Positions 1-64,000 of a stretch of 64,000 nt of DNA are shown piece by piece; position 1 is the stretch's first letter, and the number at the start of each line of letters is the position of its first letter. The notes below the pieces were generated by a model that was not told where the DNA came from, did not search any database, and saw nothing but the letters and a program-made list of their open reading frames with translations. The stretch spans positions 62,001 to 126,000 of the IMG/VR virus record IMGVR_UViG_3300006037_000005. One strand, given 5' to 3'. The stretch is from a virus. The translations under genes and the position numbers were made by a program.

Positions 1-606
1 ATTGGATTCAACACTATGCTCTAGACCAGATATTTCATCATTCAATATATCAATATTGTCTGATTTCTCTTTATAAGATAGCTTAATTTTAGTAAGCATC
101 AAATTCAAAACATAGAAATTGAAAAGTCTATCTCTAATTTGTCTTGCATCCTCTGGCTTCATAGACAAGAAAGATTTGAAAGATCTTATATTTAGAGATA
201 TTGTGTTTCTGAATATGTGGATAGGTATGTCTGAAACTTGATTTTTGATGAAATCCTTTAATGAATCAAGAGAACCCAGATCTTCAGCCTCTTGGGAATC
301 ATTTTTATATAATTTTATGAAATCTGGAGAATAACCCATATGGATTCTCCATTTCGTATTGTTGGATACGATCTGGATATCAATTTCAGCACCTTTCTTG
401 TTGATTTCGTTTACAATCTGTTTTTTTGTTTTACCACCAAGATCAAAATATAATACTATTTTTAAAATATCAAGTATGGTGGTTTTACCAGTTCCGTTTC
501 TTCCTTTTAGTAGCCATAGACCAGTTGGTAATGCTTTGAAGTCTATCTCTTGCCATTTGTCACCATAGATTTTAATATTCTTGAATCTTAAACTCTCAAT
601 TACCAT
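1..606 (-). CDS. SbcC/Rad50/gp46-like recombination nuclease ATPase (N-terminal part)
   Basis: The minus strand is open from an ATG at 606 to the window edge, giving 202 codons of an N-terminal ATPase head. A Walker A motif, GRNGTGKTT, lies near residue 32 after the typical start in which a strand is followed by 'WLLKGRNG'. The later part becomes helical, as expected before the coiled coil. By family knowledge this is the ATPase partner of the SbcD/Mre11/gp47 nuclease, and that partner is encoded upstream at 1263-2405 with two small genes between. The complex processes DNA ends in recombination-dependent replication. The start overlaps the stop of the preceding gene (ATGGTAA). The C-terminal half lies outside the window. 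Confidence 0.85.
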   Translation of the reverse strand, partial: MVIESLRFKNIKIYGDKWQEIDFKALPTGLWLLKGRNGTGKTTILDILKIVLYFDLGGKTKKQIVNEINKKGAEIDIQIVSNNTKWRIHMGYSPDFIKLYKNDSQEAEDLGSLDSLKDFIKNQVSDIPIHIFRNTISLNIRSFKSFLSMKPEDARQIRDRLFNFYVLNLMLTKIKLSYKEKSDNIDILNDEISGLEHSVESN

Positions 607-920
607 CTGATTTTCTTTTGTATATTCCTTGGTTTTTCTGTGTTTGATTTGGATATAAGTTCCACTTTATCATACAATCTTGTTGCACAGATTTGTTGGA
701 AATCTTTGAATATCTTATCTTTAAAATCACTAAAAATATCAAAATAAGAACAGAAACCATAACCATAAATTTCACCCACCTGATTAAAAATATAAACTGC
801 CACATTATTATCTCTCAATTTAACAAAAACAAATAGGTGAAAATTGGCAAAAAGTACTCCTTGCTCATAGAAAATCTCGTCAAGGATTTTATGTTGTTCT
901 ATAGAATGTATCTCTCCCAT
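600..920 (-). CDS. hypothetical protein between gp47- and gp46-like genes
   Basis: This encodes about 106 residues with no recognised domain. An upstream in-frame ATG at 980 would overlap the preceding gene by about 45 bp, so the ATG at 920, 13 bp after that gene's stop, is preferred. The protein is mixed aromatic and basic, with a KKIRW end. It lies inside the gp46/gp47-like operon and overlaps the next start, so it is co-translated with the recombination nuclease. Its function is unknown. Confidence 0.55.
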   Translation of the reverse strand: MGEIHSIEQHKILDEIFYEQGVLFANFHLFVFVKLRDNNVAVYIFNQVGEIYGYGFCSYFDIFSDFKDKIFKDFQQICATRLYDKVELISKSNTEKPRNIQKKIRW

Positions 921-933
921 GTTGGTGATGATA

Positions 934-1260
934 TCAAGATTGTAATGAAGTCGTGACTTTTTCTGCAATCTTATCTGCAAATTCTTCTATTTTCTTACCA
1001 ATTTTTTCAGAAACCATTTTCTCGATCTTATTTTGGGTTTCAAAACTAAATACTGCTTTGTTTACAATCTTGGCAAGTTCTAATTTGGTTGCTTCACGAA
1101 CAGATTGAACGAAATTATCACCCTCACACAAATCATTTAAGGCAAGTTCAATCCCTTTACCAATTTGTTCCTCAATAGTTCCGTGATGTAATTGAACCTC
1201 CTGGATAAATTTTTGTGCGTTGATTCCTAACTCTAGTCTAATTGTTGCTAATTCTCCCAT
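934..1260 (-). CDS. hypothetical helical protein in recombination operon
   Basis: The 108-residue product is predicted to be almost all helical, with regular charged and hydrophobic spacing (for example 'KIEKMVSEKIGKKIEEFADK'), so a short coiled coil is likely. It starts 2 bp after the nuclease gene 1263-2405. No family was recognised. Its position suggests an accessory role in, or mere co-expression with, the nuclease-ATPase pair. Confidence 0.6.
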   Translation of the reverse strand: MGELATIRLELGINAQKFIQEVQLHHGTIEEQIGKGIELALNDLCEGDNFVQSVREATKLELAKIVNKAVFSFETQNKIEKMVSEKIGKKIEEFADKIAEKVTTSLQS

Positions 1261-1262
1261 CT

Positions 1263-2405
1263 CTATAAGTTAATCTCATTTTGTTTAAGTTCCATTTTGC
1301 ATTCATCATACAAAATTTTTAACCTATCAATAATTTTTGGTTTCAAATCGTTCTCTATCAAAGATTGGTTTACATATGCTGGTATTGTAAATTCTACATC
1401 GACATTTGAATTGAATTCTATATCCTTGTTGGAAATTGTGATTTCTTGTGTTTCTGTATCAATTCTAACAAATTCAAGTTTGATGTATCCAACAAGAAGT
1501 TCCTTTATTAGATTCAAATTGAATTTTTCAAAAATATAACCCTCAACATAAATTTGAACAAAAGAATTTCTGACGTATTCATTAGCTTTTTCTTGATTGA
1601 ATTCTATAAATTCTTTCAATTTTATCTGTTTGAAATCGAAAGAATAAGGGTTTCTAAAAAACGTTTCAGATTCATCGGCAAAATCTAAAAGAACAATACC
1701 TCTATCCTCTGTATTAGCATCGGTGAAATTGAGTTTATTATATGCACCAACAAATCTTATATTGGCTTTTTCTTGTGGATTATGAATATGACCAGATAAA
1801 ACCCTTTTGAATTTTTTAAAATCTTCTATATCGTTGGCTTTCTTTTTTGTATTGGGTATATGTTTTGGATTGTACTGGCCATTGTACCAGAATCCATACA
1901 TAAAAGTATGACAAAACAAAAAAGAATCTTCTTTGAATTTATCAATAACAGAAATTTCAAGTTCTGCAGAATGATTCCAAGGCATCAAAGATAATGTTTG
2001 ACCCCAAATACTTGAGATTTCTGTTGGGTGTTCTACCACGAAGATATTTGGAGTATTCTTTAGGTCTCTTAGAGCATTTTTGGTGTTATCATATCTTTCA
2101 TAAATGTCATGATTTCCAACGAGTATTATGACAGTACAGATTTCTGCAACATCATTAAAAATATCACAAACATCATTATAAAGTTTGGATCTATTGAATT
2201 CTGGATTGTCAAACAGATCACCAAAAAATAAAATTGAATCCCCCTTTTTAAAATTGTGTTTTATTGTTGGTATTAAATGATTTGTTATTGAATGTTTGAT
2301 TTGATCAAACCAAAATTCTGAAGAGGAATGAACTCCGAAATGAATATCACCAATCAACCATAATCTAGATGGCTGTAAATTTTTAATATCGTTTTGTTTT
2401 ACCAT
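1263..2405 (-). CDS. SbcD/Mre11/gp47-like recombination endonuclease (metallophosphoesterase)
   Basis: The 380-residue protein has the calcineurin-like phosphoesterase motifs in order: GDIHFG (residues 19-24), GDLFD (62-66), GNHD (97-100), a downstream histidine in 'FCHTF', and GHIH. These are the two-metal ligands of the Mre11/SbcD/gp47 family. The length is close to T4 gp47 (about 340). It should act with the SbcC/gp46-like ATPase at 1-606 as a Mn-dependent nuclease at DNA ends. The start ATG overlaps the stop of the upstream gene (ATGGTAA), consistent with translational coupling. Confidence 0.88.
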   Translation of the reverse strand: MVKQNDIKNLQPSRLWLIGDIHFGVHSSSEFWFDQIKHSITNHLIPTIKHNFKKGDSILFFGDLFDNPEFNRSKLYNDVCDIFNDVAEICTVIILVGNHDIYERYDNTKNALRDLKNTPNIFVVEHPTEISSIWGQTLSLMPWNHSAELEISVIDKFKEDSFLFCHTFMYGFWYNGQYNPKHIPNTKKKANDIEDFKKFKRVLSGHIHNPQEKANIRFVGAYNKLNFTDANTEDRGIVLLDFADESETFFRNPYSFDFKQIKLKEFIEFNQEKANEYVRNSFVQIYVEGYIFEKFNLNLIKELLVGYIKLEFVRIDTETQEITISNKDIEFNSNVDVEFTIPAYVNQSLIENDLKPKIIDRLKILYDECKMELKQNEINL

Positions 2406-3055
2406 AAAGGTTTTATATTGTTCTTATTGAAACAACCAGTAGAACTGTTTAGTTCTTTTAGTATGGCTTCTTGATAGAAAGTTTCAATCGAATTGAACAA
2501 ATCCTTTGTGTGGATTTTAAAATAATCGCAAAAAATATCAAAATAAAAAACATTATAAAGATTTTTTATTGACATATTCAACATTATATCTGAATAGAGT
2601 TTGGATTTTACATCAACAGATACCTTATAAAGAACATCATCAAGAGGTATGATGTTTATTGATCTTTCTTCTCTTGTTATAGAATTTTGTGTTATGGTAA
2701 AGATTTCATTGTTAATATCAAGTATAGTCCATTGATTTTGTACAGATCTTGATATTTTTTTAGATCCATCTCCGATTAGAATTATATCACCAGATTTCAA
2801 AAGATCTTTGTCTATAATTCTAAAAACATCATAAGCTGGATTTTTTTCTATCGAAGTTTTGAAAGCCTGTTTGAAATCATTTCTTATATTTTGGTATTCG
2901 TTGTATTTTTCTGGCTCATAAACAGAATCAAGATAGGTAGCAGAGTATGAAACATCTGGCCTGTAAGAAACAGTTGAGGGTCTTATCATCTCAATTTCAT
3001 CCTCATTTATATCATTCTGTTCACAAGTGTCCTCAATTTCGTCTTCAAAAAGCAT
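2399..3055 (-). CDS. hypothetical protein
   Basis: The 218-residue acidic protein is not recognised. It begins with an acidic stretch and then has a mixed alpha/beta region with short beta-like segments ('DIILIGDGSKK', 'QWTILDINNEIFTI') that could be a small barrel. It is coupled to the nuclease gene by an overlap. Its place in the replication/recombination operon is the only clue to function. Confidence 0.6.
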   Translation of the reverse strand: MLFEDEIEDTCEQNDINEDEIEMIRPSTVSYRPDVSYSATYLDSVYEPEKYNEYQNIRNDFKQAFKTSIEKNPAYDVFRIIDKDLLKSGDIILIGDGSKKISRSVQNQWTILDINNEIFTITQNSITREERSINIIPLDDVLYKVSVDVKSKLYSDIMLNMSIKNLYNVFYFDIFCDYFKIHTKDLFNSIETFYQEAILKELNSSTGCFNKNNIKPLW

Positions 3056-3112
3056 AAAATAATCCGTTTCCTTGTTTAATATAACAATAAAATAAGTTAC
3101 ATTTAATATAAT

Positions 3113-3415
3113 TTATTTTCTAAAATTCCATGGTTGATTTGGATCATCAATTTTCTCTTGTCTTTTAGCCATTACGCAAAGCATGTGGTATCTTATGCTG
3201 GTCACCAATCTTTGTTGTTCCATATTAAATTCAATCTGTTGGCATTTAATATGGCTTCCATTGAGAAAATCACAAATATTATTAGCCAGATGTTTATATT
3301 TCTTGTTTAGTACAGTGACTTCATCACCATTTTTAAGGATCGCTCTTTTTTGTCTCCTGCCAACAGAATATTGATTTGATAATTCTGCTATAGATTTCCT
3401 TTCAAATTTAATCAT
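3113..3415 (-). CDS. hypothetical basic protein
   Basis: The 100-residue basic protein has many Lys and Arg residues (RRQKRAILKNGDEV) and ends in 'NQPWNFRK'. It could bind nucleic acid, but no domain is recognised. Its start overlaps the stop of 3408-3752 by 8 bp, so the two are in one transcription unit behind the helicase gene. A 57-bp AT-rich gap separates it from the next gene downstream (2399-3055). Confidence 0.6.
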   Translation of the reverse strand: MIKFERKSIAELSNQYSVGRRQKRAILKNGDEVTVLNKKYKHLANNICDFLNGSHIKCQQIEFNMEQQRLVTSIRYHMLCVMAKRQEKIDDPNQPWNFRK

Positions 3416-3752
3416 TACCCAAATCGTGAAATTCCTCAGAAAGATCCGAAGGATATTTTTGTTGTTTGATGTTTTTCAATTTCTGTTCCTCGAATTTCTG
3501 TTGTGTAAGTTCAGATAAAGATTTAACAATAAAACGCTGTGTTGGAACAGTAAAAATTGAATAGCTACCATTACATTTTTTATTAATATCCAAAGAAGAG
3601 GCAAATTCAAAAGGGATTGATATTCCAATCTCTTTCTGGTTTTGGATAAATTTTAAATCTTCCTCAAGTTCTTTTCTTCGGTCACAAATGTGTGTATCAA
3701 AACCAGTACCATCACTTGTTGCCCATTTGATTAGAAATTCATCTTTTGTCAT
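3408..3752 (-). CDS. hypothetical protein downstream of helicase
   Basis: The 114-residue protein has a charged C-terminal half ('EEQKLKNIKQQKYPSDLSEE') and no recognised domain. It starts 8 bp after the helicase stop and overlaps the next gene. In T4-like phages small replication accessory proteins often sit beside the helicase gene, but nothing in the sequence shows helicase loading or similar activity. Confidence 0.58.
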   Translation of the reverse strand: MTKDEFLIKWATSDGTGFDTHICDRRKELEEDLKFIQNQKEIGISIPFEFASSLDINKKCNGSYSIFTVPTQRFIVKSLSELTQQKFEEQKLKNIKQQKYPSDLSEEFHDLGND

Positions 3753-3760
3753 AATGTTTA

Positions 3761-5152
3761 TTATCTAGAACCACCGAAAGCACTAGCCATTGGTAACATT
3801 TCAAGATTTGTGTCTATAAGTCTTGCATATGTCCAATCTGCTCTCAATTTCATTTTATAATTTTTATATTCAGAATCCCTTGCTTTTAAATTTTTGAGTT
3901 GGTATTCCCCATTTGAATGCATCATATCATCTTGGATTATACCGAAAATATTGTCTGCTCTATGATTTAAGCCAGATGATTCAGCAAGAGCATCCATTCC
4001 ATAATCAGATAGACCATAAGCCTGCTGTTTTAATTGATGAGCGGTGATAACAGCCCAATCATCTTTTACTGATGATCTAAACATATCGTTGGCATTTTGT
4101 TTGTGGTATTGATACATTTCGTTAGACATTGTACCATTGGCGTTAGCCATTTCACCAAGATAATCAACCACACAAGCGTGGAATTTGATTTTTAATTCTG
4201 ATTCTTTTTTCCTTTTATAGGCTATAACATCATCCATTGTTGCCGATGCAAATCTTTTCACAATGAGTTCGCCAAGTGGTGTCATATCATTGTTATAACC
4301 ATCAACAAAATCTTTGATCTTATTTCCAACATACATTTCATCCTGTGATTTGCTGTTATATTCAGAAATTGGAATATTGAAAGCATTTGAACCCATTCTT
4401 TTCAAAATCTTTGGTGTACCCATTTCAAGACTAACCAAAAGAACATTGTAACCAAATTTGTACATATTTAGTGCAATATTGGAGAGAAATAGTGATTTAC
4501 CAACGTTTGGTGCACCAAGAAAAATTGAAAGAGTACCTGGCTCAAAACCACCACCAAGCCATTTATTCATAATGGGCCAGCCAGTGTTGAATAGATTTGA
4601 TGGATCTATTTGTCTATGGGCTGAAGCATCTGTGAAGGAAACACCATCATCACTATCTATTAGAACAGAAGATCCATCAACAACAAAGTCTTTGGCTTTC
4701 CTTATGATTTCTTTTACCGTGGCTGGAGTAACTTTAACAGACTTTTGGTAAAGTATGGATTGTTGTTGTGCCTTTTGGAATTTTTCCCATTCAATCCAAG
4801 GTTCGACATTTTCTTTTATCCAATCTTCATTATATTTTGTATAAGAGAATTCTATGACATTTCTAACCGTGGTATAGAAAAGTGTTTTATTATCATCTAA
4901 ACTTTTATCTCTATCTAATTTAGATACAACATCAAGTATATTTCTTTCAGCATATTCAATGAGTTGTTCTGCAGATGGAGATGAAACATTGAAAGGTAAT
5001 TCCTTGAAGTGGAAATACCATCTTTTTGTTAAAAGATAAGTGTTTGCCAGATAGATGTTTTTGAAAAAAGATTCTTCAACTATGGGAAAAAGATTTGTAT
5101 TTCTACAAATATAATGGTAACATATTTGATCAAAATTCGGTATTCCATTCAT
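3761..5152 (-). CDS. replicative DNA helicase, DnaB/gp41-like
   Basis: The 463-residue protein has a RecA-type ATPase core: Walker A GAPNVGKS (213-220), a 'LLVSLEMGTPKILKRMGSN' segment typical of the DnaB family, a Walker B-like 'ACVVDYLGEM', and a late 'ITAHQLKQQ' motif containing the DnaB glutamine sensor. The length matches T4 gp41 (475 aa). The first 180 residues would be the N-terminal domain. It is expected to be the hexameric 5'-3' replicative helicase. The start is 1 bp after the preceding small gene, so the helicase is translated as part of the methyltransferase-recombinase operon. Confidence 0.85.
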   Translation of the reverse strand: MNGIPNFDQICYHYICRNTNLFPIVEESFFKNIYLANTYLLTKRWYFHFKELPFNVSSPSAEQLIEYAERNILDVVSKLDRDKSLDDNKTLFYTTVRNVIEFSYTKYNEDWIKENVEPWIEWEKFQKAQQQSILYQKSVKVTPATVKEIIRKAKDFVVDGSSVLIDSDDGVSFTDASAHRQIDPSNLFNTGWPIMNKWLGGGFEPGTLSIFLGAPNVGKSLFLSNIALNMYKFGYNVLLVSLEMGTPKILKRMGSNAFNIPISEYNSKSQDEMYVGNKIKDFVDGYNNDMTPLGELIVKRFASATMDDVIAYKRKKESELKIKFHACVVDYLGEMANANGTMSNEMYQYHKQNANDMFRSSVKDDWAVITAHQLKQQAYGLSDYGMDALAESSGLNHRADNIFGIIQDDMMHSNGEYQLKNLKARDSEYKNYKMKLRADWTYARLIDTNLEMLPMASAFGGSR

Positions 5153-5398
5153 TTAGCAAAAATAATATCTGTTGTTTTCCTCTCTTATTATTTTCTGTGA
5201 CGCAAGTTTTTTTAAAGATAAATCAGTTACAATCTTTTTATCTTTTCCAAAAAGATCCTCAATATCTGAATCTGTGAAATATTCTTTCCCTTTGAAACAG
5301 ATTTGTATATCCTCTGGGGTTGGTGATTCTTTCAAGATTTTAAAAATGCCACTTTTGTATTTTATTGAATCACCAGAGTTTGAATTCTTCTTTGCCAT
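5153..5398 (-). CDS. small hypothetical protein between methyltransferase and helicase
   Basis: The 81-residue protein has a pattern ('IFKILKESPTPEDIQICF...DIEDLFGKDKKIVTDLSLKKLASQKIIREENNRYYF') that resembles a small winged-helix, ending in a beta hairpin. This is an inference from residue spacing, not a recognised family. It overlaps the 3' end of the methyltransferase by 29 bp and abuts the helicase. Confidence 0.55.
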   Translation of the reverse strand: MAKKNSNSGDSIKYKSGIFKILKESPTPEDIQICFKGKEYFTDSDIEDLFGKDKKIVTDLSLKKLASQKIIREENNRYYFC

Positions 5399-6236
5399 CT
5401 TTTATATTTTTAAATATATGTGCTATAACATCAACAGTCCATGAATCACCGATAACATGGGCAGATTTACACCAAGAATTTAATATTTTTGTATAACCTA
5501 TCGGTAGAGTTTGGGCAATCTCCATTTCCTCTATGGTTGGATATCTGTAAATGTCTTTATCTTTTATTATAATAGAATCGGATGGTTTCTTGTGCATAGC
5601 TTTCATTATGCAAGGTATCTTCAATGATTCTGTTGTAATTATTCTTATCCTTGGCCTTTTCAGCTTGTTCAATTGTGTTCCTTTTAAAACCAAAGATTCA
5701 TCATATTGTTTGGAAACATTATCTTTAAAAAGGATATTCCTATCTTTAGGAATATCTATTCCAGGGATATTAGTCCAATAAAGTCTCCCTCTCGTCTGAC
5801 AAGAAACCAAAGAAGAACATATCCTAATTGGCTCGACACCAAGTATGCTTGTTATATGATCTTTCCATTGTGTTTTCATCACAACATTTTCAAGAAAGAA
5901 ATATTTTGGCTTCGTTTCTTCAAGAATTCTAACATACTGATAAAACAAACCAGATTTTCCATCAAAGCCAGTCATATCACCAGAGAAACTGAAACTTTGG
6001 CAAGGAGAGCCACCGATCAAAAGATCTATTTTTGGTAAATCTTGACCTTTCACTCCCCTCACATCGCCAAGTTGTATTGTATTAGGATGGTGGTGTTGAG
6101 TTACTTTGATTGAATCCTTGTGGATTTCCGAAGCAAAATAATTCTTAAATCTAATATGTGCTTTCAATAAAGCAAGTTGCCCAACTGATATACCATCAAA
6201 TAAAGAAACAACATTTTCTATATCATATTGCATCAT
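5370..6236 (-). CDS. C5-cytosine DNA methyltransferase (short form)
   Basis: Class I methyltransferase motifs are in order: motif I 'SLFDGISVGQLAL', motif IV GGSPCQSFSFSG with the catalytic Cys, motif VI 'FLENV', motif VIII CQTRGRLYW, and motif X 'IGDSWTVDVIAHIF'. The product is about 288 residues from the double ATG at 6233-6236. A longer start at 6260 would overlap the kinase gene further. It is shorter than the paralogue at 11568-12590 (340 aa), mainly in the region before motif X that holds the target-recognition domain. The usually conserved Asn of motif X (GN.W) is Asp here (GDSW). It probably methylates phage DNA against host restriction, but activity is uncertain because of that change. 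Confidence 0.85.
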   Translation of the reverse strand: MMQYDIENVVSLFDGISVGQLALLKAHIRFKNYFASEIHKDSIKVTQHHHPNTIQLGDVRGVKGQDLPKIDLLIGGSPCQSFSFSGDMTGFDGKSGLFYQYVRILEETKPKYFFLENVVMKTQWKDHITSILGVEPIRICSSLVSCQTRGRLYWTNIPGIDIPKDRNILFKDNVSKQYDESLVLKGTQLNKLKRPRIRIITTESLKIPCIMKAMHKKPSDSIIIKDKDIYRYPTIEEMEIAQTLPIGYTKILNSWCKSAHVIGDSWTVDVIAHIFKNIKDGKEEFKLW

Positions 6237-6699
6237 GAGTACCCATGTGTCTAATTTCATCCTTCAAGAAAGGTAAGACCATCCTTATTTTCGAAAACCC
6301 AATTGCTTCCTCTTTTTCTATGGCTTCTATCCATTCGAACCATTTTCCATCAAGCATTCTGATGAAATTTTCATCACTTCCACGTTCTTTATATCTATCC
6401 AAAAATTCATTCTTTCTTGTTATTTCTGGATATACTAGATAGAAGAATATACATTCATCAAGTAGAGCATCTCTGACTTCTTTGTGTGATGAAACGAAAA
6501 TGATCTTGTACTTTCCTATATTGGCTTTTATGTGATCAATATAATTCTTTGGAAATTCTGAATTTCTTGTCTTTTTGCCATTTTCGTCTACAGACCAACT
6601 AAATTCAGAGGAATCTGAATCAAGTGTTGTCTCTTTGTTTTCATTATAATATGACGTTTTACCACATCCAGGAAATGCTGAAATTATCTTTGTTCTCAT
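6223..6699 (-). CDS. P-loop nucleotide kinase-like protein
   Basis: Starting at the ATG at 6699, directly after the recombinase stop, the protein is about 158 residues and begins 'MRTKIISAFPGCGKTSYY', a P-loop (PGCGKT). It continues with 'TLDSDSSEF' and 'IIFVSSHKEVRDAL', the pattern seen in phage P-loop kinases related to deoxynucleotide or adenylate kinases. The longer ORF start at 6804 would run deep into the recombinase gene and is rejected. The substrate cannot be assigned. It overlaps the methyltransferase start (ATGATGCAATATGA). Confidence 0.7.
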   Translation of the reverse strand: MRTKIISAFPGCGKTSYYNENKETTLDSDSSEFSWSVDENGKKTRNSEFPKNYIDHIKANIGKYKIIFVSSHKEVRDALLDECIFFYLVYPEITRKNEFLDRYKERGSDENFIRMLDGKWFEWIEAIEKEEAIGFSKIRMVLPFLKDEIRHMGTHDAI

Positions 6700-6700
6700 T

Positions 6701-8149
6701 TTAGATATTTTGTTCAAATTTAGATATTTGATCCATGAAGGATTCAGATTCTTTTTCAAGTTCAGCATCTTCCATAAAATAACCCTCATCGCCAGTATTT
6801 TCAAATCCAGAAGATAGTGTGAAATTCGGTTTTATTGTAACCTCATCAAGTTTCTCAAGGATTTCTTTTGTGAATACTTTAGCCGAAAAGAAAGTTTTCA
6901 AATCAACAGCAGATCTAAGATGTTTCACTATGAATTGACCAGAGGCTTTGTTAACGATACCAACCTTATCTTCTATCTTTTCATATTTTCCATTTTCATC
7001 AAACCTTGTCAGTATTTTATCTGTGAAATAATAACTTTGCTTTCCTTTACCATCTATGTCTGTGAAAGGTTTGATATATTCCTCCTCTATCATAAATTTG
7101 AGAGATTCAGACAAGGCTTCTTGCTTACCTTTTGCGGTTTGACCCTGTAAGAAATCGAAGTCGAATTTGTATCCAACCACTGAATCTTTTGTTATGATTT
7201 TTTTGAAGTAGAATTCATAAGCTATGTCGACAAGTTCAGCGAATTTACCTCTATCGATACCACAAACATCCCATGATACATGTTCTTCAAGACCAATATA
7301 TGGGTTCATACCCTCGCCTTGTTTGATATAGATGTGAACTTCATTATATCTAGCGTACCTAGATTCAAAGGTGTTTGCCGTGATATCAATACCAGAATAA
7401 TCTTCTCTCTCAATTCTCTTTTTAAGCATATCAACAACAGAAGCCATGTAGATGACACCCATACCACCAGATGGTGTTTTCTTTTTGTAATGACCCATAT
7501 CTTTGTCGTATGTGTGCGCAGTACAGATCACGGGAATACCAAGTTTACCTGCTCTTTTTGAAAGCATGTTCCAAAGGATTTTCCATTGTTTTGCAACCGT
7601 TCCTTGATCTGCTTTCAAATCACCAGATAAAGCATCATTGTATTGTTTCTGTGAATTAACACCAGAAATTGAATCTATACAAATCATAAGTTTTGGTATC
7701 GGTTTACCTGCCTTAAAATCTTTCATCATAGGTTCAGTTATCTGAATTATCTTCACAATAATTTCATCAACTGTCTCTGGCTGATAGATTCTGCAACCAG
7801 CCATGTCTATACCTTGTTTCACAAATCTTTCTCTGTCTGGTGAGTTCTCTGTCTCAAAGAATAGACAGAAATAGCCCTCCTTTTGTGATTCTCTTATGCC
7901 ATTCATCAAAAGATAAGATTTCCCTGTTTTCGGGTCACCTGCTATCAAATGGATCTTACCACAGGCATACCCTCTCATAAGAGAGCCAGATATATGAGCA
8001 TTGTAAATATAAGAACCTGTATGAATCCAATTTGAAATTTCCATTGGTTCATAAGATTCGATAAGTTCACCCTCTGTATCAAATTGTTGGAGATAACTGT
8101 TAATATCTGCAAAGCTGTCAGATTTTACTACCGAATGTTGTTTTGCCAT
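6701..8149 (-). CDS. UvsX/RecA-like recombinase
   Basis: The 482-residue protein has a RecA fold: Walker A GDPKTGKS (71-78), 'YFCLFFETENSPDRERF', Walker B 'LMICIDSISGVNS', and 'GIPVICTAHTYD' in the L2/sensor region. This is the arrangement of phage UvsX-like recombinases. It is longer than T4 UvsX (391 aa), with the excess after about residue 300 as a charged C-terminal extension ending in acidic 'ELEKESESFMDQ'. It should catalyse strand exchange together with the gp46/47-like nuclease and the helicase of the same operon. Confidence 0.82.
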   Translation of the reverse strand: MAKQHSVVKSDSFADINSYLQQFDTEGELIESYEPMEISNWIHTGSYIYNAHISGSLMRGYACGKIHLIAGDPKTGKSYLLMNGIRESQKEGYFCLFFETENSPDRERFVKQGIDMAGCRIYQPETVDEIIVKIIQITEPMMKDFKAGKPIPKLMICIDSISGVNSQKQYNDALSGDLKADQGTVAKQWKILWNMLSKRAGKLGIPVICTAHTYDKDMGHYKKKTPSGGMGVIYMASVVDMLKKRIEREDYSGIDITANTFESRYARYNEVHIYIKQGEGMNPYIGLEEHVSWDVCGIDRGKFAELVDIAYEFYFKKIITKDSVVGYKFDFDFLQGQTAKGKQEALSESLKFMIEEEYIKPFTDIDGKGKQSYYFTDKILTRFDENGKYEKIEDKVGIVNKASGQFIVKHLRSAVDLKTFFSAKVFTKEILEKLDEVTIKPNFTLSSGFENTGDEGYFMEDAELEKESESFMDQISKFEQNI

Positions 8150-8191
8150 GTTTTGATTTTAAAAATTTATTATGATTTTTTATTTAAAAAG

Positions 8192-8878
8192 TTACAGAGG
8201 TTTAAATTTTGCTGTTAGAATATTTGTTATATTATCATACAAAATTTCACAATCGAATTCTGATAATATCTTGTGAAATTTTGTATAATCAATGGGATAG
8301 TTCACACCATGGATTTCGATTTTCTGATTTTCATCTTCAAATCTAACTGGTGCTGATATAATTTCACCCATGCAACAGGCTTTTTTATAATCAGAAATTT
8401 TTACGTTGTGTGTTTTATCTATCCGCAAATGGCTTGGATCAAATATTGGATTTTCAATTTTAACAATTTTGTAACCCTCTTTTTCCAATGTTGAATTTAA
8501 AAATTCCCACCCCATATTTGATCCAAGCCATTGTACAATGGTGGCTACTGAAACTCTTATTTCATTTGTGATTTTTATTCCAAATTTGAATTTGTTGTTA
8601 AAAAGTAATGATTCAAGTATGTTTGCTTTTTGACACCACGAAAAAGCAAAGGTTTTTTCCGCATTATTCCAATCATATTCCTTCATCAGCAAATTCTCTT
8701 CAATTCTATCGTGGTGCAATCCTTTATTTTGTTTACCTAAATAATCTATTGCTGAGCATTTGTTCTCAAGTTCTGTTATATGATCCAATAATGATTGAAT
8801 ATCTCTTGTATGGAATTCAGTTGTTCCATCACCAAATTCTGCTATTTCGTCTGATATTTTCTCTATTGTATGTTTCAT
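8192..8878 (-). CDS. hypothetical protein containing an internal 19-bp inverted repeat
   Basis: The 228-residue protein is not recognised. It starts with a helical acidic segment ('IEKISDEIAEFGDG') and has a second half with 'PSHLRIDKTHNVKISDYKKACC'. It is the first gene of the leftward operon, divergent from the baseplate gene at 8955. The coding sequence contains a perfect 19-bp inverted repeat (8428-8446 with 8514-8532), listed separately. Confidence 0.6.
   Translation of the reverse strand: MKHTIEKISDEIAEFGDGTTEFHTRDIQSLLDHITELENKCSAIDYLGKQNKGLHHDRIEENLLMKEYDWNNAEKTFAFSWCQKANILESLLFNNKFKFGIKITNEIRVSVATIVQWLGSNMGWEFLNSTLEKEGYKIVKIENPIFDPSHLRIDKTHNVKISDYKKACCMGEIISAPVRFEDENQKIEIHGVNYPIDYTKFHKILSEFDCEILYDNITNILTAKFKPL
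8428..8532. repeat. perfect 19-bp inverted repeat inside a coding sequence
   Basis: The arm AATGGCTTGGATCAAATAT at 8428-8446 is the exact reverse complement of 8514-8532, with a 67-bp spacer. Both arms lie in gene 8192-8878. Such a long perfect repeat is unlikely by chance in 100 bp. It could form a long-range RNA hairpin or allow inversion of the spacer. Confidence 0.8.
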
Positions 8879-8931
8879 AGATTTTTATTCTGATATTGTT
8901 TTGTTCGGTTGGGGTTTCTTTTAACATTGAT

Positions 8932-8943
8932 AAATACTAAAAG
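8932..8943 (+). promoter_or_regulatory. candidate phage promoter or leader element (TACTAAAAG)
   Basis: AAATACTAAAAG lies 11 bp before the baseplate start at 8955 in the short divergent intergenic region. A near-identical element (TATACTAAAAG) precedes the other large virion gene at 49923 by 13 bp. The shared sequence and position suggest a promoter -10 or leader element for virion genes. There are only two examples, so this is weak. Confidence 0.3.
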
Positions 8944-8954
8944 CATATTTACAT

Positions 8955-10580
8955 ATGGATCAATTTATAAAAAAGAATGAGATAAGGGCTATAGATATGT
9001 TCAATAGCACCACATCATATCTTGTTAGAAAATTTAATCAGGCAAGACAAATGTTTAGCTATAGTACTGCCTATGGTCAAATATTGCTTGTCTTACAAAA
9101 TCATTTTCAACTCATTTTATATTATATACAAGATTCAATTTCAGAATCAGTCATAAGCCAAGCCACAAGGGTTAACAACATTTATGGTTTAGCGGCCTTA
9201 GCTGGTCATGATGCTCAAAGGATGAGAACTGCAGTTGGCGAAATATCTTTGTCACCAAAATCTGCAACGATAAATTTGAAAGGCAATTCTGTCGTTATAC
9301 CAAATTTAACAAGAGTTAAATGTGTTAACAATGGTTTAACTTATATCATACACCTTGCACAAGATGAAAAATTGATAAATATAAATAACACAAGAACAAC
9401 GAACTTCAAAATTCTTGAGGGCAAATTTGACTACCAGATTCTTTATGGTACTGGGGAAGATATTCAATCAATAAACCTAAATATTGAACTTGGTAAAATG
9501 GTTGACAATGATATTTTTGATATAGAAGTCAATGGTGTGAAAGCATCCAAATTTGATTCTCTATATGATATACCATATGGTGTACTTGGTTATATCACAA
9601 GAAATTCAAACAATGGTATTTCATTTATTTTTGGTAATTCTTTGCAACACAAAATACCACAAGATGGGGAAGAAATCAGAATAGATTATCTTTTGAGTTC
9701 TGGTGTATCTGGTAATATTTATCAATCCGAAAATTTAACTTTCATATTTGTGGATTCTGGTATAGATACCGATGGTAATGATGTTGATTTGAATGATCTT
9801 TTCAATATAACTTGTACACTACCTCCAAGCCTTGGTGCTAATATGGAATCACCAGAACTAACAAAGGTTTTAGTACAATCTTTTTCAAGAAATCTAACAA
9901 TACATGATAGAGAAAGTTTGGAATATCATGTTAAAAAATTGAATTATTTTGCAAATGTTAAAGTTTTCAAAGTTTTAAACCAAACAACAAAAACTACCAA
10001 TGAATTCTCCATATTGTTATTTCCAAATATTAAAAACAAATTAACAGTAGATGATTATTTCTCAATGCCAATTTCCAATTTTTTGGTCTCGGAAGCGGAA
10101 ACCACAAGATTGAATGATTATTTTGATGAATCTGGTATAAAATCAACAAATCTTGCGATTTCTTATATAAGACCAACAATAAAAAGATATTCAATCATTA
10201 TACAGATTGATGCTTATAGATCTTTTAGAGGTGTTACAGTTACTAAAGAACTTATAAAAGAGAGAATAAAGGAGATTCTTGCTGATTATATGATTAACAA
10301 TACAAGATATAACAAAATACCAAATTCAGATATTGTTAAGATCTTAACAGAAAAAATTGATTATATCGATGCTGTTAAAGTAATCTTTAAATCAGAGGAT
10401 GGTAATGGTTTAGATAAAATGGGTAACATAAATGTTTCTTATGATCAAATCGCTGTAATAAGAGGTGGTTGGACCGATCAGGTTTCAAACATTTTCTATG
10501 AGGATTCTTTTAATATAGAAAATGATAAACCATCTGCAGTAAACTGTTATATCAACTTCATTAACGAATTTTTCATATGA
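8955..10580 (+). CDS. baseplate wedge protein, gp6/gpJ-like
   Basis: The 541-residue protein has the layout of baseplate-J/gp6-like proteins. A helical N-terminal part contains 'YGLAALAGHDAQRMRTAVGE'. It is followed by a beta-rich middle with insertions such as 'DYLLSSGVSGNIYQSENL', and a C-terminal part with 'RESLEYHVKKLNYFANVKVFKV' and 'VTVTKELIKERIKEILADYM', the hallmark of the J-family C-terminus. It should form the wedge ring of the contractile-tail baseplate. It starts a short plus-strand virion operon and overlaps the next ORF by 4 bp. Confidence 0.72.
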   Translation: MDQFIKKNEIRAIDMFNSTTSYLVRKFNQARQMFSYSTAYGQILLVLQNHFQLILYYIQDSISESVISQATRVNNIYGLAALAGHDAQRMRTAVGEISLSPKSATINLKGNSVVIPNLTRVKCVNNGLTYIIHLAQDEKLININNTRTTNFKILEGKFDYQILYGTGEDIQSINLNIELGKMVDNDIFDIEVNGVKASKFDSLYDIPYGVLGYITRNSNNGISFIFGNSLQHKIPQDGEEIRIDYLLSSGVSGNIYQSENLTFIFVDSGIDTDGNDVDLNDLFNITCTLPPSLGANMESPELTKVLVQSFSRNLTIHDRESLEYHVKKLNYFANVKVFKVLNQTTKTTNEFSILLFPNIKNKLTVDDYFSMPISNFLVSEAETTRLNDYFDESGIKSTNLAISYIRPTIKRYSIIIQIDAYRSFRGVTVTKELIKERIKEILADYMINNTRYNKIPNSDIVKILTEKIDYIDAVKVIFKSEDGNGLDKMGNINVSYDQIAVIRGGWTDQVSNIFYEDSFNIENDKPSAVNCYINFINEFFI

Positions 10581-10819
10581 TAGTAGAATCTAGATACAAA
10601 GCCAAAAAAACAAGAAATATACTTGTTGAAAACACAGGATATAATTACAAGGGTAGAATGCTATTGGATTCTCTAAATAACAATCTTTTTAAAAATCAAA
10701 ATCTTCTAGAATTTCTACAAAAAATCGAGGGTATATTAAATGAGGCTGTATATCAGGTTAAAACTATAAGAAAATTTTATAACCCCCTTGTAGATAAAGA
10801 CTCAGATTTAATAAATTAG
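10577..10819 (+). CDS. small virion-associated hypothetical protein
   Basis: The 80-residue protein overlaps the stop of the gp6-like gene (ATGA), so it is translationally coupled to it. It is helical in the middle ('LLEFLQKIEGILNEAVYQVKTI') and basic at the N-terminus, and ends with a TAG stop. By context it is probably a baseplate or tail accessory protein. No family is recognised. Confidence 0.55.
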   Translation: MIVESRYKAKKTRNILVENTGYNYKGRMLLDSLNNNLFKNQNLLEFLQKIEGILNEAVYQVKTIRKFYNPLVDKDSDLIN

Positions 10820-10883
10820 AAAGATTTTATATCACCTTTATCTACAGAATTTTCTTATAATTCTAAACACAGTCTGTTCGGAT

Positions 10884-11471
10884 TCATATCAAATTTTTGC
10901 GTTTAAAATATTCAATCACTGTCTTCGTTCTTAATAAATTACATCTATCTGACCAATGACTAAAATCTATTCCATCGGAAATGTGACCATCAATATAGGA
11001 CAAATCATCATCACTGGGTTCAAAATCTTTGAACCCTCTTTTATAAAACAGCTCTGTTAGTCTTTTAGCGTCTTTAGATAGAATAATACCATCAGATTGT
11101 TCTATATTACACATCAAATTAATAACTTTACTAGAAAAAGCAAAATATTTTTTAGATGATTTAGATATTTTTGGTGGCTTACTAACATATTTCCTACCCC
11201 TGAAATATGATTGCCTTAACTCTATTTTTAATTTAGCACCATTATTATATGCTTTTTGATTGTACCAAACAAACCATCGGCGTAATGTCATAGAACCACC
11301 AAAACTTCGTTCGCATTTTGATATAACACCACCCAAAGCACCCTCAAAATTATTATTAAGAAATTCCATCAAATATGATTTATATTTAAAAATATATAAA
11401 TGTTTTTTTAAAGATGAAGTTTCGTGTGGTCTAAACCAATATTCTGTATTTCTATGATTTCTTATTTTCAT
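10884..11471 (-). CDS. hypothetical basic protein
   Basis: The 195-residue, strongly basic protein is rich in Lys, Arg, Tyr and Trp ('RRWFVWYNQKAYNNGAKLKIELRQ'). It may bind nucleic acid, but no nuclease or HTH motif can be made out. It stands alone between the plus-strand baseplate genes (convergent) and the second methyltransferase, with about 95 bp of AT-rich spacer upstream. It could be a late-acquired accessory gene. Confidence 0.5.
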   Translation of the reverse strand: MKIRNHRNTEYWFRPHETSSLKKHLYIFKYKSYLMEFLNNNFEGALGGVISKCERSFGGSMTLRRWFVWYNQKAYNNGAKLKIELRQSYFRGRKYVSKPPKISKSSKKYFAFSSKVINLMCNIEQSDGIILSKDAKRLTELFYKRGFKDFEPSDDDLSYIDGHISDGIDFSHWSDRCNLLRTKTVIEYFKRKNLI

Positions 11472-11567
11472 ATTAATTTTTCTTTAGATTTTATATCATT
11501 AAACTACAATTTACCCCAACCACCTCTTTAACAACAACCGAAATCATCAGATAGAAATTTATTGCGT

Positions 11568-12590
11568 TTACCATAGAGGATCTTTGTGTCCATGAATAAT
11601 ACCATTGAATATATGTGCTATCACATCAACGGTCCAGCCATTACCTAGCATTTTATATCTTTGGTTGTCTGAGACACCCTGTGTGTATCCATCTTCAACT
11701 GTCTGTAGTCTTTCACATTCTGTTGGTGTTAATTTTCTTATAAAATTATCTGTTAAAACACCATGCCTATCGACAGCAGTTAATGTATAGAATTTTGATT
11801 TTGGTGGTTTAAATCTACCTCCATTGTGCCTAGATTTCAATTTGTCTGGTACTAAGCAAGGTATGGCATATAAACCTGTTTTTGCACCAAGACCACCACC
11901 ATTTGCTGATAATGTTACAGATTTATAATGTATGTTATACACTCTATTCCCTTGTGAATCTGTTCCAATAAAAGCAATCTTTCTTCTATCAACTTCATTA
12001 TCACAAATTATTATAGATCTTTCAGTATTTATGATATATTTTTGATCAACTTCCTCCTCAAGTATATCCTCCACTGTTAGTTTCGATTTTTCATATTCAA
12101 GATTCACTGGTATGTTCGTCCAATACCACCTTATTCTTTCCTGTGCTGAAAAATCTGTAGAATCTATTCTGATTGGATAAACTCCGACCAACTTTGTTAT
12201 GACATCCAAATACTCCTCTTTCATATTAACATTTTCAAGAAAGAAATATTTTGGTTGAAGTTCGTTCTTTAATCTCAGAAATTCAAAAAACAATTTACTC
12301 CTAGGATCATCAAAGTTTAACTGCTTACCAGCAAAACTAAAACCTTGGCATGGGCTTCCTCCCATCAAAAGGTCTATTTTTGGCAGATCTGTTGTCTTTA
12401 TATTTCTAACGTCACCAAGTTGTATTGTATTAGGAAAATTCTTTTGTGTGATAAAAATAGAAGATCTGCAAATTTCTGAGGCAAAGTATTGTTTGTATTT
12501 GATACCAATTTTGTTTAGTGCTATCTGCCCACACGACATACCATCAAAACATGATAAAACATTTTCTATTCCAAAATTCTGTTGCTCCAT
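11568..12590 (-). CDS. C5-cytosine DNA methyltransferase (full-length form)
   Basis: The 340-residue protein has all main motifs: I 'LSCFDGMSCGQIAL', IV GGSPCQGFSFAG, VI 'FLENV', VIII 'SAQERIRWYW' and X 'MLGNGWTVDVIAHIF'. The segment between VIII and X (about residues 190-290) is the target-recognition region and contains 'HYKSVTLSANGGGLGAKTGL'. It is a paralogue of 5370-6236, clearly alike at both ends but different in the recognition region, so the two probably methylate different sites. Both end in Leu-Trp. It is the last gene of the operon that starts near 18231. Confidence 0.88.
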   Translation of the reverse strand: MEQQNFGIENVLSCFDGMSCGQIALNKIGIKYKQYFASEICRSSIFITQKNFPNTIQLGDVRNIKTTDLPKIDLLMGGSPCQGFSFAGKQLNFDDPRSKLFFEFLRLKNELQPKYFFLENVNMKEEYLDVITKLVGVYPIRIDSTDFSAQERIRWYWTNIPVNLEYEKSKLTVEDILEEEVDQKYIINTERSIIICDNEVDRRKIAFIGTDSQGNRVYNIHYKSVTLSANGGGLGAKTGLYAIPCLVPDKLKSRHNGGRFKPPKSKFYTLTAVDRHGVLTDNFIRKLTPTECERLQTVEDGYTQGVSDNQRYKMLGNGWTVDVIAHIFNGIIHGHKDPLW

Positions 12591-12603
12591 AAAATAGCTG
12601 ATT

Positions 12604-13059
12604 CTATATTTTCTTTTTTATGGTTATGTTCTTATACAAACCATAAAATCCTGTCTTTGGATGTTGTAAAAAATCTATGCCATTTTTTCTTGATGGTAAA
12701 ACATCCTTAACTATCCACTCACCATTTATTTCTTTAAATTCAGATTTCACTATAACAATATCATTAAACTTGAATTCACCACCATTCTTTTTGAAAAGAT
12801 TTAATGATAGTGCGACCCATCTTATCTTGTTTAATCTCAATTTAATGGTATCAATAACAGATTGATTTGCCGTAACAGTTGGTGTTGGATCTGTTTGGCT
12901 TGTCGTTGGATGATATACTGAGCCAATCATCTGAACCTCTTTTTGAATTTCTTTTTTCTCTTGTGGATTAATGTTCTTCAGATTTTTGTTTACAGCCATA
13001 TTGTAAAAACCGAATTTTATTGCCACGAGAAAAATTATTAAAATATAGAATTTTTGCAT
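12604..13059 (-). CDS. membrane-anchored hypothetical protein
   Basis: The 151-residue protein has an N-terminal hydrophobic segment ('FYILIIFLVAIKFGFY', residues 4-19) that would be a signal anchor. A Pro/Thr-rich linker follows ('TSQTDPTPTV'), then a beta-rich C-terminal domain of about 75 residues. It is probably anchored in the inner membrane with the domain outside the cytoplasm. No family is recognised. It lies 13 bp before the methyltransferase. Confidence 0.55.
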   Translation of the reverse strand: MQKFYILIIFLVAIKFGFYNMAVNKNLKNINPQEKKEIQKEVQMIGSVYHPTTSQTDPTPTVTANQSVIDTIKLRLNKIRWVALSLNLFKKNGGEFKFNDIVIVKSEFKEINGEWIVKDVLPSRKNGIDFLQHPKTGFYGLYKNITIKKKI

Positions 13060-13069
13060 GATAATGTTT

Positions 13070-13270
13070 TTATTTTGTTATACTTATTATATCTTTAACA
13101 CAAACATATGGCGGCTCGGATATTTTTAATGATCTCGATGAATATTTAATAAAGATACCATCAACTTGAACAAGACCATCAAAGAAAGATATCTCTGAAC
13201 AATCCCTTGTGGTTTTTATGGTAGCAACACCATCACCAGTATCAATTTTATCATTATATTCAAATTTCAT
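13070..13270 (-). CDS. small hypothetical protein
   Basis: The 66-residue protein is predicted to be all beta ('DGVATIKTTRDCSEISFFDGLVQVDGIF') and ends with 'CVKDIISITK'. It overlaps the upstream gene by 4 bp and precedes the membrane protein by about 10 bp. No family is recognised. Confidence 0.52.
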   Translation of the reverse strand: MKFEYNDKIDTGDGVATIKTTRDCSEISFFDGLVQVDGIFIKYSSRSLKISEPPYVCVKDIISITK

Positions 13271-13608
13271 AGTAGAAGATTCTTAAGTTCTTTTATGGAT
13301 TTTTCTGATGTTTCGAAAGACAAAGCCCTGTTTATGGCTGATTTTATATTAACTGGACACCATGCCCAATCACCGAAATCTTCTTTGCTTGGCAATTTCT
13401 CCCTAGCAGGCATTATTACACCATTTGGTAGTTTTTGCTCTTTTGCTCTCTTAATTTTAAAAATTTCGTACACATTCGGATCATTGCTGTACTCACCATT
13501 TGCTTCATATATTGCAACAACTTCGCCTCTAAATATTTGTTTGAAATTGTATCCAGAATTTTTGTATTCTTCTGGTAATGGCTTATATTCTAAACTCTCT
13601 TCTGTCAT
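13267..13608 (-). CDS. hypothetical protein
   Basis: The 113-residue protein contains 'YKNSGYNFKQIFRGEVVAIYEANGEYSNDPNVYEIFKI' and 'AREKLPSKEDFGDWAWCP', a pattern often seen in small phage proteins of unknown role. It is coupled by 4-bp overlaps on both sides in a run of three short genes (13070-14027). Confidence 0.55.
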   Translation of the reverse strand: MTEESLEYKPLPEEYKNSGYNFKQIFRGEVVAIYEANGEYSNDPNVYEIFKIKRAKEQKLPNGVIMPAREKLPSKEDFGDWAWCPVNIKSAINRALSFETSEKSIKELKNLLL

Positions 13609-14027
13609 AATACTTTATATTTCAAAAAAATTTTCTTCATTTCATTGTTCAGACCATATCCACACAAAATTGATATGTAATCTCTGATTTTATCAACTGT
13701 TTTCATCTTGTCAAGAACTGATAAAATTTTGTCTGTGTAAAAATTTGTACGAATTCTGTTGTCTTGTATAAAACAAAGTATTTCAAATTCACACAATGTT
13801 TTCAAACCTTTGTTATATGGTTCAGAGTTTAAAGTTTCTAACCATTTCAATATCAAAATTTTCAATTCTTCTTGTAAAACACAAAAATATTCATTATCTA
13901 TAGAAATTGTGTTATTGTCAATGTAAATGTGACAATTTTTTATAAATGAAAGTTTTATATCTAATGAACCAATGGATTTTTTAAAAGATTGTGATCTTTT
14001 GCACTCTGCTATGAAATCTTTAATCAT
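13605..14027 (-). CDS. hypothetical protein
   Basis: The 140-residue Lys-rich, mostly helical protein has no recognised domain. It is the first of three overlapping small genes and starts 6 bp after the stop of the ECF-sigma/MORN gene, so it is in the same operon. Confidence 0.55.
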   Translation of the reverse strand: MIKDFIAECKRSQSFKKSIGSLDIKLSFIKNCHIYIDNNTISIDNEYFCVLQEELKILILKWLETLNSEPYNKGLKTLCEFEILCFIQDNRIRTNFYTDKILSVLDKMKTVDKIRDYISILCGYGLNNEMKKIFLKYKVL

Positions 14028-14033
14028 TTATTA

Positions 14034-15053
14034 TTAATCAAAAATGCCATATTCCTCAACAACACCATTTTCATCAAAGATTTCATAATAGCCTTTTTGG
14101 CCTTCATAATAGTCTATCGTTTCGAAGATTATGTGATTAGAATTATCATCAAATCCATATGTTTTGAAAATACCATGTTTCAGACCATTTTTGTAAACAC
14201 CAGATATTTTGATTTCTCCAGAATTGAAATAGACAGTGTTCCTTCCATCAAGAACACCGTTGTTGTAAGTCATGCTTGAAACAATGCAACCATCTTCATC
14301 AAATTTCTTTGCTACACCGTGTATTTTCGAATTCTCATTCAAAACGAATTCAAATTTCAATTCACCATTTGTGTGATAAAGTCTGATTGTTCCCTTTACA
14401 TTGTGGTTACCATCTTCAAAATCAGATGATGCCAATTCTTCTTTATACGCTGTACGTATTTTGTCACGAATCCTGTGTACCCTTGTTTTTACAGCACCTT
14501 CGGTATTAAGTTCGTATTTTTCTTTTATCTGAGTATAATCATTTTGTGAGAAAATCGCATCTTTAAAAAATGTTAATTTATCTTCCTCAAGATTTTCAAC
14601 AATGTTAAGAACTCTATTGTATTGTTTATCGAAACTGTTATGTAAAAGTTCACAACACTCCACAGAATTCATTGAATCATCTTTATCTTTATTGATGATG
14701 TCTAGTAGATCATTCGAATCTTCAATATCATCGAAGACGTTTAATTTTGAGATTGCTACAACTTTAGCTTTTGCAGATTTGTTGTAAAGCATTTTAGAAA
14801 AATTTTGCGAAAGAGTGTAGATGTAAGATAAGAAAGATTTATCATCTACGAAAGTGTAATTTTTGTTGGAATGGACCTTTATGAAGACCGTCTGTGCGAT
14901 TTCTTCAACCAAGGCTGAATTTCTAAGAATGTTGTTTGAGGCTGACTTTACTATCGGTAGACATATTTTGTAAAGTTCATTGAAATTTTTTTCACTACGG
15001 TTTTCGAAATATTGTTTTGCAACAGCCTGGATTTTTAAAGATTTTGGGTTCAT
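14034..15053 (-). CDS. ECF-type sigma factor fused to MORN-like repeats
   Basis: The first ~200 of 339 residues read as an ECF sigma factor. Region 2 includes 'VEEIAQTVFIKVHSN...FLSYIYTLSQNF', and a region-4 helix-turn-helix is seen in 'YTQIKEKYELNTEGAVKTRVHRIRDKI'. The rest (about 225-339) is a set of MORN/YwqK-like repeats: 'GTIRLYHTNGELKFE', 'GVAKKFDEDGCIVSS', 'GRNTVYFNSGEIKISG', 'GIFKTYGFDDNS', 'GYYEIFDENGVVEEYG'. MORN-like repeats are usually binding or antitoxin-like modules, so the fusion is unusual. It may redirect host RNA polymerase and be controlled through the repeat domain. About 70 bp without genes lies upstream, enough for a promoter. Confidence 0.75.
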   Translation of the reverse strand: MNPKSLKIQAVAKQYFENRSEKNFNELYKICLPIVKSASNNILRNSALVEEIAQTVFIKVHSNKNYTFVDDKSFLSYIYTLSQNFSKMLYNKSAKAKVVAISKLNVFDDIEDSNDLLDIINKDKDDSMNSVECCELLHNSFDKQYNRVLNIVENLEEDKLTFFKDAIFSQNDYTQIKEKYELNTEGAVKTRVHRIRDKIRTAYKEELASSDFEDGNHNVKGTIRLYHTNGELKFEFVLNENSKIHGVAKKFDEDGCIVSSMTYNNGVLDGRNTVYFNSGEIKISGVYKNGLKHGIFKTYGFDDNSNHIIFETIDYYEGQKGYYEIFDENGVVEEYGIFD

Positions 15054-15126
15054 AAAATGCTCTCGTTTAAAATGTTTCTATTAAACAAAGAAAGCATATC
15101 TGTGTTAAAATCTTGTAAAAATTGTA

Positions 15127-16251
15127 TTAAGAATTTGTTAAGAAATCAGCTGGAGTATAAACTTCATATCCAATGGAGAAAATATCTTTTATGATAGATT
15201 TGAATTTGTTGTATCCAAGTTTTTGTATTTCATCTGAATAGACGTGATATAAAGGGTTTTCAAAATATTTTTCGGCATTAGAATATCTAAGTATATCTTC
15301 TTTTTTATCTGAAAGTATTTTATTGGATTTCAATATATCAAAACGTTTTTCAGTCAAAAAATCATCGATATTTGATATAAAGAAACCGAATTTTTCTTTT
15401 ACCTTATCAACATTTGCCTTGCTAGTAGTCATACCGAACAACAAGTAATAATCCTTGTTATAGGATGTTCTAGAGATCTGAATGCTATAGCAAAGATTTT
15501 CGTCATATCTGAATATTTTGTAAAGTGGACTATTTAAGCCATCAGAAAAATAATCACAAATGAAAGATGAGAGATAATGATAACTTGATATTTTGTTGGT
15601 TAAAAATAATATTGGATAGAGGTCATCTGATTCTCCGATTCTAATGAAATCCGATTCATTAGATGGCCTTCTATCAGAAAGATCAAATTCGGTGAAGGAT
15701 TTTTTCTCAAAATTGGTCTCTAAATTTTTTGAAACATTTACTACTGAAGATGGATTTTCAAATATTGTTTTTAACCATTCATCGATTTTTGGTTTTGTGC
15801 AAGATCTTATATCTTCTATAGAACCTATTGGCATGTAATCACTAAAAACCTTCCTGTGAACATTCATCAACAGATTACCAAATGGTGAATCTGTTGAATC
15901 ATAATATTCTTGAATTATTATGTTCTTTTCTTTTTCTATAACTTCCTGAGAGAATTCTAGATTCAATATCCTTTTAAGAATTTCTTCTTTATGAAATGAT
16001 AGTTTATCTTCGAAACCTTTAAAATGGAAAACTATCTGTTCAGGAGAGGTGTAAGCATTCCATTCTATAAAATCTTTTTGTAAATCATCAAAGATATCAT
16101 TGAGGCTTTCACATATCAAATGTTCACAGATGTGAGAATATCCTCTAAAACCATAATACTCAACAGAGGAAGAACCATTATAAACTATCCAAAGAGAAGA
16201 TAGATCATTATTAGATTTTATGTTTATGATATTAGAAAGAGCAGAATCCAT
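15127..16251 (-). CDS. M16-family (insulinase/processing-peptidase-like) zinc protease
   Basis: The 374-residue protein has the inverted zinc motif HxxEH at residues 40-44 (HICEH). A 'WNAYTSPEQIVFHF' strand follows, and 'EKEKNIIIQEYYDS' gives the third zinc ligand Glu115, about 71 residues later as in M16 enzymes. The C-terminal half has 'LNSPLYKIFRYDENLCYSI', matching the Arg/Tyr substrate-binding segment of the second M16 domain. Both domains appear present but compact. A phage role could be processing of a host or virion polypeptide. It is unrelated to the T4 prohead protease. Confidence 0.8.
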   Translation of the reverse strand: MDSALSNIINIKSNNDLSSLWIVYNGSSSVEYYGFRGYSHICEHLICESLNDIFDDLQKDFIEWNAYTSPEQIVFHFKGFEDKLSFHKEEILKRILNLEFSQEVIEKEKNIIIQEYYDSTDSPFGNLLMNVHRKVFSDYMPIGSIEDIRSCTKPKIDEWLKTIFENPSSVVNVSKNLETNFEKKSFTEFDLSDRRPSNESDFIRIGESDDLYPILFLTNKISSYHYLSSFICDYFSDGLNSPLYKIFRYDENLCYSIQISRTSYNKDYYLLFGMTTSKANVDKVKEKFGFFISNIDDFLTEKRFDILKSNKILSDKKEDILRYSNAEKYFENPLYHVYSDEIQKLGYNKFKSIIKDIFSIGYEVYTPADFLTNS

Positions 16252-16274
16252 GTTTTTCTATATATAACAAAAAT

Positions 16275-16877
16275 CTATCTTTGAATAGGTATGAATTGTG
16301 GTTCACCATTTTCTATGGTGAAAGAACCATATGGTAAAGCGAATTCTTTCACATCTTTTACATCTTCATACTTCACTGGTATGCCAAATTGTAAAAGTAA
16401 AGTATAAAGATTCGTAGCTGTTACATCAATAAGTGTTCTATCTTCCTTATATTCCACCTTGAATGCTATTTTATCTTCATCTATATCAACACCAGAATTG
16501 TGTAAAGCAAGGAATACATCTCTTACAGCTAAACAGAATTTTTGTTTGTCTGTTTTATCACCATCTTTCTCGATATCAAATATATCTTTTATAATAAGTG
16601 AAACGGTTGCATTGAGTTTTTCTATATCAAAATTGGCTATGATCTTCTGTTGGTGAAAATTTCTAGCATCTTCAATATTATCAAAATTTGTTGATAACAC
16701 TGGATATATTTTAACTATATGAGATTCTTTATATTTAGCAACTTTATCCACAAGATCTTTAAAATCTTGGCAGATTGTTATAAGATTTTTCGTTGCACTA
16801 TCAGATGTCTGATCAGATAAAATAAGACTTGTTTTTTTCGTGAAATAAACTACGTATTCTGGTTCTTTAAATTCCAT
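16275..16877 (-). CDS. hypothetical protein upstream of M16 peptidase
   Basis: The 200-residue protein has no recognised domain. It has mixed alpha/beta character, with 'YVVYFTKKTSLILSDQ' at the start, a helical centre and a beta-like C-terminus. It starts one base after the preceding gene's stop and precedes the M16 peptidase by about 20 bp, so a shared role is possible but not shown. Confidence 0.57.
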   Translation of the reverse strand: MEFKEPEYVVYFTKKTSLILSDQTSDSATKNLITICQDFKDLVDKVAKYKESHIVKIYPVLSTNFDNIEDARNFHQQKIIANFDIEKLNATVSLIIKDIFDIEKDGDKTDKQKFCLAVRDVFLALHNSGVDIDEDKIAFKVEYKEDRTLIDVTATNLYTLLLQFGIPVKYEDVKDVKEFALPYGSFTIENGEPQFIPIQR

Positions 16878-16878
16878 T

Positions 16879-17145
16879 TTAAATATTATTTTCTATTTCT
16901 TCAATAATTATATCGAGATCGTAATCATTATCGAGATCGTAATGGTATTTCTTCTTTGTGGCATCTGGTATTTGATAGACTTCAAAATTCTCTACATCTA
17001 TGCAGATGGATTCAGATTCCGAGTCCTCATCATCAAAGAAGCTAAAACAATCTCTGTTAAATCCAATGTTTATAAGTCTATCTTTTAATTTGATTAAAAG
17101 ATTTGGATCTGCCTCTTTTATTAGAACGAACAATTTTTGTGCCAT
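16879..17145 (-). CDS. small acidic hypothetical protein
   Basis: The 88-residue acidic protein ('FFDDEDSESESICIDVENFE', 'DLDNDYDLDIIIEEIE') has no recognised domain. It has a tight spacing of 1-3 bp to both neighbours. Its first codons (ATGGCACAAAAATTG) resemble a sigma-54 site by chance. Confidence 0.55.
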   Translation of the reverse strand: MAQKLFVLIKEADPNLLIKLKDRLINIGFNRDCFSFFDDEDSESESICIDVENFEVYQIPDATKKKYHYDLDNDYDLDIIIEEIENNI

Positions 17146-17148
17146 ATT

Positions 17149-17571
17149 TTATTGGAGAGTGTTATTTAAATCACAATTGGTTTTAATTAAAGAATCTAAA
17201 CTTGAAATCTGATCAAGTTTCTTTTGTTCATACATTTCCTTTATTCTAACCATAGCATAACCACCAAGGTTCAATCTCTCTTTTATGGAGAAAGATGGTG
17301 AAGTTTCTATGAAATTTACTGAAACATCTCTACCATTTAGAACACCTATTTTGACATGGATGAATGAATCAGATTTCTTGGTTGATATAACAAAAGTGTC
17401 GTTTGTTTGTATTATGGTTGAATCTGGATCATTAACAAGGCTCAATATTTTAAGGAATATTGAGTAATCCTCCTTGTTTGTGGTTCTTTGGAAGTCTGTT
17501 TTTTGCAATCTTTTTTCATTGAACAGCTGATACCAAAGTTTGACAAAATTCAATTTTATTTTTCTAAACAT
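17149..17571 (-). CDS. hypothetical protein
   Basis: The 140-residue protein has a basic N-terminus ('LNFVKLWYQLFNEKRLQK'), a central beta region ('TIIQTNDTFVISTKKSDSFIHVKIGVLNG') and a helical C-terminus. No family is recognised. It starts about 50 bp after the gene 17623-18009 and continues the leftward operon. Confidence 0.55.
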   Translation of the reverse strand: MFRKIKLNFVKLWYQLFNEKRLQKTDFQRTTNKEDYSIFLKILSLVNDPDSTIIQTNDTFVISTKKSDSFIHVKIGVLNGRDVSVNFIETSPSFSIKERLNLGGYAMVRIKEMYEQKKLDQISSLDSLIKTNCDLNNTLQ

Positions 17572-17622
17572 TTTCTTTTTTGTTTATTTATATTTTGTAA
17601 CACAAATGGTTACAGAATTGCG

Positions 17623-18009
17623 TCAGATATATCGTAAACAATCAATATCGTGCGTACTGAGATATGCTTTGAAGGATGGATCATTATCTATTACAAAAAT
17701 TATATCATTCTTATCAAAAAGAGAAAATTGCCCAAGGAAATATGTGTTCAATATTAATATTTTTGATTCTATATATGATATTCCGTTTCTCAAGAAATGT
17801 ATATCATCAAAAGGTATATTATTATCTTTCAGTATGAATTTGAATTTATGCTTTAATTCAACATTGAATTCTGACAACATTATTATGTTGAATTTTTTAT
17901 ATAATTCTATCAGCAACGATTTGAATTTCTTATTTATATCATAAAAAAATTCTCCACTTTCTAATATTATATGTTTAAACACAATATTAGAATCAACAAC
18001 AAGCAACAT
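17623..18009 (-). CDS. hypothetical protein, possibly PIN- or HAD-like
   Basis: The 128-residue protein begins with a buried strand holding an Asp ('MLLVVDSNIVFKHII') and ends with 'DIIFVIDNDPSFKAYLSTHDIDCLRY'. Asp at the end of the first strand and a late 'VIDND' strand are seen in HAD- and PIN-like folds, but the full motif sets are missing. A plus-strand ORF covers much of the same region; the minus strand is preferred because it fits the operon. Confidence 0.5.
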   Translation of the reverse strand: MLLVVDSNIVFKHIILESGEFFYDINKKFKSLLIELYKKFNIIMLSEFNVELKHKFKFILKDNNIPFDDIHFLRNGISYIESKILILNTYFLGQFSLFDKNDIIFVIDNDPSFKAYLSTHDIDCLRYI

Positions 18010-18024
18010 AAAAATTCTTTTAGG

Positions 18025-18231
18025 CTATTTTTTCTTTATTTTGGCATAAACCTCTTTCTTGGAATGAGAAAGCCCATTGCTAACAATTGTACATTTGTCT
18101 AGGTGAAGGTGTGGTTTTATCTCTCTATATTTTGTGTCGGCATCTTTGTCTGAGCTAAGTAATTTTACAATATTCTTAAATTCATCTTCTGAAATTTCAG
18201 AAGATATTTCCAACAATAATTTATACATCAT
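18025..18231 (-). CDS. small hypothetical protein
   Basis: The 68-residue helical protein ('LLLEISSEISEDEFKNIVKLLS...' and a KKEVYAKIKKK end) is not recognised. It is the first gene after the strong terminator at 18247-18279 and so probably starts a transcription unit from a promoter near 18235. Confidence 0.5.
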   Translation of the reverse strand: MMYKLLLEISSEISEDEFKNIVKLLSSDKDADTKYREIKPHLHLDKCTIVSNGLSHSKKEVYAKIKKK

Positions 18232-18246
18232 TTTTATTTATGTAAT

Positions 18247-18279
18247 AAAGCCACCAATGAATAATTCATTGGTGGCTTT
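18247..18279 (-). terminator. strong intrinsic terminator after the VWA gene
   Basis: A perfect hairpin lies 7 bp after the stop of gene 18286-20553. The left arm AAAGCCACCAATGAAT pairs with ATTCATTGGTGGCTTT, leaving almost no loop. On the minus strand it runs into a T/A-rich tract. The stem is symmetrical, so it could act in both directions. Confidence 0.85.
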
Positions 18280-18285
18280 GATTTA

Positions 18286-20553
18286 TTATAATTTTATTTG
18301 TTTTTCTGATAATACGAAATTCATATCAAGATCTAGACCATCAATCCTCATAGAAAGTTTAGAATTTTCGATTTCTGAGAATTCTGGAAACCATTTCCTT
18401 GAGAGGATCTGAGAAAATTTCATAACAGATATTTCATTCATTAGTTCCTTCTTCATGATGTTTACATCTTTCCTATAAAGATTTATCCAATCACCAAGAA
18501 TTTGGCTCTTGGTTTTTTCATCAAATTTAGATAAGACTTCCGAAGTGGATTCTTTTTTAAACGAATCTATAGTGGGCTTCATCAAAGATTCAGTTATTTT
18601 TAATGATTTACCATCTTCTATGCTTTTCATAACATCCTCAACTTTTGGCAAACTTGAGCATTTTGCTATTTTAACCTCCAAAGAAAGTGCTGTGTAAGTA
18701 TCCTTAGTTTCCTCTTTAATGGTTTCTGGACTATATCCATTGAATTGGGTAACACCAATTGATTCTAACCACACCTCTGCATCAGCACCATACTCTTTAA
18801 TAAAAGATTCTGAAATCTTCTTGTTATCAAAAACTACTTTGTCGTAATAACCAAGAACTTTATTCATTGCCTGCATTTTCAGTAATTCATAAGAAAGCTG
18901 GCCCAATTTTGTGGCTGAAATTGAATTGACTTGTTTCCTGTTTACTATCGGCAGAGATTCTAAATCCAATATAATAAAAAATGTTCCTGTTTCAAAATCA
19001 GTATCTTTCTCTGTATCTGATTTATATTCAACACCATTTGAGGTCAAGAATTTGAGATCATTAGCTGTACAAGAAATAGGTAATTTCTGAACATTCAAAA
19101 GACCATCTTTCAAAATGGTGTAATTTCTGTAGATAAAAGAGGGTAACTGAATTAAACCAAAATCGTTTTTTGGTAATTTAACCACACCATCATATCTTAC
19201 CCTAACAGAAATATTGGCTCTATCTTCGTTGTATACAAAATCTTTTACATTGTGGCCAACAGTTTTATCATAGACAAATTCAGCTTTAGAATCTGCGATT
19301 TCATCCATTGTGGCTTTCATATCTGAAAGATTCTTAACATCTTTCAATTTAGAAATATCAGATTCAGTTACTTTTGTATTAACATCAGATCTTTTTGCAC
19401 CAATTCTGTTGTATACAAAGTCTTTATGCCCAGGATAAAATAAAATCGTTTCTGAATCAGAGAGATAATTCAACAATGATAAAACAGAAAATTGATCCGC
19501 TTTGATCTGAATCTTTTCTTTTGTTACAAAAGGCAAGACCTCGTTCCCAAAAAGTATAGATTTTAAACGATCTCTGAATTCATTGAGTTTCTGTTTACCA
19601 TATGAATTTGTATAAGATTTCAACAATTCCTCACAACGAAGTTCCATAAGCAAATCATCAACTTCATCCGTTCTAAATTTATCAGATAGAACATAAGAGG
19701 CTAGCAACAATTGCTCATTCGTAATTTTACCAATTTCTATCGGTGCTTCAAAATCATTAACAATTTCAATAAAATCGATGAAATCGACATTTGATGGTAA
19801 TAGAACTTCAGAATTTTGAACAGAATAAATTAGAATTTGGTCATCAATCATAGTCCAAGCTATACCGAATTTTGGTTGTGTGCCGATATTGATGAGCGTT
19901 TTTGAACTTGATAAATTTGAATTTGAAAGTTTTGCATCAAATTCTGGTTCAAAACTTTCAAAATTGGAAGAAAATATTTTATCTCCACCACAAATTTCAG
20001 CCATTTCCTGCATAGCTTTTGTATCAGCATAATAGCCATATTCAACAAAAGTAGAAGATTGTAAAATTGGTACTAGAGATTTCAAGTTATCTCTAACATC
20101 AGACCAAGAACCTTGGTTATGATAACCATCAGACAAGAAAACCATCGAAAATAGGGAATTCGGTCTATTAACTGAGATTCTTTCAATTATTTCCTTTGCT
20201 ATCTTCAAAGGTGAATCAAATGAAGTCAGACCAACTGGTTTTAACCATCTATCAACTGCATCATTAAAATCTTTAAGATCTTTCAATGATTTAATTTCAA
20301 CTTCTTCTTTTAGAACACCTGCTTCATTTTTACCAGAAAACCAAACAACGGAAATTGTGTGACCATCTTTCATAACAGATGAAAGTTTGTTTTTCAAATG
20401 TCTTCTTATGTTAGAAAGTTCTGATGACATAGAACCAGAGACATCGACAACAAAGATGTGATTGATTGGTAAAACATTTGGTTCTGATTTTTGTAATTGA
20501 ATTCTCGTTAGAGAGAAATTACTAATTTGTTTTCTTACTACCACTGTTTGCAT
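18286..20553 (-). CDS. VWA-domain protein (MIDAS-containing)
   Basis: This protein of about 755 residues has a von Willebrand factor A domain near the N-terminus: 'HIFVVDVSGSMSSEL' is a MIDAS motif (DxSxS). The Thr of 'VGLTSFDSPL' and the Asp of 'VFLSDGYHNQG' are the other metal-binding loops. After about residue 250 come long regions of unknown fold with beta-like and then helical segments. The ATG at 20553 is chosen because the protein then begins just before the conserved part; an ATG at 20592 is also possible. It lacks a signal peptide, so it is probably cytoplasmic and acts as a metal-dependent binding scaffold. The partner is unknown, and no MoxR-type ATPase is seen nearby. Confidence 0.78.
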   Translation of the reverse strand: MQTVVVRKQISNFSLTRIQLQKSEPNVLPINHIFVVDVSGSMSSELSNIRRHLKNKLSSVMKDGHTISVVWFSGKNEAGVLKEEVEIKSLKDLKDFNDAVDRWLKPVGLTSFDSPLKIAKEIIERISVNRPNSLFSMVFLSDGYHNQGSWSDVRDNLKSLVPILQSSTFVEYGYYADTKAMQEMAEICGGDKIFSSNFESFEPEFDAKLSNSNLSSSKTLINIGTQPKFGIAWTMIDDQILIYSVQNSEVLLPSNVDFIDFIEIVNDFEAPIEIGKITNEQLLLASYVLSDKFRTDEVDDLLMELRCEELLKSYTNSYGKQKLNEFRDRLKSILFGNEVLPFVTKEKIQIKADQFSVLSLLNYLSDSETILFYPGHKDFVYNRIGAKRSDVNTKVTESDISKLKDVKNLSDMKATMDEIADSKAEFVYDKTVGHNVKDFVYNEDRANISVRVRYDGVVKLPKNDFGLIQLPSFIYRNYTILKDGLLNVQKLPISCTANDLKFLTSNGVEYKSDTEKDTDFETGTFFIILDLESLPIVNRKQVNSISATKLGQLSYELLKMQAMNKVLGYYDKVVFDNKKISESFIKEYGADAEVWLESIGVTQFNGYSPETIKEETKDTYTALSLEVKIAKCSSLPKVEDVMKSIEDGKSLKITESLMKPTIDSFKKESTSEVLSKFDEKTKSQILGDWINLYRKDVNIMKKELMNEISVMKFSQILSRKWFPEFSEIENSKLSMRIDGLDLDMNFVLSEKQIKL

Positions 20554-20621
20554 ATTTAAAAATTTGATTTCTTGCTTTATCAAAACTGACATCTCCCATT
20601 GATATATAAAGAAATATTGTT

Positions 20622-21056
20622 ATGTTTTATTCTTTAATACCTTTATTGTTATCAGCCATTTGTTGTTCTGTTATGGATATATGTGTTCATAAATTCAAAG
20701 TTTCAATATTTAGTAAGATAAAAAACGGATTTTGGTATCAATGGTTTGATGGGGGTGATTCTTGGAAAAACAAATATGTTGATAGAATCCCCAAAAATGG
20801 TTTTGTCAAAATGAAAATTCTCGGTATTATTTTCAACAAACCTGTTCAACTATCAGATTCTTGGCATTTCTTCAAGATGTTGTTTGTCTGTTTCTTTATT
20901 TTATCGACAATTCTTGAAGGTTATTTTATGTACAATTGTTTCCGACCTGTTGATAATCAATTTTTATATTTTTCAGTCAAATATACCATCTATGGTGTTC
21001 TTTGGAACATTGTTTTTAGCGTATTTTATCGCCACATCCTTAAACTCAGATCTTAA
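20622..21056 (+). CDS. integral membrane protein
   Basis: The 144-residue protein has an N-terminal hydrophobic segment ('YSLIPLLLSAICCSVMDICV'). A soluble loop with 'WYQWFDGGDSWKNKYVD' follows, then two to three further membrane segments in the second half ('MLFVCFFILSTILEGYFMY', 'YGVLWNIVFSVFYRHIL'). The loop pattern looks like a membrane family seen in Bacteroidota genomes, so it may come from the host. It is divergent from the VWA gene and convergent with the sigma gene, touching its frame-restored end. Confidence 0.6.
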   Translation: MFYSLIPLLLSAICCSVMDICVHKFKVSIFSKIKNGFWYQWFDGGDSWKNKYVDRIPKNGFVKMKILGIIFNKPVQLSDSWHFFKMLFVCFFILSTILEGYFMYNCFRPVDNQFLYFSVKYTIYGVLWNIVFSVFYRHILKLRS

Positions 21057-21539
21057 TAATTTATTTTGTAGGAAGACTTTAATCTTGAAAACTCAGCCTT
21101 TAACAGTCCCTTCTGGTACATCATATTCATCAGCAAGTTCTTTATATTTATAGCCATCAATTATCTTAAAAAAGATTTCTGAATGTGTTTTGTTTGGATA
21201 GGATTTTATAAAATCTTCAAGCATTTTGGTGTCGAAATTGTTAACTGTTACACAAGATAGATCCATGGAATTTTCTTGATATGAGATATCAGAACATATT
21301 GGTGTTTTTGAAGACTTTCTATATCTATCAACAGACATATTTTTCATAACAGTAAAATACCAAGATTTGAAATACCCTTTCTCATCAACATAAGTATCAA
21401 GATATGACAAACATTTCAAGTTGGTATCCTGTATTAAATCTTCTGCTTGATCCCTATCGAAATTGCAAAGTTTAGATGCATATCTTTTAATATAATCTTT
21501 ATGGATCTTTACATTTGACACAAATTCTTCTTTCGTCAT
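21053..21539 (-). CDS. ECF-type sigma factor, C-terminus restored by a +1 frameshift
   Basis: The ORF from 21539 has ECF region 2 ('CNFDRDQAEDLIQDTNLKCL...FKSWYFTVMKNMSVDRYRK') and begins region 4 ('HSEIFFKIIDGYKYKELADEYDVPEGTVKG'), but stops at a TGA (21093) in the middle of the recognition helix. Skipping one base after GTT AAA gives GCT GAG TTT TCA, reading A-E-F-S-R-L-K-S-S-Y-K and ending at a TAA at 21053, exactly as expected after the 'GTVK' of sigma region 4. The extended form ends 4 bp inside the convergent neighbour. It may be a programmed shift, a mutation or a sequencing error. The product should steer host RNA polymerase to phage promoters. Confidence 0.68.
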
Positions 21540-21826
21540 GATTTCGTAAAATGTGTAAATTCAGACAAATAGTTATTGAATTCAATTTTTATGCACAATT
21601 CTTCATCCTTTGAAACAAAAATAAAAAGAAATGTTCCATCCAAACGATTAAATTCACAATCTTCGTGGCATATATCATATAATTCTAATTCATATTGATC
21701 AAGGAAATCATCCAAATTTCTGTAAACATCTGATTCATATTTAAATTTTTTTATGGATTCTTGCTCTTGCTTTATAATATCCTTGAACAATTTTTCAAAA
21801 TTGAAATATCTGTTGATATTCATCAT
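21536..21826 (-). CDS. small hypothetical protein coupled to the sigma factor
   Basis: The 96-residue acidic protein overlaps the sigma-factor start by 4 bp (ATGA). It is helical at first ('YFNFEKLFKDIIKQEQESIKKF'), then beta-rich ('GTFLFIFVSKDEELCIKIEF'). Because ECF genes are often next to their anti-sigma factor, a regulatory role is possible, but no anti-sigma motif or membrane segment is visible. Confidence 0.5.
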   Translation of the reverse strand: MMNINRYFNFEKLFKDIIKQEQESIKKFKYESDVYRNLDDFLDQYELELYDICHEDCEFNRLDGTFLFIFVSKDEELCIKIEFNNYLSEFTHFTKS

Positions 21827-21856
21827 GATGTTTTTATTTCAAAATTCTTAAATAAA

Positions 21857-21883
21857 GATTTGGCTACCATTGGTAGCCAAATC
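21857..21883 (-). terminator. intrinsic terminator after the PurA/PurZ-like gene
   Basis: A perfect 12-bp stem, GATTTGGCTACC with GGTAGCCAAATC, has a 3-base loop. It lies 33 bp after the stop at 21916 and before the next leftward gene. Confidence 0.8.
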
Positions 21884-21915
21884 AATAAAAATCAAATTAA
21901 CTACTAAACTAAATC

Positions 21916-23220
21916 TCAAATCTCAAATCTATCCTCTGTATATTTACCAGTTCCAATCCAACGCATTTTAACATTGGAGAATTCTTTTGAAGATTTTATG
22001 ACAGAATAAATATTTTCTTCTAACCAATCTTTGAATTTATCGGTAATAATATCTGTTCTCTCATTCATATTCCAATCCACATGGTTAGCAAAATTTACTG
22101 ATATGAATATTTTATGTGGTGTTTGATTGAAGATTATTGAATCTTCCAAATTTTTTTTAGAAAATGTTGCAACTCTTCTTGGTAATTTTGTTAAAGTTGT
22201 TAATGATGTTAAATCTTCGTCTGCACCACAACCAAGTCTAACATCTTCCCAAGTTATTTCTTTTTGATCATCATACCAATCACCAGAATATGAATCAACC
22301 TCCTGATAGTCGTAGTTACCAGATTGAACTTCAGCCCAAGTCAAGAATTTTCTTGAAACAATATCAATATATTTCTTGCTATTGATACGAATCGGAAATG
22401 TTCTAGTATTTAATGCTATATTGCCAACAACTGTGACAGGCAAAAACATATCATCAAGACCAGCAGAAACAGTCACATTTCTTGATGTGGTATTCGTACC
22501 AAACAAACCATAGCCATTAGAAAGAGGAAATCCTTGAGCAAGTTCCAACAAACCAGACTGACCTTGGGAAAGTCTCGTTAAAATTTCCCTTGGAACATCA
22601 CAGATAAACTCAGCAAGTTCTGGGACATCTTTAGCCAAAAGTTGATTTTTATCTCTCAGCACACGTCTTGCTCTAGTGCATCCAACACCACTTGATGTGC
22701 TACCAGTTGCATAAGTACCCTTGTGTTCTTCAATGGCTGGTTTACCATCAAAACCATATTTACCTTCTTCATAGAGTCTGTCGATATCTTGAACAATAGC
22801 TGTCATTGGAGAGATACCAATTTTGTTACGAGGGATACCTGTAATTTCAATTTCATTGAAAAATGCTTTCAAATCTATGATGCCACCTTGACCAATATAC
22901 ATTTTTTCGAATTCGTAATGGCGATGTGCATTTGAATTAAATTGTTTATAAACAATTTCTTTGCTACCATTGGCTCTATCGATTACAGTATGTGATGCTT
23001 GTGGTGCAAATGTATTACAAACAAATTGGAATTTACCAACATTTTGCATCGTAATAAAAGAGCCAAGGCTACCTTTGCCTGCAGAACCAGCACATGAATC
23101 GAGTATTACCGATAATTTACCTGATAAGAAAAATTCGTCTTCTTTTTTCATTTCTAATTTTTTTGGTGTTTCTTCTATTATTGCTTTACTACATGGGGGT
23201 TTCAATATAAATGGTGTCAA
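21916..23220 (-). CDS. adenylosuccinate synthetase family, PurZ-like (catalytic Asp replaced by Ser)
   Basis: The 434-residue protein aligns with PurA along its length. 'LDSCAGSAGKGSLGSF' (41-55) corresponds to the GDEGKGK loop of PurA, 'PQASHTVI' holds the conserved catalytic His77 (PurA NAGHT), and 'SSGVGCTRARR' and 'SAGLDDMFLPVTVVG' follow in order. The catalytic Asp of the GDEGKG loop is Ser46 and the Glu is Ala47. From memory of the PurZ literature, a small residue at this Asp position marks PurZ enzymes, which use dGMP to make 2-aminoadenylosuccinate for 2-aminoadenine DNA. It may instead be a diverged PurA. The gene is monocistronic, with a terminator 33 bp after the stop. M24 is an alternative start. 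Confidence 0.78.
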   Translation of the reverse strand: MTPFILKPPCSKAIIEETPKKLEMKKEDEFFLSGKLSVILDSCAGSAGKGSLGSFITMQNVGKFQFVCNTFAPQASHTVIDRANGSKEIVYKQFNSNAHRHYEFEKMYIGQGGIIDLKAFFNEIEITGIPRNKIGISPMTAIVQDIDRLYEEGKYGFDGKPAIEEHKGTYATGSTSSGVGCTRARRVLRDKNQLLAKDVPELAEFICDVPREILTRLSQGQSGLLELAQGFPLSNGYGLFGTNTTSRNVTVSAGLDDMFLPVTVVGNIALNTRTFPIRINSKKYIDIVSRKFLTWAEVQSGNYDYQEVDSYSGDWYDDQKEITWEDVRLGCGADEDLTSLTTLTKLPRRVATFSKKNLEDSIIFNQTPHKIFISVNFANHVDWNMNERTDIITDKFKDWLEENIYSVIKSSKEFSNVKMRWIGTGKYTEDRFEI

Positions 23221-23263
23221 GAAACTTCAGACGTTCCAATGGTAAATAAAGAAAAGGAACAGC

Positions 23264-25099
23264 ATGAACACCAATGATATTAAAATAGGAAAAGAATTTA
23301 TTGAAATTATACCGAACCAAGAATATTCCTTGAAGAAAGCATATCTTGGTTTTTATTGCCCCAAATGTTTAAAAGAAAAAACCATATGTTTATTGTCTGT
23401 TTTAAAAGATTATACCAATTCTGTTGGTTGTGGTTGTAGAAAGAAAATAGGGAAGCCTTTTATAAAATCAAAACCATTATCTGAATCAGAATGGGAAGAA
23501 ATATTTTCAAAAATACCCATACAGCCTTTGAATTTTAATGATCTTCTTGGTTTTACAATATCGGCTAAAAAACAAATCCCTTTTATTTGTGGTTGTGGTA
23601 AGATTTTTGAATATAATATTGGAAAGATAACAAGTTCCCATACAAAAACTTGTGGTAAATGCAATATAGTAAATCCAAAAGAAATCTCTTACAGCAACGG
23701 CATTTTGTATAATGGTACTTCTGATTCGATATCTTCAACTTTATCAAAAAATGAAGATTTTATTTGTGGTTGTGGTAATCAATTTAAAGCACCCTTTAAT
23801 TGTGTTGTTTCGGGGAAACAAAAATCTTGTGGTAAATGCAAAATTCTTTCATACCCATCATATATCGGAAAAACATTTGGTAGACTTAAAATTTTAGAAT
23901 TCATTGGATCAAAAGGCAGAATAAATGATCCAAAGAAATCGGAGAATTTCTTCAAATGTGAATGTTCGTGTGGCAATGTAAAAGAAATAACAACATCTGC
24001 AATATTAAGAAATGGATCAAAAGGAAAAATTTCTTGTGGTAAATGTTCAAATGTTGCAAAAGAAATTAGAATGGCTAATCCTTTTCCAGGTTTGCATGAT
24101 TACAAAAAATTGGAACTTTGGTTTGAAACACAATTCATAAAACCAATTGTTCCTATCAATGAATACACAATAAACAAAAACAAAATACCAATGCACTGTA
24201 AATTGTGCGGTGACGATTTTGATACATCTTTATATGATATTAAAAGAGGCAAAATTTTGAGTTGTGGTTGTTTATCAAACAGAATATCTCAAATGAACAC
24301 CGAAGTTGGAACATTTATAAAAGAACTTGGCTTTGAAATCCAATATGAACATTATCTTGGTGAAAATTTACATTCTGATATTTTTGTTAAGAATAAAAAC
24401 CTTGTGATAGAAATGAACGGAATTTATTATCACAAAGAGGCTACAAGATTAAGTGAGATTAAAAAATTCAATAAAGCAAAAGAAATTGGATATGATTTTT
24501 TAATGTTCTATGAAGATGAATGGAGAGATAAGAGAGATATTTGCAAAAATCTCATTAAACAAAAACTTGGTATAAATTCTGATATTATAAAATTAAGACC
24601 AAAGGATTGTGAAGTTAGAATTGTGAAATCACCATTGGTTAAAGAATTGTTTGAAAAATTCCATATACAAGGTTACAGACCATCAAGTTTTAATATAGCT
24701 GTCTATCATAAAGATAATCTAATAGCCTGTATGGCAATTAATAGACCATCAAGACAAAATATAAAAGAAGATTATGAAATTTCAAGAATGGTTTGTGATA
24801 CGAAATATAGGGTGAACGGACTTTGGTCTTTTTTGTTCAAATATATTGAAAGAACAAATCTGTTTACTGGAACTATTACAACATTTTCTGAAAACAGAAT
24901 ATCAAACGGAAACATATATTTAAATATAGGAATGGTGCATTGTGGTAATGTGAAATCAGATTATTATTGGTGTGACACAAGGAACAGATTCCACAAATCT
25001 ATGATGAGAGGTAAAAATGAAACTTTGATTAACAAAGAAAAAGGCTACCACAAGATTTTTGATTTGGGAAAGAAGAAATTCTCAACAGAGATCTTGTGA
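23264..25099 (+). CDS. homing-endonuclease-like protein with zinc-ribbon repeats and a Vsr-like nuclease domain
   Basis: The first ~340 of 611 residues contain five Cys-rich modules, such as 'CGCGKIFEYNIG...TCGKC', 'CGCGNQFKAPF...SCGKC' and 'CKLCGDDFD...SCGC', each with four Cys spaced as in zinc ribbons. They are probably DNA-reading modules. Residues of about 345-440 resemble a Vsr/restriction-like nuclease ('GFEIQYEHYLGENLHSDIFV', 'VIEMNGIYYHKE', 'YDFLMFYEDEWRDK'). The rest ('HIQGYRPSSFNIAVYHKDNLIACMAI...') is a C-terminal domain seen in phage homing enzymes. It is opposite in strand to both neighbours and stands alone, as expected for a selfish insertion. Confidence 0.68.
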   Translation: MNTNDIKIGKEFIEIIPNQEYSLKKAYLGFYCPKCLKEKTICLLSVLKDYTNSVGCGCRKKIGKPFIKSKPLSESEWEEIFSKIPIQPLNFNDLLGFTISAKKQIPFICGCGKIFEYNIGKITSSHTKTCGKCNIVNPKEISYSNGILYNGTSDSISSTLSKNEDFICGCGNQFKAPFNCVVSGKQKSCGKCKILSYPSYIGKTFGRLKILEFIGSKGRINDPKKSENFFKCECSCGNVKEITTSAILRNGSKGKISCGKCSNVAKEIRMANPFPGLHDYKKLELWFETQFIKPIVPINEYTINKNKIPMHCKLCGDDFDTSLYDIKRGKILSCGCLSNRISQMNTEVGTFIKELGFEIQYEHYLGENLHSDIFVKNKNLVIEMNGIYYHKEATRLSEIKKFNKAKEIGYDFLMFYEDEWRDKRDICKNLIKQKLGINSDIIKLRPKDCEVRIVKSPLVKELFEKFHIQGYRPSSFNIAVYHKDNLIACMAINRPSRQNIKEDYEISRMVCDTKYRVNGLWSFLFKYIERTNLFTGTITTFSENRISNGNIYLNIGMVHCGNVKSDYYWCDTRNRFHKSMMRGKNETLINKEKGYHKIFDLGKKKFSTEIL

Positions 25100-25116
25100 T
25101 AACCTTTCTGATGTTT

Positions 25117-25695
25117 TTATTGTCTGAATTTTGAAAGTCTCGATTCTGAAATAGATTTCTTTGGTTTTATCTCTCCGTTATATTCATCTATGGTAATATC
25201 TGTCTTACTACCAAAATCCCCAATAAATGTTTCTTTATCGAAATCCCAATAGCAAACATCGGCATTGTTGATGAAATTATAGAGTGTTCCATCATCGTAT
25301 TTTTGGATGTCAGATTTTTCTATACCACTATATGGTGGTGCATATAGCATAACTTGTTTGTCTGAATTTGTTGATATATTATACCAAACACCATCAGATC
25401 CCATAGCTTCTTCTATATCACGCTTTGAATCAATATTCCAGCCAGTATCATTCTGTTTTCTATATAATAGATGCATTTCATAGAGATCACCAGAATCCTC
25501 CAAATTAGATTCTGATATTTTACCCAAGTATTTTACTTCTTCTTTCGTCAACAATCTTGAAACAATACTGTCATCAATGTAACCATTATCATCAATATAA
25601 TCGTTCATTTTGTTTAATATTGGTTCTGTTATCCTATTAACTGGCATATTTTTTATTTTTTTTACCAAATCTTGTTGAATTTTTGTAAAATTCAT
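25117..25695 (-). CDS. hypothetical protein with C-terminal RLSKFR tag
   Basis: The protein has about 192 residues from the ATG at 25695; an ATG at 25647 overlaps the upstream stop by only 11 bp and is an alternative. The body ('MNDYIDDNGYIDDSIVSRLLTKEEVKYLGKI', 'DVCYWDFDKETFIGDFG') has no recognised domain. The last residues are 'SISESRLSKFRQ'. The same tag, preceded by I-x-E-S, ends five other proteins in the window. It is convergent with the homing-endonuclease gene. Confidence 0.6.
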   Translation of the reverse strand: MNFTKIQQDLVKKIKNMPVNRITEPILNKMNDYIDDNGYIDDSIVSRLLTKEEVKYLGKISESNLEDSGDLYEMHLLYRKQNDTGWNIDSKRDIEEAMGSDGVWYNISTNSDKQVMLYAPPYSGIEKSDIQKYDDGTLYNFINNADVCYWDFDKETFIGDFGSKTDITIDEYNGEIKPKKSISESRLSKFRQ

Positions 25696-26134
25696 TCCAG
25701 AATTTCTTTCTATCTTTATCATCCATAGTTGATTCTTTAATTTTGCCACCATTTTTATATGCTTCAATCTCTTCTTTAGAAAAATCAGAAACGATTTTAG
25801 ACATTTTTGGTGCACCTTCAAGAGAAGTCAATTGATTATCGGAACAATAGAATCTTTCACATTCTTTTGGTGCACCCTGTAGCGAGGTTAATTCGTTGCG
25901 GTCACAATAAAACCTCCAGGATTCTTTTGGTGAACCTTTTAATGAAGTTAATTTATTGTTAGAACAATAAAAAACCCCATCTACAATTCCGAATTGAACT
26001 GGAATTTCCTTTAATCCTTTATTTGAGATATCAACATACCCATTAACGTCGACTGTTAGATCGTCATTAATTATGTAATTATTGATACCCATTTCATTAA
26101 GCCATACTCGAATCTCTTCTCTGCTTTTTAACAT
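25637..26134 (-). CDS. leucine-rich-repeat-like protein (paralogue, tag lost)
   Basis: The 165-residue protein has an N-terminal cap 'MLKSREEIRVWLNEMGINNY', a strand 'LTVDVNGYVDISNKGLKEIPVQFG', then ~21-residue repeats 'CSNNKLTSLKGSPKE', 'CDRNELTSLQGAPKE', 'CSDNQLTSLEGAPKM'. The common tail 'FSKEEIEAYKNGGKIKES' follows. In its paralogues this leads into RLSKFRK; here it leads into 'TMDDKDRKKFWNEF' and a different end. The 3' end overlaps the next gene by 59 bp in another frame. Confidence 0.68.
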   Translation of the reverse strand: MLKSREEIRVWLNEMGINNYIINDDLTVDVNGYVDISNKGLKEIPVQFGIVDGVFYCSNNKLTSLKGSPKESWRFYCDRNELTSLQGAPKECERFYCSDNQLTSLEGAPKMSKIVSDFSKEEIEAYKNGGKIKESTMDDKDRKKFWNEFYKNSTRFGKKNKKYAS

Positions 26135-26155
26135 AATATTTCTATTTTTTTATAT

Positions 26156-26365
26156 TTATCTTCTTGCCACTATTTCAAATTCTTGATCAACATAGTTAGT
26201 ACACATACCATGGTTTTTATTAATAAAAATGATCCTATCACCATTGTGTTTATACGGATTTGCATATATACCAGAAGATGCATTCCTGTCTAAATGTCTT
26301 ATATCTAAAACAAGATGCTCTATAGTGTAAAGTTGTTTATTGATCTTATGTTTGTAGATATTCAT
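26156..26365 (-). CDS. small hypothetical protein
   Basis: The 69-residue basic protein has beta-like segments ('YKHKINKQLYTIEHLVLDIRHL', 'GDRIIFINKNHG', 'QEFEIVARR'), suggesting a small barrel fold. No family is recognised. It lies 21 bp before the LRR paralogue and 17 bp after the next upstream gene. Confidence 0.5.
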   Translation of the reverse strand: MNIYKHKINKQLYTIEHLVLDIRHLDRNASSGIYANPYKHNGDRIIFINKNHGMCTNYVDQEFEIVARR

Positions 26366-26382
26366 GGTTTATCATTTTGAAC

Positions 26383-26886
26383 TCACTCTTTTTTAATATC
26401 TCTATAGATACCACCATGTTCCTTGTATTCGTGATCTGTTATGGCACACACCACTTTTCTTACTGTATCAAGATCAACCCCTATTTTTCTGCTCAAATTT
26501 TGCATCTCACTCGTATTGGTTGGTAAATAGACGGGAACAATACCTTTCGAGAAAGCATCCATTGTGTTATTAACTACCATTAACTCCTCTTTGGATAAAC
26601 TAAACAGTGATGTTACACGTTTTGATAGGCCACTTAGTGTGGTAACATATTTTTCATTATGTACGTTCATTGATACCTTTAAGTGTGCTTTGAAAACGTC
26701 TATTAATCGTTCTGTTAAGGAATATAAATCATTAGTCTCTCTAATCCTCTGTTTGAGAGAAACTATATCTTTATCTTTAGATGCTAATTTGCTCTTTGGG
26801 ATTTCTTTATAATCTTCTTTTAACATATACATCTGATTCCTCAGTATGTCTGCTAGTATCATCATGTGAAGCTCGTTGTGAGTCAT
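26383..26886 (-). CDS. hypothetical helical protein
   Basis: The 167-residue protein is almost entirely helical and starts 'MTHNELHMMILADILRNQMY'. A later segment, 'LSRKIGVDLDTVRKVVCAITDHEYKE', resembles a helix-turn-helix in spacing but does not match a known family. It is well separated from the small gene upstream (about 80 bp). Confidence 0.53.
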   Translation of the reverse strand: MTHNELHMMILADILRNQMYMLKEDYKEIPKSKLASKDKDIVSLKQRIRETNDLYSLTERLIDVFKAHLKVSMNVHNEKYVTTLSGLSKRVTSLFSLSKEELMVVNNTMDAFSKGIVPVYLPTNTSEMQNLSRKIGVDLDTVRKVVCAITDHEYKEHGGIYRDIKKE

Positions 26887-26967
26887 GTTTTATTCGTTAT
26901 CAATAACTAATTTTATACCAAATAATATTGCTTTTGCACTCCACTAGCAATTTTAGCGGTGGATATA

Positions 26968-27105
26968 TTACTCCTGCAATCTTTCCAACTCATATCTTAC
27001 CAAAGCCATTTCATCAATAGCCCTAATATGTTCTTCAATTTTTTCACGTTCTTTAATCAATTTGATTACTTCTTCGTTGTTTGTTGCTTTTGTCCAATCT
27101 ATCAT
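26968..27105 (-). CDS. very small hypothetical protein (45 aa)
   Basis: The minus strand from the ATG at 27105 to a TAA at 26968 encodes 45 residues, 'MIDWTKATNNEEVIKLIKER' followed by more helix ending 'YELERLQE'. The composition is typical of an amphipathic coiled helix. It sits 29 bp after the stop of 27135-27824 in the same direction. The longer overlapping ORFs on either strand look like shadows. Confidence 0.45.
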   Translation of the reverse strand: MIDWTKATNNEEVIKLIKEREKIEEHIRAIDEMALVRYELERLQE

Positions 27106-27134
27106 ATCCGTAAATTTTACTATCTGCTAACAGT

Positions 27135-27824
27135 TCATATAACCCCCCAATTGATATAATATTTTGACTTTTTATGAAATTTACTTGATACGAAATCATA
27201 CTCAATTTTATAAACAAGATTATTACCGAAATCAATATCATATACATTACACACATCTACGAGTCTTTTAAAATCATCATCTATATAAAAATCGTTCAAA
27301 GTGTCCAATAAGGTATCATGGGAATTAATGAACAAATTAATACCAAGAGTCCATCTGAAAACATTTTTTGCTATCAATTCAAACTGTTTTTTGTTTGAAA
27401 ATGTAGAATCTATGAAAACATTTTTTATTTTATTTTCTTTTATATAGTTATACAAATATTTATCATATCCATCTTTATCTGAAGATTTCGAAAGATGTAA
27501 AAATGGTTGTAAGATATTTGGTAAATTGCCCATGACACCCATGGATTGGGCAAATTTAGAGGCAATATCTATTTCATTGGGAATGATGGAATCGTTTTCC
27601 AAAATAATCGTGTGTGATTTACCATGGATATTTAAAAAATATCTGTTATCAAAGCATTCGATTATTTTATTGTTATTCAAGAATATTTCCCAATCATAGT
27701 AAGTACCAAAATAAATCCCATCATTTTGGCGTATCAAAATACCACAATCTCCATTAAAATTTTTTTGGCAATAAGCATTTATGATGCTAAGATCCTGTTC
27801 CTTTATAAATGTTTTTAATTTCAT
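27135..27824 (-). CDS. hypothetical protein
   Basis: The 229-residue protein is not recognised. It contains beta-rich parts ('GDCGILIRQNDGIYFGTYYDW', 'KSHTIILENDSIIP') and 'KIKNVFIDSTFSNKKQFELIAKN', in the manner of an alpha/beta domain. It overlaps the GNAT gene by 4 bp and is probably coupled to it. Confidence 0.55.
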   Translation of the reverse strand: MKLKTFIKEQDLSIINAYCQKNFNGDCGILIRQNDGIYFGTYYDWEIFLNNNKIIECFDNRYFLNIHGKSHTIILENDSIIPNEIDIASKFAQSMGVMGNLPNILQPFLHLSKSSDKDGYDKYLYNYIKENKIKNVFIDSTFSNKKQFELIAKNVFRWTLGINLFINSHDTLLDTLNDFYIDDDFKRLVDVCNVYDIDFGNNLVYKIEYDFVSSKFHKKSKYYINWGVI

Positions 27825-28249
27825 ATCACTCCATGATTTAATTTTGTGAAAATGTGTGGTTTCCTTATCATGGTGTTGTTTGCAACACCTTTGATTTTAT
27901 CAAAACCAAATTTCCTATATAATTTTATAAGAGCATCTATATCAGTACCAAAAGAAGAATCTGGCTTTATAAAAGATTTCAATTTATGTTTATCGCAAAA
28001 ATCAGAAATTTCTTCCAAAACTTTAGTACCAAACCCCTGTCTTCTATATTCTTCTTTTATTTCTATTAAGCAGATATTTAGAAAATCAGATTTCACAGAA
28101 CAATTCAAACACAATGATTGAATAGGATATTTGTTCAAGAGATTGTTCTTTAAGCAAATAGTAGCAAGTTGTATATCATCACCATTATAAAGCATATTGT
28201 ATTTCTGCTCTGATTCAGTATGGATGATATTTTCTATTTTCTTTGTCAT
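27821..28249 (-). CDS. GNAT-family N-acetyltransferase
   Basis: From the ATG at 28249 the protein is about 142 residues. 'ICLIEIKEEYRRQGFGTKVLEEISDF' is GNAT motif A, with the acetyl-CoA pyrophosphate loop R-R-Q-G-F-G, and 'DALIKLYRKFGFDKI' is the C-terminal motif B. The substrate is unknown; phage GNATs can modify host proteins or toxins. A start at 28267 would overlap the upstream gene by 14 bp, so the later ATG is preferred. Confidence 0.75.
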   Translation of the reverse strand: MTKKIENIIHTESEQKYNMLYNGDDIQLATICLKNNLLNKYPIQSLCLNCSVKSDFLNICLIEIKEEYRRQGFGTKVLEEISDFCDKHKLKSFIKPDSSFGTDIDALIKLYRKFGFDKIKGVANNTMIRKPHIFTKLNHGVI

Positions 28250-28253
28250 TGTC

Positions 28254-28481
28254 TTATGGATTTTCAATAATGGCTGTCAAATTTTGTTCAAACCATATGG
28301 ACATCTTATCTCGTGTTGGTGTGTCGTGCACACTAAATTTTATTGCATCATATTTTATATGATCTGGTAGTTTATTATAGCAAGCAACTATACCCTCATC
28401 GCTTTTTATATTTAAACCAGTTGCATCAAAAATCACATCATGCAATCTATTTAGTGAATCTCTATCAAATTTTGTTACCAT
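28254..28481 (-). CDS. small hypothetical protein with duplicated translation start region
   Basis: The 75-residue protein contains 'YNKLPDHIKYDAIKFSVHDT' and 'MSIWFEQNL', a helical pattern common in small phage proteins. The ATG at 28481 lies in the downstream copy of a 24-bp tandem duplication. The upstream copy carries its own ATG that opens a six-codon ORF ending just before the real start. Confidence 0.55.
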   Translation of the reverse strand: MVTKFDRDSLNRLHDVIFDATGLNIKSDEGIVACYNKLPDHIKYDAIKFSVHDTPTRDKMSIWFEQNLTAIIENP

Positions 28482-28523
28482 TTTTTATATTTTGACTGCT
28501 ACCATTTTTTATATTTTGACTGT
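28476..28523. repeat. 24-bp tandem duplication including a start codon
   Basis: Units 28476-28499 and 28500-28523 are identical except for the last base. On the minus strand each unit reads CAGTCAAAATATAAAAAATG plus GTA, that is, leader, ATG and second codon. The inner copy starts gene 28254-28481. The outer copy encodes M-V-A-V-K-I and stops in the second unit. Confidence 0.8.
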
Positions 28524-28556
28524 TACTACTTCTATATAAGGCACTAAATATACCTG

Positions 28557-28587
28557 CGGACGTTAGCCGTAATGTTAAGAACGTCTG
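28557..28587 (-). terminator. hairpin at the 3' end of gene 28575-28907
   Basis: CGGACGTT (28557-28564) pairs with AACGTCTG (28580-28587) with one G-T pair and a 15-base loop. It overlaps the last codons of gene 28575-28907 on the minus strand. It could be a weak terminator or an RNA-stabilising end, as no clear T-run follows. Confidence 0.4.
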
Positions 28588-28907
28588 TGCTTAATATCTC
28601 CTGACATAGTAGAAATAGAACCACCAACCATATTGCAATCAACATCACCAGACATTGTAGAAATAGAGCCATCAACATCGCCAGTAACTTCAACATCACC
28701 ACTTTGAGTTGAAATTGATTTTACACTTCCTTCAACTGATACCTTGTTGCAAGCGTCTACCTTCAATTGTTCAATATTACCAACAACTGAAATATTAATT
28801 TCTTTGCTGTCAGGCGTTACATCTTTGCCGTTAATTATGACTTTGCCATTTGTTACTACAATACTATTACCTGAATATGTATTGCCATTAATTGTAATTG
28901 TACTCAT
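28575..28907 (-). CDS. beta-repeat protein, possibly adhesin-like
   Basis: The 110-residue protein is all beta, with short repeats: 'SVEGSVKSISTQSGDVEV', 'GDVDGSISTMSGDVDC', 'GGSISTMSGDIKH'. Such G-S-I-S-T-x-S-G-D-V repeats suggest a small beta-solenoid. The start 'MSTITINGNTYSGNSIVV' is like many short phage proteins of unknown function. A role in binding or as a small structural piece is possible. Confidence 0.6.
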   Translation of the reverse strand: MSTITINGNTYSGNSIVVTNGKVIINGKDVTPDSKEINISVVGNIEQLKVDACNKVSVEGSVKSISTQSGDVEVTGDVDGSISTMSGDVDCNMVGGSISTMSGDIKHRRS

Positions 28908-28914
28908 TTTTATA

Positions 28915-29538
28915 TCAAAATTTTCTTGATCCTATATTAAACACTTCTAACTCACCCAGAGATTTAAAAATTGTATTACCAACTTCTACGCTTTTTGATA
29001 TACCATAATGAGAAAATATGAACATCGATGGTATATGTATCTCTAACAGTCTATCAAGAAATTTATTGGTTGGAGTAAGTTGCGTGGTATCTGCGAAATG
29101 GTGCGATACTGACGAAGGACATTCATGGCTTATAACAACATATGGTTTGTGGGTAGCATAAGATACAGAACATTGTTGCATGTCATAAAATGATAATTCT
29201 TCTCTTTCAAAATAATCAACATCCAATGTTCTAAATATCCTATCTCTTGATTGTGCACCTCTTACGAAGAACATCCCGTTGTGCATACCAAAATCACCAA
29301 GACTGTACTTCGAACCAAGATAATTCAAATCATCATTATTTCCAAACAAAATTTTATTCTTGCTGTTGTTAGTACAATTTTCATGCCATTCATGATCTTC
29401 TCTAAAACCAAAATCACCAAGTTGTACAGTATCAACTCTTTGGTTAGAATGTAGAATATCTTTATAACTTTCTATTGATGAATGACATGATCCTATCAAT
29501 ATTGTTTTTTTAATTTCCTTGTATAATCTACCTCCCAT
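28915..29538 (-). CDS. calcineurin-like metallophosphoesterase
   Basis: The 207-residue protein has degenerate phosphoesterase motifs: 'TILIGSCHSS' (usually GD.H), 'VQLGDFGF' (usually GD..D), 'ILFGNNDDL' (usually GNHD), 'VVISHECP' and 'FIFSHYG'. The order and spacing fit the family, but several metal ligands are changed (GNND for GNHD). The nearest known roles are nucleotide or polynucleotide phosphatases. Activity is uncertain. Confidence 0.62.
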   Translation of the reverse strand: MGGRLYKEIKKTILIGSCHSSIESYKDILHSNQRVDTVQLGDFGFREDHEWHENCTNNSKNKILFGNNDDLNYLGSKYSLGDFGMHNGMFFVRGAQSRDRIFRTLDVDYFEREELSFYDMQQCSVSYATHKPYVVISHECPSSVSHHFADTTQLTPTNKFLDRLLEIHIPSMFIFSHYGISKSVEVGNTIFKSLGELEVFNIGSRKF

Positions 29539-30175
29539 TTTGTATCAAAAAATCTAAATCTTTTATCATGTCTTTTTCCAAATCAGCCCATGTGCTCCAA
29601 TTGTGTGCTGGATTCTTTAATTCGAGATTTGGATAAGTACCTTTGTACTTTTTGATAAAATCTTCCTTTGAAAATCTTGGTTTATGTATATTGTAATAGA
29701 TTTTAAGTTTTCTAATATCATCGTTTGATGCATATTCTGATATTTTATTACAAACATCATCAAAATCAAATTCTACAATGTGGCGAAAACCAGGATCTAC
29801 AACCATATTTGTATCTTTCACAAAATTCTGTGAGATTTCCCCATTGTAATATAACAGGATTTTATGATTTCCAATACCCAAATCAAGATAAGATCTAAAG
29901 AATTTCATATTGAATCTATCCTTTTTGTGTTCTTTTTCCATCTCTTTGGCTTTAATATAACAATTCAAAAGCGATTGATCTTGTTCAGATAAGATACCAG
30001 AATTTGCTCCACAACAGAAATATGAAAAACCAAAATCTTCTAAAGGCAGATATGATACTGGTGGTTTTATATCAGATTCAAGCGATATCACATGGTTTGA
30101 ATTGTAGTATAAACTAAAATTTTTGTTAGAATTCCAATATTCAAGATTCATTGATAAGCATCTCATATTGCTCAT
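29528..30175 (-). CDS. hypothetical protein
   Basis: The 215-residue protein has no recognised domain. Features are 'FGFSYFCCGANSGIL', 'RSYLDLGIGNHKILLYYNGE' and a helical C-terminus with many Trp and Lys residues. It overlaps the phosphoesterase start by 11 bp and the secreted-protein stop by 4 bp, so all three are in one operon driven from the sigma-54-like site at 31699. Confidence 0.55.
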   Translation of the reverse strand: MSNMRCLSMNLEYWNSNKNFSLYYNSNHVISLESDIKPPVSYLPLEDFGFSYFCCGANSGILSEQDQSLLNCYIKAKEMEKEHKKDRFNMKFFRSYLDLGIGNHKILLYYNGEISQNFVKDTNMVVDPGFRHIVEFDFDDVCNKISEYASNDDIRKLKIYYNIHKPRFSKEDFIKKYKGTYPNLELKNPAHNWSTWADLEKDMIKDLDFLIQNGR

Positions 30176-31671
30176 TTAGAATTTATTATTTTTGTGATTT
30201 CATTGTCTATTTTAACAATATAAACACCTTGTTGTTCTATGAACATTTTGTTATCAAAAATTTTGTAATCCACATCATATCCTTGTATATTTTTAACAAA
30301 ACCTATTTGGCCTTTTATATTAAAATAACCATCTTGGCTAGGATTCGGATAGATCATATCATTTTGTATAGTATATTCATCTATAACGTTCACTATGGCT
30401 TGATTACCTATTGTGATTCTATGAAATGAATAATATCTTTGTTCATAAAATGTTATGCTACCATCTGTGTATTGAATATTATCAGATAAAACAGAACCCC
30501 CATCAATTGTTATATTATCATCATATTTTATGGTTTTCATACTAGACAAATCATCACTGATTCTCACTAAATATCTACCATCATTGCTATATCCTACAAA
30601 ATCTAAATCACCATTGTTGCTTGCCAAGAATTTTTTAATATACAATTGTGAGTTAGATGCAGTGCTTATGTTCATAAGATTACCGATAGCACCAGTAGTT
30701 CCATCCATTGTCGTCAGAAATTGGATTTCTGGTCTATCCATGTCTCTGCCAAGTAAATATATTTTGTTGGATTTTGAGAAAATCGGTTGTGGACCAACAC
30801 CATAAGAATAAAAATTTGTACTAAAATTTTTAATATTTAGATTTGTATCAAGTTTTATCATACGTGGATTAAGTCGATAGGTATCAGAACCAGATAGATA
30901 GATATCAGAATCATTTATGAATATTGAGAAATTATATTGTTTATCTTGGTAGAGTGCTATAACAGATCCAACACTGTCTATTTTATAATTTTGTAGTATT
31001 CTATATTTTGTTAAAATGTGTTTATACATTGTAACAGTTTTGTTGTTGACAATTTTATATTCAGATGTTGTACTTTGAACATATAAAGAATTTTTGTATT
31101 TGGTAGATTTCAATTCAGAATTTTCAAAATAGCCATAACCATAATCATATGGTAAAAATTTGTTATTGGCTTTGTTGGTTGAAATTATATCACCATTTAG
31201 TGGATTTATTACCATATTTTTCACACAACGTTCATTGGGCTTTGTAACAATTTTACCTGAGTCAATAAGAACCCAATTTACCATCACATAGTTTTGTATG
31301 GTATCAACCATATACATCAAATTCAATTTACCATTATTGTATGAGAAATCAACGAGATCGCAATTTTGGTAATATTTGTCTGTTCTTTGTACCTTCAGAA
31401 TATTTGTATTCCAGACTGTAACCCCATCAACGATTTTAAATATTGAGAAATTATAAAGACTGTCTTTTTCAGAGATTACTGTGTTGTTGAAAATACCACC
31501 CCTATACTTGGCTTTTGATAGATAATATCTTTCGTTGCCAACTTCTATGACTTTCTGAATGTTGATACCCAAATAATCTTTTTGAATCGATTCATTAGAA
31601 ACTTGTGAGAACATCTGATTTGATACCATAATTGATATCAAGATTGCGATTACTTTAGAGAGATTTTTCAT
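30172..31671 (-). CDS. secreted protein with type IX secretion C-terminal sorting domain
   Basis: The 499-residue protein has a clear signal peptide ('LSKVIAILISIMVSNQMFSQ', cleavage after about residue 23) and a beta-rich middle built of propeller- or sandwich-like strands ('YDYGYGYFEN', 'LASNNGDLDFVGYSNDGRYL'). The last ~75 residues contain 'DMIYPNPSQDGYFNI' and 'GVYIVKIDNEITKIINSK', the two hallmarks of the Bacteroidota type IX secretion (Por) sorting domain. The protein would be sent across the outer membrane and perhaps fixed to the cell surface, where it could block superinfection or act on polysaccharide; no catalytic motif is seen. A sigma-54-like promoter is upstream. Confidence 0.8.
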   Translation of the reverse strand: MKNLSKVIAILISIMVSNQMFSQVSNESIQKDYLGINIQKVIEVGNERYYLSKAKYRGGIFNNTVISEKDSLYNFSIFKIVDGVTVWNTNILKVQRTDKYYQNCDLVDFSYNNGKLNLMYMVDTIQNYVMVNWVLIDSGKIVTKPNERCVKNMVINPLNGDIISTNKANNKFLPYDYGYGYFENSELKSTKYKNSLYVQSTTSEYKIVNNKTVTMYKHILTKYRILQNYKIDSVGSVIALYQDKQYNFSIFINDSDIYLSGSDTYRLNPRMIKLDTNLNIKNFSTNFYSYGVGPQPIFSKSNKIYLLGRDMDRPEIQFLTTMDGTTGAIGNLMNISTASNSQLYIKKFLASNNGDLDFVGYSNDGRYLVRISDDLSSMKTIKYDDNITIDGGSVLSDNIQYTDGSITFYEQRYYSFHRITIGNQAIVNVIDEYTIQNDMIYPNPSQDGYFNIKGQIGFVKNIQGYDVDYKIFDNKMFIEQQGVYIVKIDNEITKIINSK

Positions 31672-31698
31672 TTTATCTTTGTTTATATAAATAATATA

Positions 31699-31714
31699 GC
31701 AAAAATCGTGCCAA
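31699..31714 (-). promoter_or_regulatory. sigma-54-type promoter upstream of the secreted-protein gene
   Basis: On the minus strand TTGGCACGATTTTTGC has the -24 element (TTGGCACG) and -12 element (TTGC) of sigma-54 promoters at the correct 4-base spacing. The GC of the -12 box is 28 bp before the ATG at 31671, leaving a short leader. The same 16-mer occurs at 46388-46403. Confidence 0.75.
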
Positions 31715-31741
31715 AATAATTTAATTTAATTTAGTTATTAT

Positions 31742-31782
31742 CAACATGTCAAATTGTCATGACAAACTGTCAATCTGTCATG
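31742..31782. repeat. TGACA-rich intergenic repeat
   Basis: This segment holds four TGTCA/TGACA units, including the palindrome TTGTCATGACAA. Related units lie at 37752-37772 and in the hairpin 46443-46485. It is located just upstream of a sigma-54-like site (minus strand), where an enhancer-binding activator could bind. It could also be a decayed terminator for gene 31792-32088. Confidence 0.5.
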
Positions 31783-31791
31783 CTGTGGGAA

Positions 31792-32088
31792 TTATTTTGT
31801 CGTGACAGATTTGTTGTTATCATATCCAACCATAGCAATTTCTTGCAAGAATTGCTTAATGTTTTTATATAGCTGTGATTCGGTATTGAAATGTAAAACG
31901 ACAGTAGCATCTATTCTACAATATGTGTAGCCAGTTGTGCAATTGGTGATAAATTCTATATCCGTGTCTTCTATTGAAAAAATATTTGTTGTCACTGAAA
32001 AATCTGTTGCGTTTTCTATATTAATATCATGTTCGTGTGATATCAATCTCTCGATCAAAGTCTGAATTCTTGTTATCTTTGGTTTCAT
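31792..32088 (-). CDS. hypothetical protein
   Basis: The 98-residue protein has a helical start ('RIQTLIERLISHEHDINIE') and then beta strands ('TDIEFITNCTTGYTYCRIDATVVLHF'). No family is recognised. It overlaps the upstream gene by 4 bp and ends before the TGACA-rich intergenic segment. Confidence 0.55.
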   Translation of the reverse strand: MKPKITRIQTLIERLISHEHDINIENATDFSVTTNIFSIEDTDIEFITNCTTGYTYCRIDATVVLHFNTESQLYKNIKQFLQEIAMVGYDNNKSVTTK

Positions 32089-32465
32089 ATTTCTATTTTG
32101 ACATTTTGGAAATAAACAACGGAATCGTCAATTATTCTGAGAAGAGATTGTTTCTTTTTATCGGGGAGTTCTGATTCTTTAACAAGCTTTATTGAGAGTT
32201 CAAATTGTTCCTGTTCTACCAAGCCTTCATAATCGGAGGTGTTTGGAGATGATAAAAATTGTAAATTTATATCGTGTTCTATATAAAATTTATTAGCTAC
32301 AGCTTTTATAATAGGGATATGGGCTTCGTTTGTTGTTATGAAATTGACATATTTATAATTTTCAAATTTCAAGCTTTCTATGCAGATCTGGATTTGTTTA
32401 TTTGTATTAAATGATACATCGAAATGTAAATTTATCTTTGGTACTTTGTGTGATTTTTTAGCCAT
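32085..32465 (-). CDS. hypothetical protein
   Basis: The 126-residue protein from the ATG at 32465 begins 'MAKKSHKVPKINLHFDVSF'. A start at 32501 would lie inside the perfect palindrome 32474-32505 and is rejected. The sequence alternates strands and helices ('YVNFITTNEAHIPIIKAVANKFYIEH'), like a small alpha/beta protein. No family is recognised. Confidence 0.57.
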   Translation of the reverse strand: MAKKSHKVPKINLHFDVSFNTNKQIQICIESLKFENYKYVNFITTNEAHIPIIKAVANKFYIEHDINLQFLSSPNTSDYEGLVEQEQFELSIKLVKESELPDKKKQSLLRIIDDSVVYFQNVKIEI

Positions 32466-32473
32466 ATAAAAAC

Positions 32474-32505
32474 AATTTTGACCAAACAATTGTTTGGTCA
32501 AAATT
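32474..32505 (-). terminator. 32-bp perfect palindrome, terminator
   Basis: AATTTTGACCAAACAA with its exact complement TTGTTTGGTCAAAATT forms a 16-bp stem. It lies 27 bp after the stop at 32532 and just before the ATG at 32465. A similar hairpin with the same CAATTTTGACCAA arm is at 33943-33976. Confidence 0.8.
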
Positions 32506-32531
32506 TTATATTAGGAAATTGTTATGGTTTC

Positions 32532-32771
32532 TTATAACAATCTATATGAATCTCTATCATAAGAATTCTGAGTAACCGATACAGATTTATTTAAATTACT
32601 AATAAGTTGTGATATAGTTTTAGGGTTTTTATTTATCTTACTATCATATTCATTACCTGTTAAAAGAGTATAACTAAAATGATTAATCAGTTCATCCAAT
32701 GTACCAGTTGTTTCCCTGTCCCTATCTTTTCGTGTTTTAACAATAGTATATGTTGATTGTGTCTTTGATTC
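32532..32771 (-). pseudogene. 79-codon ORF without ATG, in frame behind the stop of 32772-32990
   Basis: Directly after the TAA at 32772 the same frame stays open for 79 codons: E-S-K-T-Q-S-T-Y-T-I-V-K-T-R-K-D-R-D, later 'GTLDELINHFSYTLLTGNEY' and 'KINKNPKTISQLISNLNK', ending 'YDRDSYRLL'. It reads as a real protein and resembles a small family often seen in large phages. No ATG, GTG or suitable upstream start is present; a TTG lies in the middle. It could be made by stop-codon readthrough, use a non-standard start, or be a decayed gene. A terminator follows 27 bp after its stop. Confidence 0.5.
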
Positions 32772-32990
32772 TTATACTCTAAATTTTGAAAGTCTTGTTG
32801 GTTTCAAAGATTCAACAATTTTAAGAAAATATTCCATTCTAATTCTATCTATATTTTCTTTTTTATCGAAAGTGTCTATATAATCTCTCAATTCTGATAT
32901 TGAGACATCAGCATCTTTATAATATTTCAAATCTCCAGATTTATCACAATAATCCATAGATATAAATGATATTTCTGTGTTGTCTTCCAA
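32772..32990 (-). CDS. small protein with C-terminal RLSKFR tag
   Basis: The 72-residue protein has an acidic first half ('SGDLKYYKDADVSISELRDY') and ends 'LKIVESLKPTRLSKFRV'. The end is nearly the same as that of 34005-34865. It lies 15 bp after an LRR paralogue and may be a remnant of a larger tagged protein. The frame continues after its TAA. Confidence 0.6.
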   Translation of the reverse strand: MEDNTEISFISMDYCDKSGDLKYYKDADVSISELRDYIDTFDKKENIDRIRMEYFLKIVESLKPTRLSKFRV

Positions 32991-33005
32991 ATTGTCTATA
33001 TGTTT

Positions 33006-33557
33006 TTAATCTTTCCTAAATTTTGAAAGTCTTGATTCTTTGATTTTTCCACCATTTTTATAAGCTTCAATTTCTTCTTTAGAAAAATCCGATATTATAT
33101 CAGAAGATTTTGGTGCACCTTCAAGGGAAGTTAATTTATTATTATAACAATGAATCTCTCTACATTCTTTTGGTACAAATTTCAATGTGGTCAATTTATT
33201 GTTGTAACAATCAAATTCTGTGCATTCTTTTGGTGCAAATTCTAATGAAGTTAATTTATTGTTGGAACAATTGAAATACCAACATTTTTGTGGTGCACCC
33301 ACTAGCGAAGTCAATTTATTATGTGAACAATAAAACCCAACACATTCTCTTGGTGATCCTTTTAATGAAGTTAATTTATTTCTTGAACAATCAAAATCAC
33401 GTACCACAATTCCAAATTGAACTGGAATTTCTACTAATTTTTTGTTTGATATTTTTACAGTACCATCAACATCAACTGTTAGATCATCATTGATTGTGTA
33501 ATTTTTGATTCTCATTTCGTCAAGCCATGCTTGAATTTCTTCTTTGGTTTTTAACAT
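33006..33557 (-). CDS. leucine-rich-repeat-like protein with C-terminal RLSKFR tag
   Basis: The 183-residue protein has the N-cap 'MLKTKEEIQAWLDEM', the strand 'LTVDVDGTVKISNKKLVEIP', and five ~21-residue repeats of the form C-S-x-N-K-L-T-S-L-x-x-x-P-x-E. It ends in 'YKNGGKIKES' plus RLSKFRKD. The repeats fit a short curved solenoid of the 'x-L-x-x-L' type. It is the most complete member of the paralogue set in this window. It could be a capsid-internal or binding protein delivered by the tag (inference). Confidence 0.72.
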   Translation of the reverse strand: MLKTKEEIQAWLDEMRIKNYTINDDLTVDVDGTVKISNKKLVEIPVQFGIVVRDFDCSRNKLTSLKGSPRECVGFYCSHNKLTSLVGAPQKCWYFNCSNNKLTSLEFAPKECTEFDCYNNKLTTLKFVPKECREIHCYNNKLTSLEGAPKSSDIISDFSKEEIEAYKNGGKIKESRLSKFRKD

Positions 33558-33580
33558 AATGTTTTTGGTTTCTATTTTAT

Positions 33581-33931
33581 TTAATACAAATCATCAACAC
33601 CAACACCTTTCATATTTTCATGGAATTGCGATGGATCAAAGAATGTTTGAATTCTTGTTGTGTCATCGAAATATCTACCAAGAACTTCTGAATCTGTCAT
33701 CAAAATTCTATCCTCTGATTCTTCATTCAAGAAATAAACACCAGAATATTGAGTAAAAAATATTCTATCTCCAACCTTGAGGCTTTTAACATTGTCACCG
33801 ATTGATTCTATTGTACCAGAATTTGGTCTGTGTTGTCTTTGTGAACCAAATATATTTATGAAAATACCAGATTTTGTTGTGATTGGTTGACCGTCTTGAA
33901 CAACAATTATATTATTTTTGAGAGGCTTCAT
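33581..33931 (-). CDS. GroES-like co-chaperonin (gp31-type)
   Basis: The product has about 116 residues from the ATG at 33931. It starts 'MKPLKNNIIVVQDGQPITTK' with 'SGIFI' after it. The barrel core 'GTIESIGDNVKSLKVGDRIFF' and late 'DSEVLGRYF' match the Cpn10 pattern (P-L-x-N-x-I, S-G-I, G-x-V-x-x-L-K-V-G-D-x-I). The segment at residues 20-35 corresponds to the mobile loop that binds GroEL. In T4 such a protein (gp31) replaces host GroES for capsid-protein folding. The C-terminus has an extra ~25 residues. A TTG at 33955 lies in the preceding hairpin and is not used. Confidence 0.75.
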   Translation of the reverse strand: MKPLKNNIIVVQDGQPITTKSGIFINIFGSQRQHRPNSGTIESIGDNVKSLKVGDRIFFTQYSGVYFLNEESEDRILMTDSEVLGRYFDDTTRIQTFFDPSQFHENMKGVGVDDLY

Positions 33932-33942
33932 ATTGTGAAAAA

Positions 33943-33976
33943 CAATTTTGACCAAGTAATTACTTAGTCAAAATTG
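33943..33976 (-). terminator. hairpin between LRR and GroES-like genes
   Basis: CAATTTTGACCAAGTAA pairs with TTACTTAGTCAAAATTG with one mismatch. It lies 28 bp after the stop at 34005 and 12 bp before the GroES-like start. It shares its outer arm with the palindrome at 32474-32505. It may be partly read through. Confidence 0.7.
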
Positions 33977-34004
33977 TAATAAAGATTATTTTAAAAGTTT
34001 CTTT

Positions 34005-34865
34005 TTATATTCTAAATTTCGAAAGTCTTGTTGGTTTTAAAGATTCAACAATTTTATCATCATATGACCCGCCCCCATCTTCTACACGTTGCAAGACATA
34101 TTCTTTCAATTGATCTAAATGTTTTCTGTTGCCTGTTTCGGCTTTATAGAATAATTTCAAGTTGGTATACCAACTTGTTGCTTTGTATTCTTTACCACCA
34201 ACTTTTGCTATAAAATTGACACAAGGTAAATGATCATCAGTAAATTCATCAATTATTTCTATAGAATCTATTTTACCACCGTTTTTAAGTGCTTTGGCAA
34301 AATCGCTTGCTATATCATAATCATCTATGAATTGTTCAAATTCATCTTCGTCTGTTATTTCTGGCATCTCTTTCTTTGTCTCCAAATGATTTGAAATAAT
34401 TTTAGCACCTTTCGGTGCACCTTCAAGTGAAGTTAATGGGTTATTGGAACAATCAATTCTTTCGCAGTATTCAGGTGCACTTTCCAATGAAGTCAATTGA
34501 TTATTGCGACAATCAATTGACTCACAGTGTTTTGGTGCACCTTCAAGCGAAGTCAATTTATTATAACCACAATGAAAATGTACACATTTTTCTGGTGCAA
34601 ATTCAAGCGAAGTTAATTCATTATCTACACAGTTGAAAACTCTACATTCTCTTGGTGATCCTTTCAAAGAGGTTAATTTGTTACCATAGACCGAAAAAAT
34701 ATCTTTTACAACCCCGAATTGAACAGGGATTTTTGTTAATTTTCTCCATAATAGTCCAACACCGTCAACACCATCAACGTCAACTGTTAAATCACTATTT
34801 ATAGTGTAATTTTTAATCTCCATTTTATCAAGCCATGCCTGAATTTCTTCTTTAGTCTTTAACAT
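34005..34865 (-). CDS. leucine-rich-repeat-like protein with extra domain and RLSKFR tag
   Basis: The 286-residue protein uses the ATG at 34865, giving the same N-cap as its paralogue ('MLKTKEEIQAWLDKMEIKNY'). The repeats 'LTSLKGSPREC', 'LTSLEFAPEKC', 'LTSLEGAPKHC', 'LTSLESAPEYC' follow up to about residue 160. An additional ~110-residue acidic alpha/beta region then appears ('CVNFIAKVGGKEYKATSWYTN'). The end is 'IVESLKPTRLSKFRI'. The upstream leader (34866-34900) is nearly the same as those of the other LRR genes. Confidence 0.7.
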   Translation of the reverse strand: MLKTKEEIQAWLDKMEIKNYTINSDLTVDVDGVDGVGLLWRKLTKIPVQFGVVKDIFSVYGNKLTSLKGSPRECRVFNCVDNELTSLEFAPEKCVHFHCGYNKLTSLEGAPKHCESIDCRNNQLTSLESAPEYCERIDCSNNPLTSLEGAPKGAKIISNHLETKKEMPEITDEDEFEQFIDDYDIASDFAKALKNGGKIDSIEIIDEFTDDHLPCVNFIAKVGGKEYKATSWYTNLKLFYKAETGNRKHLDQLKEYVLQRVEDGGGSYDDKIVESLKPTRLSKFRI

Positions 34866-35012
34866 AATGTTTTTGATTTCTATTTTATTTAATGCCAAAT
34901 ATTCTCTATGTTTCTATAGGGTTGTGATATAACTGTTTGGTGATAACTATTTTATCTCTTTATAAGAAACCAGACATAAATAGATATATACATCAATAAA
35001 AACATCCCTAAA

Positions 35013-35192
35013 ATGAATATAGCAATCAAAAATAGTATTTTATTGAAAGATAGCATGGAAGCTATTGAAAAGATCTCAGAATCTCAGTCAACCTTGATGG
35101 CAAAGAGCTATTATACCTTGGAAAAATTAAAAAAAACCAATAAAGAATTCAGAGAGTTCCTAAACACAGTAAATGATAAACGAACTAACTAA
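35013..35192 (+). CDS. small hypothetical helical protein (59 aa)
   Basis: The plus strand from the ATG at 35013 to a TAA at 35190 encodes 59 residues with strong helical and coiled-coil spacing ('LLKDSMEAIEKISESQSTLM', 'YTLEKLKKTNKEFREFLNTV'). It starts the plus-strand pair 35013-35458, divergent from the LRR gene. No family is recognised. Confidence 0.55.
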   Translation: MNIAIKNSILLKDSMEAIEKISESQSTLMAKSYYTLEKLKKTNKEFREFLNTVNDKRTN

Positions 35193-35224
35193 GGAAATAT
35201 TACTAATGGTAATTATTTTTATCT

Positions 35225-35458
35225 ATGGATCTAGCAAAACAACACATCTATCTTGTGTATGATATTCAAAACCTTCGGACACATTTAAAAATAGGCGAGA
35301 TCCAAATTCTTATCCATAAAGAGACGGAGATAGAAAAATGGAAAAATCCAAACAACTACAAGCACCAAGCTTTGGATATCTGGATTGAAGAACATAATGA
35401 ATATCTTAAAAACGATTTGGTTGCATTTTACACTGGTGATTTGATACCATTTCTATAA
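35225..35458 (+). CDS. small hypothetical protein
   Basis: The 77-residue protein begins 'MDLAKQHIYLVYDIQNLRTH' and has a helical middle ('KWKNPNNYKHQALDIWIEEHNEY'). It follows 35013-35192 by about 30 bp in the same direction and is convergent with 35523-36476. No family is recognised. Confidence 0.5.
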   Translation: MDLAKQHIYLVYDIQNLRTHLKIGEIQILIHKETEIEKWKNPNNYKHQALDIWIEEHNEYLKNDLVAFYTGDLIPFL

Positions 35459-35522
35459 TTACTGTCAACATCAGCTAAACTAATAATTATTATATTTATT
35501 TCTTGGTGTTTTAGTTTTTTAT

Positions 35523-36476
35523 TTAACAACCACACCCCTCTGATATGTTATTTGAATCTTTACCTATTGTTTCAGCACCAAGAATTTCCAGATTTGCTGA
35601 TTTGTCGTTTTTGTTTAGAATTTCAATATTCTCTATTGGCATATCATACGAAGTCAAAAATAAAGTCTGATCCATCTTTAAAAATTTCTTTGCATTTATA
35701 GTTGAAAATTTACCAGATATGTTCATTATATCTATATTAAAAGATTGTGATGATGAACTCAACAAAACACCATCCATAACACCTGTTATAATAAAATTTG
35801 GTGTTATGACCATATTCGAAAGATCTGCACCAGATAAATCAAATTTTATGTTGTAAACAAAGAAATCAACTGTCTTTGAAATTTCAATGTTTATTGTTTT
35901 ATTACCCAAAGTATCTTGTTCATAAACCGCCACAAAAGGAACTTCAAATTCTGGATAATTAACTTCGTTCGAAATTGAAGAATCAGACAAATCTCTCCAA
36001 GTATAGGGGTTTGATAGCCAAGATGTGTAGGTTTGTTGGTCAACGACAATAATAATCCATGTTATAGAATCTAAATCAAAATCGTTTTTTATGGAAAATA
36101 CACCACTAACGTCTGATTGAGTAGAATTTTGGTTTGAAATCGTAAAATTCAATTTGAATTTATAATTTATAGCATGGGTATTTCTTGTATATTTTGAAAT
36201 GTAACGATATTTCAATTTATCTTTAGATTTTAAAAACAACATCCTGATGTCATCCTCAAAATTGGTTAAAACTATGCTTGAATTTGGTTTTATGTTAATA
36301 GTCTTCTTGGAAACATTAGAAATATCATAAGAAATACCTGTTAGATCAATACCATCATAAACATTTCCGTTTGAATTATATTTTAATTTATTTGCCTCGA
36401 AATATGCTTTATTGTCATCACATGTACATACACACAATGTGTTTACAGTATTTTTATTGTCTAAATTTATAAGCAT
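35523..36476 (-). CDS. probable virion protein, Cys motifs at both ends
   Basis: The 317-residue protein is mostly beta: sandwich-like segments 'YKFKLNFTISNQNSTQSDVSGVF', 'NKTINIEISKTVDFFVYNIKF', 'NMVITPNFIITGVMDG'. It has 'LCVCTC' near residue 15 and ends in 'EGCGC', so the two ends may join through metal or disulfides. It lies back-to-back with a plus-strand virion gene (28-bp gap). It could be a head or tail decoration protein, but no family is recognised. Confidence 0.52.
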   Translation of the reverse strand: MLINLDNKNTVNTLCVCTCDDNKAYFEANKLKYNSNGNVYDGIDLTGISYDISNVSKKTINIKPNSSIVLTNFEDDIRMLFLKSKDKLKYRYISKYTRNTHAINYKFKLNFTISNQNSTQSDVSGVFSIKNDFDLDSITWIIIVVDQQTYTSWLSNPYTWRDLSDSSISNEVNYPEFEVPFVAVYEQDTLGNKTINIEISKTVDFFVYNIKFDLSGADLSNMVITPNFIITGVMDGVLLSSSSQSFNIDIMNISGKFSTINAKKFLKMDQTLFLTSYDMPIENIEILNKNDKSANLEILGAETIGKDSNNISEGCGC

Positions 36477-36504
36477 AAAGAGGATTTTAAATATATAATG
36501 AAAA

Positions 36505-37245
36505 ATGACAAGAGCAGAGTTTATTGAGAAAATAAGATCGGATGTTTCAGAGGATTATAGCATATCTCTTGCATTGAAACCAAAAAGAATTGACACAATT
36601 GTTAATAATACCTTAAGACATTTTTGGCAACATTACGAACCTGCTACTCAAACTGAATATATCATACTTGATGTTAAAATGTTCCAAACAGAATCTTTTA
36701 AAAACACAAGGAGAATAAAATTACCATCTTGTGTAAGAGCTGTTTATGAATGCAAAGAAACTAATGGTGGTCTTTTCATAAATAACATAAATCCAGATTA
36801 TAGAAAAACAGGCAATTTTTGGGGAACTGCAGTAATGGGTAATTCAGATAATATGGTTTATGCTGTTACTGCTCAATTCTATTATGATTTCACAAGAAAA
36901 TTCATATTAAGAGATATTGGTTTTGATTATAATGATCTTTCAAATGACCTTTTGATACAAGGTAGAGATCCAAACATAGATGTCATACTTGTAGCAAGAA
37001 TAAATCTTGATGAAGAGGATGTTTTCAATTCAGATATTTTTTACAGATATGTAAGAGCAGAGGCCAAAAAATCTCTCGGAACAATAGGCTCCATATTCGA
37101 TTTTAAATTGATCGGCGAAACAACCTTGAATATTTCACAAATAAAAGATGATGGCAAAGAAGAGCTAGCTGAATGTAAAGAAGAGATAAAGAGGAATAAT
37201 AGTGGTGGTGATTTCTTTATTGTTGGTGACCAATTCATATATTAA
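36505..37245 (+). CDS. probable virion (head-tail or neck) protein
   Basis: The 246-residue protein begins 'MTRAEFIEKIRSDVSEDYSI' and has 'IDTIVNNTLRHFWQHYEPATQTEYIILDV', the pattern of helical N-terminus plus beta domain seen in large-phage neck or adaptor-like proteins. The middle has 'DFTRKFILRDIGFDYNDLSNDLLIQG' and 'YRYVRAEAKKSLG'. It is a single gene between two minus-strand genes. Its last codons form one arm of a 19-bp hairpin. Confidence 0.55.
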   Translation: MTRAEFIEKIRSDVSEDYSISLALKPKRIDTIVNNTLRHFWQHYEPATQTEYIILDVKMFQTESFKNTRRIKLPSCVRAVYECKETNGGLFINNINPDYRKTGNFWGTAVMGNSDNMVYAVTAQFYYDFTRKFILRDIGFDYNDLSNDLLIQGRDPNIDVILVARINLDEEDVFNSDIFYRYVRAEAKKSLGTIGSIFDFKLIGETTLNISQIKDDGKEELAECKEEIKRNNSGGDFFIVGDQFIY

Positions 37246-37269
37246 AATGATCACCAACAATAAAGAAAT
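37211..37269. terminator. 19-bp perfect hairpin between convergent genes
   Basis: ATTTCTTTATTGTTGGTGA (37211-37229) is exactly complementary to 37251-37269, with a 21-base loop that contains the stop of 36505-37245. The left arm is coding sequence and the right arm ends at the base before the stop codon of 37270-37659. It is suited to terminate transcription from both sides. Confidence 0.75.
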
Positions 37270-37659
37270 TTATTTTCTAAATTTTGAAAGTCTTGATTCC
37301 TCAATTTTACCACCATTTTTATAAGCTTCAACCTCTTCTTTAGAAAAATCTGATATTATATCAGCAAATTTTGGTGCGCCTTCTAAAGAAGTTAATTCAT
37401 TCCATGAACAACTAAAATATTGACAATATTTAGGTGAACCTTCAAGAGAAGTTAATCTGTTATAAGAACAGCTAAATTCTTTACATTCTCTTGGAGAACC
37501 TTTCAATGAAGTTAATTTATCATTGTGTGAACAATCAAACCATTTTTTAACAACCCCAAATTGAACAGGGATTTCTGTTAAATCTTTTTCCGTGATATTA
37601 ACATATCCATCAACATCAACTGTTAAATCTTTATTGATCTTGTAATTATTGATACCCAT
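37270..37659 (-). CDS. leucine-rich-repeat-like protein with RLSKFR tag, N-terminus frameshifted
   Basis: The 129-residue protein starts at 'MGINNYKINKDLTVDVDG', the middle of the N-cap of its paralogues. It keeps three repeats ('LTSLKGSPREC', 'LTSLEGSPKYC', 'LTSLEGAPKFA') and the tail 'YKNGGKIEES' plus RLSKFRK. Upstream DNA still encodes 'KEEIQAWLDE' in frame, but the ancestral ATG near 37700 is out of frame by one missing base. Either the gene now starts at 37659, or it is inactivated. Confidence 0.65.
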   Translation of the reverse strand: MGINNYKINKDLTVDVDGYVNITEKDLTEIPVQFGVVKKWFDCSHNDKLTSLKGSPRECKEFSCSYNRLTSLEGSPKYCQYFSCSWNELTSLEGAPKFADIISDFSKEEVEAYKNGGKIEESRLSKFRK

Positions 37660-37751
37660 TTCATCAAGCCAGGCTTGAATTTCTTCTTTATTTTTAGCAT
37701 AATTTTTTGATTTCCACCTTATTTAATACAAAAATAGTTCCAAATTCAAAA

Positions 37752-37772
37752 TCTGACAGATTGTCATGTCAT
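37752..37772. repeat. TGACA-type intergenic repeat
   Basis: TCTGACAGATTGTCATGTCA has the same TGACA/TGTCA units found at 31742-31782 and in the hairpin 46443-46485. Here it lies just before the stop of 37772-38800 on the minus strand side and could be a partial terminator or protein-binding site. Confidence 0.4.
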
Positions 37773-38800
37773 TATGGTAGATTAAATTTTTTGAAACCTT
37801 TGGTATAATCATCTTGTTTCCGTGAATCTCGTGATTTTTGTATTTCCTTGTCTGTAGTTTCTATCAACAATTCTTCTGACTTAATTATTGGTTCTATATT
37901 TTCAAATTTGTCTTGGTATTCTATCATCAGATCTTCATCCTTTGTTTGATTGATGTGATTCACCCATTCCTGCTTAAATTTTTCGATGGTTATATCATTT
38001 TCTATTTTTTCTATGGTAGGTAGAATTATTTCAAAAGCTTTTAGTTCTGTGGTTTCCAATTTTTCTTCTTGGTTCTCCCTTGGAGTCGTTTCTTCTATCT
38101 TTCCAACACTATAATTTCTATTTTCAGAAAATTCTCTATCTTCTATCTCTTTGTTCTCTTTAAGTATTTTATCTATCTGATCCCTAATATCATATTTTAT
38201 GTGTTCAGATAATGTTTCTTCATTTTGCTTTTTGTGGGATTCATCCATATTGTCCAAAGCCTCATTATATCTTCTGTTTAGATCCTCTCGATCTATTTGC
38301 CATGGTGATGGTGTCGATTCAGATTTTGGTGTTTCCTCTTTCTTCAAGTATTCTGTCAAAGATTTGGTTAAAAATAAAGAAAGTGTTGGTATTGGAACAC
38401 CTATTATAAACGAAAGAATAAAAATATTTATATCTGAATCTCGTGATTTCCCAACTATTATATCTAAGAATCTCAAAGCATGATTAACAAAATTTTCATC
38501 TGTTGCTGTTTTGGTTAATATGAAATCAAAAGAATAAAAGACATTGCCCACATATTGCATAATTGTAATAAGAATAAAGGCAGACCAAACATAATATGGA
38601 TTAAGTCTATTCATTATTACAATAGCATAAAGTGTTGCAATTGAACAAATTTCATATATGATAGCAATTGTAATAGCAAGAACAAGGGAATTACCAAGTT
38701 TCAAAAATTCTATCAAGTGAAATCCTGATATGACAGAAGAGGTTAACGGCACTGATATGAAAAGTGCAATTATAATATTTTTAACTATGTTTTTATTCAT
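37772..38800 (-). CDS. multi-spanning membrane protein with long charged C-terminal tail
   Basis: The 342-residue protein uses the ATG at 38800 ('MNKNIVKNIIIALFISVPLT'). A start at 38848 lies inside a palindrome and is rejected. Four hydrophobic segments fill the first ~150 residues ('IIIALFISVPLTSSVISGF', 'LVLAITIAIIYEICSIATLY', 'YYVWSAFILITIMQYVG', 'IFILSFIIGVPIPTLSLFL'). After these comes a ~180-residue, Glu/Lys-rich, probably coiled-coil tail in the cytoplasm. Such a layout suits a membrane-anchored scaffold or an inner-membrane modifier. No family is recognised. Confidence 0.62.
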   Translation of the reverse strand: MNKNIVKNIIIALFISVPLTSSVISGFHLIEFLKLGNSLVLAITIAIIYEICSIATLYAIVIMNRLNPYYVWSAFILITIMQYVGNVFYSFDFILTKTATDENFVNHALRFLDIIVGKSRDSDINIFILSFIIGVPIPTLSLFLTKSLTEYLKKEETPKSESTPSPWQIDREDLNRRYNEALDNMDESHKKQNEETLSEHIKYDIRDQIDKILKENKEIEDREFSENRNYSVGKIEETTPRENQEEKLETTELKAFEIILPTIEKIENDITIEKFKQEWVNHINQTKDEDLMIEYQDKFENIEPIIKSEELLIETTDKEIQKSRDSRKQDDYTKGFKKFNLP

Positions 38801-38821
38801 AATAATTTTAAAACAAGTGAA

Positions 38822-38843
38822 GCACAAACAATATTGTTTGTGC
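38822..38843 (-). terminator. palindromic hairpin upstream of the membrane protein
   Basis: GCACAAACAAT with its exact complement ATTGTTTGTGC gives an 11-bp stem. It is followed on the minus strand by TTCACTTGTTTT. It lies about 130 bp after the stop of the baseplate spike gene (38976) and probably ends that transcript. Confidence 0.65.
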
Positions 38844-38975
38844 CTCATTTTTATGTTTGGTTATATTGTTGGTTTCCTTTTATTTTTGGATTAGTCAAAT
38901 TTTTCTTCCAGATATTCTGAAAATTCCTTAATAACACCAATGTTTTCTATTTTATTTAATACCAAATGGTGAATA

Positions 38976-39767
38976 TTATGGTGAAACTGTCACAGTTTTT
39001 GATACAATATATGGTTCAAGAGCATTACAAAGATTTGATGCAACACCACCACTGACAGGCAACTTTGCATCGATGATAGTAGCTAAACTTCTAAATAGTA
39101 ACATTACACCCTCCGCCTTGGCAACACTGAATATGGGATTTGAAGCAAGTCTTACTCTACCACCATTTATGTGAGCAAGTTCCGTATTTAATGTTATGTT
39201 ATTAACACTTGATATTGAGGTCGAATTATTAGTTACAATGTCAATATCTGGACCATTTAGTTCTATTGAAGAGGTCGAATCTTTATGATTTATAACAATA
39301 TTATTATTTGGCTTCATAATAAAAGTAGAATCCTTTATATTAATAACCAAACCGTCCAATTTTGTATAGAAAATTGCTGTATTTTCCTCTTCATCATATG
39401 AAATTATTTTCGCATTTTCATATGACGATTTAACAAGATTTATAAGATTTTGAGGAACTTCATTTATACCAAGGTATTTTGGATGATAAAGATCTCCATC
39501 AAAAACAACTCTAACAAGTGTGCCAACTTTAGGTACTGAATAATTGCCACCACCAGATTTTGAACCAAATTGTGATGAAATTGGTGAAGCCCAGGGTAAA
39601 TCTTTGGTTGAAATTTGATTCTTTAAATCTTCCGCAAATCCAAATATACCAAAAACCCTAACTTTGCATCTAAATTTGAATTTGGGATCGCTTATATCTT
39701 CTACTCTACCAAGATAAACCTCTTTGTATAAATCATCTTGATATAGCAAATCGTCAAACTGATCCAT
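38976..39767 (-). CDS. baseplate central spike protein, gp5/gpV-like OB-fold
   Basis: The 263-residue protein starts with an OB-fold like that of gp5/gpV/VgrG: 'VYLGRVEDISDPKFKFRCKVRV', 'TKDLPWASPISSQFG', 'VPKVGTLVRVVFDGDLYHPKYLG'. A beta-helical stalk follows ('TFIMKPNNNIVINHKDSTSSIEL', 'SVNNITLNTELAHINGG'). No lysozyme domain is present. It should form the trimeric spike at the tail tip. It is followed directly upstream by an LRR-like gene (stop at 39770), with a 2-bp gap. Confidence 0.72.
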   Translation of the reverse strand: MDQFDDLLYQDDLYKEVYLGRVEDISDPKFKFRCKVRVFGIFGFAEDLKNQISTKDLPWASPISSQFGSKSGGGNYSVPKVGTLVRVVFDGDLYHPKYLGINEVPQNLINLVKSSYENAKIISYDEEENTAIFYTKLDGLVINIKDSTFIMKPNNNIVINHKDSTSSIELNGPDIDIVTNNSTSISSVNNITLNTELAHINGGRVRLASNPIFSVAKAEGVMLLFRSLATIIDAKLPVSGGVASNLCNALEPYIVSKTVTVSP

Positions 39768-39769
39768 TT

Positions 39770-40546
39770 TTATTCTCTAAATTTTGAAAGTCTTGATTCT
39801 TTAATTTGATTACCAATAATTTTTGCATCACCAAATCTTGATTTTTTCATTATAACAGATTTTGGTACAGAAATTTCCTCTATATCGTTTTGTTCACATC
39901 TGACAATTTGGATATTTGGTGGTAAATCAAGATTTTCTATCATATTGTTTGAACAAGTCAAATATTTAACTGACTGTGGTAATGAAAGTTCTGTTAATCT
40001 ATTTTGGTCGCATTGTACTTCAACAACACCATCTTGTAAATCAAGTTTTCTTAATTTGTTATTAAAAACAATAAGGGTTCTAACAGATTTTGGTATAGAA
40101 AGCTCTGATATGCTGTTTGTTGAACAATCAAGATATTTAATACCATCTGGAAGATCCAAACTTTTGATTCTGTTTTTATAACAAGAAAGCTCTATCATCG
40201 TATTTGGTACGGCAAGTTCTGTCAACGAGTTGTTCGAACAATACAACTCTGTCACCCCCTCTGATATGACAAGATTTGTTAGTTTGTTGTCAGTGCACAT
40301 AACATACACCACTGATTTTGGCACAATGAGTTCTGTTAATTTGTTGTAATCGCAACAAACTTGTGTAACACCCTCTGGTATGGTAAGTTCAACCAAATCT
40401 TTATTTGAACAACTCAACCAAGCCTTTTCATCTGATTTTATTTCATCTTTGTTATTAAAGATAATTTTTTGATCACGTGTTAGCCCATTTGTAATATCAA
40501 ATTCTATTGTTTCGCCGTTTTTGTCTTTGCCTATCGCCTTAAACAT
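39770..40546 (-). CDS. leucine-rich-repeat protein (second type) with RLSKFR tag
   Basis: The 258-residue protein has about nine ~21-residue repeats of a second LRR type, for example 'LTELIVPKSVVYVMCTDNK', 'LTNLVISEGVTELYCSNNS', 'IKSLDLPDGIKYLDCSTNS', 'LRKLDLQDGVVEVQCDQNR'. They resemble Treponema/BspA-type repeats. The end is 'GNQIKESRLSKFRE', the tag shared with the other type of LRR protein, so the tag was added to unrelated bodies. A (AAAT)n tract abuts the start codon. Confidence 0.72.
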   Translation of the reverse strand: MFKAIGKDKNGETIEFDITNGLTRDQKIIFNNKDEIKSDEKAWLSCSNKDLVELTIPEGVTQVCCDYNKLTELIVPKSVVYVMCTDNKLTNLVISEGVTELYCSNNSLTELAVPNTMIELSCYKNRIKSLDLPDGIKYLDCSTNSISELSIPKSVRTLIVFNNKLRKLDLQDGVVEVQCDQNRLTELSLPQSVKYLTCSNNMIENLDLPPNIQIVRCEQNDIEEISVPKSVIMKKSRFGDAKIIGNQIKESRLSKFRE

Positions 40547-40548
40547 AC

Positions 40549-40579
40549 ATTTATTTATTTATTTATTTATTTATTTATT
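40549..40579. repeat. tetranucleotide microsatellite (ATTT)n at a start codon
   Basis: About 7.5 copies of ATTT (AAAT on the minus strand) lie immediately before the ATG of 39770-40546, leaving only 2-3 bases in between, and run up to the stop of 40580-41065. Copy-number change would move the ribosome-binding region of the LRR gene. Confidence 0.8.
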
Positions 40580-41065
40580 CTATAACACGAATCCGATTAT
40601 TTTATTTAAAACACCACCGATTAAATTTATCAGAATTCCATTGTATTTCATTAAAACCAATATCGAGATTGTTAACAAGAAAATGCTTTTTATCAGAATC
40701 CACCAACTTAAATATTGTGGTTGTGGAACATATTTTACAAGAAAAACTATTTTCTCATCATCTTCATCATATTTTTCATATTCAAATCTGACTATGCCAG
40801 ATAAACCTAAAACAACTGTACATTCAGAAAGTTTATCATATCTCGAATTTATCATATCTCGATAATGTCTATCCGATAAACCCGCTTGGTATTCAACAAA
40901 TCCATACATAACACCAATGGGTGAAATCTCAAGATCCAAAGAATCCCACAAATCTTTGTAATCTTCTTTTATGAATTTAAACATTTGTTTTGTTTGATAA
41001 AAATTCCAAATATCAACAAATATACCAAAAAAAGAAAGAAAGATCGAATAAAAGAAATTTTTCAT
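40580..41065 (-). CDS. membrane-associated hypothetical protein
   Basis: The 161-residue protein has an N-terminal hydrophobic segment ('FFYSIFLSFFGIFVDIW') and a C-terminal pair ('WWILIKSIFLLTISILVLM', 'GILINLIGGVLNKIIGFVL'). A ~85-residue soluble part with acidic 'KYDEDDEKIVF' lies between. It probably sits in the inner membrane. No family is recognised. It is the first leftward gene beyond the 447-bp non-coding region. Confidence 0.58.
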   Translation of the reverse strand: MKNFFYSIFLSFFGIFVDIWNFYQTKQMFKFIKEDYKDLWDSLDLEISPIGVMYGFVEYQAGLSDRHYRDMINSRYDKLSECTVVLGLSGIVRFEYEKYDEDDEKIVFLVKYVPQPQYLSWWILIKSIFLLTISILVLMKYNGILINLIGGVLNKIIGFVL

Positions 41066-41512
41066 GTTTTTTATAAAAAGAACTTGGAATTTAGTTTCTG
41101 ATTTATTTTGGAAGCAACGCTTCGATTTGTTTTACTTCATTACATTTCGTAAAACTTCATCTTGCTCTCCCACCCCCACACCCATGTAATTGTCCAATTT
41201 GTGCAAGTTTCAGAAAATAAAATAAATCTTGTTTTATATGATTTAAAATCCAAAGTGTTTTCTTTTAAAGTTAAGATTTAGTCTTCGTGGAGTGCCGTAG
41301 ATATGTTCCTACTCAACCCACCCTAACCACCCACGTTATATCCCCTCTTCGCAACAGTTTCAAATCGATATCCAAAGAATAAAATAAATTATAATTCGTT
41401 CTTATTTTGGTGAAACTTTTTAAAATTTGTTTATTAAAGGTTTTTTCTTATTTTTGGGATATCCATATATTAATTTGTTGAAACTTTTTAAATTCCGATT
41501 TATATTAAATTT
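41066..41512. other. 447-bp non-coding region with C-rich tracts
   Basis: No ORF with a plausible start is seen on either strand between the divergent genes 40580-41065 and 41513-42427. It holds C-rich tracts at 41166-41183 and 41314-41335 (G-runs on the minus strand), which stand out in this AT-rich genome. It also holds an 18-bp direct repeat at 41407 and 41475. It is the longest non-coding stretch in the window and a candidate for promoters, a small RNA, or a replication or packaging signal. Confidence 0.6.
41407..41492. repeat. 18-bp direct repeat upstream of the DHH gene
   Basis: TTGGTGAAACTTTTTAAA (41407-41424) and TTGTTGAAACTTTTTAAA (41475-41492) match at 17 of 18 bases, 68 bp apart. 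The second is 20 bp before the ATG at 41513. They could be two promoters or two binding sites for a regulator. Confidence 0.6.
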
Positions 41513-42427
41513 ATGAAAATAACAGGACTGTATCACAGTAGAGATTTAGATGGCTATACATCTGGTGCTATCATTAAAAGAAAATATCCAGAGGCAACAA
41601 TGATTGGGTGGGATTATGGACAGCCAATTCCAGATATTAAAGATCAAGATCTGGTAATAATGGCTGATATATCATTCCCAATGAACGATATGCACCTTTT
41701 ATCAAAAAATAATGGTGGTAATTTCGTTTGGATTGATCACCACATTTCTGCTATAAATGATTATAAAGCTTATCTTGAAGAATATTCTGCTATTATAGAT
41801 GGAGAAACATTCTTAAAAGATTCAAATCTGAAAACAACAAAATCGGCTTGTGAACTTTGTTGGGAATTTTTCTTTCCAGATGAAAATATGCCTCTTGCTA
41901 TAAATTATCTTGGTGTCTATGATACTTGGAGAGAAAAAGGTACTGAAAGATGGAACTGTGAAATTGAACCTTTCCAATATGGTATGAGAATTCTGTGTGA
42001 TTCACCAAAAACATTCCCAGACGAAATTTTTAACAATGATTTAGAATTCAACAAATCAGTTATTTCAAAAGGTATAACAATACTTGATTTCATGGACAAA
42101 TACAATCAGGAACAATGCAAACACGCTTTTGAATCAGAAGTTTTTGGTAAAAAAGCAATATGTTTAAATACAACAGGTCTTGGTTCAGCAGTTTTCTCAA
42201 GCAAATGGAATCCAGATGTTTATGATATTATGATTGTTTTTAAATTCGATGGTAAGAAATGGAAATTCTCAATCTATACAGAAAAAGATGATATTGATGT
42301 TTCCAAATTTGCTAAATCAAAAGGTGGTGGTGGACACAAAGGGGCATCTGGCTTTGAAATTTCTGATATAACAGAGATTTTCCCACAAATAAGCGATGAT
42401 ATGGATTTAAAACAAATATACTGGTGA
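41513..42427 (+). CDS. DHH/DHHA1-family phosphoesterase
   Basis: The 304-residue protein has 'YHSRDLDGYTSGAI' (Asp11 and Asp13), 'LVIMADISF', and the family motif DHH (75-77, 'WIDHHISAI') in the N-terminal domain. The DHHA1 glycine motif GGGGHKGASGF lies near residue 270. This matches the DHH group with RecJ, NrnA and oligonucleotide/phosphodiester hydrolases. It may degrade short oligonucleotides or cyclic dinucleotides; the latter would suit defence against CBASS-type signalling, but nothing in the sequence decides this. Confidence 0.78.
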   Translation: MKITGLYHSRDLDGYTSGAIIKRKYPEATMIGWDYGQPIPDIKDQDLVIMADISFPMNDMHLLSKNNGGNFVWIDHHISAINDYKAYLEEYSAIIDGETFLKDSNLKTTKSACELCWEFFFPDENMPLAINYLGVYDTWREKGTERWNCEIEPFQYGMRILCDSPKTFPDEIFNNDLEFNKSVISKGITILDFMDKYNQEQCKHAFESEVFGKKAICLNTTGLGSAVFSSKWNPDVYDIMIVFKFDGKKWKFSIYTEKDDIDVSKFAKSKGGGGHKGASGFEISDITEIFPQISDDMDLKQIYW

Positions 42428-42534
42428 AAAAGAGAAAGACAATAGATGAAGATTTTAAACCTTTGACAATAAAACCATATGTTGTGATCATAGCAATCTG
42501 GCTAATTTTGTTTTATATCTACAATTTTCTATGA
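42424..42534 (+). CDS. 36-residue single-pass membrane peptide
   Basis: A GTG at 42424 overlaps the DHH stop (GTGA) and the TGA at 42532 overlaps the next ATG (ATGA). The 36 codons read 'KKRKTIDEDFKPLTIKPYVV' followed by 'IIAIWLILFYIYNF': a basic head and one membrane helix. The double 4-bp coupling supports translation although it is very short. Confidence 0.55.
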   Translation: MKKRKTIDEDFKPLTIKPYVVIIAIWLILFYIYNFL

Positions 42535-43034
42535 AATTGGCTGATGAAATTTGTAGATATTTACCAAAAACAGTTATATCTTCTCCATACGATGTTGGGT
42601 TACCAAATTCTTTCATAGGAAATTTTGAGGCTGACTATTTTAAACTATCTAAAGCACAAATTCTTACTGAATATGAAGTTAAAATATCAAAATCTGATTT
42701 CAATAACGATTTCTTGAAGACTTGCTATAAATCTAATAAACACAATCTCATTAAAGATGGTAAAAGGTGTAACAGATTTTATTTCGTTTGCCCAAAAAAT
42801 TTGATAAAAATATCAGAAGTGCCAGAATATTGTGGACTCATCTATTATGAAAATAGAAATTTTTCCACAATCAAAACTGCACCACTAATAACAAAGAAAA
42901 TTCTTATGAAAAAGGAGGATTTGTTTTATAAAATTTCTTTGAGAGAGAAGGCTTATAGGATAAAATTGTTTGACTTACAAAGTAAATACAAAAAGTTAGA
43001 GAAACAGATCAATGATAATAAATCTAAACGATAG
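42531..43034 (+). CDS. MmcB-like putative nuclease or DNA-repair protein
   Basis: The 167-residue protein contains 'ILTEYEVKISKSDFNNDF' and 'DGKRCNRFYFVCPKNLI', corresponding to the E-x-K and following strand of MmcB/PD-(D/E)XK-type proteins, in which 'E.K.S..DF..D' precedes a 'CDRLYFAVP'-like strand. The C-terminus is a basic coiled helix. A nuclease role is inferred from this pattern. It overlaps both neighbours and shares the operon with the DHH enzyme. Confidence 0.58.
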   Translation: MKLADEICRYLPKTVISSPYDVGLPNSFIGNFEADYFKLSKAQILTEYEVKISKSDFNNDFLKTCYKSNKHNLIKDGKRCNRFYFVCPKNLIKISEVPEYCGLIYYENRNFSTIKTAPLITKKILMKKEDLFYKISLREKAYRIKLFDLQSKYKKLEKQINDNKSKR

Positions 43035-44796
43035 TGGTGAACAAATAAATTCAAAAGCAAAATCCACAATTTTACAAGGTTTAGAAATTCTATCGCCAGA
43101 TGTTGATCCTCTTCTATCAGAATCTATTCTAGACAGCATTACCAAATCAGAACTTTCAAAAATAGATTCTCTGCCGAACGCTAGTATAGATTTGTGTGAT
43201 ATAGAAATCCAAAAAGAAATTTCTATCCCAAAAACAGATGTTTGTGATTTACAAAATCCCATCCTAAAAAAACAATCAGATATAAAACAAGAATTGTTGG
43301 CTTCTGGAGTAGATTTAGATAATATATTATACAATCTAACAGAAGAACCAAAACAAGATCCATGTGTAGATTCTTATATAAATGATTTAAAAACATTATC
43401 AAACAATCTATACAAGGAATCTCTAAAATTACAAGATTATTATAAAATTTTAAACGACAATTTTGATCATTTCATAAAGATTCAGTTTCCCATACTTTTA
43501 AAATCTTATTTTTTAATATTTCTTTCAAAATCAGAGAATAAGAATGACATCTTAATAAGAATAAAATCTAAAATAAAAGATTATTTCACAGAAGACCCAA
43601 ATTCTGAATATTCTGATAATAATGAATTTTATAATTTTTATTCAAACATATTGAATTTAATTTCTGAATATTCAGAATTTTATATAGATCCGACTAAAAA
43701 AGGATCTATAATAGTTGATATACAAGCATTTCTCGGCAAGAATACTGCCCTAAATAGAAAACACAACAATTTTTTATCAGATATTGACAGTAATATTTTT
43801 GATTTGAATATTGACTATAATAATTTTAAAATAGATTTCAAAAATAATCAATCAAATACCTTCAATACATTTTTAAATGTTGGATTCAGAGGACCAGATC
43901 AGGATTCTGCTTTAAATATAGAAAAATTTTTTCTAGATAACAGGACAATAAGAGCAGATTCTATCAGAAATCTTGATATAAATTCTTATTCTGAATTTTT
44001 AAAATCAAATATAAAGGATTTTGTAGAATTCTTTAATACTTTGATTTCCTATAAAATATCTGATACTTCTATTTATACTGATATTGAAAACTCTCTCTAT
44101 GAAGATTTAGAAAATTCAAATATTAATTTCAAAAAAATATCAAATGCTTTAGAATCTATAAATAATATACAAAATCCAGAATACGCCAAAAAACAGATAC
44201 TTAACATAAAGAAATGTGGTGAGACTATACAGATACCAATCACAGAAGATATTGATATCAAAGAAGATATTTCAAAACAAGGTGAATCTTCATATTCTCA
44301 ATCTGACATAACAAGGATTTCTTATTGGAGACAATATGCAAAATATCTTACATTAACTTCAACAGCCTTACCAAACACTTGGTCTGTTGGTTTAATTCTC
44401 CCCAATGGCACTAGAGTTCCACTACCAACAATATACATAGCTGTTGTAGCATTTTATTTTGCACCAGTTTTAACAGTGGTGTTTATAACAATAAATGGTA
44501 TTGTTATATTACCAACAATTTATCAAATCCATCAAATACCACTTGATGAAGCAAGATCGCTGATTCTTTTTGGCACTAAAGGCTCTAATATAACAATAAG
44601 ACAGAAAAAAACAGGTAACGAGATTTTGAATTTGCCTGTTATAAAGGGGGTTAATATTGATCCAATATCAAGTCTTATTTTACCTTTCAAAAAAGACGAT
44701 TTACCTATTCTGGAAAGAATGTCTTTAAGAAATATCGTGTTCTTGAATTATTTGAGGATGTGGATAACTAATATTTCATCATATATGGGATTATAA
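43012..44796 (+). CDS. large probable virion protein with C-terminal hydrophobic region
   Basis: Residues 1-430 of this 594-residue protein are mainly helical and Asn/Asp/Lys-rich with many short repeats of S-D/E. At about 435-510 there is a distinct region: 'ISYWRQYAKYLTLTSTALPN', then hydrophobic 'IYIAVVAFYFAPVLTVVFIT' and 'INGIVILPTIY'. The size and position beside other virion genes suggest a tail- or baseplate-associated protein. The hydrophobic part could insert in a membrane during infection (inference). A terminator follows at once. Confidence 0.55.
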   Translation: MIINLNDSGEQINSKAKSTILQGLEILSPDVDPLLSESILDSITKSELSKIDSLPNASIDLCDIEIQKEISIPKTDVCDLQNPILKKQSDIKQELLASGVDLDNILYNLTEEPKQDPCVDSYINDLKTLSNNLYKESLKLQDYYKILNDNFDHFIKIQFPILLKSYFLIFLSKSENKNDILIRIKSKIKDYFTEDPNSEYSDNNEFYNFYSNILNLISEYSEFYIDPTKKGSIIVDIQAFLGKNTALNRKHNNFLSDIDSNIFDLNIDYNNFKIDFKNNQSNTFNTFLNVGFRGPDQDSALNIEKFFLDNRTIRADSIRNLDINSYSEFLKSNIKDFVEFFNTLISYKISDTSIYTDIENSLYEDLENSNINFKKISNALESINNIQNPEYAKKQILNIKKCGETIQIPITEDIDIKEDISKQGESSYSQSDITRISYWRQYAKYLTLTSTALPNTWSVGLILPNGTRVPLPTIYIAVVAFYFAPVLTVVFITINGIVILPTIYQIHQIPLDEARSLILFGTKGSNITIRQKKTGNEILNLPVIKGVNIDPISSLILPFKKDDLPILERMSLRNIVFLNYLRMWITNISSYMGL

Positions 44797-44798
44797 AG

Positions 44799-44828
44799 AG
44801 AAGCCAGGATGCTATTGCCCTGGCTTCT
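44799..44828 (+). terminator. terminator after the 594-aa virion gene
   Basis: AGAAGCCAGG (44799-44808) pairs with CCTGGCTTCT (44819-44828) across a 10-base loop. It lies 2 bp after the stop at 44796. The T-run is weak. Confidence 0.75.
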
Positions 44829-44916
44829 AATGATCTGTTATCTGCGTCCCTACATAGATGTGGAATTGATAACAGATCGGGATAGAAAAAGCGTCTTATG
44901 GCGGTAATCGCAGACG
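44829..44916. ncRNA. candidate structured RNA element
   Basis: Between convergent genes and after a terminator, this GC-richer segment has an 11-bp stem, GATCTGTTATC (44832-44842) with GATAACAGATC (44868-44878). A second stem follows, CGTCT with AGACG (44892-44896 and 44912-44916), enclosing GCG-GTAAT-CGC. Two adjacent hairpins suggest an RNA element. Strand and expression are unknown. Confidence 0.35.
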
Positions 44917-44954
44917 AGATTTCATAATCTTTATGTTTTCGTTGTGTTAAAGTT

Positions 44955-45341
44955 TCAGAATTCCTCTGATAAATCCTCTATCATATATTTATATTTTTGA
45001 TCCCAAAAATCTTGATCACATAGAAGCAATAATCCATTTTCTTCCATATATACAACTGTTTCACTAAGTTTAGAGATTTCATCAAGAATTTCCTTTAGAT
45101 TACCGACATTCTTGAATATGAAACCAGTTGAGATTTCCTTATCAGATAGAAATTGTAGGATCTCTTTTAGATCTATGGAGAATTCCTGATCAAAAGGGTT
45201 CTTCATTTTGGGGTATTGTTTTATACCCACATAAAACAAAAGATTGTCTCTATCAAAATTCGCTGTTATTGGTGTTTTTATTTTATCTGTTTCAAGAGCA
45301 AATAAGCTATAAGTTAAATTATCATCAACTACGTTCCACAT
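44955..45341 (-). CDS. hypothetical protein
   Basis: The 128-residue acidic protein has beta strands in the first half ('LTYSLFALETDKIKTPITANFD', 'LLFYVGIKQYPKM') and helices in the second ('VGNLKEILDEISKLSETVVYM'). No family is recognised. It is the last gene of the leftward operon that begins near the sigma-54-like site at 46388. Confidence 0.55.
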   Translation of the reverse strand: MWNVVDDNLTYSLFALETDKIKTPITANFDRDNLLFYVGIKQYPKMKNPFDQEFSIDLKEILQFLSDKEISTGFIFKNVGNLKEILDEISKLSETVVYMEENGLLLLCDQDFWDQKYKYMIEDLSEEF

Positions 45342-45354
45342 AATTTTAAATTAT

Positions 45355-45663
45355 TTATGATAAAGTATTTATTTCTTCAAGTATCCTAAGTTTCTCAAGG
45401 ATTGTATCTTTGCCATAGCCATGTGGCTTGAGGAGTTTCTTTTCAACAATTCTCAAATCTTCCCTTAATTCAAGAATTCGTATCTGATCAATCAAAATCG
45501 GACAACTTTGCGGTATTGGTGTTCTACTATCTGTATCACCATCAACTTCTTTTGATGATTTTTCACAAACATAAACAGATTCACTAAAAGATTCACCACT
45601 ATATTTACAAAATTTACATTCTGAACATGATGATATTTGGGTAACAATATTGACTTTAATCAT
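45355..45663 (-). CDS. Cys-rich hypothetical protein
   Basis: The first half of this 102-residue protein holds 'CSECKFCKYSGESF' and 'VYVCEKS', then 'PQSCPIL': a set of five or six Cys residues that could bind zinc or an iron-sulfur cluster. The C-terminal half is a basic helix pair. The pattern is typical of small phage proteins with a C-x-x-C knuckle. Its function is unknown. Confidence 0.58.
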   Translation of the reverse strand: MIKVNIVTQISSCSECKFCKYSGESFSESVYVCEKSSKEVDGDTDSRTPIPQSCPILIDQIRILELREDLRIVEKKLLKPHGYGKDTILEKLRILEEINTLS

Positions 45664-45672
45664 AACAATTTG

Positions 45673-45943
45673 TTATTCTGTCGTTATAGTTTCCTCTGGT
45701 ACATTGTTGCTTGATTTACCAGATTTCTTGATGTGGTCGGATTGTATCTTACCTCTACAATCTGACCAATAGATATATCTACTCCCATCCACAAATCTAT
45801 ACATGGTGCAACCATCGTGTTCAAACAACTTCTCCACAGTAAAGTTTCCATTTTTAACCGTTGATTTTAACCGTTGATATAGGCTCTTCCTTACAAGAAA
45901 CTGCAATAAACAGTAAACCGATTACTATCGACAATTTTTTCAT
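45673..45943 (-). pseudogene. lipoprotein gene interrupted by a 13-bp tandem duplication
   Basis: The ATG at 45943 starts 'MKKLSIVIGLLFIAVSCKEE', a lipoprotein signal peptide with lipobox A-V-S-C, but the frame stops after 'TVKING'. The other frame, ending at 45673, gives 'TVKNGNFTVEKLFEHDGC' and 'YRFVDGSRYIYWSDCRGKI'. A tandem repeat TTTTAACCGTTGA (45852-45864 and 45865-45877) causes the shift: removing one copy fuses both parts into an 85-residue lipoprotein that fits the 1-bp gap to the upstream gene. It may be a phase-variable gene now off, or a recent mutation. Confidence 0.7.
45852..45877. repeat. 13-bp tandem duplication
   Basis: Two exact copies of TTTTAACCGTTGA lie directly side by side inside the lipoprotein gene. 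The unit is not a multiple of three, so gain or loss of a copy switches the reading frame. Confidence 0.9.
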
Positions 45944-45944
45944 A

Positions 45945-46331
45945 TTATTTGTTTTCTAATTTCTTTTTATCTGCTTTAACTACATTTTTAACCCTTTGGT
46001 AAGTTAATTCAAGATCTTTAGCAACTTCACTTATGCTTTTGCCAGAATTTAACAATTTTCTTATTTTGTCATTTTTTGTCTCTCCTTTTGGTGCTTTTGG
46101 CTCTTGAGAATTTGTAATTTTTGATTGAGATTTTGTGAAAGATGCCAAAATATCTTCAATATTTGAAGAATTGAAATCTTGGTTGGATGTTTCTGAAACT
46201 TTCTTTGCTATTTCCCACCCTTTCTTAGAATCTTGATATCTTTTACCAAGAGATAGTGCCAAACTTCTAACATTGTTTGGTTGAAAGTTTAAAACTTCTT
46301 GTGTCAATTGAATTTTTGCTGTTGTTGCCAT
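45945..46331 (-). CDS. putative DNA-binding protein with C-terminal helix-turn-helix
   Basis: The 128-residue protein has a central Ser/Pro/Lys linker ('SKITNSQEPKAPKGETKND') and a C-terminal HTH: 'KIRKLLNSGKSISEVAKDLE' then 'LTYQRVKNVVKADKKK', typical of a resolvase- or MerR-like recognition unit. The N-terminal ~60 residues are helical. It is the first gene after a sigma-54-like promoter (46388-46403). It is probably a regulator or nucleoid-type protein. Confidence 0.62.
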   Translation of the reverse strand: MATTAKIQLTQEVLNFQPNNVRSLALSLGKRYQDSKKGWEIAKKVSETSNQDFNSSNIEDILASFTKSQSKITNSQEPKAPKGETKNDKIRKLLNSGKSISEVAKDLELTYQRVKNVVKADKKKLENK

Positions 46332-46387
46332 GATTTTTGCTTTTTAAATTTTTAGAATGATTTATTAAATTCCTTATATAAATTATT

Positions 46388-46403
46388 GCAAAAATCGTGC
46401 CAA
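46388..46403 (-). promoter_or_regulatory. sigma-54-type promoter upstream of the HTH operon
   Basis: On the minus strand TTGGCACGATTTTTGC gives -24 (TTGGCACG) and -12 (TTGC) boxes with correct spacing, followed by an AT-rich stretch with TTTATATAA. The distance to the ATG at 46331 is about 57 bp. The same 16-mer is at 31699-31714. Confidence 0.75.
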
Positions 46404-46442
46404 GTTTTATAAATTATCTTTTGATACATTGGAAAGGTTTCA

Positions 46443-46485
46443 TTGACATGACAAACTGACATATTGTGTCAGTTTGTCATGTCAA
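46443..46485. terminator. 19-bp perfect hairpin terminator
   Basis: TTGACATGACAAACTGACA (46443-46461) pairs exactly with 46467-46485 around the loop TATTG. It overlaps the last codons of the minus gene 46477-46755. On the plus strand a T-run follows the right arm. It also contains the TGACA units of the dispersed repeat and lies about 40 bp upstream of the sigma-54-like site. Confidence 0.8.
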
Positions 46486-46755
46486 TTTTTTGATTATTGA
46501 TTCCAAATTTGCAGTTTTTGGTTTTTTACCTTTGTCAAATAATATTTCTAAACTTGTTATAGTTCTATATCTTTCTGTTACAATAATTTTGTATCCAACA
46601 TCATCTAAATTGAAACAAATATAATGGTGCTTCCACATAGATTTTATTTTATTCTTACCCTCGATCCTTTTCGTTTTTATACTAGATTCCAATAGAGCTT
46701 TATAAATAATTTGAACCAGTTCTTTTCTTTTATCATAAATAGAAACTTTTTCCAT
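46477..46755 (-). CDS. hypothetical protein
   Basis: The 92-residue basic protein uses the ATG at 46755 ('MEKVSIYDKRKELVQIIYKA'). The longer ORF start at 46872 would run through the divergent PurB start and is rejected. Strands such as 'HHYICFNLDDVGYKIIVTERY' are followed by a C-terminal helix. No family is recognised. It is divergent from the PurB-like gene (39-bp gap). Confidence 0.55.
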   Translation of the reverse strand: MEKVSIYDKRKELVQIIYKALLESSIKTKRIEGKNKIKSMWKHHYICFNLDDVGYKIIVTERYRTITSLEILFDKGKKPKTANLESIIKKLT

Positions 46756-46794
46756 AATATAATTATATAAAAATTTTGAATTAGTTTCAAAGTT

Positions 46795-48168
46795 ATGGAG
46801 TATAGAAAAATGATGAATAGCATATCCCCAGTTGATGGAAGATATGCAAAAAAATTGGAAAATGTTAACCAATATTTTTCAGAGATAGGAATAATAAAGG
46901 CAAAAATATTGGTTGAAGTTGATTATTTGGAATTCATATCAACAGAATTTTCAAAAGATTGTGATATTGAAAAAATAAGAAAATATATACATAGCCTCGA
47001 AGATTTTTTGTTGTATGACAATATCAAAATGATTGAATCTGTAACAAAACACGATACAAAAGCCATAGAATATTTCTTGAGAGAGGTTCTTACCGATACG
47101 GACCAAAAACATTTAATACCTTTCATACATTTTGGCCTGACATCACAAGATGTCGTAAGTTTTTCATATAATTATAATATCTTAAATTTCAGAGTTGAAT
47201 TATTTGAACCGTTGTTTAGAAGTTTAACAAGAAAGATGCTTGATATTGGACAAGAAAGATTTGAAAACAGATTTATAACAAGAACCCATGGGCAACCAGC
47301 TATCATAGCAAATTCTTTTAATGATGAAGTTTTTGTTTTATATAGAGATAGAATAAAAGCACAATATTTAAAACTTGAGAGGATAAATCAAGAAGTTAAA
47401 TTTGGTGGTGCTATTGGCAATCTCGATGCACACTATACTGTGAAACCAACAAATTGGGAATCAAAAATGAATGATTTCATGAAAAATTTTGGTTTAAAAA
47501 GACAAATCCGTACGACACAGATAGAAAATTATGAACATTTGGTCGAGTATCTCGATATAACAAAAAGAATCAACAATATCTTAATAGATTTCTGTAGAGA
47601 TTTTTGGTATTATATTTCAATTGGATATATTAAAATCAAAAAAGATGAGAATTCTATTGGTAGTTCAACAATGCCCCAAAAAATAAATCCTATTTTGTTT
47701 GAAAATGCTGAGGGGAATCTAGAATATGCAAACTGTCAAATATCTTTCTTATCTGATAAACTTCTGAAATCAAGATTACAAAGAGATTTGACAGATTCAA
47801 CTGTCATGAGAAATATTGGTGTTGTATTTAGTCATTGTGTTTTGGCTTATGAAAATATTATTGATGCAATATCAAACACATCACCTAATATTGATAAAAT
47901 GGAATCTGATGTTCAAGAAAATGGTCAAGTTCTATCAGAAAAAATTCAAACAATTTTAAGATTTTACGGTCATAGTGATGCATATGAAATTATAAAAGGT
48001 CTATCAATGGGTGAAAAAATACCGATGTCTGAAATGCAGAATAGGATAGATGATATAATCAATGAAAACACATTTGTCTCTATTGTCAAAACTAATACAC
48101 CATCTTTTAATAAGGAAACAGAGGAATATTTAAAGATCAAAGAATTAATAAAATCGTATCAAATATAA
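46795..48168 (+). CDS. purB: adenylosuccinate lyase (PurB)
   Basis: The 457-residue protein is complete: 'SISPVDGRYAKKLENVNQYF' at the start as in bacterial PurB, 'HFGLTSQDV' (112-120), 'TRTHGQPA' with His165, and the fumarase/lyase signature SSTMPQKINP (290-299) with the catalytic Ser. All key residues look intact, so it should be active. PurB cleaves adenylosuccinate and SAICAR. In phages with a PurZ it also releases dZMP from 2-aminoadenylosuccinate. It therefore pairs with the PurA/PurZ-like gene at 21916, although 24 kb away. The ATG at 46795 or at 46810 may be used. Confidence 0.9.
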   Translation: MEYRKMMNSISPVDGRYAKKLENVNQYFSEIGIIKAKILVEVDYLEFISTEFSKDCDIEKIRKYIHSLEDFLLYDNIKMIESVTKHDTKAIEYFLREVLTDTDQKHLIPFIHFGLTSQDVVSFSYNYNILNFRVELFEPLFRSLTRKMLDIGQERFENRFITRTHGQPAIIANSFNDEVFVLYRDRIKAQYLKLERINQEVKFGGAIGNLDAHYTVKPTNWESKMNDFMKNFGLKRQIRTTQIENYEHLVEYLDITKRINNILIDFCRDFWYYISIGYIKIKKDENSIGSSTMPQKINPILFENAEGNLEYANCQISFLSDKLLKSRLQRDLTDSTVMRNIGVVFSHCVLAYENIIDAISNTSPNIDKMESDVQENGQVLSEKIQTILRFYGHSDAYEIIKGLSMGEKIPMSEMQNRIDDIINENTFVSIVKTNTPSFNKETEEYLKIKELIKSYQI

Positions 48169-48206
48169 GGAAAACAATATTTTTACACAAGAATGATATA
48201 CTCTCT

Positions 48207-48602
48207 GTGGAGATATTTGATGGAGAGAAATATGGCAAATTCTTTAAAACAGAATCTAGAAAAAACATATTTTCAAGGAAAATTGCTTCTTATAAACTTG
48301 TATCAGATTATCCAGGCTTTCAGCCAGTTAATGTGTCTCTAAATTCTTTTGAATCTGTTATGAATAAAAATATGCTTAAATTAAAGGAACCTGGTATTAT
48401 CCTGCAATTTAATAAAGATTTGGAAGCATTCACCTTGCCTATGGTATTGGTCACAATGAAATCTAGTGGTAATATTAAACACGATTTCTTGGTAAAAGAT
48501 TCTTATGATGAAGCAGTGAAAATTGGTGGGGATATGTTATTAGGAGGAGAAGGTTTTATTAGAATAGATGTTGATAACGACAATATTTATATTGCAAAAT
48601 GA
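48207..48602 (+). CDS. hypothetical protein, GTG start
   Basis: The 131-residue protein begins with GTG at 48207 ('EIFDGEKYGKFFKTESRKNI'). The same frame is open further upstream ('KTIFLHKNDILS') but has no ATG, so the true start is uncertain. The middle contains 'PGFQPVNVSLNSF', the end 'GGEGFIRIDVDNDNIYIAK'. No family is recognised. It follows purB by about 40 bp and overlaps the next gene by 4 bp. Confidence 0.55.
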   Translation: MEIFDGEKYGKFFKTESRKNIFSRKIASYKLVSDYPGFQPVNVSLNSFESVMNKNMLKLKEPGIILQFNKDLEAFTLPMVLVTMKSSGNIKHDFLVKDSYDEAVKIGGDMLLGGEGFIRIDVDNDNIYIAK

Positions 48603-48919
48603 TAGTAAGAAACAACAATTTGATAGACAAAACCATAAGTTTAGATCTTTCACCAAACATAAATATAAATTTAACAAAAGATGAATATGATAATCTTGTT
48701 AAATCTTTGTGTCAGTCGATGTCTGAAGAAATTGAACAATCTCACAAGAGAGAACAAAAATCTCTAAATAGGAATAAGCAGGTTAGTGATTTAATAGAAG
48801 ATGTTAGGAATTTCTTTTATGATTGTGATGGTTTCTGTATTAAAAGAGATTTAACAGAATTAAAAGATCAAAACTTACAGGTTATACTTGATAAATATGA
48901 TGAACTTCTTGGCTTTTAA
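48599..48919 (+). CDS. hypothetical protein
   Basis: The 106-residue acidic protein starts in the stop of its neighbour (ATGA). It has a beta-like start ('DKTISLDLSPNININL') and then helices ('DEYDNLVKSLCQSMSEEIEQSHKREQ'). No family is recognised. It is convergent with and overlaps 48916-49521 by 4 bp. Confidence 0.55.
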   Translation: MIVRNNNLIDKTISLDLSPNININLTKDEYDNLVKSLCQSMSEEIEQSHKREQKSLNRNKQVSDLIEDVRNFFYDCDGFCIKRDLTELKDQNLQVILDKYDELLGF

Positions 48920-49521
48920 TTTTTTGATGATAAAGCACCTGCTTCGTGCATAGATACACCATTCTTGAAAAGATAACTCAAATGTTCATATTGTTTTTTT
49001 GAACATTTCTTTTCTTTTATTATCTCTTTGACTATATTTGTGAAAAATCTGTTATTCACATTATTGTTGTATTTGTTAGGTAAAGAATTGAATTTCTTAA
49101 CAATATCTGAAATTTGTGTACTAGAAAATGTAATAATTTCCTTATCTGCGGCAATTCTTTTTGGTGTTTCTTGTTTCAAATCAGAAATTATGGTAGTACT
49201 AACGGGAGCAAAATTGAGATTTTCAAAATTGTTGTATTTACAATATAATCTTTCACACTTAGGGCAAAATTCAAGAGAGGTCAATTTGTTGTTTGAACAA
49301 TAAAAGACAAAGCATTCTCTTGGTGAACCTTTTAAAGAAATTAGTTTATTCACACTACAATTGAAAAATCCATCAACAATACCGAATTGAACTGGTATCT
49401 CTCTTAAATTTCTGTGTGAAATATCAACATTTCCTTTAACATCGATAGTTAAATCCTTGTTGATTGTGTAATTTCTGACACCATTGCTATCTAACCAATC
49501 TTTAATTTTCTCTCCTGTCAT
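48916..49521 (-). CDS. leucine-rich-repeat-like paralogue without the RLSKFR tag
   Basis: The 201-residue protein has the N-cap 'MTGEKIKDWLDSNGVRNY', the strand 'LTIDVKGNVDISHRNLREIP' and about three repeats ('LISLKGSPREC', 'LTSLEFCPKC'). A different ~90-residue helical C-terminus follows ('FFTNIVKEIIKEKKCSKKQYEH'), ending 'HEAGALSSKN'. The lack of the tag separates it from its paralogues and may mean another destination. Confidence 0.65.
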   Translation of the reverse strand: MTGEKIKDWLDSNGVRNYTINKDLTIDVKGNVDISHRNLREIPVQFGIVDGFFNCSVNKLISLKGSPRECFVFYCSNNKLTSLEFCPKCERLYCKYNNFENLNFAPVSTTIISDLKQETPKRIAADKEIITFSSTQISDIVKKFNSLPNKYNNNVNNRFFTNIVKEIIKEKKCSKKQYEHLSYLFKNGVSMHEAGALSSKN

Positions 49522-49817
49522 ATATTTTCAGCAAGTTCCCCAGCACCAAGACTTTCCTTAATATCTTCTATATCAATCTCTATACCAAACAATTCACACC
49601 ATTCTTCCAAATTACCAATATCAGCACCAAATCTTTGGACCAAATAACATTTATATGGACTATCTGGCTGAACTTCTTGCAAGACAAAACCCTGTGTTTT
49701 TAGGACAGGATTCCTAAGCAATTTTATTACAGTATATTCTTTGCCTTTTTGTATCCAATTGGTTTTTTTAACACCTTCTGGTCTATTTGAATCATCTATA
49801 CATATAACCTTGCACAT
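49518..49817 (-). CDS. small hypothetical protein
   Basis: The 99-residue protein has 'VICIDDSNRPEGVKKTNWIQ' and 'GKEYTVIKLLRNPVL', then 'FVLQEVQPDSPYKCYLVQRF', a pattern common to small phage proteins with a beta-barrel-like core. The C-terminus is acidic. It overlaps the LRR gene by 4 bp. Its function is unknown. Confidence 0.57.
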   Translation of the reverse strand: MCKVICIDDSNRPEGVKKTNWIQKGKEYTVIKLLRNPVLKTQGFVLQEVQPDSPYKCYLVQRFGADIGNLEEWCELFGIEIDIEDIKESLGAGELAENI

Positions 49818-49898
49818 AACCTTCTTTTATTCAAAATCTATAAATTATTATATCCAAAAACACTTTTGGTTACAAAACAAAAATTCTAACCTATATTA

Positions 49899-49909
49899 TA
49901 TACTAAAAG
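49899..49909 (+). promoter_or_regulatory. candidate phage promoter or leader element (TACTAAAAG)
   Basis: TATACTAAAAG lies 13 bp before the ATG at 49923, in an AT-rich gap of about 100 bp. It matches the element before the gp6-like gene (8932-8943). Weak evidence. Confidence 0.3.
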
Positions 49910-49922
49910 TCCATAAAAGTAT

Positions 49923-52070
49923 ATGATAAATTCAACAGATCCAAGATTACTAACCTTCATAAGGTCTGGTATGTCTAAAGACATAGCATACATAGATGAT
50001 CCAACTTATCTTGGTTTTACTCTGTTATTTGATTTCGAAGATTCCATCTCAACAAGATATAGTTTTGAAAATTGCTCACCTCTTTTTTCAGAAGATCCGA
50101 ATAGGAATTCTGCAATAAATTATCTCAAGAACATAGGGGAGACAGGCAGAGCAATTTTAATGAAATCTTTCAAAGAGAAATTAATAAAACTTAATCGTGA
50201 ATTCCCATATTATTTCCAGAAGGTATCAGGTATTGGTGATATAAATTCATTTGTGAAGCATAATGCTACGGATGCAAAGATTACCATAGAAACTTTGGAT
50301 TCTATGGATTTTAGGGTGACTTCCATGATTGATGATTATATTAATGCAGTTTTTGATTTTACAAACAGAAGGCAAGTTGTTCCAGACAACCTTCTGAGAT
50401 TCAAGTTTTGTATTCAAATATCTGAAATCCGCAATATCAAAATATATTCTGCAGATACTAAAACCTTTGAAAATCTCAACACAAAGGAATCATATAATGA
50501 TGAGGTTGGAAACAAATTGAACATGATTATCCTTGAGTATGATTATTCCCTTTTCGATTTCAATGAATCAACTTCTTTTTCCGAAATTTTGAATACTGCA
50601 CCAGATGCACATTCAAACATATTCTCCATATACCCAGGTAGACTTACTACAAGCAGAAAACTAAATTTTGCAAATTTCTTGAATCAAGTTGTTATAGATT
50701 CAATAAAAGGATCTGATTTCAATTCAAATTCTGAGTATTCAACAACAGCCCTTTCTAAACCCAAAGAAGTTAATACATCGCTTCTGTCTAGAACACAAGA
50801 CAGAATAAATTCAGACATAAATGGCTATATAGCAACAGCTTTATTGAAAAAACCCACTGGTAATTTAACACTTGAATCCTTGGCAGAAAGAGGTATAAAC
50901 GATGTTTTAAATCAGATAAAATATAAAATAAACAATCTTCTTCTTGGTAATATTTACACAAATACCAACACAAACGATTTATATTCTCAAATAAAAGATT
51001 TTGTCGAAGCAAAAATAAAAAAACAAAATAAAAATGTTATAGATCCAATGACTTTACCAAATCTTGACTTAACAAAAGTATCAGATATAGGAAACATTGA
51101 TAAAACTAAAAAATCAGATAATTCAATACAACAGAATTCAATAGAGGTAGGAAATCAAAGTTCAAACAAAATAAATAGAACATTATTACAATCCGATATT
51201 TCAGACAACAGCATCAATTCAAAGATTATAGAGGATGCTGAAAAATCTGATAACAAGATACCCAATAAAATATTAGAAGAAACAGAATCAGATAATAGCA
51301 TTGGTTCAAAATTTATTGAAAAATCTGACTCATCTGAAAATAAAATACCCTTAAAAATCGAATCTATATCAAAATCTGATAATAATATAGGTTCGAGATT
51401 CATTGAGAAATCAGAATTGTCTGAAGATCAGATTTCCGACAAAGTTTTGAAAGAAACACAATCAGATAATAGCATTGGTTCAAAATTTATAGAAAATGCC
51501 AATATTTCAAATTCAAAAATTGCCGAAAAAATTGAAAGACAAGAGCCATCAAATTCAGAAATATCAAATAAAATTATTGAAAAATCAGAAAATTCTGAAT
51601 CTGGGATATCAAACAGAATCATAATAGATGAATCAATAACCAATAACAGTATTGATCAAAAATTCATCGAAAGATCAAAAAATTCTGATTCAAATATTGG
51701 TGTTCAAAATATTTTATCAAATGAACCAAGCGCTAAAAATCTTACCGATACAGATTTGGGTTTTTTTAATTTTGCCGTGTCTTCTGATTCAATTATACCA
51801 AACAAAAAAATTGAAGAGGCACAGATATCTAAGAATGATATTCCAAATACCATAATTGGAGAAATGGAGCAATCAAAAAATTCTGAGCCAGCACAGACAA
51901 ATATTTTATCAAACGATAATCTTCTGAAATTATACATCAATAATATTGGTAATATAGAACAATCACCAATCGAGGAGATCATAAAAAGGGTAACTCTGGG
52001 TAGTCTCGGTAATGCAAGAGAAAGAAATGAAAGAGATAATAAAGATAACAAACCCCAAAATCAAGCTTGA
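49923..52070 (+). CDS. tail/baseplate protein with a 15-residue repeat array
   Basis: Residues 1-390 of this 715-residue protein form a globular part ('GFTLLFDFEDSISTRYSF', 'SGIGDINSFVKHNATDAKI', 'RLLTFIRSG') that looks like a baseplate or tail-tube-associated domain. Residues ~397-657 are about 17 repeats of 14-15 residues, consensus S-[DE]-N-x-I-x-x-K-[IF]-I-E-x-x-x, for example 'SDNSIGSKFIEKSDS' and 'SDNNIGSRFIEKSEL'. The final part is 'IEEIIKRVTLGSLGNARERN'. It is first in a three-gene virion operon with 52027 and 53410. Its specific role is unknown. Confidence 0.6.
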   Translation: MINSTDPRLLTFIRSGMSKDIAYIDDPTYLGFTLLFDFEDSISTRYSFENCSPLFSEDPNRNSAINYLKNIGETGRAILMKSFKEKLIKLNREFPYYFQKVSGIGDINSFVKHNATDAKITIETLDSMDFRVTSMIDDYINAVFDFTNRRQVVPDNLLRFKFCIQISEIRNIKIYSADTKTFENLNTKESYNDEVGNKLNMIILEYDYSLFDFNESTSFSEILNTAPDAHSNIFSIYPGRLTTSRKLNFANFLNQVVIDSIKGSDFNSNSEYSTTALSKPKEVNTSLLSRTQDRINSDINGYIATALLKKPTGNLTLESLAERGINDVLNQIKYKINNLLLGNIYTNTNTNDLYSQIKDFVEAKIKKQNKNVIDPMTLPNLDLTKVSDIGNIDKTKKSDNSIQQNSIEVGNQSSNKINRTLLQSDISDNSINSKIIEDAEKSDNKIPNKILEETESDNSIGSKFIEKSDSSENKIPLKIESISKSDNNIGSRFIEKSELSEDQISDKVLKETQSDNSIGSKFIENANISNSKIAEKIERQEPSNSEISNKIIEKSENSESGISNRIIIDESITNNSIDQKFIERSKNSDSNIGVQNILSNEPSAKNLTDTDLGFFNFAVSSDSIIPNKKIEEAQISKNDIPNTIIGEMEQSKNSEPAQTNILSNDNLLKLYINNIGNIEQSPIEEIIKRVTLGSLGNARERNERDNKDNKPQNQA

Positions 52071-53403
52071 TGAGATTTTTGTGGATGATGCTTTTGAAGG
52101 CACAGCAGATCCATCAATATATTCTGATAAAAAATATTACAAGGCTTATGGTGTTTATGCACCAATGGCATCCATAAACAAATATGTTATGGGGAAGAAC
52201 GATATAATAAGTCTTGTGATAGATTCTTCGTCTTTCTTACCAACAGTTAACATGACATTCGTTGATAAAACTGGTGTATTCTCTTCTAAATATTTTCCTT
52301 TAGATGGTGATGTTGTTTCTATTCATATTAGAACACAAAATAATAAATATAAAGGTGTCAGATGTGATTTTGAAATAATAAAAATATCTGGTACACAATC
52401 AGCATCTGACAAATTAACAGGTTCAACATATTCATTGCAAGGTGTTATGAAAATACCAAATTTGTTTGTTGACCAATGTTTCTCTTGGTCCAATTCAACT
52501 TCATTTGATGCTCTGCTAAATACTTCAAAATTGCTTGAACTTGGCTTCGCTTCAAATGAAACAAAAACCAATGATAAACAAAATTGGATTTGTCCTTTCT
52601 CAAACACCAAAAATTTCATAGAAAAAACAACCTTGCATTCGTATTTAAATGATAACTCTTTTTTCACAACATATGTTGATACAAATTATCATTTAAATTT
52701 CGTTAATGTGAATGATATTTTTCAGATTGATGCAGAGCCAATTTATGTTGACTATGTTGATTTATTCAAAACAGAAGATCAAGTGAATGATAAAAATATA
52801 GAAACCGATACTGCACCATTAATACTTAGTAATGCACCATCTTATACAAGATCGCCAAATTATGTGGCTTCTATATCTATTTTCAACAATTCTGGTGATG
52901 TGAACATAAGAAATGGTTACAGGAGATACATCCAATACTATGATGCCTCGAATATAAAATATGTTGAAAATTTCATAGAATCCTTCACCACAGATGGTGC
53001 AGAAACAAAGAAAACCAATAAAGGCAGAGAAGATGAAGATTATACAAAAAGATTAAAATATAAATATGTTGGTGAGATCGATGATGATAATGTTCATAAA
53101 AATTATAGGTACGCAAGTATTCTAAATTATCAAAATTTAGAAGATATAAATAAGACTGGTATCACAGTCGATTTACCAACATTCAACCCAACATTAAGGA
53201 GATTCATGGTAATACCCGTTGCAATATTCCACTCTTATAATGAATCATTATCGAAATCAAACAACACCAAGACAGATCAAACAGCTTCAGTGGACAATTT
53301 TTTGTCTGGTGATTATATAATAAAAGATATCAAAATAATCTATGATGGTATTAACACTTATCAAAGGCTTATTTTGGTTAGGAGAGAATGGCAAAAAGAT
53401 TAA
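52027..53403 (+). CDS. probable baseplate hub protein (gp27-like)
   Basis: The product has about 458 residues from the ATG at 52027; an ATG at 52012 is also possible. The N-terminal part has 'DIISLVIDSSSFLPTVNMTF', 'FPLDGDVVSIHIRTQNNKYKG' and 'CDFEIIKISG', the tail-tube-like beta domains of baseplate hub proteins such as T4 gp27. The C-terminal part has 'DYIIKDIKIIYDGINTYQRLILVRREW', often seen at hub ends. It would hold the gp5-like spike (38976-39767). The family call is by pattern and therefore moderate. Confidence 0.55.
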   Translation: MKEIIKITNPKIKLDEIFVDDAFEGTADPSIYSDKKYYKAYGVYAPMASINKYVMGKNDIISLVIDSSSFLPTVNMTFVDKTGVFSSKYFPLDGDVVSIHIRTQNNKYKGVRCDFEIIKISGTQSASDKLTGSTYSLQGVMKIPNLFVDQCFSWSNSTSFDALLNTSKLLELGFASNETKTNDKQNWICPFSNTKNFIEKTTLHSYLNDNSFFTTYVDTNYHLNFVNVNDIFQIDAEPIYVDYVDLFKTEDQVNDKNIETDTAPLILSNAPSYTRSPNYVASISIFNNSGDVNIRNGYRRYIQYYDASNIKYVENFIESFTTDGAETKKTNKGREDEDYTKRLKYKYVGEIDDDNVHKNYRYASILNYQNLEDINKTGITVDLPTFNPTLRRFMVIPVAIFHSYNESLSKSNNTKTDQTASVDNFLSGDYIIKDIKIIYDGINTYQRLILVRREWQKD

Positions 53404-53409
53404 TATATT

Positions 53410-55308
53410 ATGGCTGGACCAAAGGACACCAAATCATCTGAAAACAGAAACAAAAAAGGTAATATAGCTGCACAGAAACACAGTAATTTTAAAAAGCCAG
53501 ATTTAAAATCATCTTTACAAGATAGAACTGGTGCTATAACAAAAGATACTGTTGATTCTTCGAAATTCAATAAATCCATTGATTATTCAAATCGTGATAT
53601 TGCAAACAACCCAGCTATAGTAAGACAGATGAATTCTGTTCAGGATAAAAATCTTGCCTATGCCTATGATGATATGAAAGAAGTTGATAAAGCACCAGCA
53701 AACACAAAAGGTGCACCATCAATATTCAATGATCTTGCCATTGTTGTTCACAGACAATACAATAATAAAAATGACTTCTTTGATACAGATGGTAAATCTG
53801 GACCATATGATAAAGCATCAAGAGAATATACGATAGATTCCTTGCTAAGAGATTTCCCATCAAAAAATGAGAAAATTGATTCAAAAGGAACTGTTCAAAA
53901 TGTAGTCAGTACAAAGCCATATTTCAGATCTGATTTTCTCATGACCAAATGGTCAAGGATTCTTCCTATAAATCACATGATCACACTGAGAAGATTTCCA
54001 TTCCCAACTTATGATAATTTGAAATTCGATGGTGGCAGACAATTTAAGCCAATAGCACAGGCAGTGGCATATTTTGGTGCTGACACCGAGAATTCATTAG
54101 CAGAATTATCCAAATTTGCTGGTGGTATAAATTGGGAAAAATTTGAAGCCAAAGAAAATGAAGTCGAAGGTAATGAAAAAGGATTTGATGATACACCTTT
54201 CATGGACGATTTGAAAGTATCTAAAATGAAGATACCTTTTACTGGTAAATCTGTGAATGGTAATACAGTGGCGCAAGGGTTAAAACATGCTACTGGTCTT
54301 GAACAATCAAGGGGGCAAACAGGCCTGTTTGATTTGGATCAACAAGATAGACTTCGAATGGCTCAAGATATAAATTACACAAACAAAGTTCTTGGTCCGG
54401 TGAATGTTATAACTTCCACACATATTAGAGCAAGAGGTATACAAGCAGATCAACAACAGATATCTGTTACTTTCGAGTATGATTTGGGTTCTTACAATGG
54501 AATGAATCCGAAGATAGCCATGCTTGATCTTATGTGCAATATGCTTGCACTCTGTTATAACAATGCTAAATTTTGGGGTGGTGTTAACAGATATTATCCA
54601 GATTTAAAAGCACAACAGCATTCTTTCCTTGGTGATCAAAGCAAATTCTATTCTGGTGATTATGCTGGATATATAAGCACCGTTGTTAAACAACTTGGTG
54701 ATACTGCAGGTGGTGGTGGTATGAATATGCTTGGTGGTATGATACAAAATGTATTAAATGGTGATTTCAGAGGAGCATTGAACAGCCTTGGTAGTGTAGC
54801 CAAAGGTATAGGGAATTACATGGGTGATTTACAAAGAGCAAAATCAAGACCAAAAGTACTTGGTTTTAAGGCACTTTTGACTGGATTACCAATAGGTGAG
54901 TGGCACATGGTTGTGGGTAATCCATATAAACCTATCATGACAATGGGTAATTTGATCTGTGAAAGTTTTGATTTTTCATATGATGGTGAACTTTCTGTTG
55001 ACGATTTCCCAACAAAATTGAAATTCATTATAAATCTTAAACATGGGAGGCCTCGTGATAAGGGAGATTTGGAATCGATATTCGCTGAAGGACAAAGAAT
55101 TTATCATCCATCTAAAGGTGTAGCCGATGTAGCTAATATGTCTGCCGCTACCGAAACTGTATTTACTAAGAAATCGTCAACATCAAAGGTTGGCAATGAT
55201 AAAAATAAAAATTATTTTGGCAAGGAAAAATCTGCACCACCCTTAATGGTTGCACATGGTAATCAAAGTTTGGAATTCATGAAATTTGCGAACGGTACAA
55301 CCTATTGA
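53410..55308 (+). CDS. large baseplate/tail structural protein
   Basis: The 632-residue protein has a basic disordered N-terminus (residues 1-70), then 'WSRILPINHMITLRRFPFPT', a central Gly-rich stretch ('GDTAGGGGMNMLGG'), and a C-terminal domain 'LTGLPIGEWHMVVGNPYKPI' plus 'FDFSYDGELSVDDFPTKLKF'. This part resembles tail-tube-fold proteins that lie between tube and baseplate. It is the last gene of the three-gene virion operon, and its stop overlaps the convergent gene by 7 bp. Confidence 0.58.
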   Translation: MAGPKDTKSSENRNKKGNIAAQKHSNFKKPDLKSSLQDRTGAITKDTVDSSKFNKSIDYSNRDIANNPAIVRQMNSVQDKNLAYAYDDMKEVDKAPANTKGAPSIFNDLAIVVHRQYNNKNDFFDTDGKSGPYDKASREYTIDSLLRDFPSKNEKIDSKGTVQNVVSTKPYFRSDFLMTKWSRILPINHMITLRRFPFPTYDNLKFDGGRQFKPIAQAVAYFGADTENSLAELSKFAGGINWEKFEAKENEVEGNEKGFDDTPFMDDLKVSKMKIPFTGKSVNGNTVAQGLKHATGLEQSRGQTGLFDLDQQDRLRMAQDINYTNKVLGPVNVITSTHIRARGIQADQQQISVTFEYDLGSYNGMNPKIAMLDLMCNMLALCYNNAKFWGGVNRYYPDLKAQQHSFLGDQSKFYSGDYAGYISTVVKQLGDTAGGGGMNMLGGMIQNVLNGDFRGALNSLGSVAKGIGNYMGDLQRAKSRPKVLGFKALLTGLPIGEWHMVVGNPYKPIMTMGNLICESFDFSYDGELSVDDFPTKLKFIINLKHGRPRDKGDLESIFAEGQRIYHPSKGVADVANMSAATETVFTKKSSTSKVGNDKNKNYFGKEKSAPPLMVAHGNQSLEFMKFANGTTY

Positions 55309-55835
55309 TGATTTACACCCAATGCCATTAGTAAAGCTTGTTTTAATCCATCTTCTAAAGCATCTTCATAAGATTTAAATGATGGATTAAAACATTCTTG
55401 ATTCTCATCTCTGTCCTCTCCACATTGATTAAAGCTAGACCAATCCAACAATTGACATGGGTTTGTTCTAATGATTTGGAAAGAAAAACCATCTCTCCTA
55501 AAACTATCATAACCACATTTTTCTCTAAATATTGGTAGAACATAAACCTCAATATTATGAAAATCTCTAAGCCATGTCTGTAATGAAGTTTGTGTTGGTC
55601 TAAGATAATAGTCTTCTCTGCTACAGTCTTCTACTTGTATTTCACATTCTTTAAATGTAGACAAATCAAGATGACCATTATCATCAGTTTCACAATAGAA
55701 TCCATTCACATATGTTGGATCTGAAGATCCAAACATGAATTCCAGTTTTTTAGCTAAAACAGATGTCTGAAATTCAATACGTCTTTCGTGATTCAAATAA
55801 TTATTAGATATATCTTTCATGATTCCAGTTATCAT
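55302..55835 (-). CDS. hypothetical phage protein with PTQ-LQ-WLR motif
   Basis: The 177-residue protein has 'LRPTQTSLQTWLRDFHNIEVYV', a motif found in a widespread phage protein family of unknown role, and 'SYEDALEDGLKQALLMAL' at the end. Internal Cys and acidic residues ('GEDRDENQECF') are species-specific. The ATG at 55820 is an alternative start. It leads no clear operon; about 70 bp separate it from the exonuclease. Confidence 0.58.
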   Translation of the reverse strand: MITGIMKDISNNYLNHERRIEFQTSVLAKKLEFMFGSSDPTYVNGFYCETDDNGHLDLSTFKECEIQVEDCSREDYYLRPTQTSLQTWLRDFHNIEVYVLPIFREKCGYDSFRRDGFSFQIIRTNPCQLLDWSSFNQCGEDRDENQECFNPSFKSYEDALEDGLKQALLMALGVNHQ

Positions 55836-55903
55836 TATCTATTTAGTGAGCATTTTCAAGCGCATATATTTACTTATCTTCCTAACTACAATACCGATTT
55901 TTA

Positions 55904-56635
55904 TCATATTGTTTTAAGAAATTTATACAAATTCAAATTCCATTTTGCATCATCAAGAGCATTATGTTCATTATCCTGTTTAGGATAATCTTCTCTTGAT
56001 TTCAAATCATATAAATATTTGTTGTCTTCAATCCCTCTAGATATACGCTCATTGTTTTCTTGTGTACCAGCAGATGCTTTTTCATCAAACGTCTGTTTCA
56101 AATCTCTACAATACATTGGAAACCCATTTGGTAAATCTATCATTCTACCAAACAAGAAACAAAATACCACCCAATCATATGAACAATAGTAAGCATAAAA
56201 TTCTACATCCTTGAATTTAAAACTCGGTTTGAACAAATCTGCTGGACTTAAATCTTCATCTTCATTATATGCAACGAATTCTTTTATCTCTTTTGCTATA
56301 ATTTCATTGGTCTTACCAAATTTATTAATCAAAAATCTGAAATCTTCAATACAAAATATGATTCTGTTGTCCCTTCCGAATTCTTTTAATTTTGTATCAT
56401 AAGATATATGTGAGTACAATTCATACAACTCATCAAAGATTGATTTTAATACATTTTCTTTTAACCAATCATTTTTCCAAGCTTTTTCAATATCGAAATC
56501 TTTAGATATCGAATAATATTCTTTGTTATTTTCTGCAACAATACCTATCGAGATAAGTTCTATTGTGTGAACTGATCTACCCATGAGAGGTTTTGACTTG
56601 TATTCATGAAATTCAGTATCGAAGAAATATTTCAT
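55904..56635 (-). CDS. 3'-5' exonuclease, DEDD type
   Basis: The 243-residue protein begins 'MKYFFDTEFHEYK', the first DEDD motif (D-x-E), followed by 'TIELISIGIVAENN'. The second is in 'YAYYCSYDWVVFCFLFG' and the last in 'NEHNALDDAKWNLNLYKFL' (H-x(4)-D), so all four carboxylates are present. It resembles the Rv2179c/RNase T-like exonucleases. It may trim RNA or DNA during phage nucleotide recycling. The ATG overlaps the upstream gene by 4 bp. Confidence 0.78.
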   Translation of the reverse strand: MKYFFDTEFHEYKSKPLMGRSVHTIELISIGIVAENNKEYYSISKDFDIEKAWKNDWLKENVLKSIFDELYELYSHISYDTKLKEFGRDNRIIFCIEDFRFLINKFGKTNEIIAKEIKEFVAYNEDEDLSPADLFKPSFKFKDVEFYAYYCSYDWVVFCFLFGRMIDLPNGFPMYCRDLKQTFDEKASAGTQENNERISRGIEDNKYLYDLKSREDYPKQDNEHNALDDAKWNLNLYKFLKTI

Positions 56636-56904
56636 TTTTGATTATTTATTATATCTATAATTCCTTTGTTGAATTTATCGTTTTTCCAAATTGTCACACA
56701 TGAACTCCATTTTGTTTCAAACATGGATGTTGTTACCATGACAATACGATTTTCATCACCGTCTTGTCTTATTTGAAAGTCACAATTTGAAGTATATGTA
56801 CCAACAAAATCACCATCATCTGTGTAAATATTAAAACGAGCACCATATGGCAAAATTCCTATCACATGGTGCAAAATATCTTGTAAATATCCTATATCAG
56901 TCAT
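56632..56904 (-). CDS. small hypothetical protein
   Basis: The 90-residue beta-rich protein ('ARFNIYTDDGDFVGTYTSNC', 'RIVMVTTSMFETKWSSCVTIW') has overlaps of 4 bp with both the polymerase N-half and the exonuclease gene. No family is recognised. Confidence 0.57.
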   Translation of the reverse strand: MTDIGYLQDILHHVIGILPYGARFNIYTDDGDFVGTYTSNCDFQIRQDGDENRIVMVTTSMFETKWSSCVTIWKNDKFNKGIIDIINNQK

Positions 56905-58445
56905 GCCGTTTTATTTTTCTTTTTCTCAAGAAGTTCCTTCATATTTTTGATATCCACCTCAATCTCATCGGCATTTTTACCTGCCTCAACTCTACCAAAA
57001 AATAAATCAAAAATTATTTCTCTCATAACAGAAGATTTTTCTTTTGTGAATATTGCTCCAGACACAGAATTTACCATTGTATCATCAATATTTTGCCTTG
57101 TACCATCTTTGTGGGAAATATAGGTCTTTGAATTTTCTTCTCTCATACCAAGATAGGTATCTAGACCAGAATTTACCATCATTTTTATTGATGGAAACAA
57201 ACTCTGAAAATCCCAACCACAAACATATTTGAATTTACCAGGCATTGGTTCTTTCACATAACCACCAGCATAAGATTCATCATCATCCCCTTTGAAGAAG
57301 TCGTATTCAACTTCATCCATTTCTTCTTTATACCCTTCATCATAATCTGTTACGATTACCATATTTTTGGCATAAAGTTTCTTCACCAAGAGTGCTTCGA
57401 TTGTTTTAGAAGCATACAAACCATTATCGATTTCTGTATTTGCCACAAAAGCAATGGATCTCAATGAATCGAAACTGTTTATTTTTTCATCTATTAAAGA
57501 GACTATTATGGCATCAACAGCATTATAGAAAATATAAGTTTCAAAATCGTTTTGATAAAGTTCTGTTAAAGTACCATTGTATTCAACTTTCTTAACACCA
57601 AAAAGTTCATTTGCAACCCAATCAAGTTTTGATGATTCTTTGATAGCGACAGATGTATCAAATTTTTCATACATTGCCTGATAGTCGGTTATAAGTCTAT
57701 GAACAGGAAACTTCGTTTTAACGCCTTCACCTTTTTTAGCGAATTTCCTTTTCAGAAGGGAATTCTTCATCTTTCCTGTTGGTGATACCACAGAGACATC
57801 AAGCTTGAGTTTTTCTGCTCTAGCTATAATATATGCCCAGTCAAATGGTTTAAAATTCCAACCACTTATAAAAGGCATTCTCGGTATATCATTTCTTAGG
57901 AGATCAAGAATCATGAGTTCTTCGGAAGTGTAATAACGATACTCCCATCTGAAAGTTCTGTTTAGTTGTTTAAAATGAGCATCAATTCTCGCTTGTATCT
58001 TTTCTATTTGAAGACCAGTCAATTTCACAAGACCAGTAGAAGTTGCTACCTTTGTTTTTTGGCTATAGAAGGTGTTGGTTAGGATTTGTTCTATCGGGTT
58101 CTCCATCAATTCTTGGATTTTGAGTCCGTGTGTCATTGATGTTTCAATATCCATAAACCATTTATCAACCTTGTGGAATTTGAAAAGAGTTGATTTTATT
58201 TCATCTGGTAACCTCTGTATCAATTCTGTTACTCTGTGTTGGGTAAGATATTTAGTTTTTATTTTTTTAATAGCCTTCTCATCATGAGAAAGCATTGATG
58301 TACTTCTACTTGGATCTTTTTCTGAGCAATAAACCCATTTATAAAATTCTGATTCTGGTATTTGTATTTTATGGAATCCAATAGAACCATCCTCTTTTAT
58401 ATAAGAGATAATAAGCTGATCTTTTATCTGTTCTGAATTTATCAT
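56901..58445 (-). CDS. family-B DNA polymerase, N-terminal half (exonuclease and motif A)
   Basis: Residues 94-110 of this 514-residue protein contain exo I 'FMDIET' (D99, E101). Residues 190-205 have exo II 'FISGWNFKPFDW' (N197, D202), and residues 307-311 exo III Y-N-A-V-D. Then come 'YAGGYVKEP' (393-401, the GG/xY linker) and polymerase motif A 'GWDFQSLFPS' with D412. The protein ends soon after, in 'MKELLEKKKNKTA', without motifs B and C. These are in the gene just upstream in transcription order (58449-59642), 3 bp away. The two products sum to 911 residues, like T4 gp43 (898). They must assemble as two chains. Confidence 0.85.
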   Translation of the reverse strand: MINSEQIKDQLIISYIKEDGSIGFHKIQIPESEFYKWVYCSEKDPSRSTSMLSHDEKAIKKIKTKYLTQHRVTELIQRLPDEIKSTLFKFHKVDKWFMDIETSMTHGLKIQELMENPIEQILTNTFYSQKTKVATSTGLVKLTGLQIEKIQARIDAHFKQLNRTFRWEYRYYTSEELMILDLLRNDIPRMPFISGWNFKPFDWAYIIARAEKLKLDVSVVSPTGKMKNSLLKRKFAKKGEGVKTKFPVHRLITDYQAMYEKFDTSVAIKESSKLDWVANELFGVKKVEYNGTLTELYQNDFETYIFYNAVDAIIVSLIDEKINSFDSLRSIAFVANTEIDNGLYASKTIEALLVKKLYAKNMVIVTDYDEGYKEEMDEVEYDFFKGDDDESYAGGYVKEPMPGKFKYVCGWDFQSLFPSIKMMVNSGLDTYLGMREENSKTYISHKDGTRQNIDDTMVNSVSGAIFTKEKSSVMREIIFDLFFGRVEAGKNADEIEVDIKNMKELLEKKKNKTA

Positions 58446-58448
58446 CTT

Positions 58449-59642
58449 TTAAAATAATGATGGGAATAATATCAAGTTTCTATCCAACTCCATTAAATTC
58501 ATAGATTTTAGGATATTGTTTATTGGAGCAAGTATTAATTTTTCGAATTGCAAATCATAATCAATATCCTTTGCAATTTCTATCGGATAAGTTCCTGGTA
58601 AAAAAGAGAAAGTTTCAATTTCATCATTTTTCGTATAGTAATACTTAACCCTATCACCAGATTGAATGAGTTGATATTTGTTTTTGTACTTCGTGTTGTA
58701 CAAAAGATAGTTGTAAACTGCAGAACCTTTCGTATGTGGTTTACAATTTTTACCAATTTCAATGGCTGTTTTATCATTCAAGATAAAATCATAATAATTT
58801 GAGATCCTCTCTGTTTTACAGATGTTGTCTATATCAGTGGTTTCAAATTCATTTCTCAAAGATAGAAGTATGTCTAAAAGTTTATTTTGATTGAACTCAT
58901 TGGATATGATGAACTTTATCATATCCTTGAGTTTGTTTCTGCAAAATTTTGGTATAGAGGATTGAGAGGTTTCAATCCCCTTGGTTTCAATTTTCTCCAA
59001 TGACTTGAATCTATTGCCTTTCTTCCAAATAGTATCTTTGATATATTTTTTCTTGGCTAACCAGATAACAGATTCACAAATTTGTTCAAATACTAATTTG
59101 AAGGCTGGACTACCATCGGTTTTAATTTCAAATCCATTGAATTTCTTTACATAGGAAGATAAAGAATCAATTATGAAATTGTTGATTCGAAATTTACAAA
59201 TATTTTGTATGAAATCAACAAAATCCAATTTTTGACCATCTTTCCAAACAATACCATCGTAAACTGAATCAAAAACAACAAAAACTGAATCTGTATCAAG
59301 ATAATTAACAACATTGTGATGTATTCTTGATACAGATTCAATACCAATTCTGTTGTGCAATTCTGAATCTCTATACCAGATTTCTTTGAAATAATGATTG
59401 AAAACCCTTTCTGTATATTGGATTATATCTTGTGATTGTAAAGTTGTTGATTCCGCAATGTTTCTAAGATAGAAAGGGAATCTGTTAAACCCCTCAACAC
59501 CATAGACAGAATTTAGAATAACTTTACAGCCTTGATCATAATTCCTATTAAAGAGTTTTGATGATTCAAGCCTCTGTATTTCATTCTCTATATCATCAAT
59601 GCTTGAATTTTCATCGACAGAAGAATGCTTGAATTCATACAT
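58449..59642 (-). CDS. family-B DNA polymerase, C-terminal half (motifs B and C)
   Basis: The 397-residue protein begins with a helical segment ('SIDDIENEIQRLESSKLFNR'). It then has motif B 'CKVILNSVYG' (K40, N44, Y47, G48) and motif C 'NYLDTDSV' (D116, D118), the rest being the thumb. It ends 'LDRNLILFPSLF', which may be a clamp-binding tail. It lacks exonuclease and motif A, which are in the downstream gene 56901-58445. Because the C-half is translated first, the order is permuted, so this is not a simple frameshift of one gene. The polymerase active site needs D412 of the other chain. Confidence 0.85.
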   Translation of the reverse strand: MYEFKHSSVDENSSIDDIENEIQRLESSKLFNRNYDQGCKVILNSVYGVEGFNRFPFYLRNIAESTTLQSQDIIQYTERVFNHYFKEIWYRDSELHNRIGIESVSRIHHNVVNYLDTDSVFVVFDSVYDGIVWKDGQKLDFVDFIQNICKFRINNFIIDSLSSYVKKFNGFEIKTDGSPAFKLVFEQICESVIWLAKKKYIKDTIWKKGNRFKSLEKIETKGIETSQSSIPKFCRNKLKDMIKFIISNEFNQNKLLDILLSLRNEFETTDIDNICKTERISNYYDFILNDKTAIEIGKNCKPHTKGSAVYNYLLYNTKYKNKYQLIQSGDRVKYYYTKNDEIETFSFLPGTYPIEIAKDIDYDLQFEKLILAPINNILKSMNLMELDRNLILFPSLF

Positions 59643-59644
59643 TT

Positions 59645-59857
59645 TTATACTCTCGCTTTAAATATTGGGATCTGTAAAAACAATTTAACAAGAATCGATA
59701 TTAAAGGTATCTTATACAAAAATGTAATATCGAAGGTAGTACCAAAAACCAACAATATTAAAGAAAGTATTATTGAATCTATGATACATCTGACAAAAAT
59801 CTCCGTTAGAACCTTTTTATTAAATATTGCTGAATATACAAGGCTAAATTTGTTCAT
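59645..59857 (-). CDS. small membrane protein in the polymerase operon
   Basis: The 70-residue protein has two hydrophobic segments ('CIIDSIILSLILLVFGTTFD', 'IPLISILVKLFLQIPIF') separated by a short loop, with basic residues at the ends. It starts 5 bp after the upstream gene and ends 2 bp before the polymerase C-half. A membrane anchor for the replisome is possible but not shown. The plus-strand ORF here is a shadow. Confidence 0.52.
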   Translation of the reverse strand: MNKFSLVYSAIFNKKVLTEIFVRCIIDSIILSLILLVFGTTFDITFLYKIPLISILVKLFLQIPIFKARV

Positions 59858-59862
59858 GGTTA

Positions 59863-60675
59863 TTATTTTTTAAGATTTGACAATGTTACTAGGATTTGAT
59901 CATTGATATCTTTTTTAGCCAAAAGCAAAAACATATCATCAGATTTTGGGTGTTTAGAAATGAAGAAATCGTAAATGTTCTTAGACATAAGATCGAAAAC
60001 CTGTTTTGGAACAAGATAAGATCCTTGTGTGAAAGAATCTGATTTTTCGAAATCTGATTCATAATCAAAACTCCACGCATCTGATTTAGATGAGAATGTT
60101 ATGACATCTGAAATGTCAATTCTAAATGCTGTTGTAACATTGGCATCCTTACCTTCCGCATCAATACAATCACAGATCTTATCTGCAATATCCTGTGTAA
60201 CGACAAAATGCACAAGTGAATCCTGTGTAGAAGATATCTGTTGCCATACATTATTCGGCATGTATGGTATATTTTTTGTGAATTCAGCTGGATTTATCTT
60301 GAAAGATAGTTTTTTGTGCTTAAGTTCCAATGATTTACCAACAAGACCACCAACTGTTGGATCGTGTTCAACCAAAAATTTACCTTCTATTAAATCGATC
60401 TTTTGAGATTTATAAATCTCAAGTACACACATTATGTGTTTCAATTTAAAGAATGGAAATTTAATATCAATTTTCAAGGTCTTGTCATCCCATTCCAATA
60501 TATCAGACATATTTTGTCTTACATATTTTACATAAGTTTTCTGAGTTGGATGACCTTTTGATATGATATAATCGTTGTCTATATCATATGTGTGTGGAAA
60601 ATCTCCACATTTTGATTCTTTTATGAAATCTAATAGTGCACAGACATTTAGATTTTTAAATTTAATTTCCTGCAT
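59863..60675 (-). CDS. hypothetical protein, possible sliding clamp
   Basis: The 270-residue protein alternates beta strands and short helices ('TLKIDIKFPFFKLKHIMCVLE', 'LSFKINPAEFTKNI', 'SLVHFVVTQDIADKICDCID', 'TAFRIDISDVITFSS'), as a two- or three-domain clamp fold would. Its position directly upstream of the polymerase genes fits a gp45-type sliding clamp, and the size is near that of T4 gp45 (228 aa). No sequence motif proves it, so the clamp call is an inference. Confidence 0.45.
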   Translation of the reverse strand: MQEIKFKNLNVCALLDFIKESKCGDFPHTYDIDNDYIISKGHPTQKTYVKYVRQNMSDILEWDDKTLKIDIKFPFFKLKHIMCVLEIYKSQKIDLIEGKFLVEHDPTVGGLVGKSLELKHKKLSFKINPAEFTKNIPYMPNNVWQQISSTQDSLVHFVVTQDIADKICDCIDAEGKDANVTTAFRIDISDVITFSSKSDAWSFDYESDFEKSDSFTQGSYLVPKQVFDLMSKNIYDFFISKHPKSDDMFLLLAKKDINDQILVTLSNLKK

Positions 60676-60712
60676 ATGGGTTTTATTATTTAAAAAGATT
60701 TTAGTTTCAATT

Positions 60713-61222
60713 TCAAGGTGTTTTTGAAGTAAATGATTGCACAGCCAAGCCTTTCTTTATAAGACCAAAAATATCATAGTTCCTCTTAAAAAGGTACGCT
60801 ATGATAAAAGGTATGTTATTAGAAATATATTTCTTGTTTAGATTTTTGTCAGAAACTATTATTGATAATGTGTCTGGGTTTATTGTTACATCATAGTCAT
60901 CTCCTTGGCAAACAATGTTGTTTCCACTTCTTTTTGTTTTGAATTTGAAATTCTTATCATTAACGGCAAGTTTTGCAACATTTATAATATCTGCTCTTGC
61001 TATGGATGACATTTTCCTGAGCATAAACTTTATGCTGTTTATTGAAACCTCCAGATTGTCTACCTTCTGATTCGATATTATACATGTCTTCTTCTTTCTG
61101 TTTATCGATATGAGTTTTGCTCTACCATATGGTGAAGTTACTTCACCATTACCATACATATCGATAATATCAGAAAATCTTATATTGTCTGTTCCTAAAT
61201 TCTTAAGTATTGGATCTTTCAT
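60713..61222 (-). CDS. hypothetical protein
   Basis: The 169-residue basic protein has 'GEVTSPYGRAKLISINRKKK', a helical middle ('ARADIINVAKLAVNDKNF') and strands 'NNIVCQGDDYDVTINPDTLSIIV'. No family is recognised. It overlaps the MazG-like gene by 20 bp and sits between nucleotide enzymes and the replisome genes. Confidence 0.57.
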   Translation of the reverse strand: MKDPILKNLGTDNIRFSDIIDMYGNGEVTSPYGRAKLISINRKKKTCIISNQKVDNLEVSINSIKFMLRKMSSIARADIINVAKLAVNDKNFKFKTKRSGNNIVCQGDDYDVTINPDTLSIIVSDKNLNKKYISNNIPFIIAYLFKRNYDIFGLIKKGLAVQSFTSKTP

Positions 61223-61847
61223 TTTCTGATAAGTAGTCTTCTATCTGTTTATTTTCAGACTTTATGTCCTTATTATATATGAAATTGTTTCCATATCTAC
61301 CATTCGGATATCTTGATTTCAATTTTATGAAATTTGTAGCCATAACCTCTGAGAGAGAAAATTTCCATTTAGCCAAAATCAATGTGTAGTAGAAAAGTAT
61401 ATCACCCATTTCAGCAATTTTCGAAGACCTTGAAATTTCTTTCTTAAAGAATATTTCATCCGCAACAATATCAGAAACTTCAGCCATTTCTGTTGACATT
61501 TTTAATGTGGCTTGTAAGATATCGGAGACATCATCTTTTCTATTGAATACAGAAGTGACAAAACCCATATATGATGTAAAATCAATATTTGTATCACCAA
61601 GTATTGTCTCAAGTATGGCATTAGAGAATGGTGTCTGATCATATGGTTCTTTTAAAGTATAATAGAATCTGTTGACGAATTTTCTATTACTGAACAAAAA
61701 AAGAACTTTATTTTTCTTGTAGATATCACAAATAACAGTGCTGTTTTGCTGTTTTATAATAACTTCGTGATCTTGCTTTGAGGCATATAAATTTATGGTA
61801 TGCCAAATGTTATTTGAATTACTTTTTGGATCAAAATTTTCAACCAT
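61203..61847 (-). CDS. MazG-like nucleotide pyrophosphohydrolase (possible MazZ)
   Basis: The C-terminal half of this 214-residue protein has the MazG metal-binding pattern: E120-M-A-E123 in 'KMSTEMAEVSDIVADEIFF' and E146-M-G-D149 in 'IAEMGDILFYYTLI', then 'KLKSRYPNGRYG'. The first ~100 residues are a beta-rich extension. MazG-type enzymes hydrolyse (d)NTPs to (d)NMPs. In phages with 2-aminoadenine DNA the related MazZ makes dGMP, the substrate of PurZ. Its neighbours are a guanylate kinase (8-bp overlap) and replication genes. Specificity cannot be read from the sequence. Confidence 0.72.
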   Translation of the reverse strand: MVENFDPKSNSNNIWHTINLYASKQDHEVIIKQQNSTVICDIYKKNKVLFLFSNRKFVNRFYYTLKEPYDQTPFSNAILETILGDTNIDFTSYMGFVTSVFNRKDDVSDILQATLKMSTEMAEVSDIVADEIFFKKEISRSSKIAEMGDILFYYTLILAKWKFSLSEVMATNFIKLKSRYPNGRYGNNFIYNKDIKSENKQIEDYLSENERSNT

Positions 61848-62436
61848 TTTTATTTGATTTATAAAAATTTAATATTAATTCAAGGGTTTTATCTATGGAT
61901 AGATTATCGTTGTGGATATTAAAATAGGGGTGTATAATATCTTTTGCAAATTCTTCTTTCTCAAATCTGCATCTGATCACAGCTTTGGAAAGCATTGCTA
62001 TTCTTTTTTCATCACTATCATATCTTTCAAGTTGTCTTGCTTGAGATATAGATCCAGAAACCATGAGTTTTACGATTTTAATATCAAATTCCTCAAAAAA
62101 ATGTTGTGGTATTATATTGACACCAGTAGGATTCATTATAAACAGATTCTTTTCTTTGAATTGTTCGGTGGAAGTGCCATATTTGAATCCGTTATGCTCA
62201 ACTTTTTGTATAAAACCAAGATCTTCAAATTCTTTGTCTGATACAAAATTGTAGTCTTTACCGTCTATTTCAGAATCTCTTTTTGGTCTTGTGGTGTGTG
62301 AAACATCACCAATGAAATCGTAGCAATATTTAGCTTTTAGGAAATGATCTTGTAGTAGTAGATTTTTTATTGTGGTCTTACCAGAGCCACTATTCCCTAT
62401 TAATATGAGTTTTTTCGGTAATTTTATTGCATCCAT
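61840..62436 (-). CDS. guanylate kinase-like nucleotide kinase
   Basis: The 198-residue protein has the P-loop GNSGSGKTT (13-21). The GMP-binding block is 'SHTTRPKRDSEIDGKDYNFV' plus 'EFEDLGFIQKVEHNGFKYGT', the classical S-x-T-T-R-x-P-R-x-G-E-x-x-G-x-D-Y-x-F pattern. A later region ('QLERYDSDEKRIAMLSKAVIRC') corresponds to the lid. The expected reaction is (d)GMP to (d)GDP. In the dZ pathway a guanylate kinase also phosphorylates dZMP. It is the second gene of an operon beginning with 62477-63130 and overlaps the MazG-like gene. Confidence 0.82.
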   Translation of the reverse strand: MDAIKLPKKLILIGNSGSGKTTIKNLLLQDHFLKAKYCYDFIGDVSHTTRPKRDSEIDGKDYNFVSDKEFEDLGFIQKVEHNGFKYGTSTEQFKEKNLFIMNPTGVNIIPQHFFEEFDIKIVKLMVSGSISQARQLERYDSDEKRIAMLSKAVIRCRFEKEEFAKDIIHPYFNIHNDNLSIDKTLELILNFYKSNKNG

Positions 62437-62476
62437 ATTGTTTGTATGTATGGATGCAATAAAGGTTTCTTTTTTA

Positions 62477-63130
62477 TTATTTTTTCTTGGCTGTAACCTT
62501 TGGTTTTTTGGAAGCCTCTTCTAAAGATTCTGTAACAGTTTCAGAACTAACCTCTACAGTAGTTTCAGTTTCGGTAGTTACTTCTAAAGATTCTGTAACA
62601 GTTTCAGAAGTAATCTCTTCAGCAGAAACTTCCACCTCTTCAGTTGTTCCAATGGTTTCAACTTCAGAAACAATCTCCTCCGATTTTGTTTCATCTATGT
62701 CGATTATGGCTTCGACATCCCCTGTTGTGGCCTCATCCGTTTTCTCCTTTTCTATAACTGTTTCAAGTTTAGTATCAGTGTTGTCATAATTGAATATAAA
62801 ATCTTTTATATCTCCTACAAGTCTGATACCAGCAATGCCATTTCTAGAATCAAATTTGTACAACTGTACACCAGAAGCATTTTTTAGTAATGTCATAGCA
62901 TACATGAATTTTCTGATCATAACATAATCATGATCGAAATAATGGGAAATTTCGTTGAATGTGAATGACATATCCTTTCTATCCAAAAATGGCATCGTTT
63001 TAATTTTATCAACGAGTTCCATCTCTTCCGATTTTTCCAAATGGTCTGTCATTGAAAACCAATGAGAATCTATAAAAATGGAGTTGTCAACTTCTGTAGA
63101 TGATAGTTTAATTTTGCTAAATACTTTCAT
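62477..63130 (-). CDS. hypothetical protein with acidic Thr/Glu repeat tail
   Basis: Residues 1-115 of this 217-residue protein form a folded part ('SFTFNEISHYFDHDYVMIRKFMYAMTLL', 'GIAGIRLVGDI'), possibly a winged-helix-like domain. The rest is low-complexity, rich in Thr, Glu, Ser and Val, with 'SETVTESLE' repeated, and ends with basic 'KKPKVTAKKK'. The repeat is visible in DNA: 29 bp at 62518-62546 recur at 62581-62609. It is first in its operon and divergent from 63184. Confidence 0.58.
   Translation of the reverse strand: MKVFSKIKLSSTEVDNSIFIDSHWFSMTDHLEKSEEMELVDKIKTMPFLDRKDMSFTFNEISHYFDHDYVMIRKFMYAMTLLKNASGVQLYKFDSRNGIAGIRLVGDIKDFIFNYDNTDTKLETVIEKEKTDEATTGDVEAIIDIDETKSEEIVSEVETIGTTEEVEVSAEEITSETVTESLEVTTETETTVEVSSETVTESLEEASKKPKVTAKKK
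62518..62609. repeat. 29-bp direct repeat (63-bp period)
   Basis: 62518-62546 and 62581-62609 are identical and 63 bp apart, so the repeat encodes a 21-residue unit in frame. It could change length by recombination without loss of frame. Confidence 0.8.
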
Positions 63131-63183
63131 ATTGAAACTGTTTTATTTTTGTGTATATATTCTATCACAAAGTGGTTTCTTCT

Positions 63184-63408
63184 ATGGATTGTACAACAGT
63201 GAAGTTTAGGGGTCAAGAATTGAGCATAAAGAATGATACATTTTCTAACCCCCTTTTGAGATTAATGTTATCCTATATCGAAATTGTTGATATAAAACAT
63301 GGTGAAGGTCTTATCTACTATGAAAGACTCAAAGATAATTGGAAACTTGAGATAGAAGATAAAGAATTGGATAACCAAATAAGAAAAATTTTAGCAACAA
63401 GAAAATGA
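63184..63408 (+). CDS. small hypothetical protein
   Basis: The protein has about 74 residues from the ATG at 63184 ('MDCTTVKFRGQELSIKNDTF'); a GTG at 63151 would add 11 residues. It is alpha/beta with 'IVDIKHGEGLIYYERLKDNW' and a helical end. It starts a plus-strand operon, divergent from 62477-63130, and overlaps the next gene by 4 bp. Confidence 0.55.
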   Translation: MDCTTVKFRGQELSIKNDTFSNPLLRLMLSYIEIVDIKHGEGLIYYERLKDNWKLEIEDKELDNQIRKILATRK

Positions 63409-64000
63409 AAATAGATTTTTATTTTTCACAATTAGCAAACAGAAAATTTGTGTTTACGAACCAACACAATATAGAAGTTGAGGGTACTGCAGTATCTTAT
63501 AAAATGTCACCAATGAAAGCCATTGTGATGTCAGATGGTACTGCTATTCCTTACCAAAATTTCGAGGAGATTGCCCATGACATCGGATATGCTGATAATT
63601 ACCAACCAACAGAGGATGATGAGCAAGGTGGTGGATTTTTTGATATACAAGAAGATGAATTCGGAAACCCAATTGTGGAATCTATAGGGCATAACAATGA
63701 ACAAGGTTCTATGGTAACATTGGAAATATCAAATTCTTCATCACCAAATAGACCTCAATCATCTGTTCAAAAAAACCCGATTGAAACGTTGTTAAGTCAA
63801 GCTAAATTGCAAAAATCTTCTCTCACCATAAATATTGAAGCATTGTTACCAAAGAGCAGTCTTTATGAGACTATTATAGATTCTTTTGGTGATGAATCGG
63901 TTGACAGTATTATCAATTTTGTATTGAAATCTATAGATCAAAAGGCAATAAAAACAGCATTAACAGAGGCGATAAAGGATAAATACAATGGGGATAAGCC
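63405..64000 (+). CDS. partial hypothetical protein at the window edge
   Basis: From the ATG at 63405 (overlapping the preceding TGA) the frame is open to the window edge, about 198 codons. It begins 'MKIDFYFSQLANRKFVFTNQ' and has a Gly/Asp-rich middle ('DEQGGGFFDIQEDEFG') and then a helical part ('TLLSQAKLQKSSLTINIEAL'). It is probably a phage structural or regulatory protein. The end is missing. Confidence 0.6.
   Translation, partial: MKIDFYFSQLANRKFVFTNQHNIEVEGTAVSYKMSPMKAIVMSDGTAIPYQNFEEIAHDIGYADNYQPTEDDEQGGGFFDIQEDEFGNPIVESIGHNNEQGSMVTLEISNSSSPNRPQSSVQKNPIETLLSQAKLQKSSLTINIEALLPKSSLYETIIDSFGDESVDSIINFVLKSIDQKAIKTALTEAIKDKYNGDK

Follow-up and report, generated by a model that had tools for sequence, protein, structure and literature searches.

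Is the adenylosuccinate synthetase homologue of this virus, in which serine replaces the catalytic aspartate of PurA, a PurZ-type enzyme, and does the virus make 2-aminoadenine (Z) nucleotides? The window, a stretch of 64,000 bases, covers bases 62001-126000 of a viral contig (G000) of 126,598 bases that is possibly a fragment. The open reading frame at 21916-23220 on the minus strand was confirmed to be present. Its TTG start at 23220 is unlikely, and the ATG at 23151 is the better start because the alignment with relatives begins there. With this start the residues first numbered Ser46, Ala47, Lys49 and His77 become Ser23, Ala24, Lys26 and His54, and the loop reads G22-S-A-G-K-G27. The features relevant to the question are collected in Table 1.

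Table 1. Genes of the proposed Z pathway and DNA replication; positions are those of the window unless the contig is named
Feature	Position	Strand	Remarks
purZ-like gene, 411 aa	21916..23151	-	GSAGKG loop, Ser23 replacing PurA Asp13
purB-like gene, adenylosuccinate lyase, 457 aa	46795..48168	+	RTHGQPA and GSSTMP catalytic motifs; proposed dSMP lyase
family-B DNA polymerase, N-terminal half (exonuclease, motif A)	56901..58445	-	
family-B DNA polymerase, C-terminal half (motifs B and C)	58449..59642	-	upstream of N-terminal half
MazG-domain gene, 214 aa	61203..61847	-	weak match just over Pfam cut-off; proposed supplier of dGMP from dGTP
guanylate-kinase-like gene, 198 aa	61840..62436	-	proposed dZMP/dGMP kinase
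DatZ-like HD hydrolase gene	G000 contig 15874-16473		one base from sliding clamp gene
adenosine-deaminase-like gene	G000 contig 58579-59571		left of window; 156 bits to Pfam A_deaminase

The active-site reading of the first-pass annotation, with the catalytic Asp exchanged and the Lys and His kept, was upheld by an alignment of 36 sequences. Ser23 shares its column with PurA Asp13 and with Ser23 of S-2L PurZ, Lys26 falls on PurA Lys16 and His54 on PurA His41. The serine is invariant in 10 of 10 members of the clade that contains the window protein and in every PurZ and PurZ0 aligned, while all aligned PurA sequences have Asp, so Ser23 is not a chance substitution. The small residue given for phage PurZ in the first-pass annotation is Ser, which a published survey reports at the Asp13 site of every one of 147 phage PurZ/PurZ0 sequences (PMC12884076). 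Sixteen diagnostic columns distinguish 11 classic PurZ from 4 PurA sequences; in 13 of them the window protein carries the PurZ letter, among them Ser23, Thr318 and Asn356, of which Asn356 aligns with PurA Asp333 (the GTP-base position). It deviates from classic PurZ in having Gln51 for the pocket Asn (S-2L N49) and Ser53 for a Gly (S-2L G51).

Profile searches matched the protein to Pfam adenylosuccinate synthetase (35 bits) and to the PHROGs family 2-aminooxy adenylosuccinate synthetase. In NCBIfam the top match was PurZ NF038379 with 102 bits, followed by archaeal PurA with 92 bits. Because the curated NF038379 cut-off of 300 bits was not reached, we place the protein as a deep branch of the PurZ clade and not as a member of the curated model. 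A tblastn search matched 62 phage records, each with a PurZ-type gene, the nearest annotated relative being Flavobacterium phage MaF61 (37%). Hits in 'Acinetobacter phage MD-2021a', in Listeria or Enterococcus 'phage' fragments and the like were left uncounted, as these appear to be bacterial DNA. A scan of IMG/VR viral contigs with the single protein found no relatives and a broad alignment of 18 sequences was too diverse as a query, but alignments of near relatives succeeded, and the contigs on which they recovered relatives range from 8 to 341 kb. In a tree of 36 rows, a large-phage clade of 10 rows (the window protein, MaF61 and eight IMG/VR contigs) received support of 100/100, its union with PurZ 100/98 and the split from PurA 100/100. 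Grouping with PurZ0 was rejected by the AU test (p 0.010). The alignment and tree comparison with PurA and PurZ called for in the first-pass annotation thus put the protein inside the PurZ clade and outside PurA. Phylogenetically it is a divergent PurZ member, and with MaF61 and the eight contigs it forms a new, deep and fully supported PurZ branch.

MaF61 is a cultured Flavobacterium phage with a genome of 168 kb, and the examined passages of its published description report a myovirus by electron microscopy and headful packaging, with no mention of Z status (PMC13269007). The terminase, sheath, capsid, clamp, DnaB and polymerase of G000 are distant relatives of their MaF61 counterparts, and the lineage also includes two IMG/VR contigs, G005 (129 kb) and G012 (110 kb). 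Judged only from relatedness to MaF61, the host is probably a Flavobacterium-like bacterium, in agreement with the Bacteroidota assignment made earlier. A search of genome contigs returned no relative and hence no host hint. The label 'jumbo' is unsupported, with a contig of 126.6 kb that may be incomplete and a closest complete relative of 168 kb. A 341-kb IMG/VR contig (G011, locus L064) is of jumbo size and has a PurZ of the same clade, together with a DutZ-related dUTPase, a MazG gene and an adenosine-deaminase-like gene. The purZ gene adjoins the large terminase gene in MaF61, G005 and G012, and not in G000. Elsewhere in the window lie two C5-cytosine methylase genes (5370-6260 and 11568-12590, minus strand), both related to one G012 gene, and a minus-strand reading frame (14034-15053) that weakly matches both sigma-70 region 2 and a MORN-like repeat.

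Several possible partner genes, absent from the earlier annotation, co-occur with purZ and are scattered over G000: a PurB, guanylate kinases, a MazG gene, an HD hydrolase and an adenosine-deaminase-like gene. The PurB-like protein scores 293 bits against a solved adenylosuccinate lyase. Among 33 PurZ/PurZ0 phage records, ASL_C was above cut-off solely in G000, MaF61 and G005, in a search that detects PurB of the E. coli type only and misses the lyases of Keanu and Ghobes, which a different search recovered, so that its negatives do not mean absence of any PurB. No PurB of this type was found in G012. A lyase of another type was found in PurZ0 phages of Streptomyces and Gordonia, and lyase and PurZ/PurZ0 have therefore probably been brought together more than once. 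Other phage PurB genes occur mainly in PurZ0 phages (the Hiyaa group and Gordonia phages), the exceptions being Microcystis phage MaAM05 and unannotated records. In the literature the dSMP lyase step is described as bacterial and assigned to the host (PMC12783734).

G000 has two guanylate kinases and MaF61, G005 and G012 have a single one, with none in the nine other records searched. Substitution of the Glu that binds the base, by His, Tyr or Lys in MaF61, G005 and G012, was considered as a signature and dropped, as the window phage retains Glu. The MazG gene, also detected in MaF61 and G011, overlaps the window guanylate-kinase gene by 8 bases; its match is weak and it is not demonstrably MazZ. 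The HD protein is homologous to those of G005 and G012, the latter with the same HD-clamp gene order, and relative to S-2L DatZ it retains His34, His66, Glu70, Asp75 and Asp119, with Glu at the metal-site Asp67. On its own sequence the G000 protein had no Pfam HD match, and taken individually both the HD and MazG assignments are weak. The adenosine-deaminase-like gene is common to G000, G005, G011 and G012 and was found in none of 28 other PurZ/PurZ0 records searched. Its product reads NTDG where aligned adenosine deaminases read NSDD, possibly reflecting a change of substrate.

The family-B DNA polymerase mentioned in the first-pass annotation was found in G000 and also in MaF61, G005 and G012. 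The relatives have a single chain of 945-994 aa; in the window phage two neighbouring genes encode the polymerase, with the break lying between motifs A and B and the order of the halves permuted. No family-A (DpoZ-type) polymerase was found in these four genomes; several relatives outside the lineage have one. S-2L is also without DpoZ and uses PrimPol, showing that a polymerase with no preference for Z can yield Z-DNA once dATP is destroyed (PMC8065100). The missing DpoZ is thus no objection in itself.

We consider it likely that the enzyme acts in a largely phage-encoded route from dGMP to dZTP, with the DNA copied by the family-B polymerase with Z in place of A. We infer all substrates, the step order and Z in virion DNA as follows. 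MazG or the host would convert dGTP to dGMP, which the PurZ-like enzyme, as an N6-succino-2-amino-dAMP synthetase, would join to aspartate with ATP or dATP to give dSMP. The phage PurB would remove fumarate to leave dZMP, the phage guanylate kinase would form dZDP, and a host kinase would complete dZTP. In parallel, the HD hydrolase would drain dATP by conversion to dA, which the adenosine-deaminase-like enzyme would perhaps turn into dI. Of the earlier proposal that the phage makes 2-aminoadenine nucleotides, the PurZ placement, the family-B polymerase and the link to Bacteroidota phages are supported, and the jumbo size is not. Points against our reading are the 102 bits against a cut-off of 300, Gln51, the Glu at Asp67 of the HD protein and its missing Pfam HD match, the weak MazG match, the lack of DpoZ, the unclustered genes, the lack of the deaminase in MaF61 and the failure to find a PurB of the G000 type in G012.

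Three other explanations were weighed. An ordinary PurA that makes adenylosuccinate from IMP and, together with PurB, raises AMP production in the infected host would account for the PurB on the same contig and for the PurA fold. The structure predicted for the window protein (pLDDT 86.5) matched PurZ and archaeal PurA about equally, a comparison that is consistent with both, unable to separate them and hence not decisive. This explanation is nevertheless very improbable, as the catalytic Asp13 required of PurA is replaced by Ser throughout the clade, the PurA letter occurs at 0 of the 16 diagnostic columns, and the AU test rejected grouping with PurA (p=0.003). We give the least credence to an enzyme with a different purine substrate, for example a 7-deazaguanine nucleotide. 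The precedent for it is a rhizobial plasmid cluster (L145:1878-5855) coupling a purA-like gene with purB, folE, queE and IMP dehydrogenase, which is suggestive of a deazapurine pathway; the purA-like protein of that cluster, however, has GDEAKG and groups with PurA, and none of the queC, queD, queE or folE families was found in the 100 contig ORFs scanned. Two other rhizobial plasmids (L143:2995-4035 and L144:1982-3595) encode PurA-like proteins with GSEGKG, that is, with Ser at the catalytic Asp, outside known phages.

The remaining explanation accepts a PurZ-type enzyme and supposes that Z replaces only part of A, or that the pathway shifts purine pools instead of building Z-DNA, with a family-B polymerase that does not prefer dZTP. 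The lack of a DpoZ homologue fits it, as does the Asp67 to Glu change in the HD protein. The example of S-2L shows that a non-selective polymerase depends on dATP removal (PMC8065100). We regard it as unlikely, since PurB, the kinase, MazG, the HD protein and the deaminase together resemble a dedicated supply-and-depletion set.

Our preferred reading, replacement of A by Z through a largely phage-encoded route, can be set against the known systems. The Z phages described so far encode PurZ or PurZ0 together with pool-regulating enzymes and, in most cases, DpoZ, and Z-DNA has been reported in phages of Pseudomonadota, Cyanobacteriota and Actinomycetota (PMC12884076). With the classic PurZ of phiVC8, S-2L and SH-Ab 15497 the window protein shares the clade, Ser at Asp13, a TTxTK loop and Asn/Gln at the Asp333 position, but it is only about 25% identical, has Gln51 for Asn49 and carries insertions. 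The genomes of its type are large with scattered partner genes, in contrast to the clustered genes of the small Z phages. PurZ0 of Gordonia, Arthrobacter and Streptomyces phages also has Ser at the Asp13 position, and some of these phages encode a PurB-like lyase; they differ in that PurZ0 forms a clade of its own with Asp at the Asp333 position, and in having DutZ/DmtZ partners and usually a family-A polymerase. The closest annotated counterpart is the 'putative adenosuccinate synthetase' of MaF61 (PQ858689), which shares with G000 the company of PurB, guanylate kinase, MazG, HD protein and family-B polymerase. MaF61 differs in having a single-chain polymerase and a ribonucleotide reductase and in being without the adenosine-deaminase-like gene. 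Lyase, guanylate kinase and adenosine deaminase are unmentioned in the main texts of two papers on Z phages (PMC12884076, PMC8342488), and the literature examined contained no description of an adenosine-deaminase-like enzyme for Z phages. A limited literature search returned no report of Z in a large phage with a family-B polymerase.

In the window phage a lyase and a kinase are phage-borne, the polymerase is of family B, and the likely host phylum is outside the reported list. We consider it an even chance that a lineage of large contractile-tailed phages of Flavobacterium-like hosts itself encodes most of the steps from dGTP to dZDP (MazG, PurZ, PurB and guanylate kinase), removes dATP and dA with HD and deaminase-like proteins of its own, and copies Z-DNA with a family-B polymerase. 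The cultured relative MaF61 makes a direct test possible. Confirmation of Z would mean that a further polymerase family has to cope with dZTP and that A is replaced in large phage genomes too.
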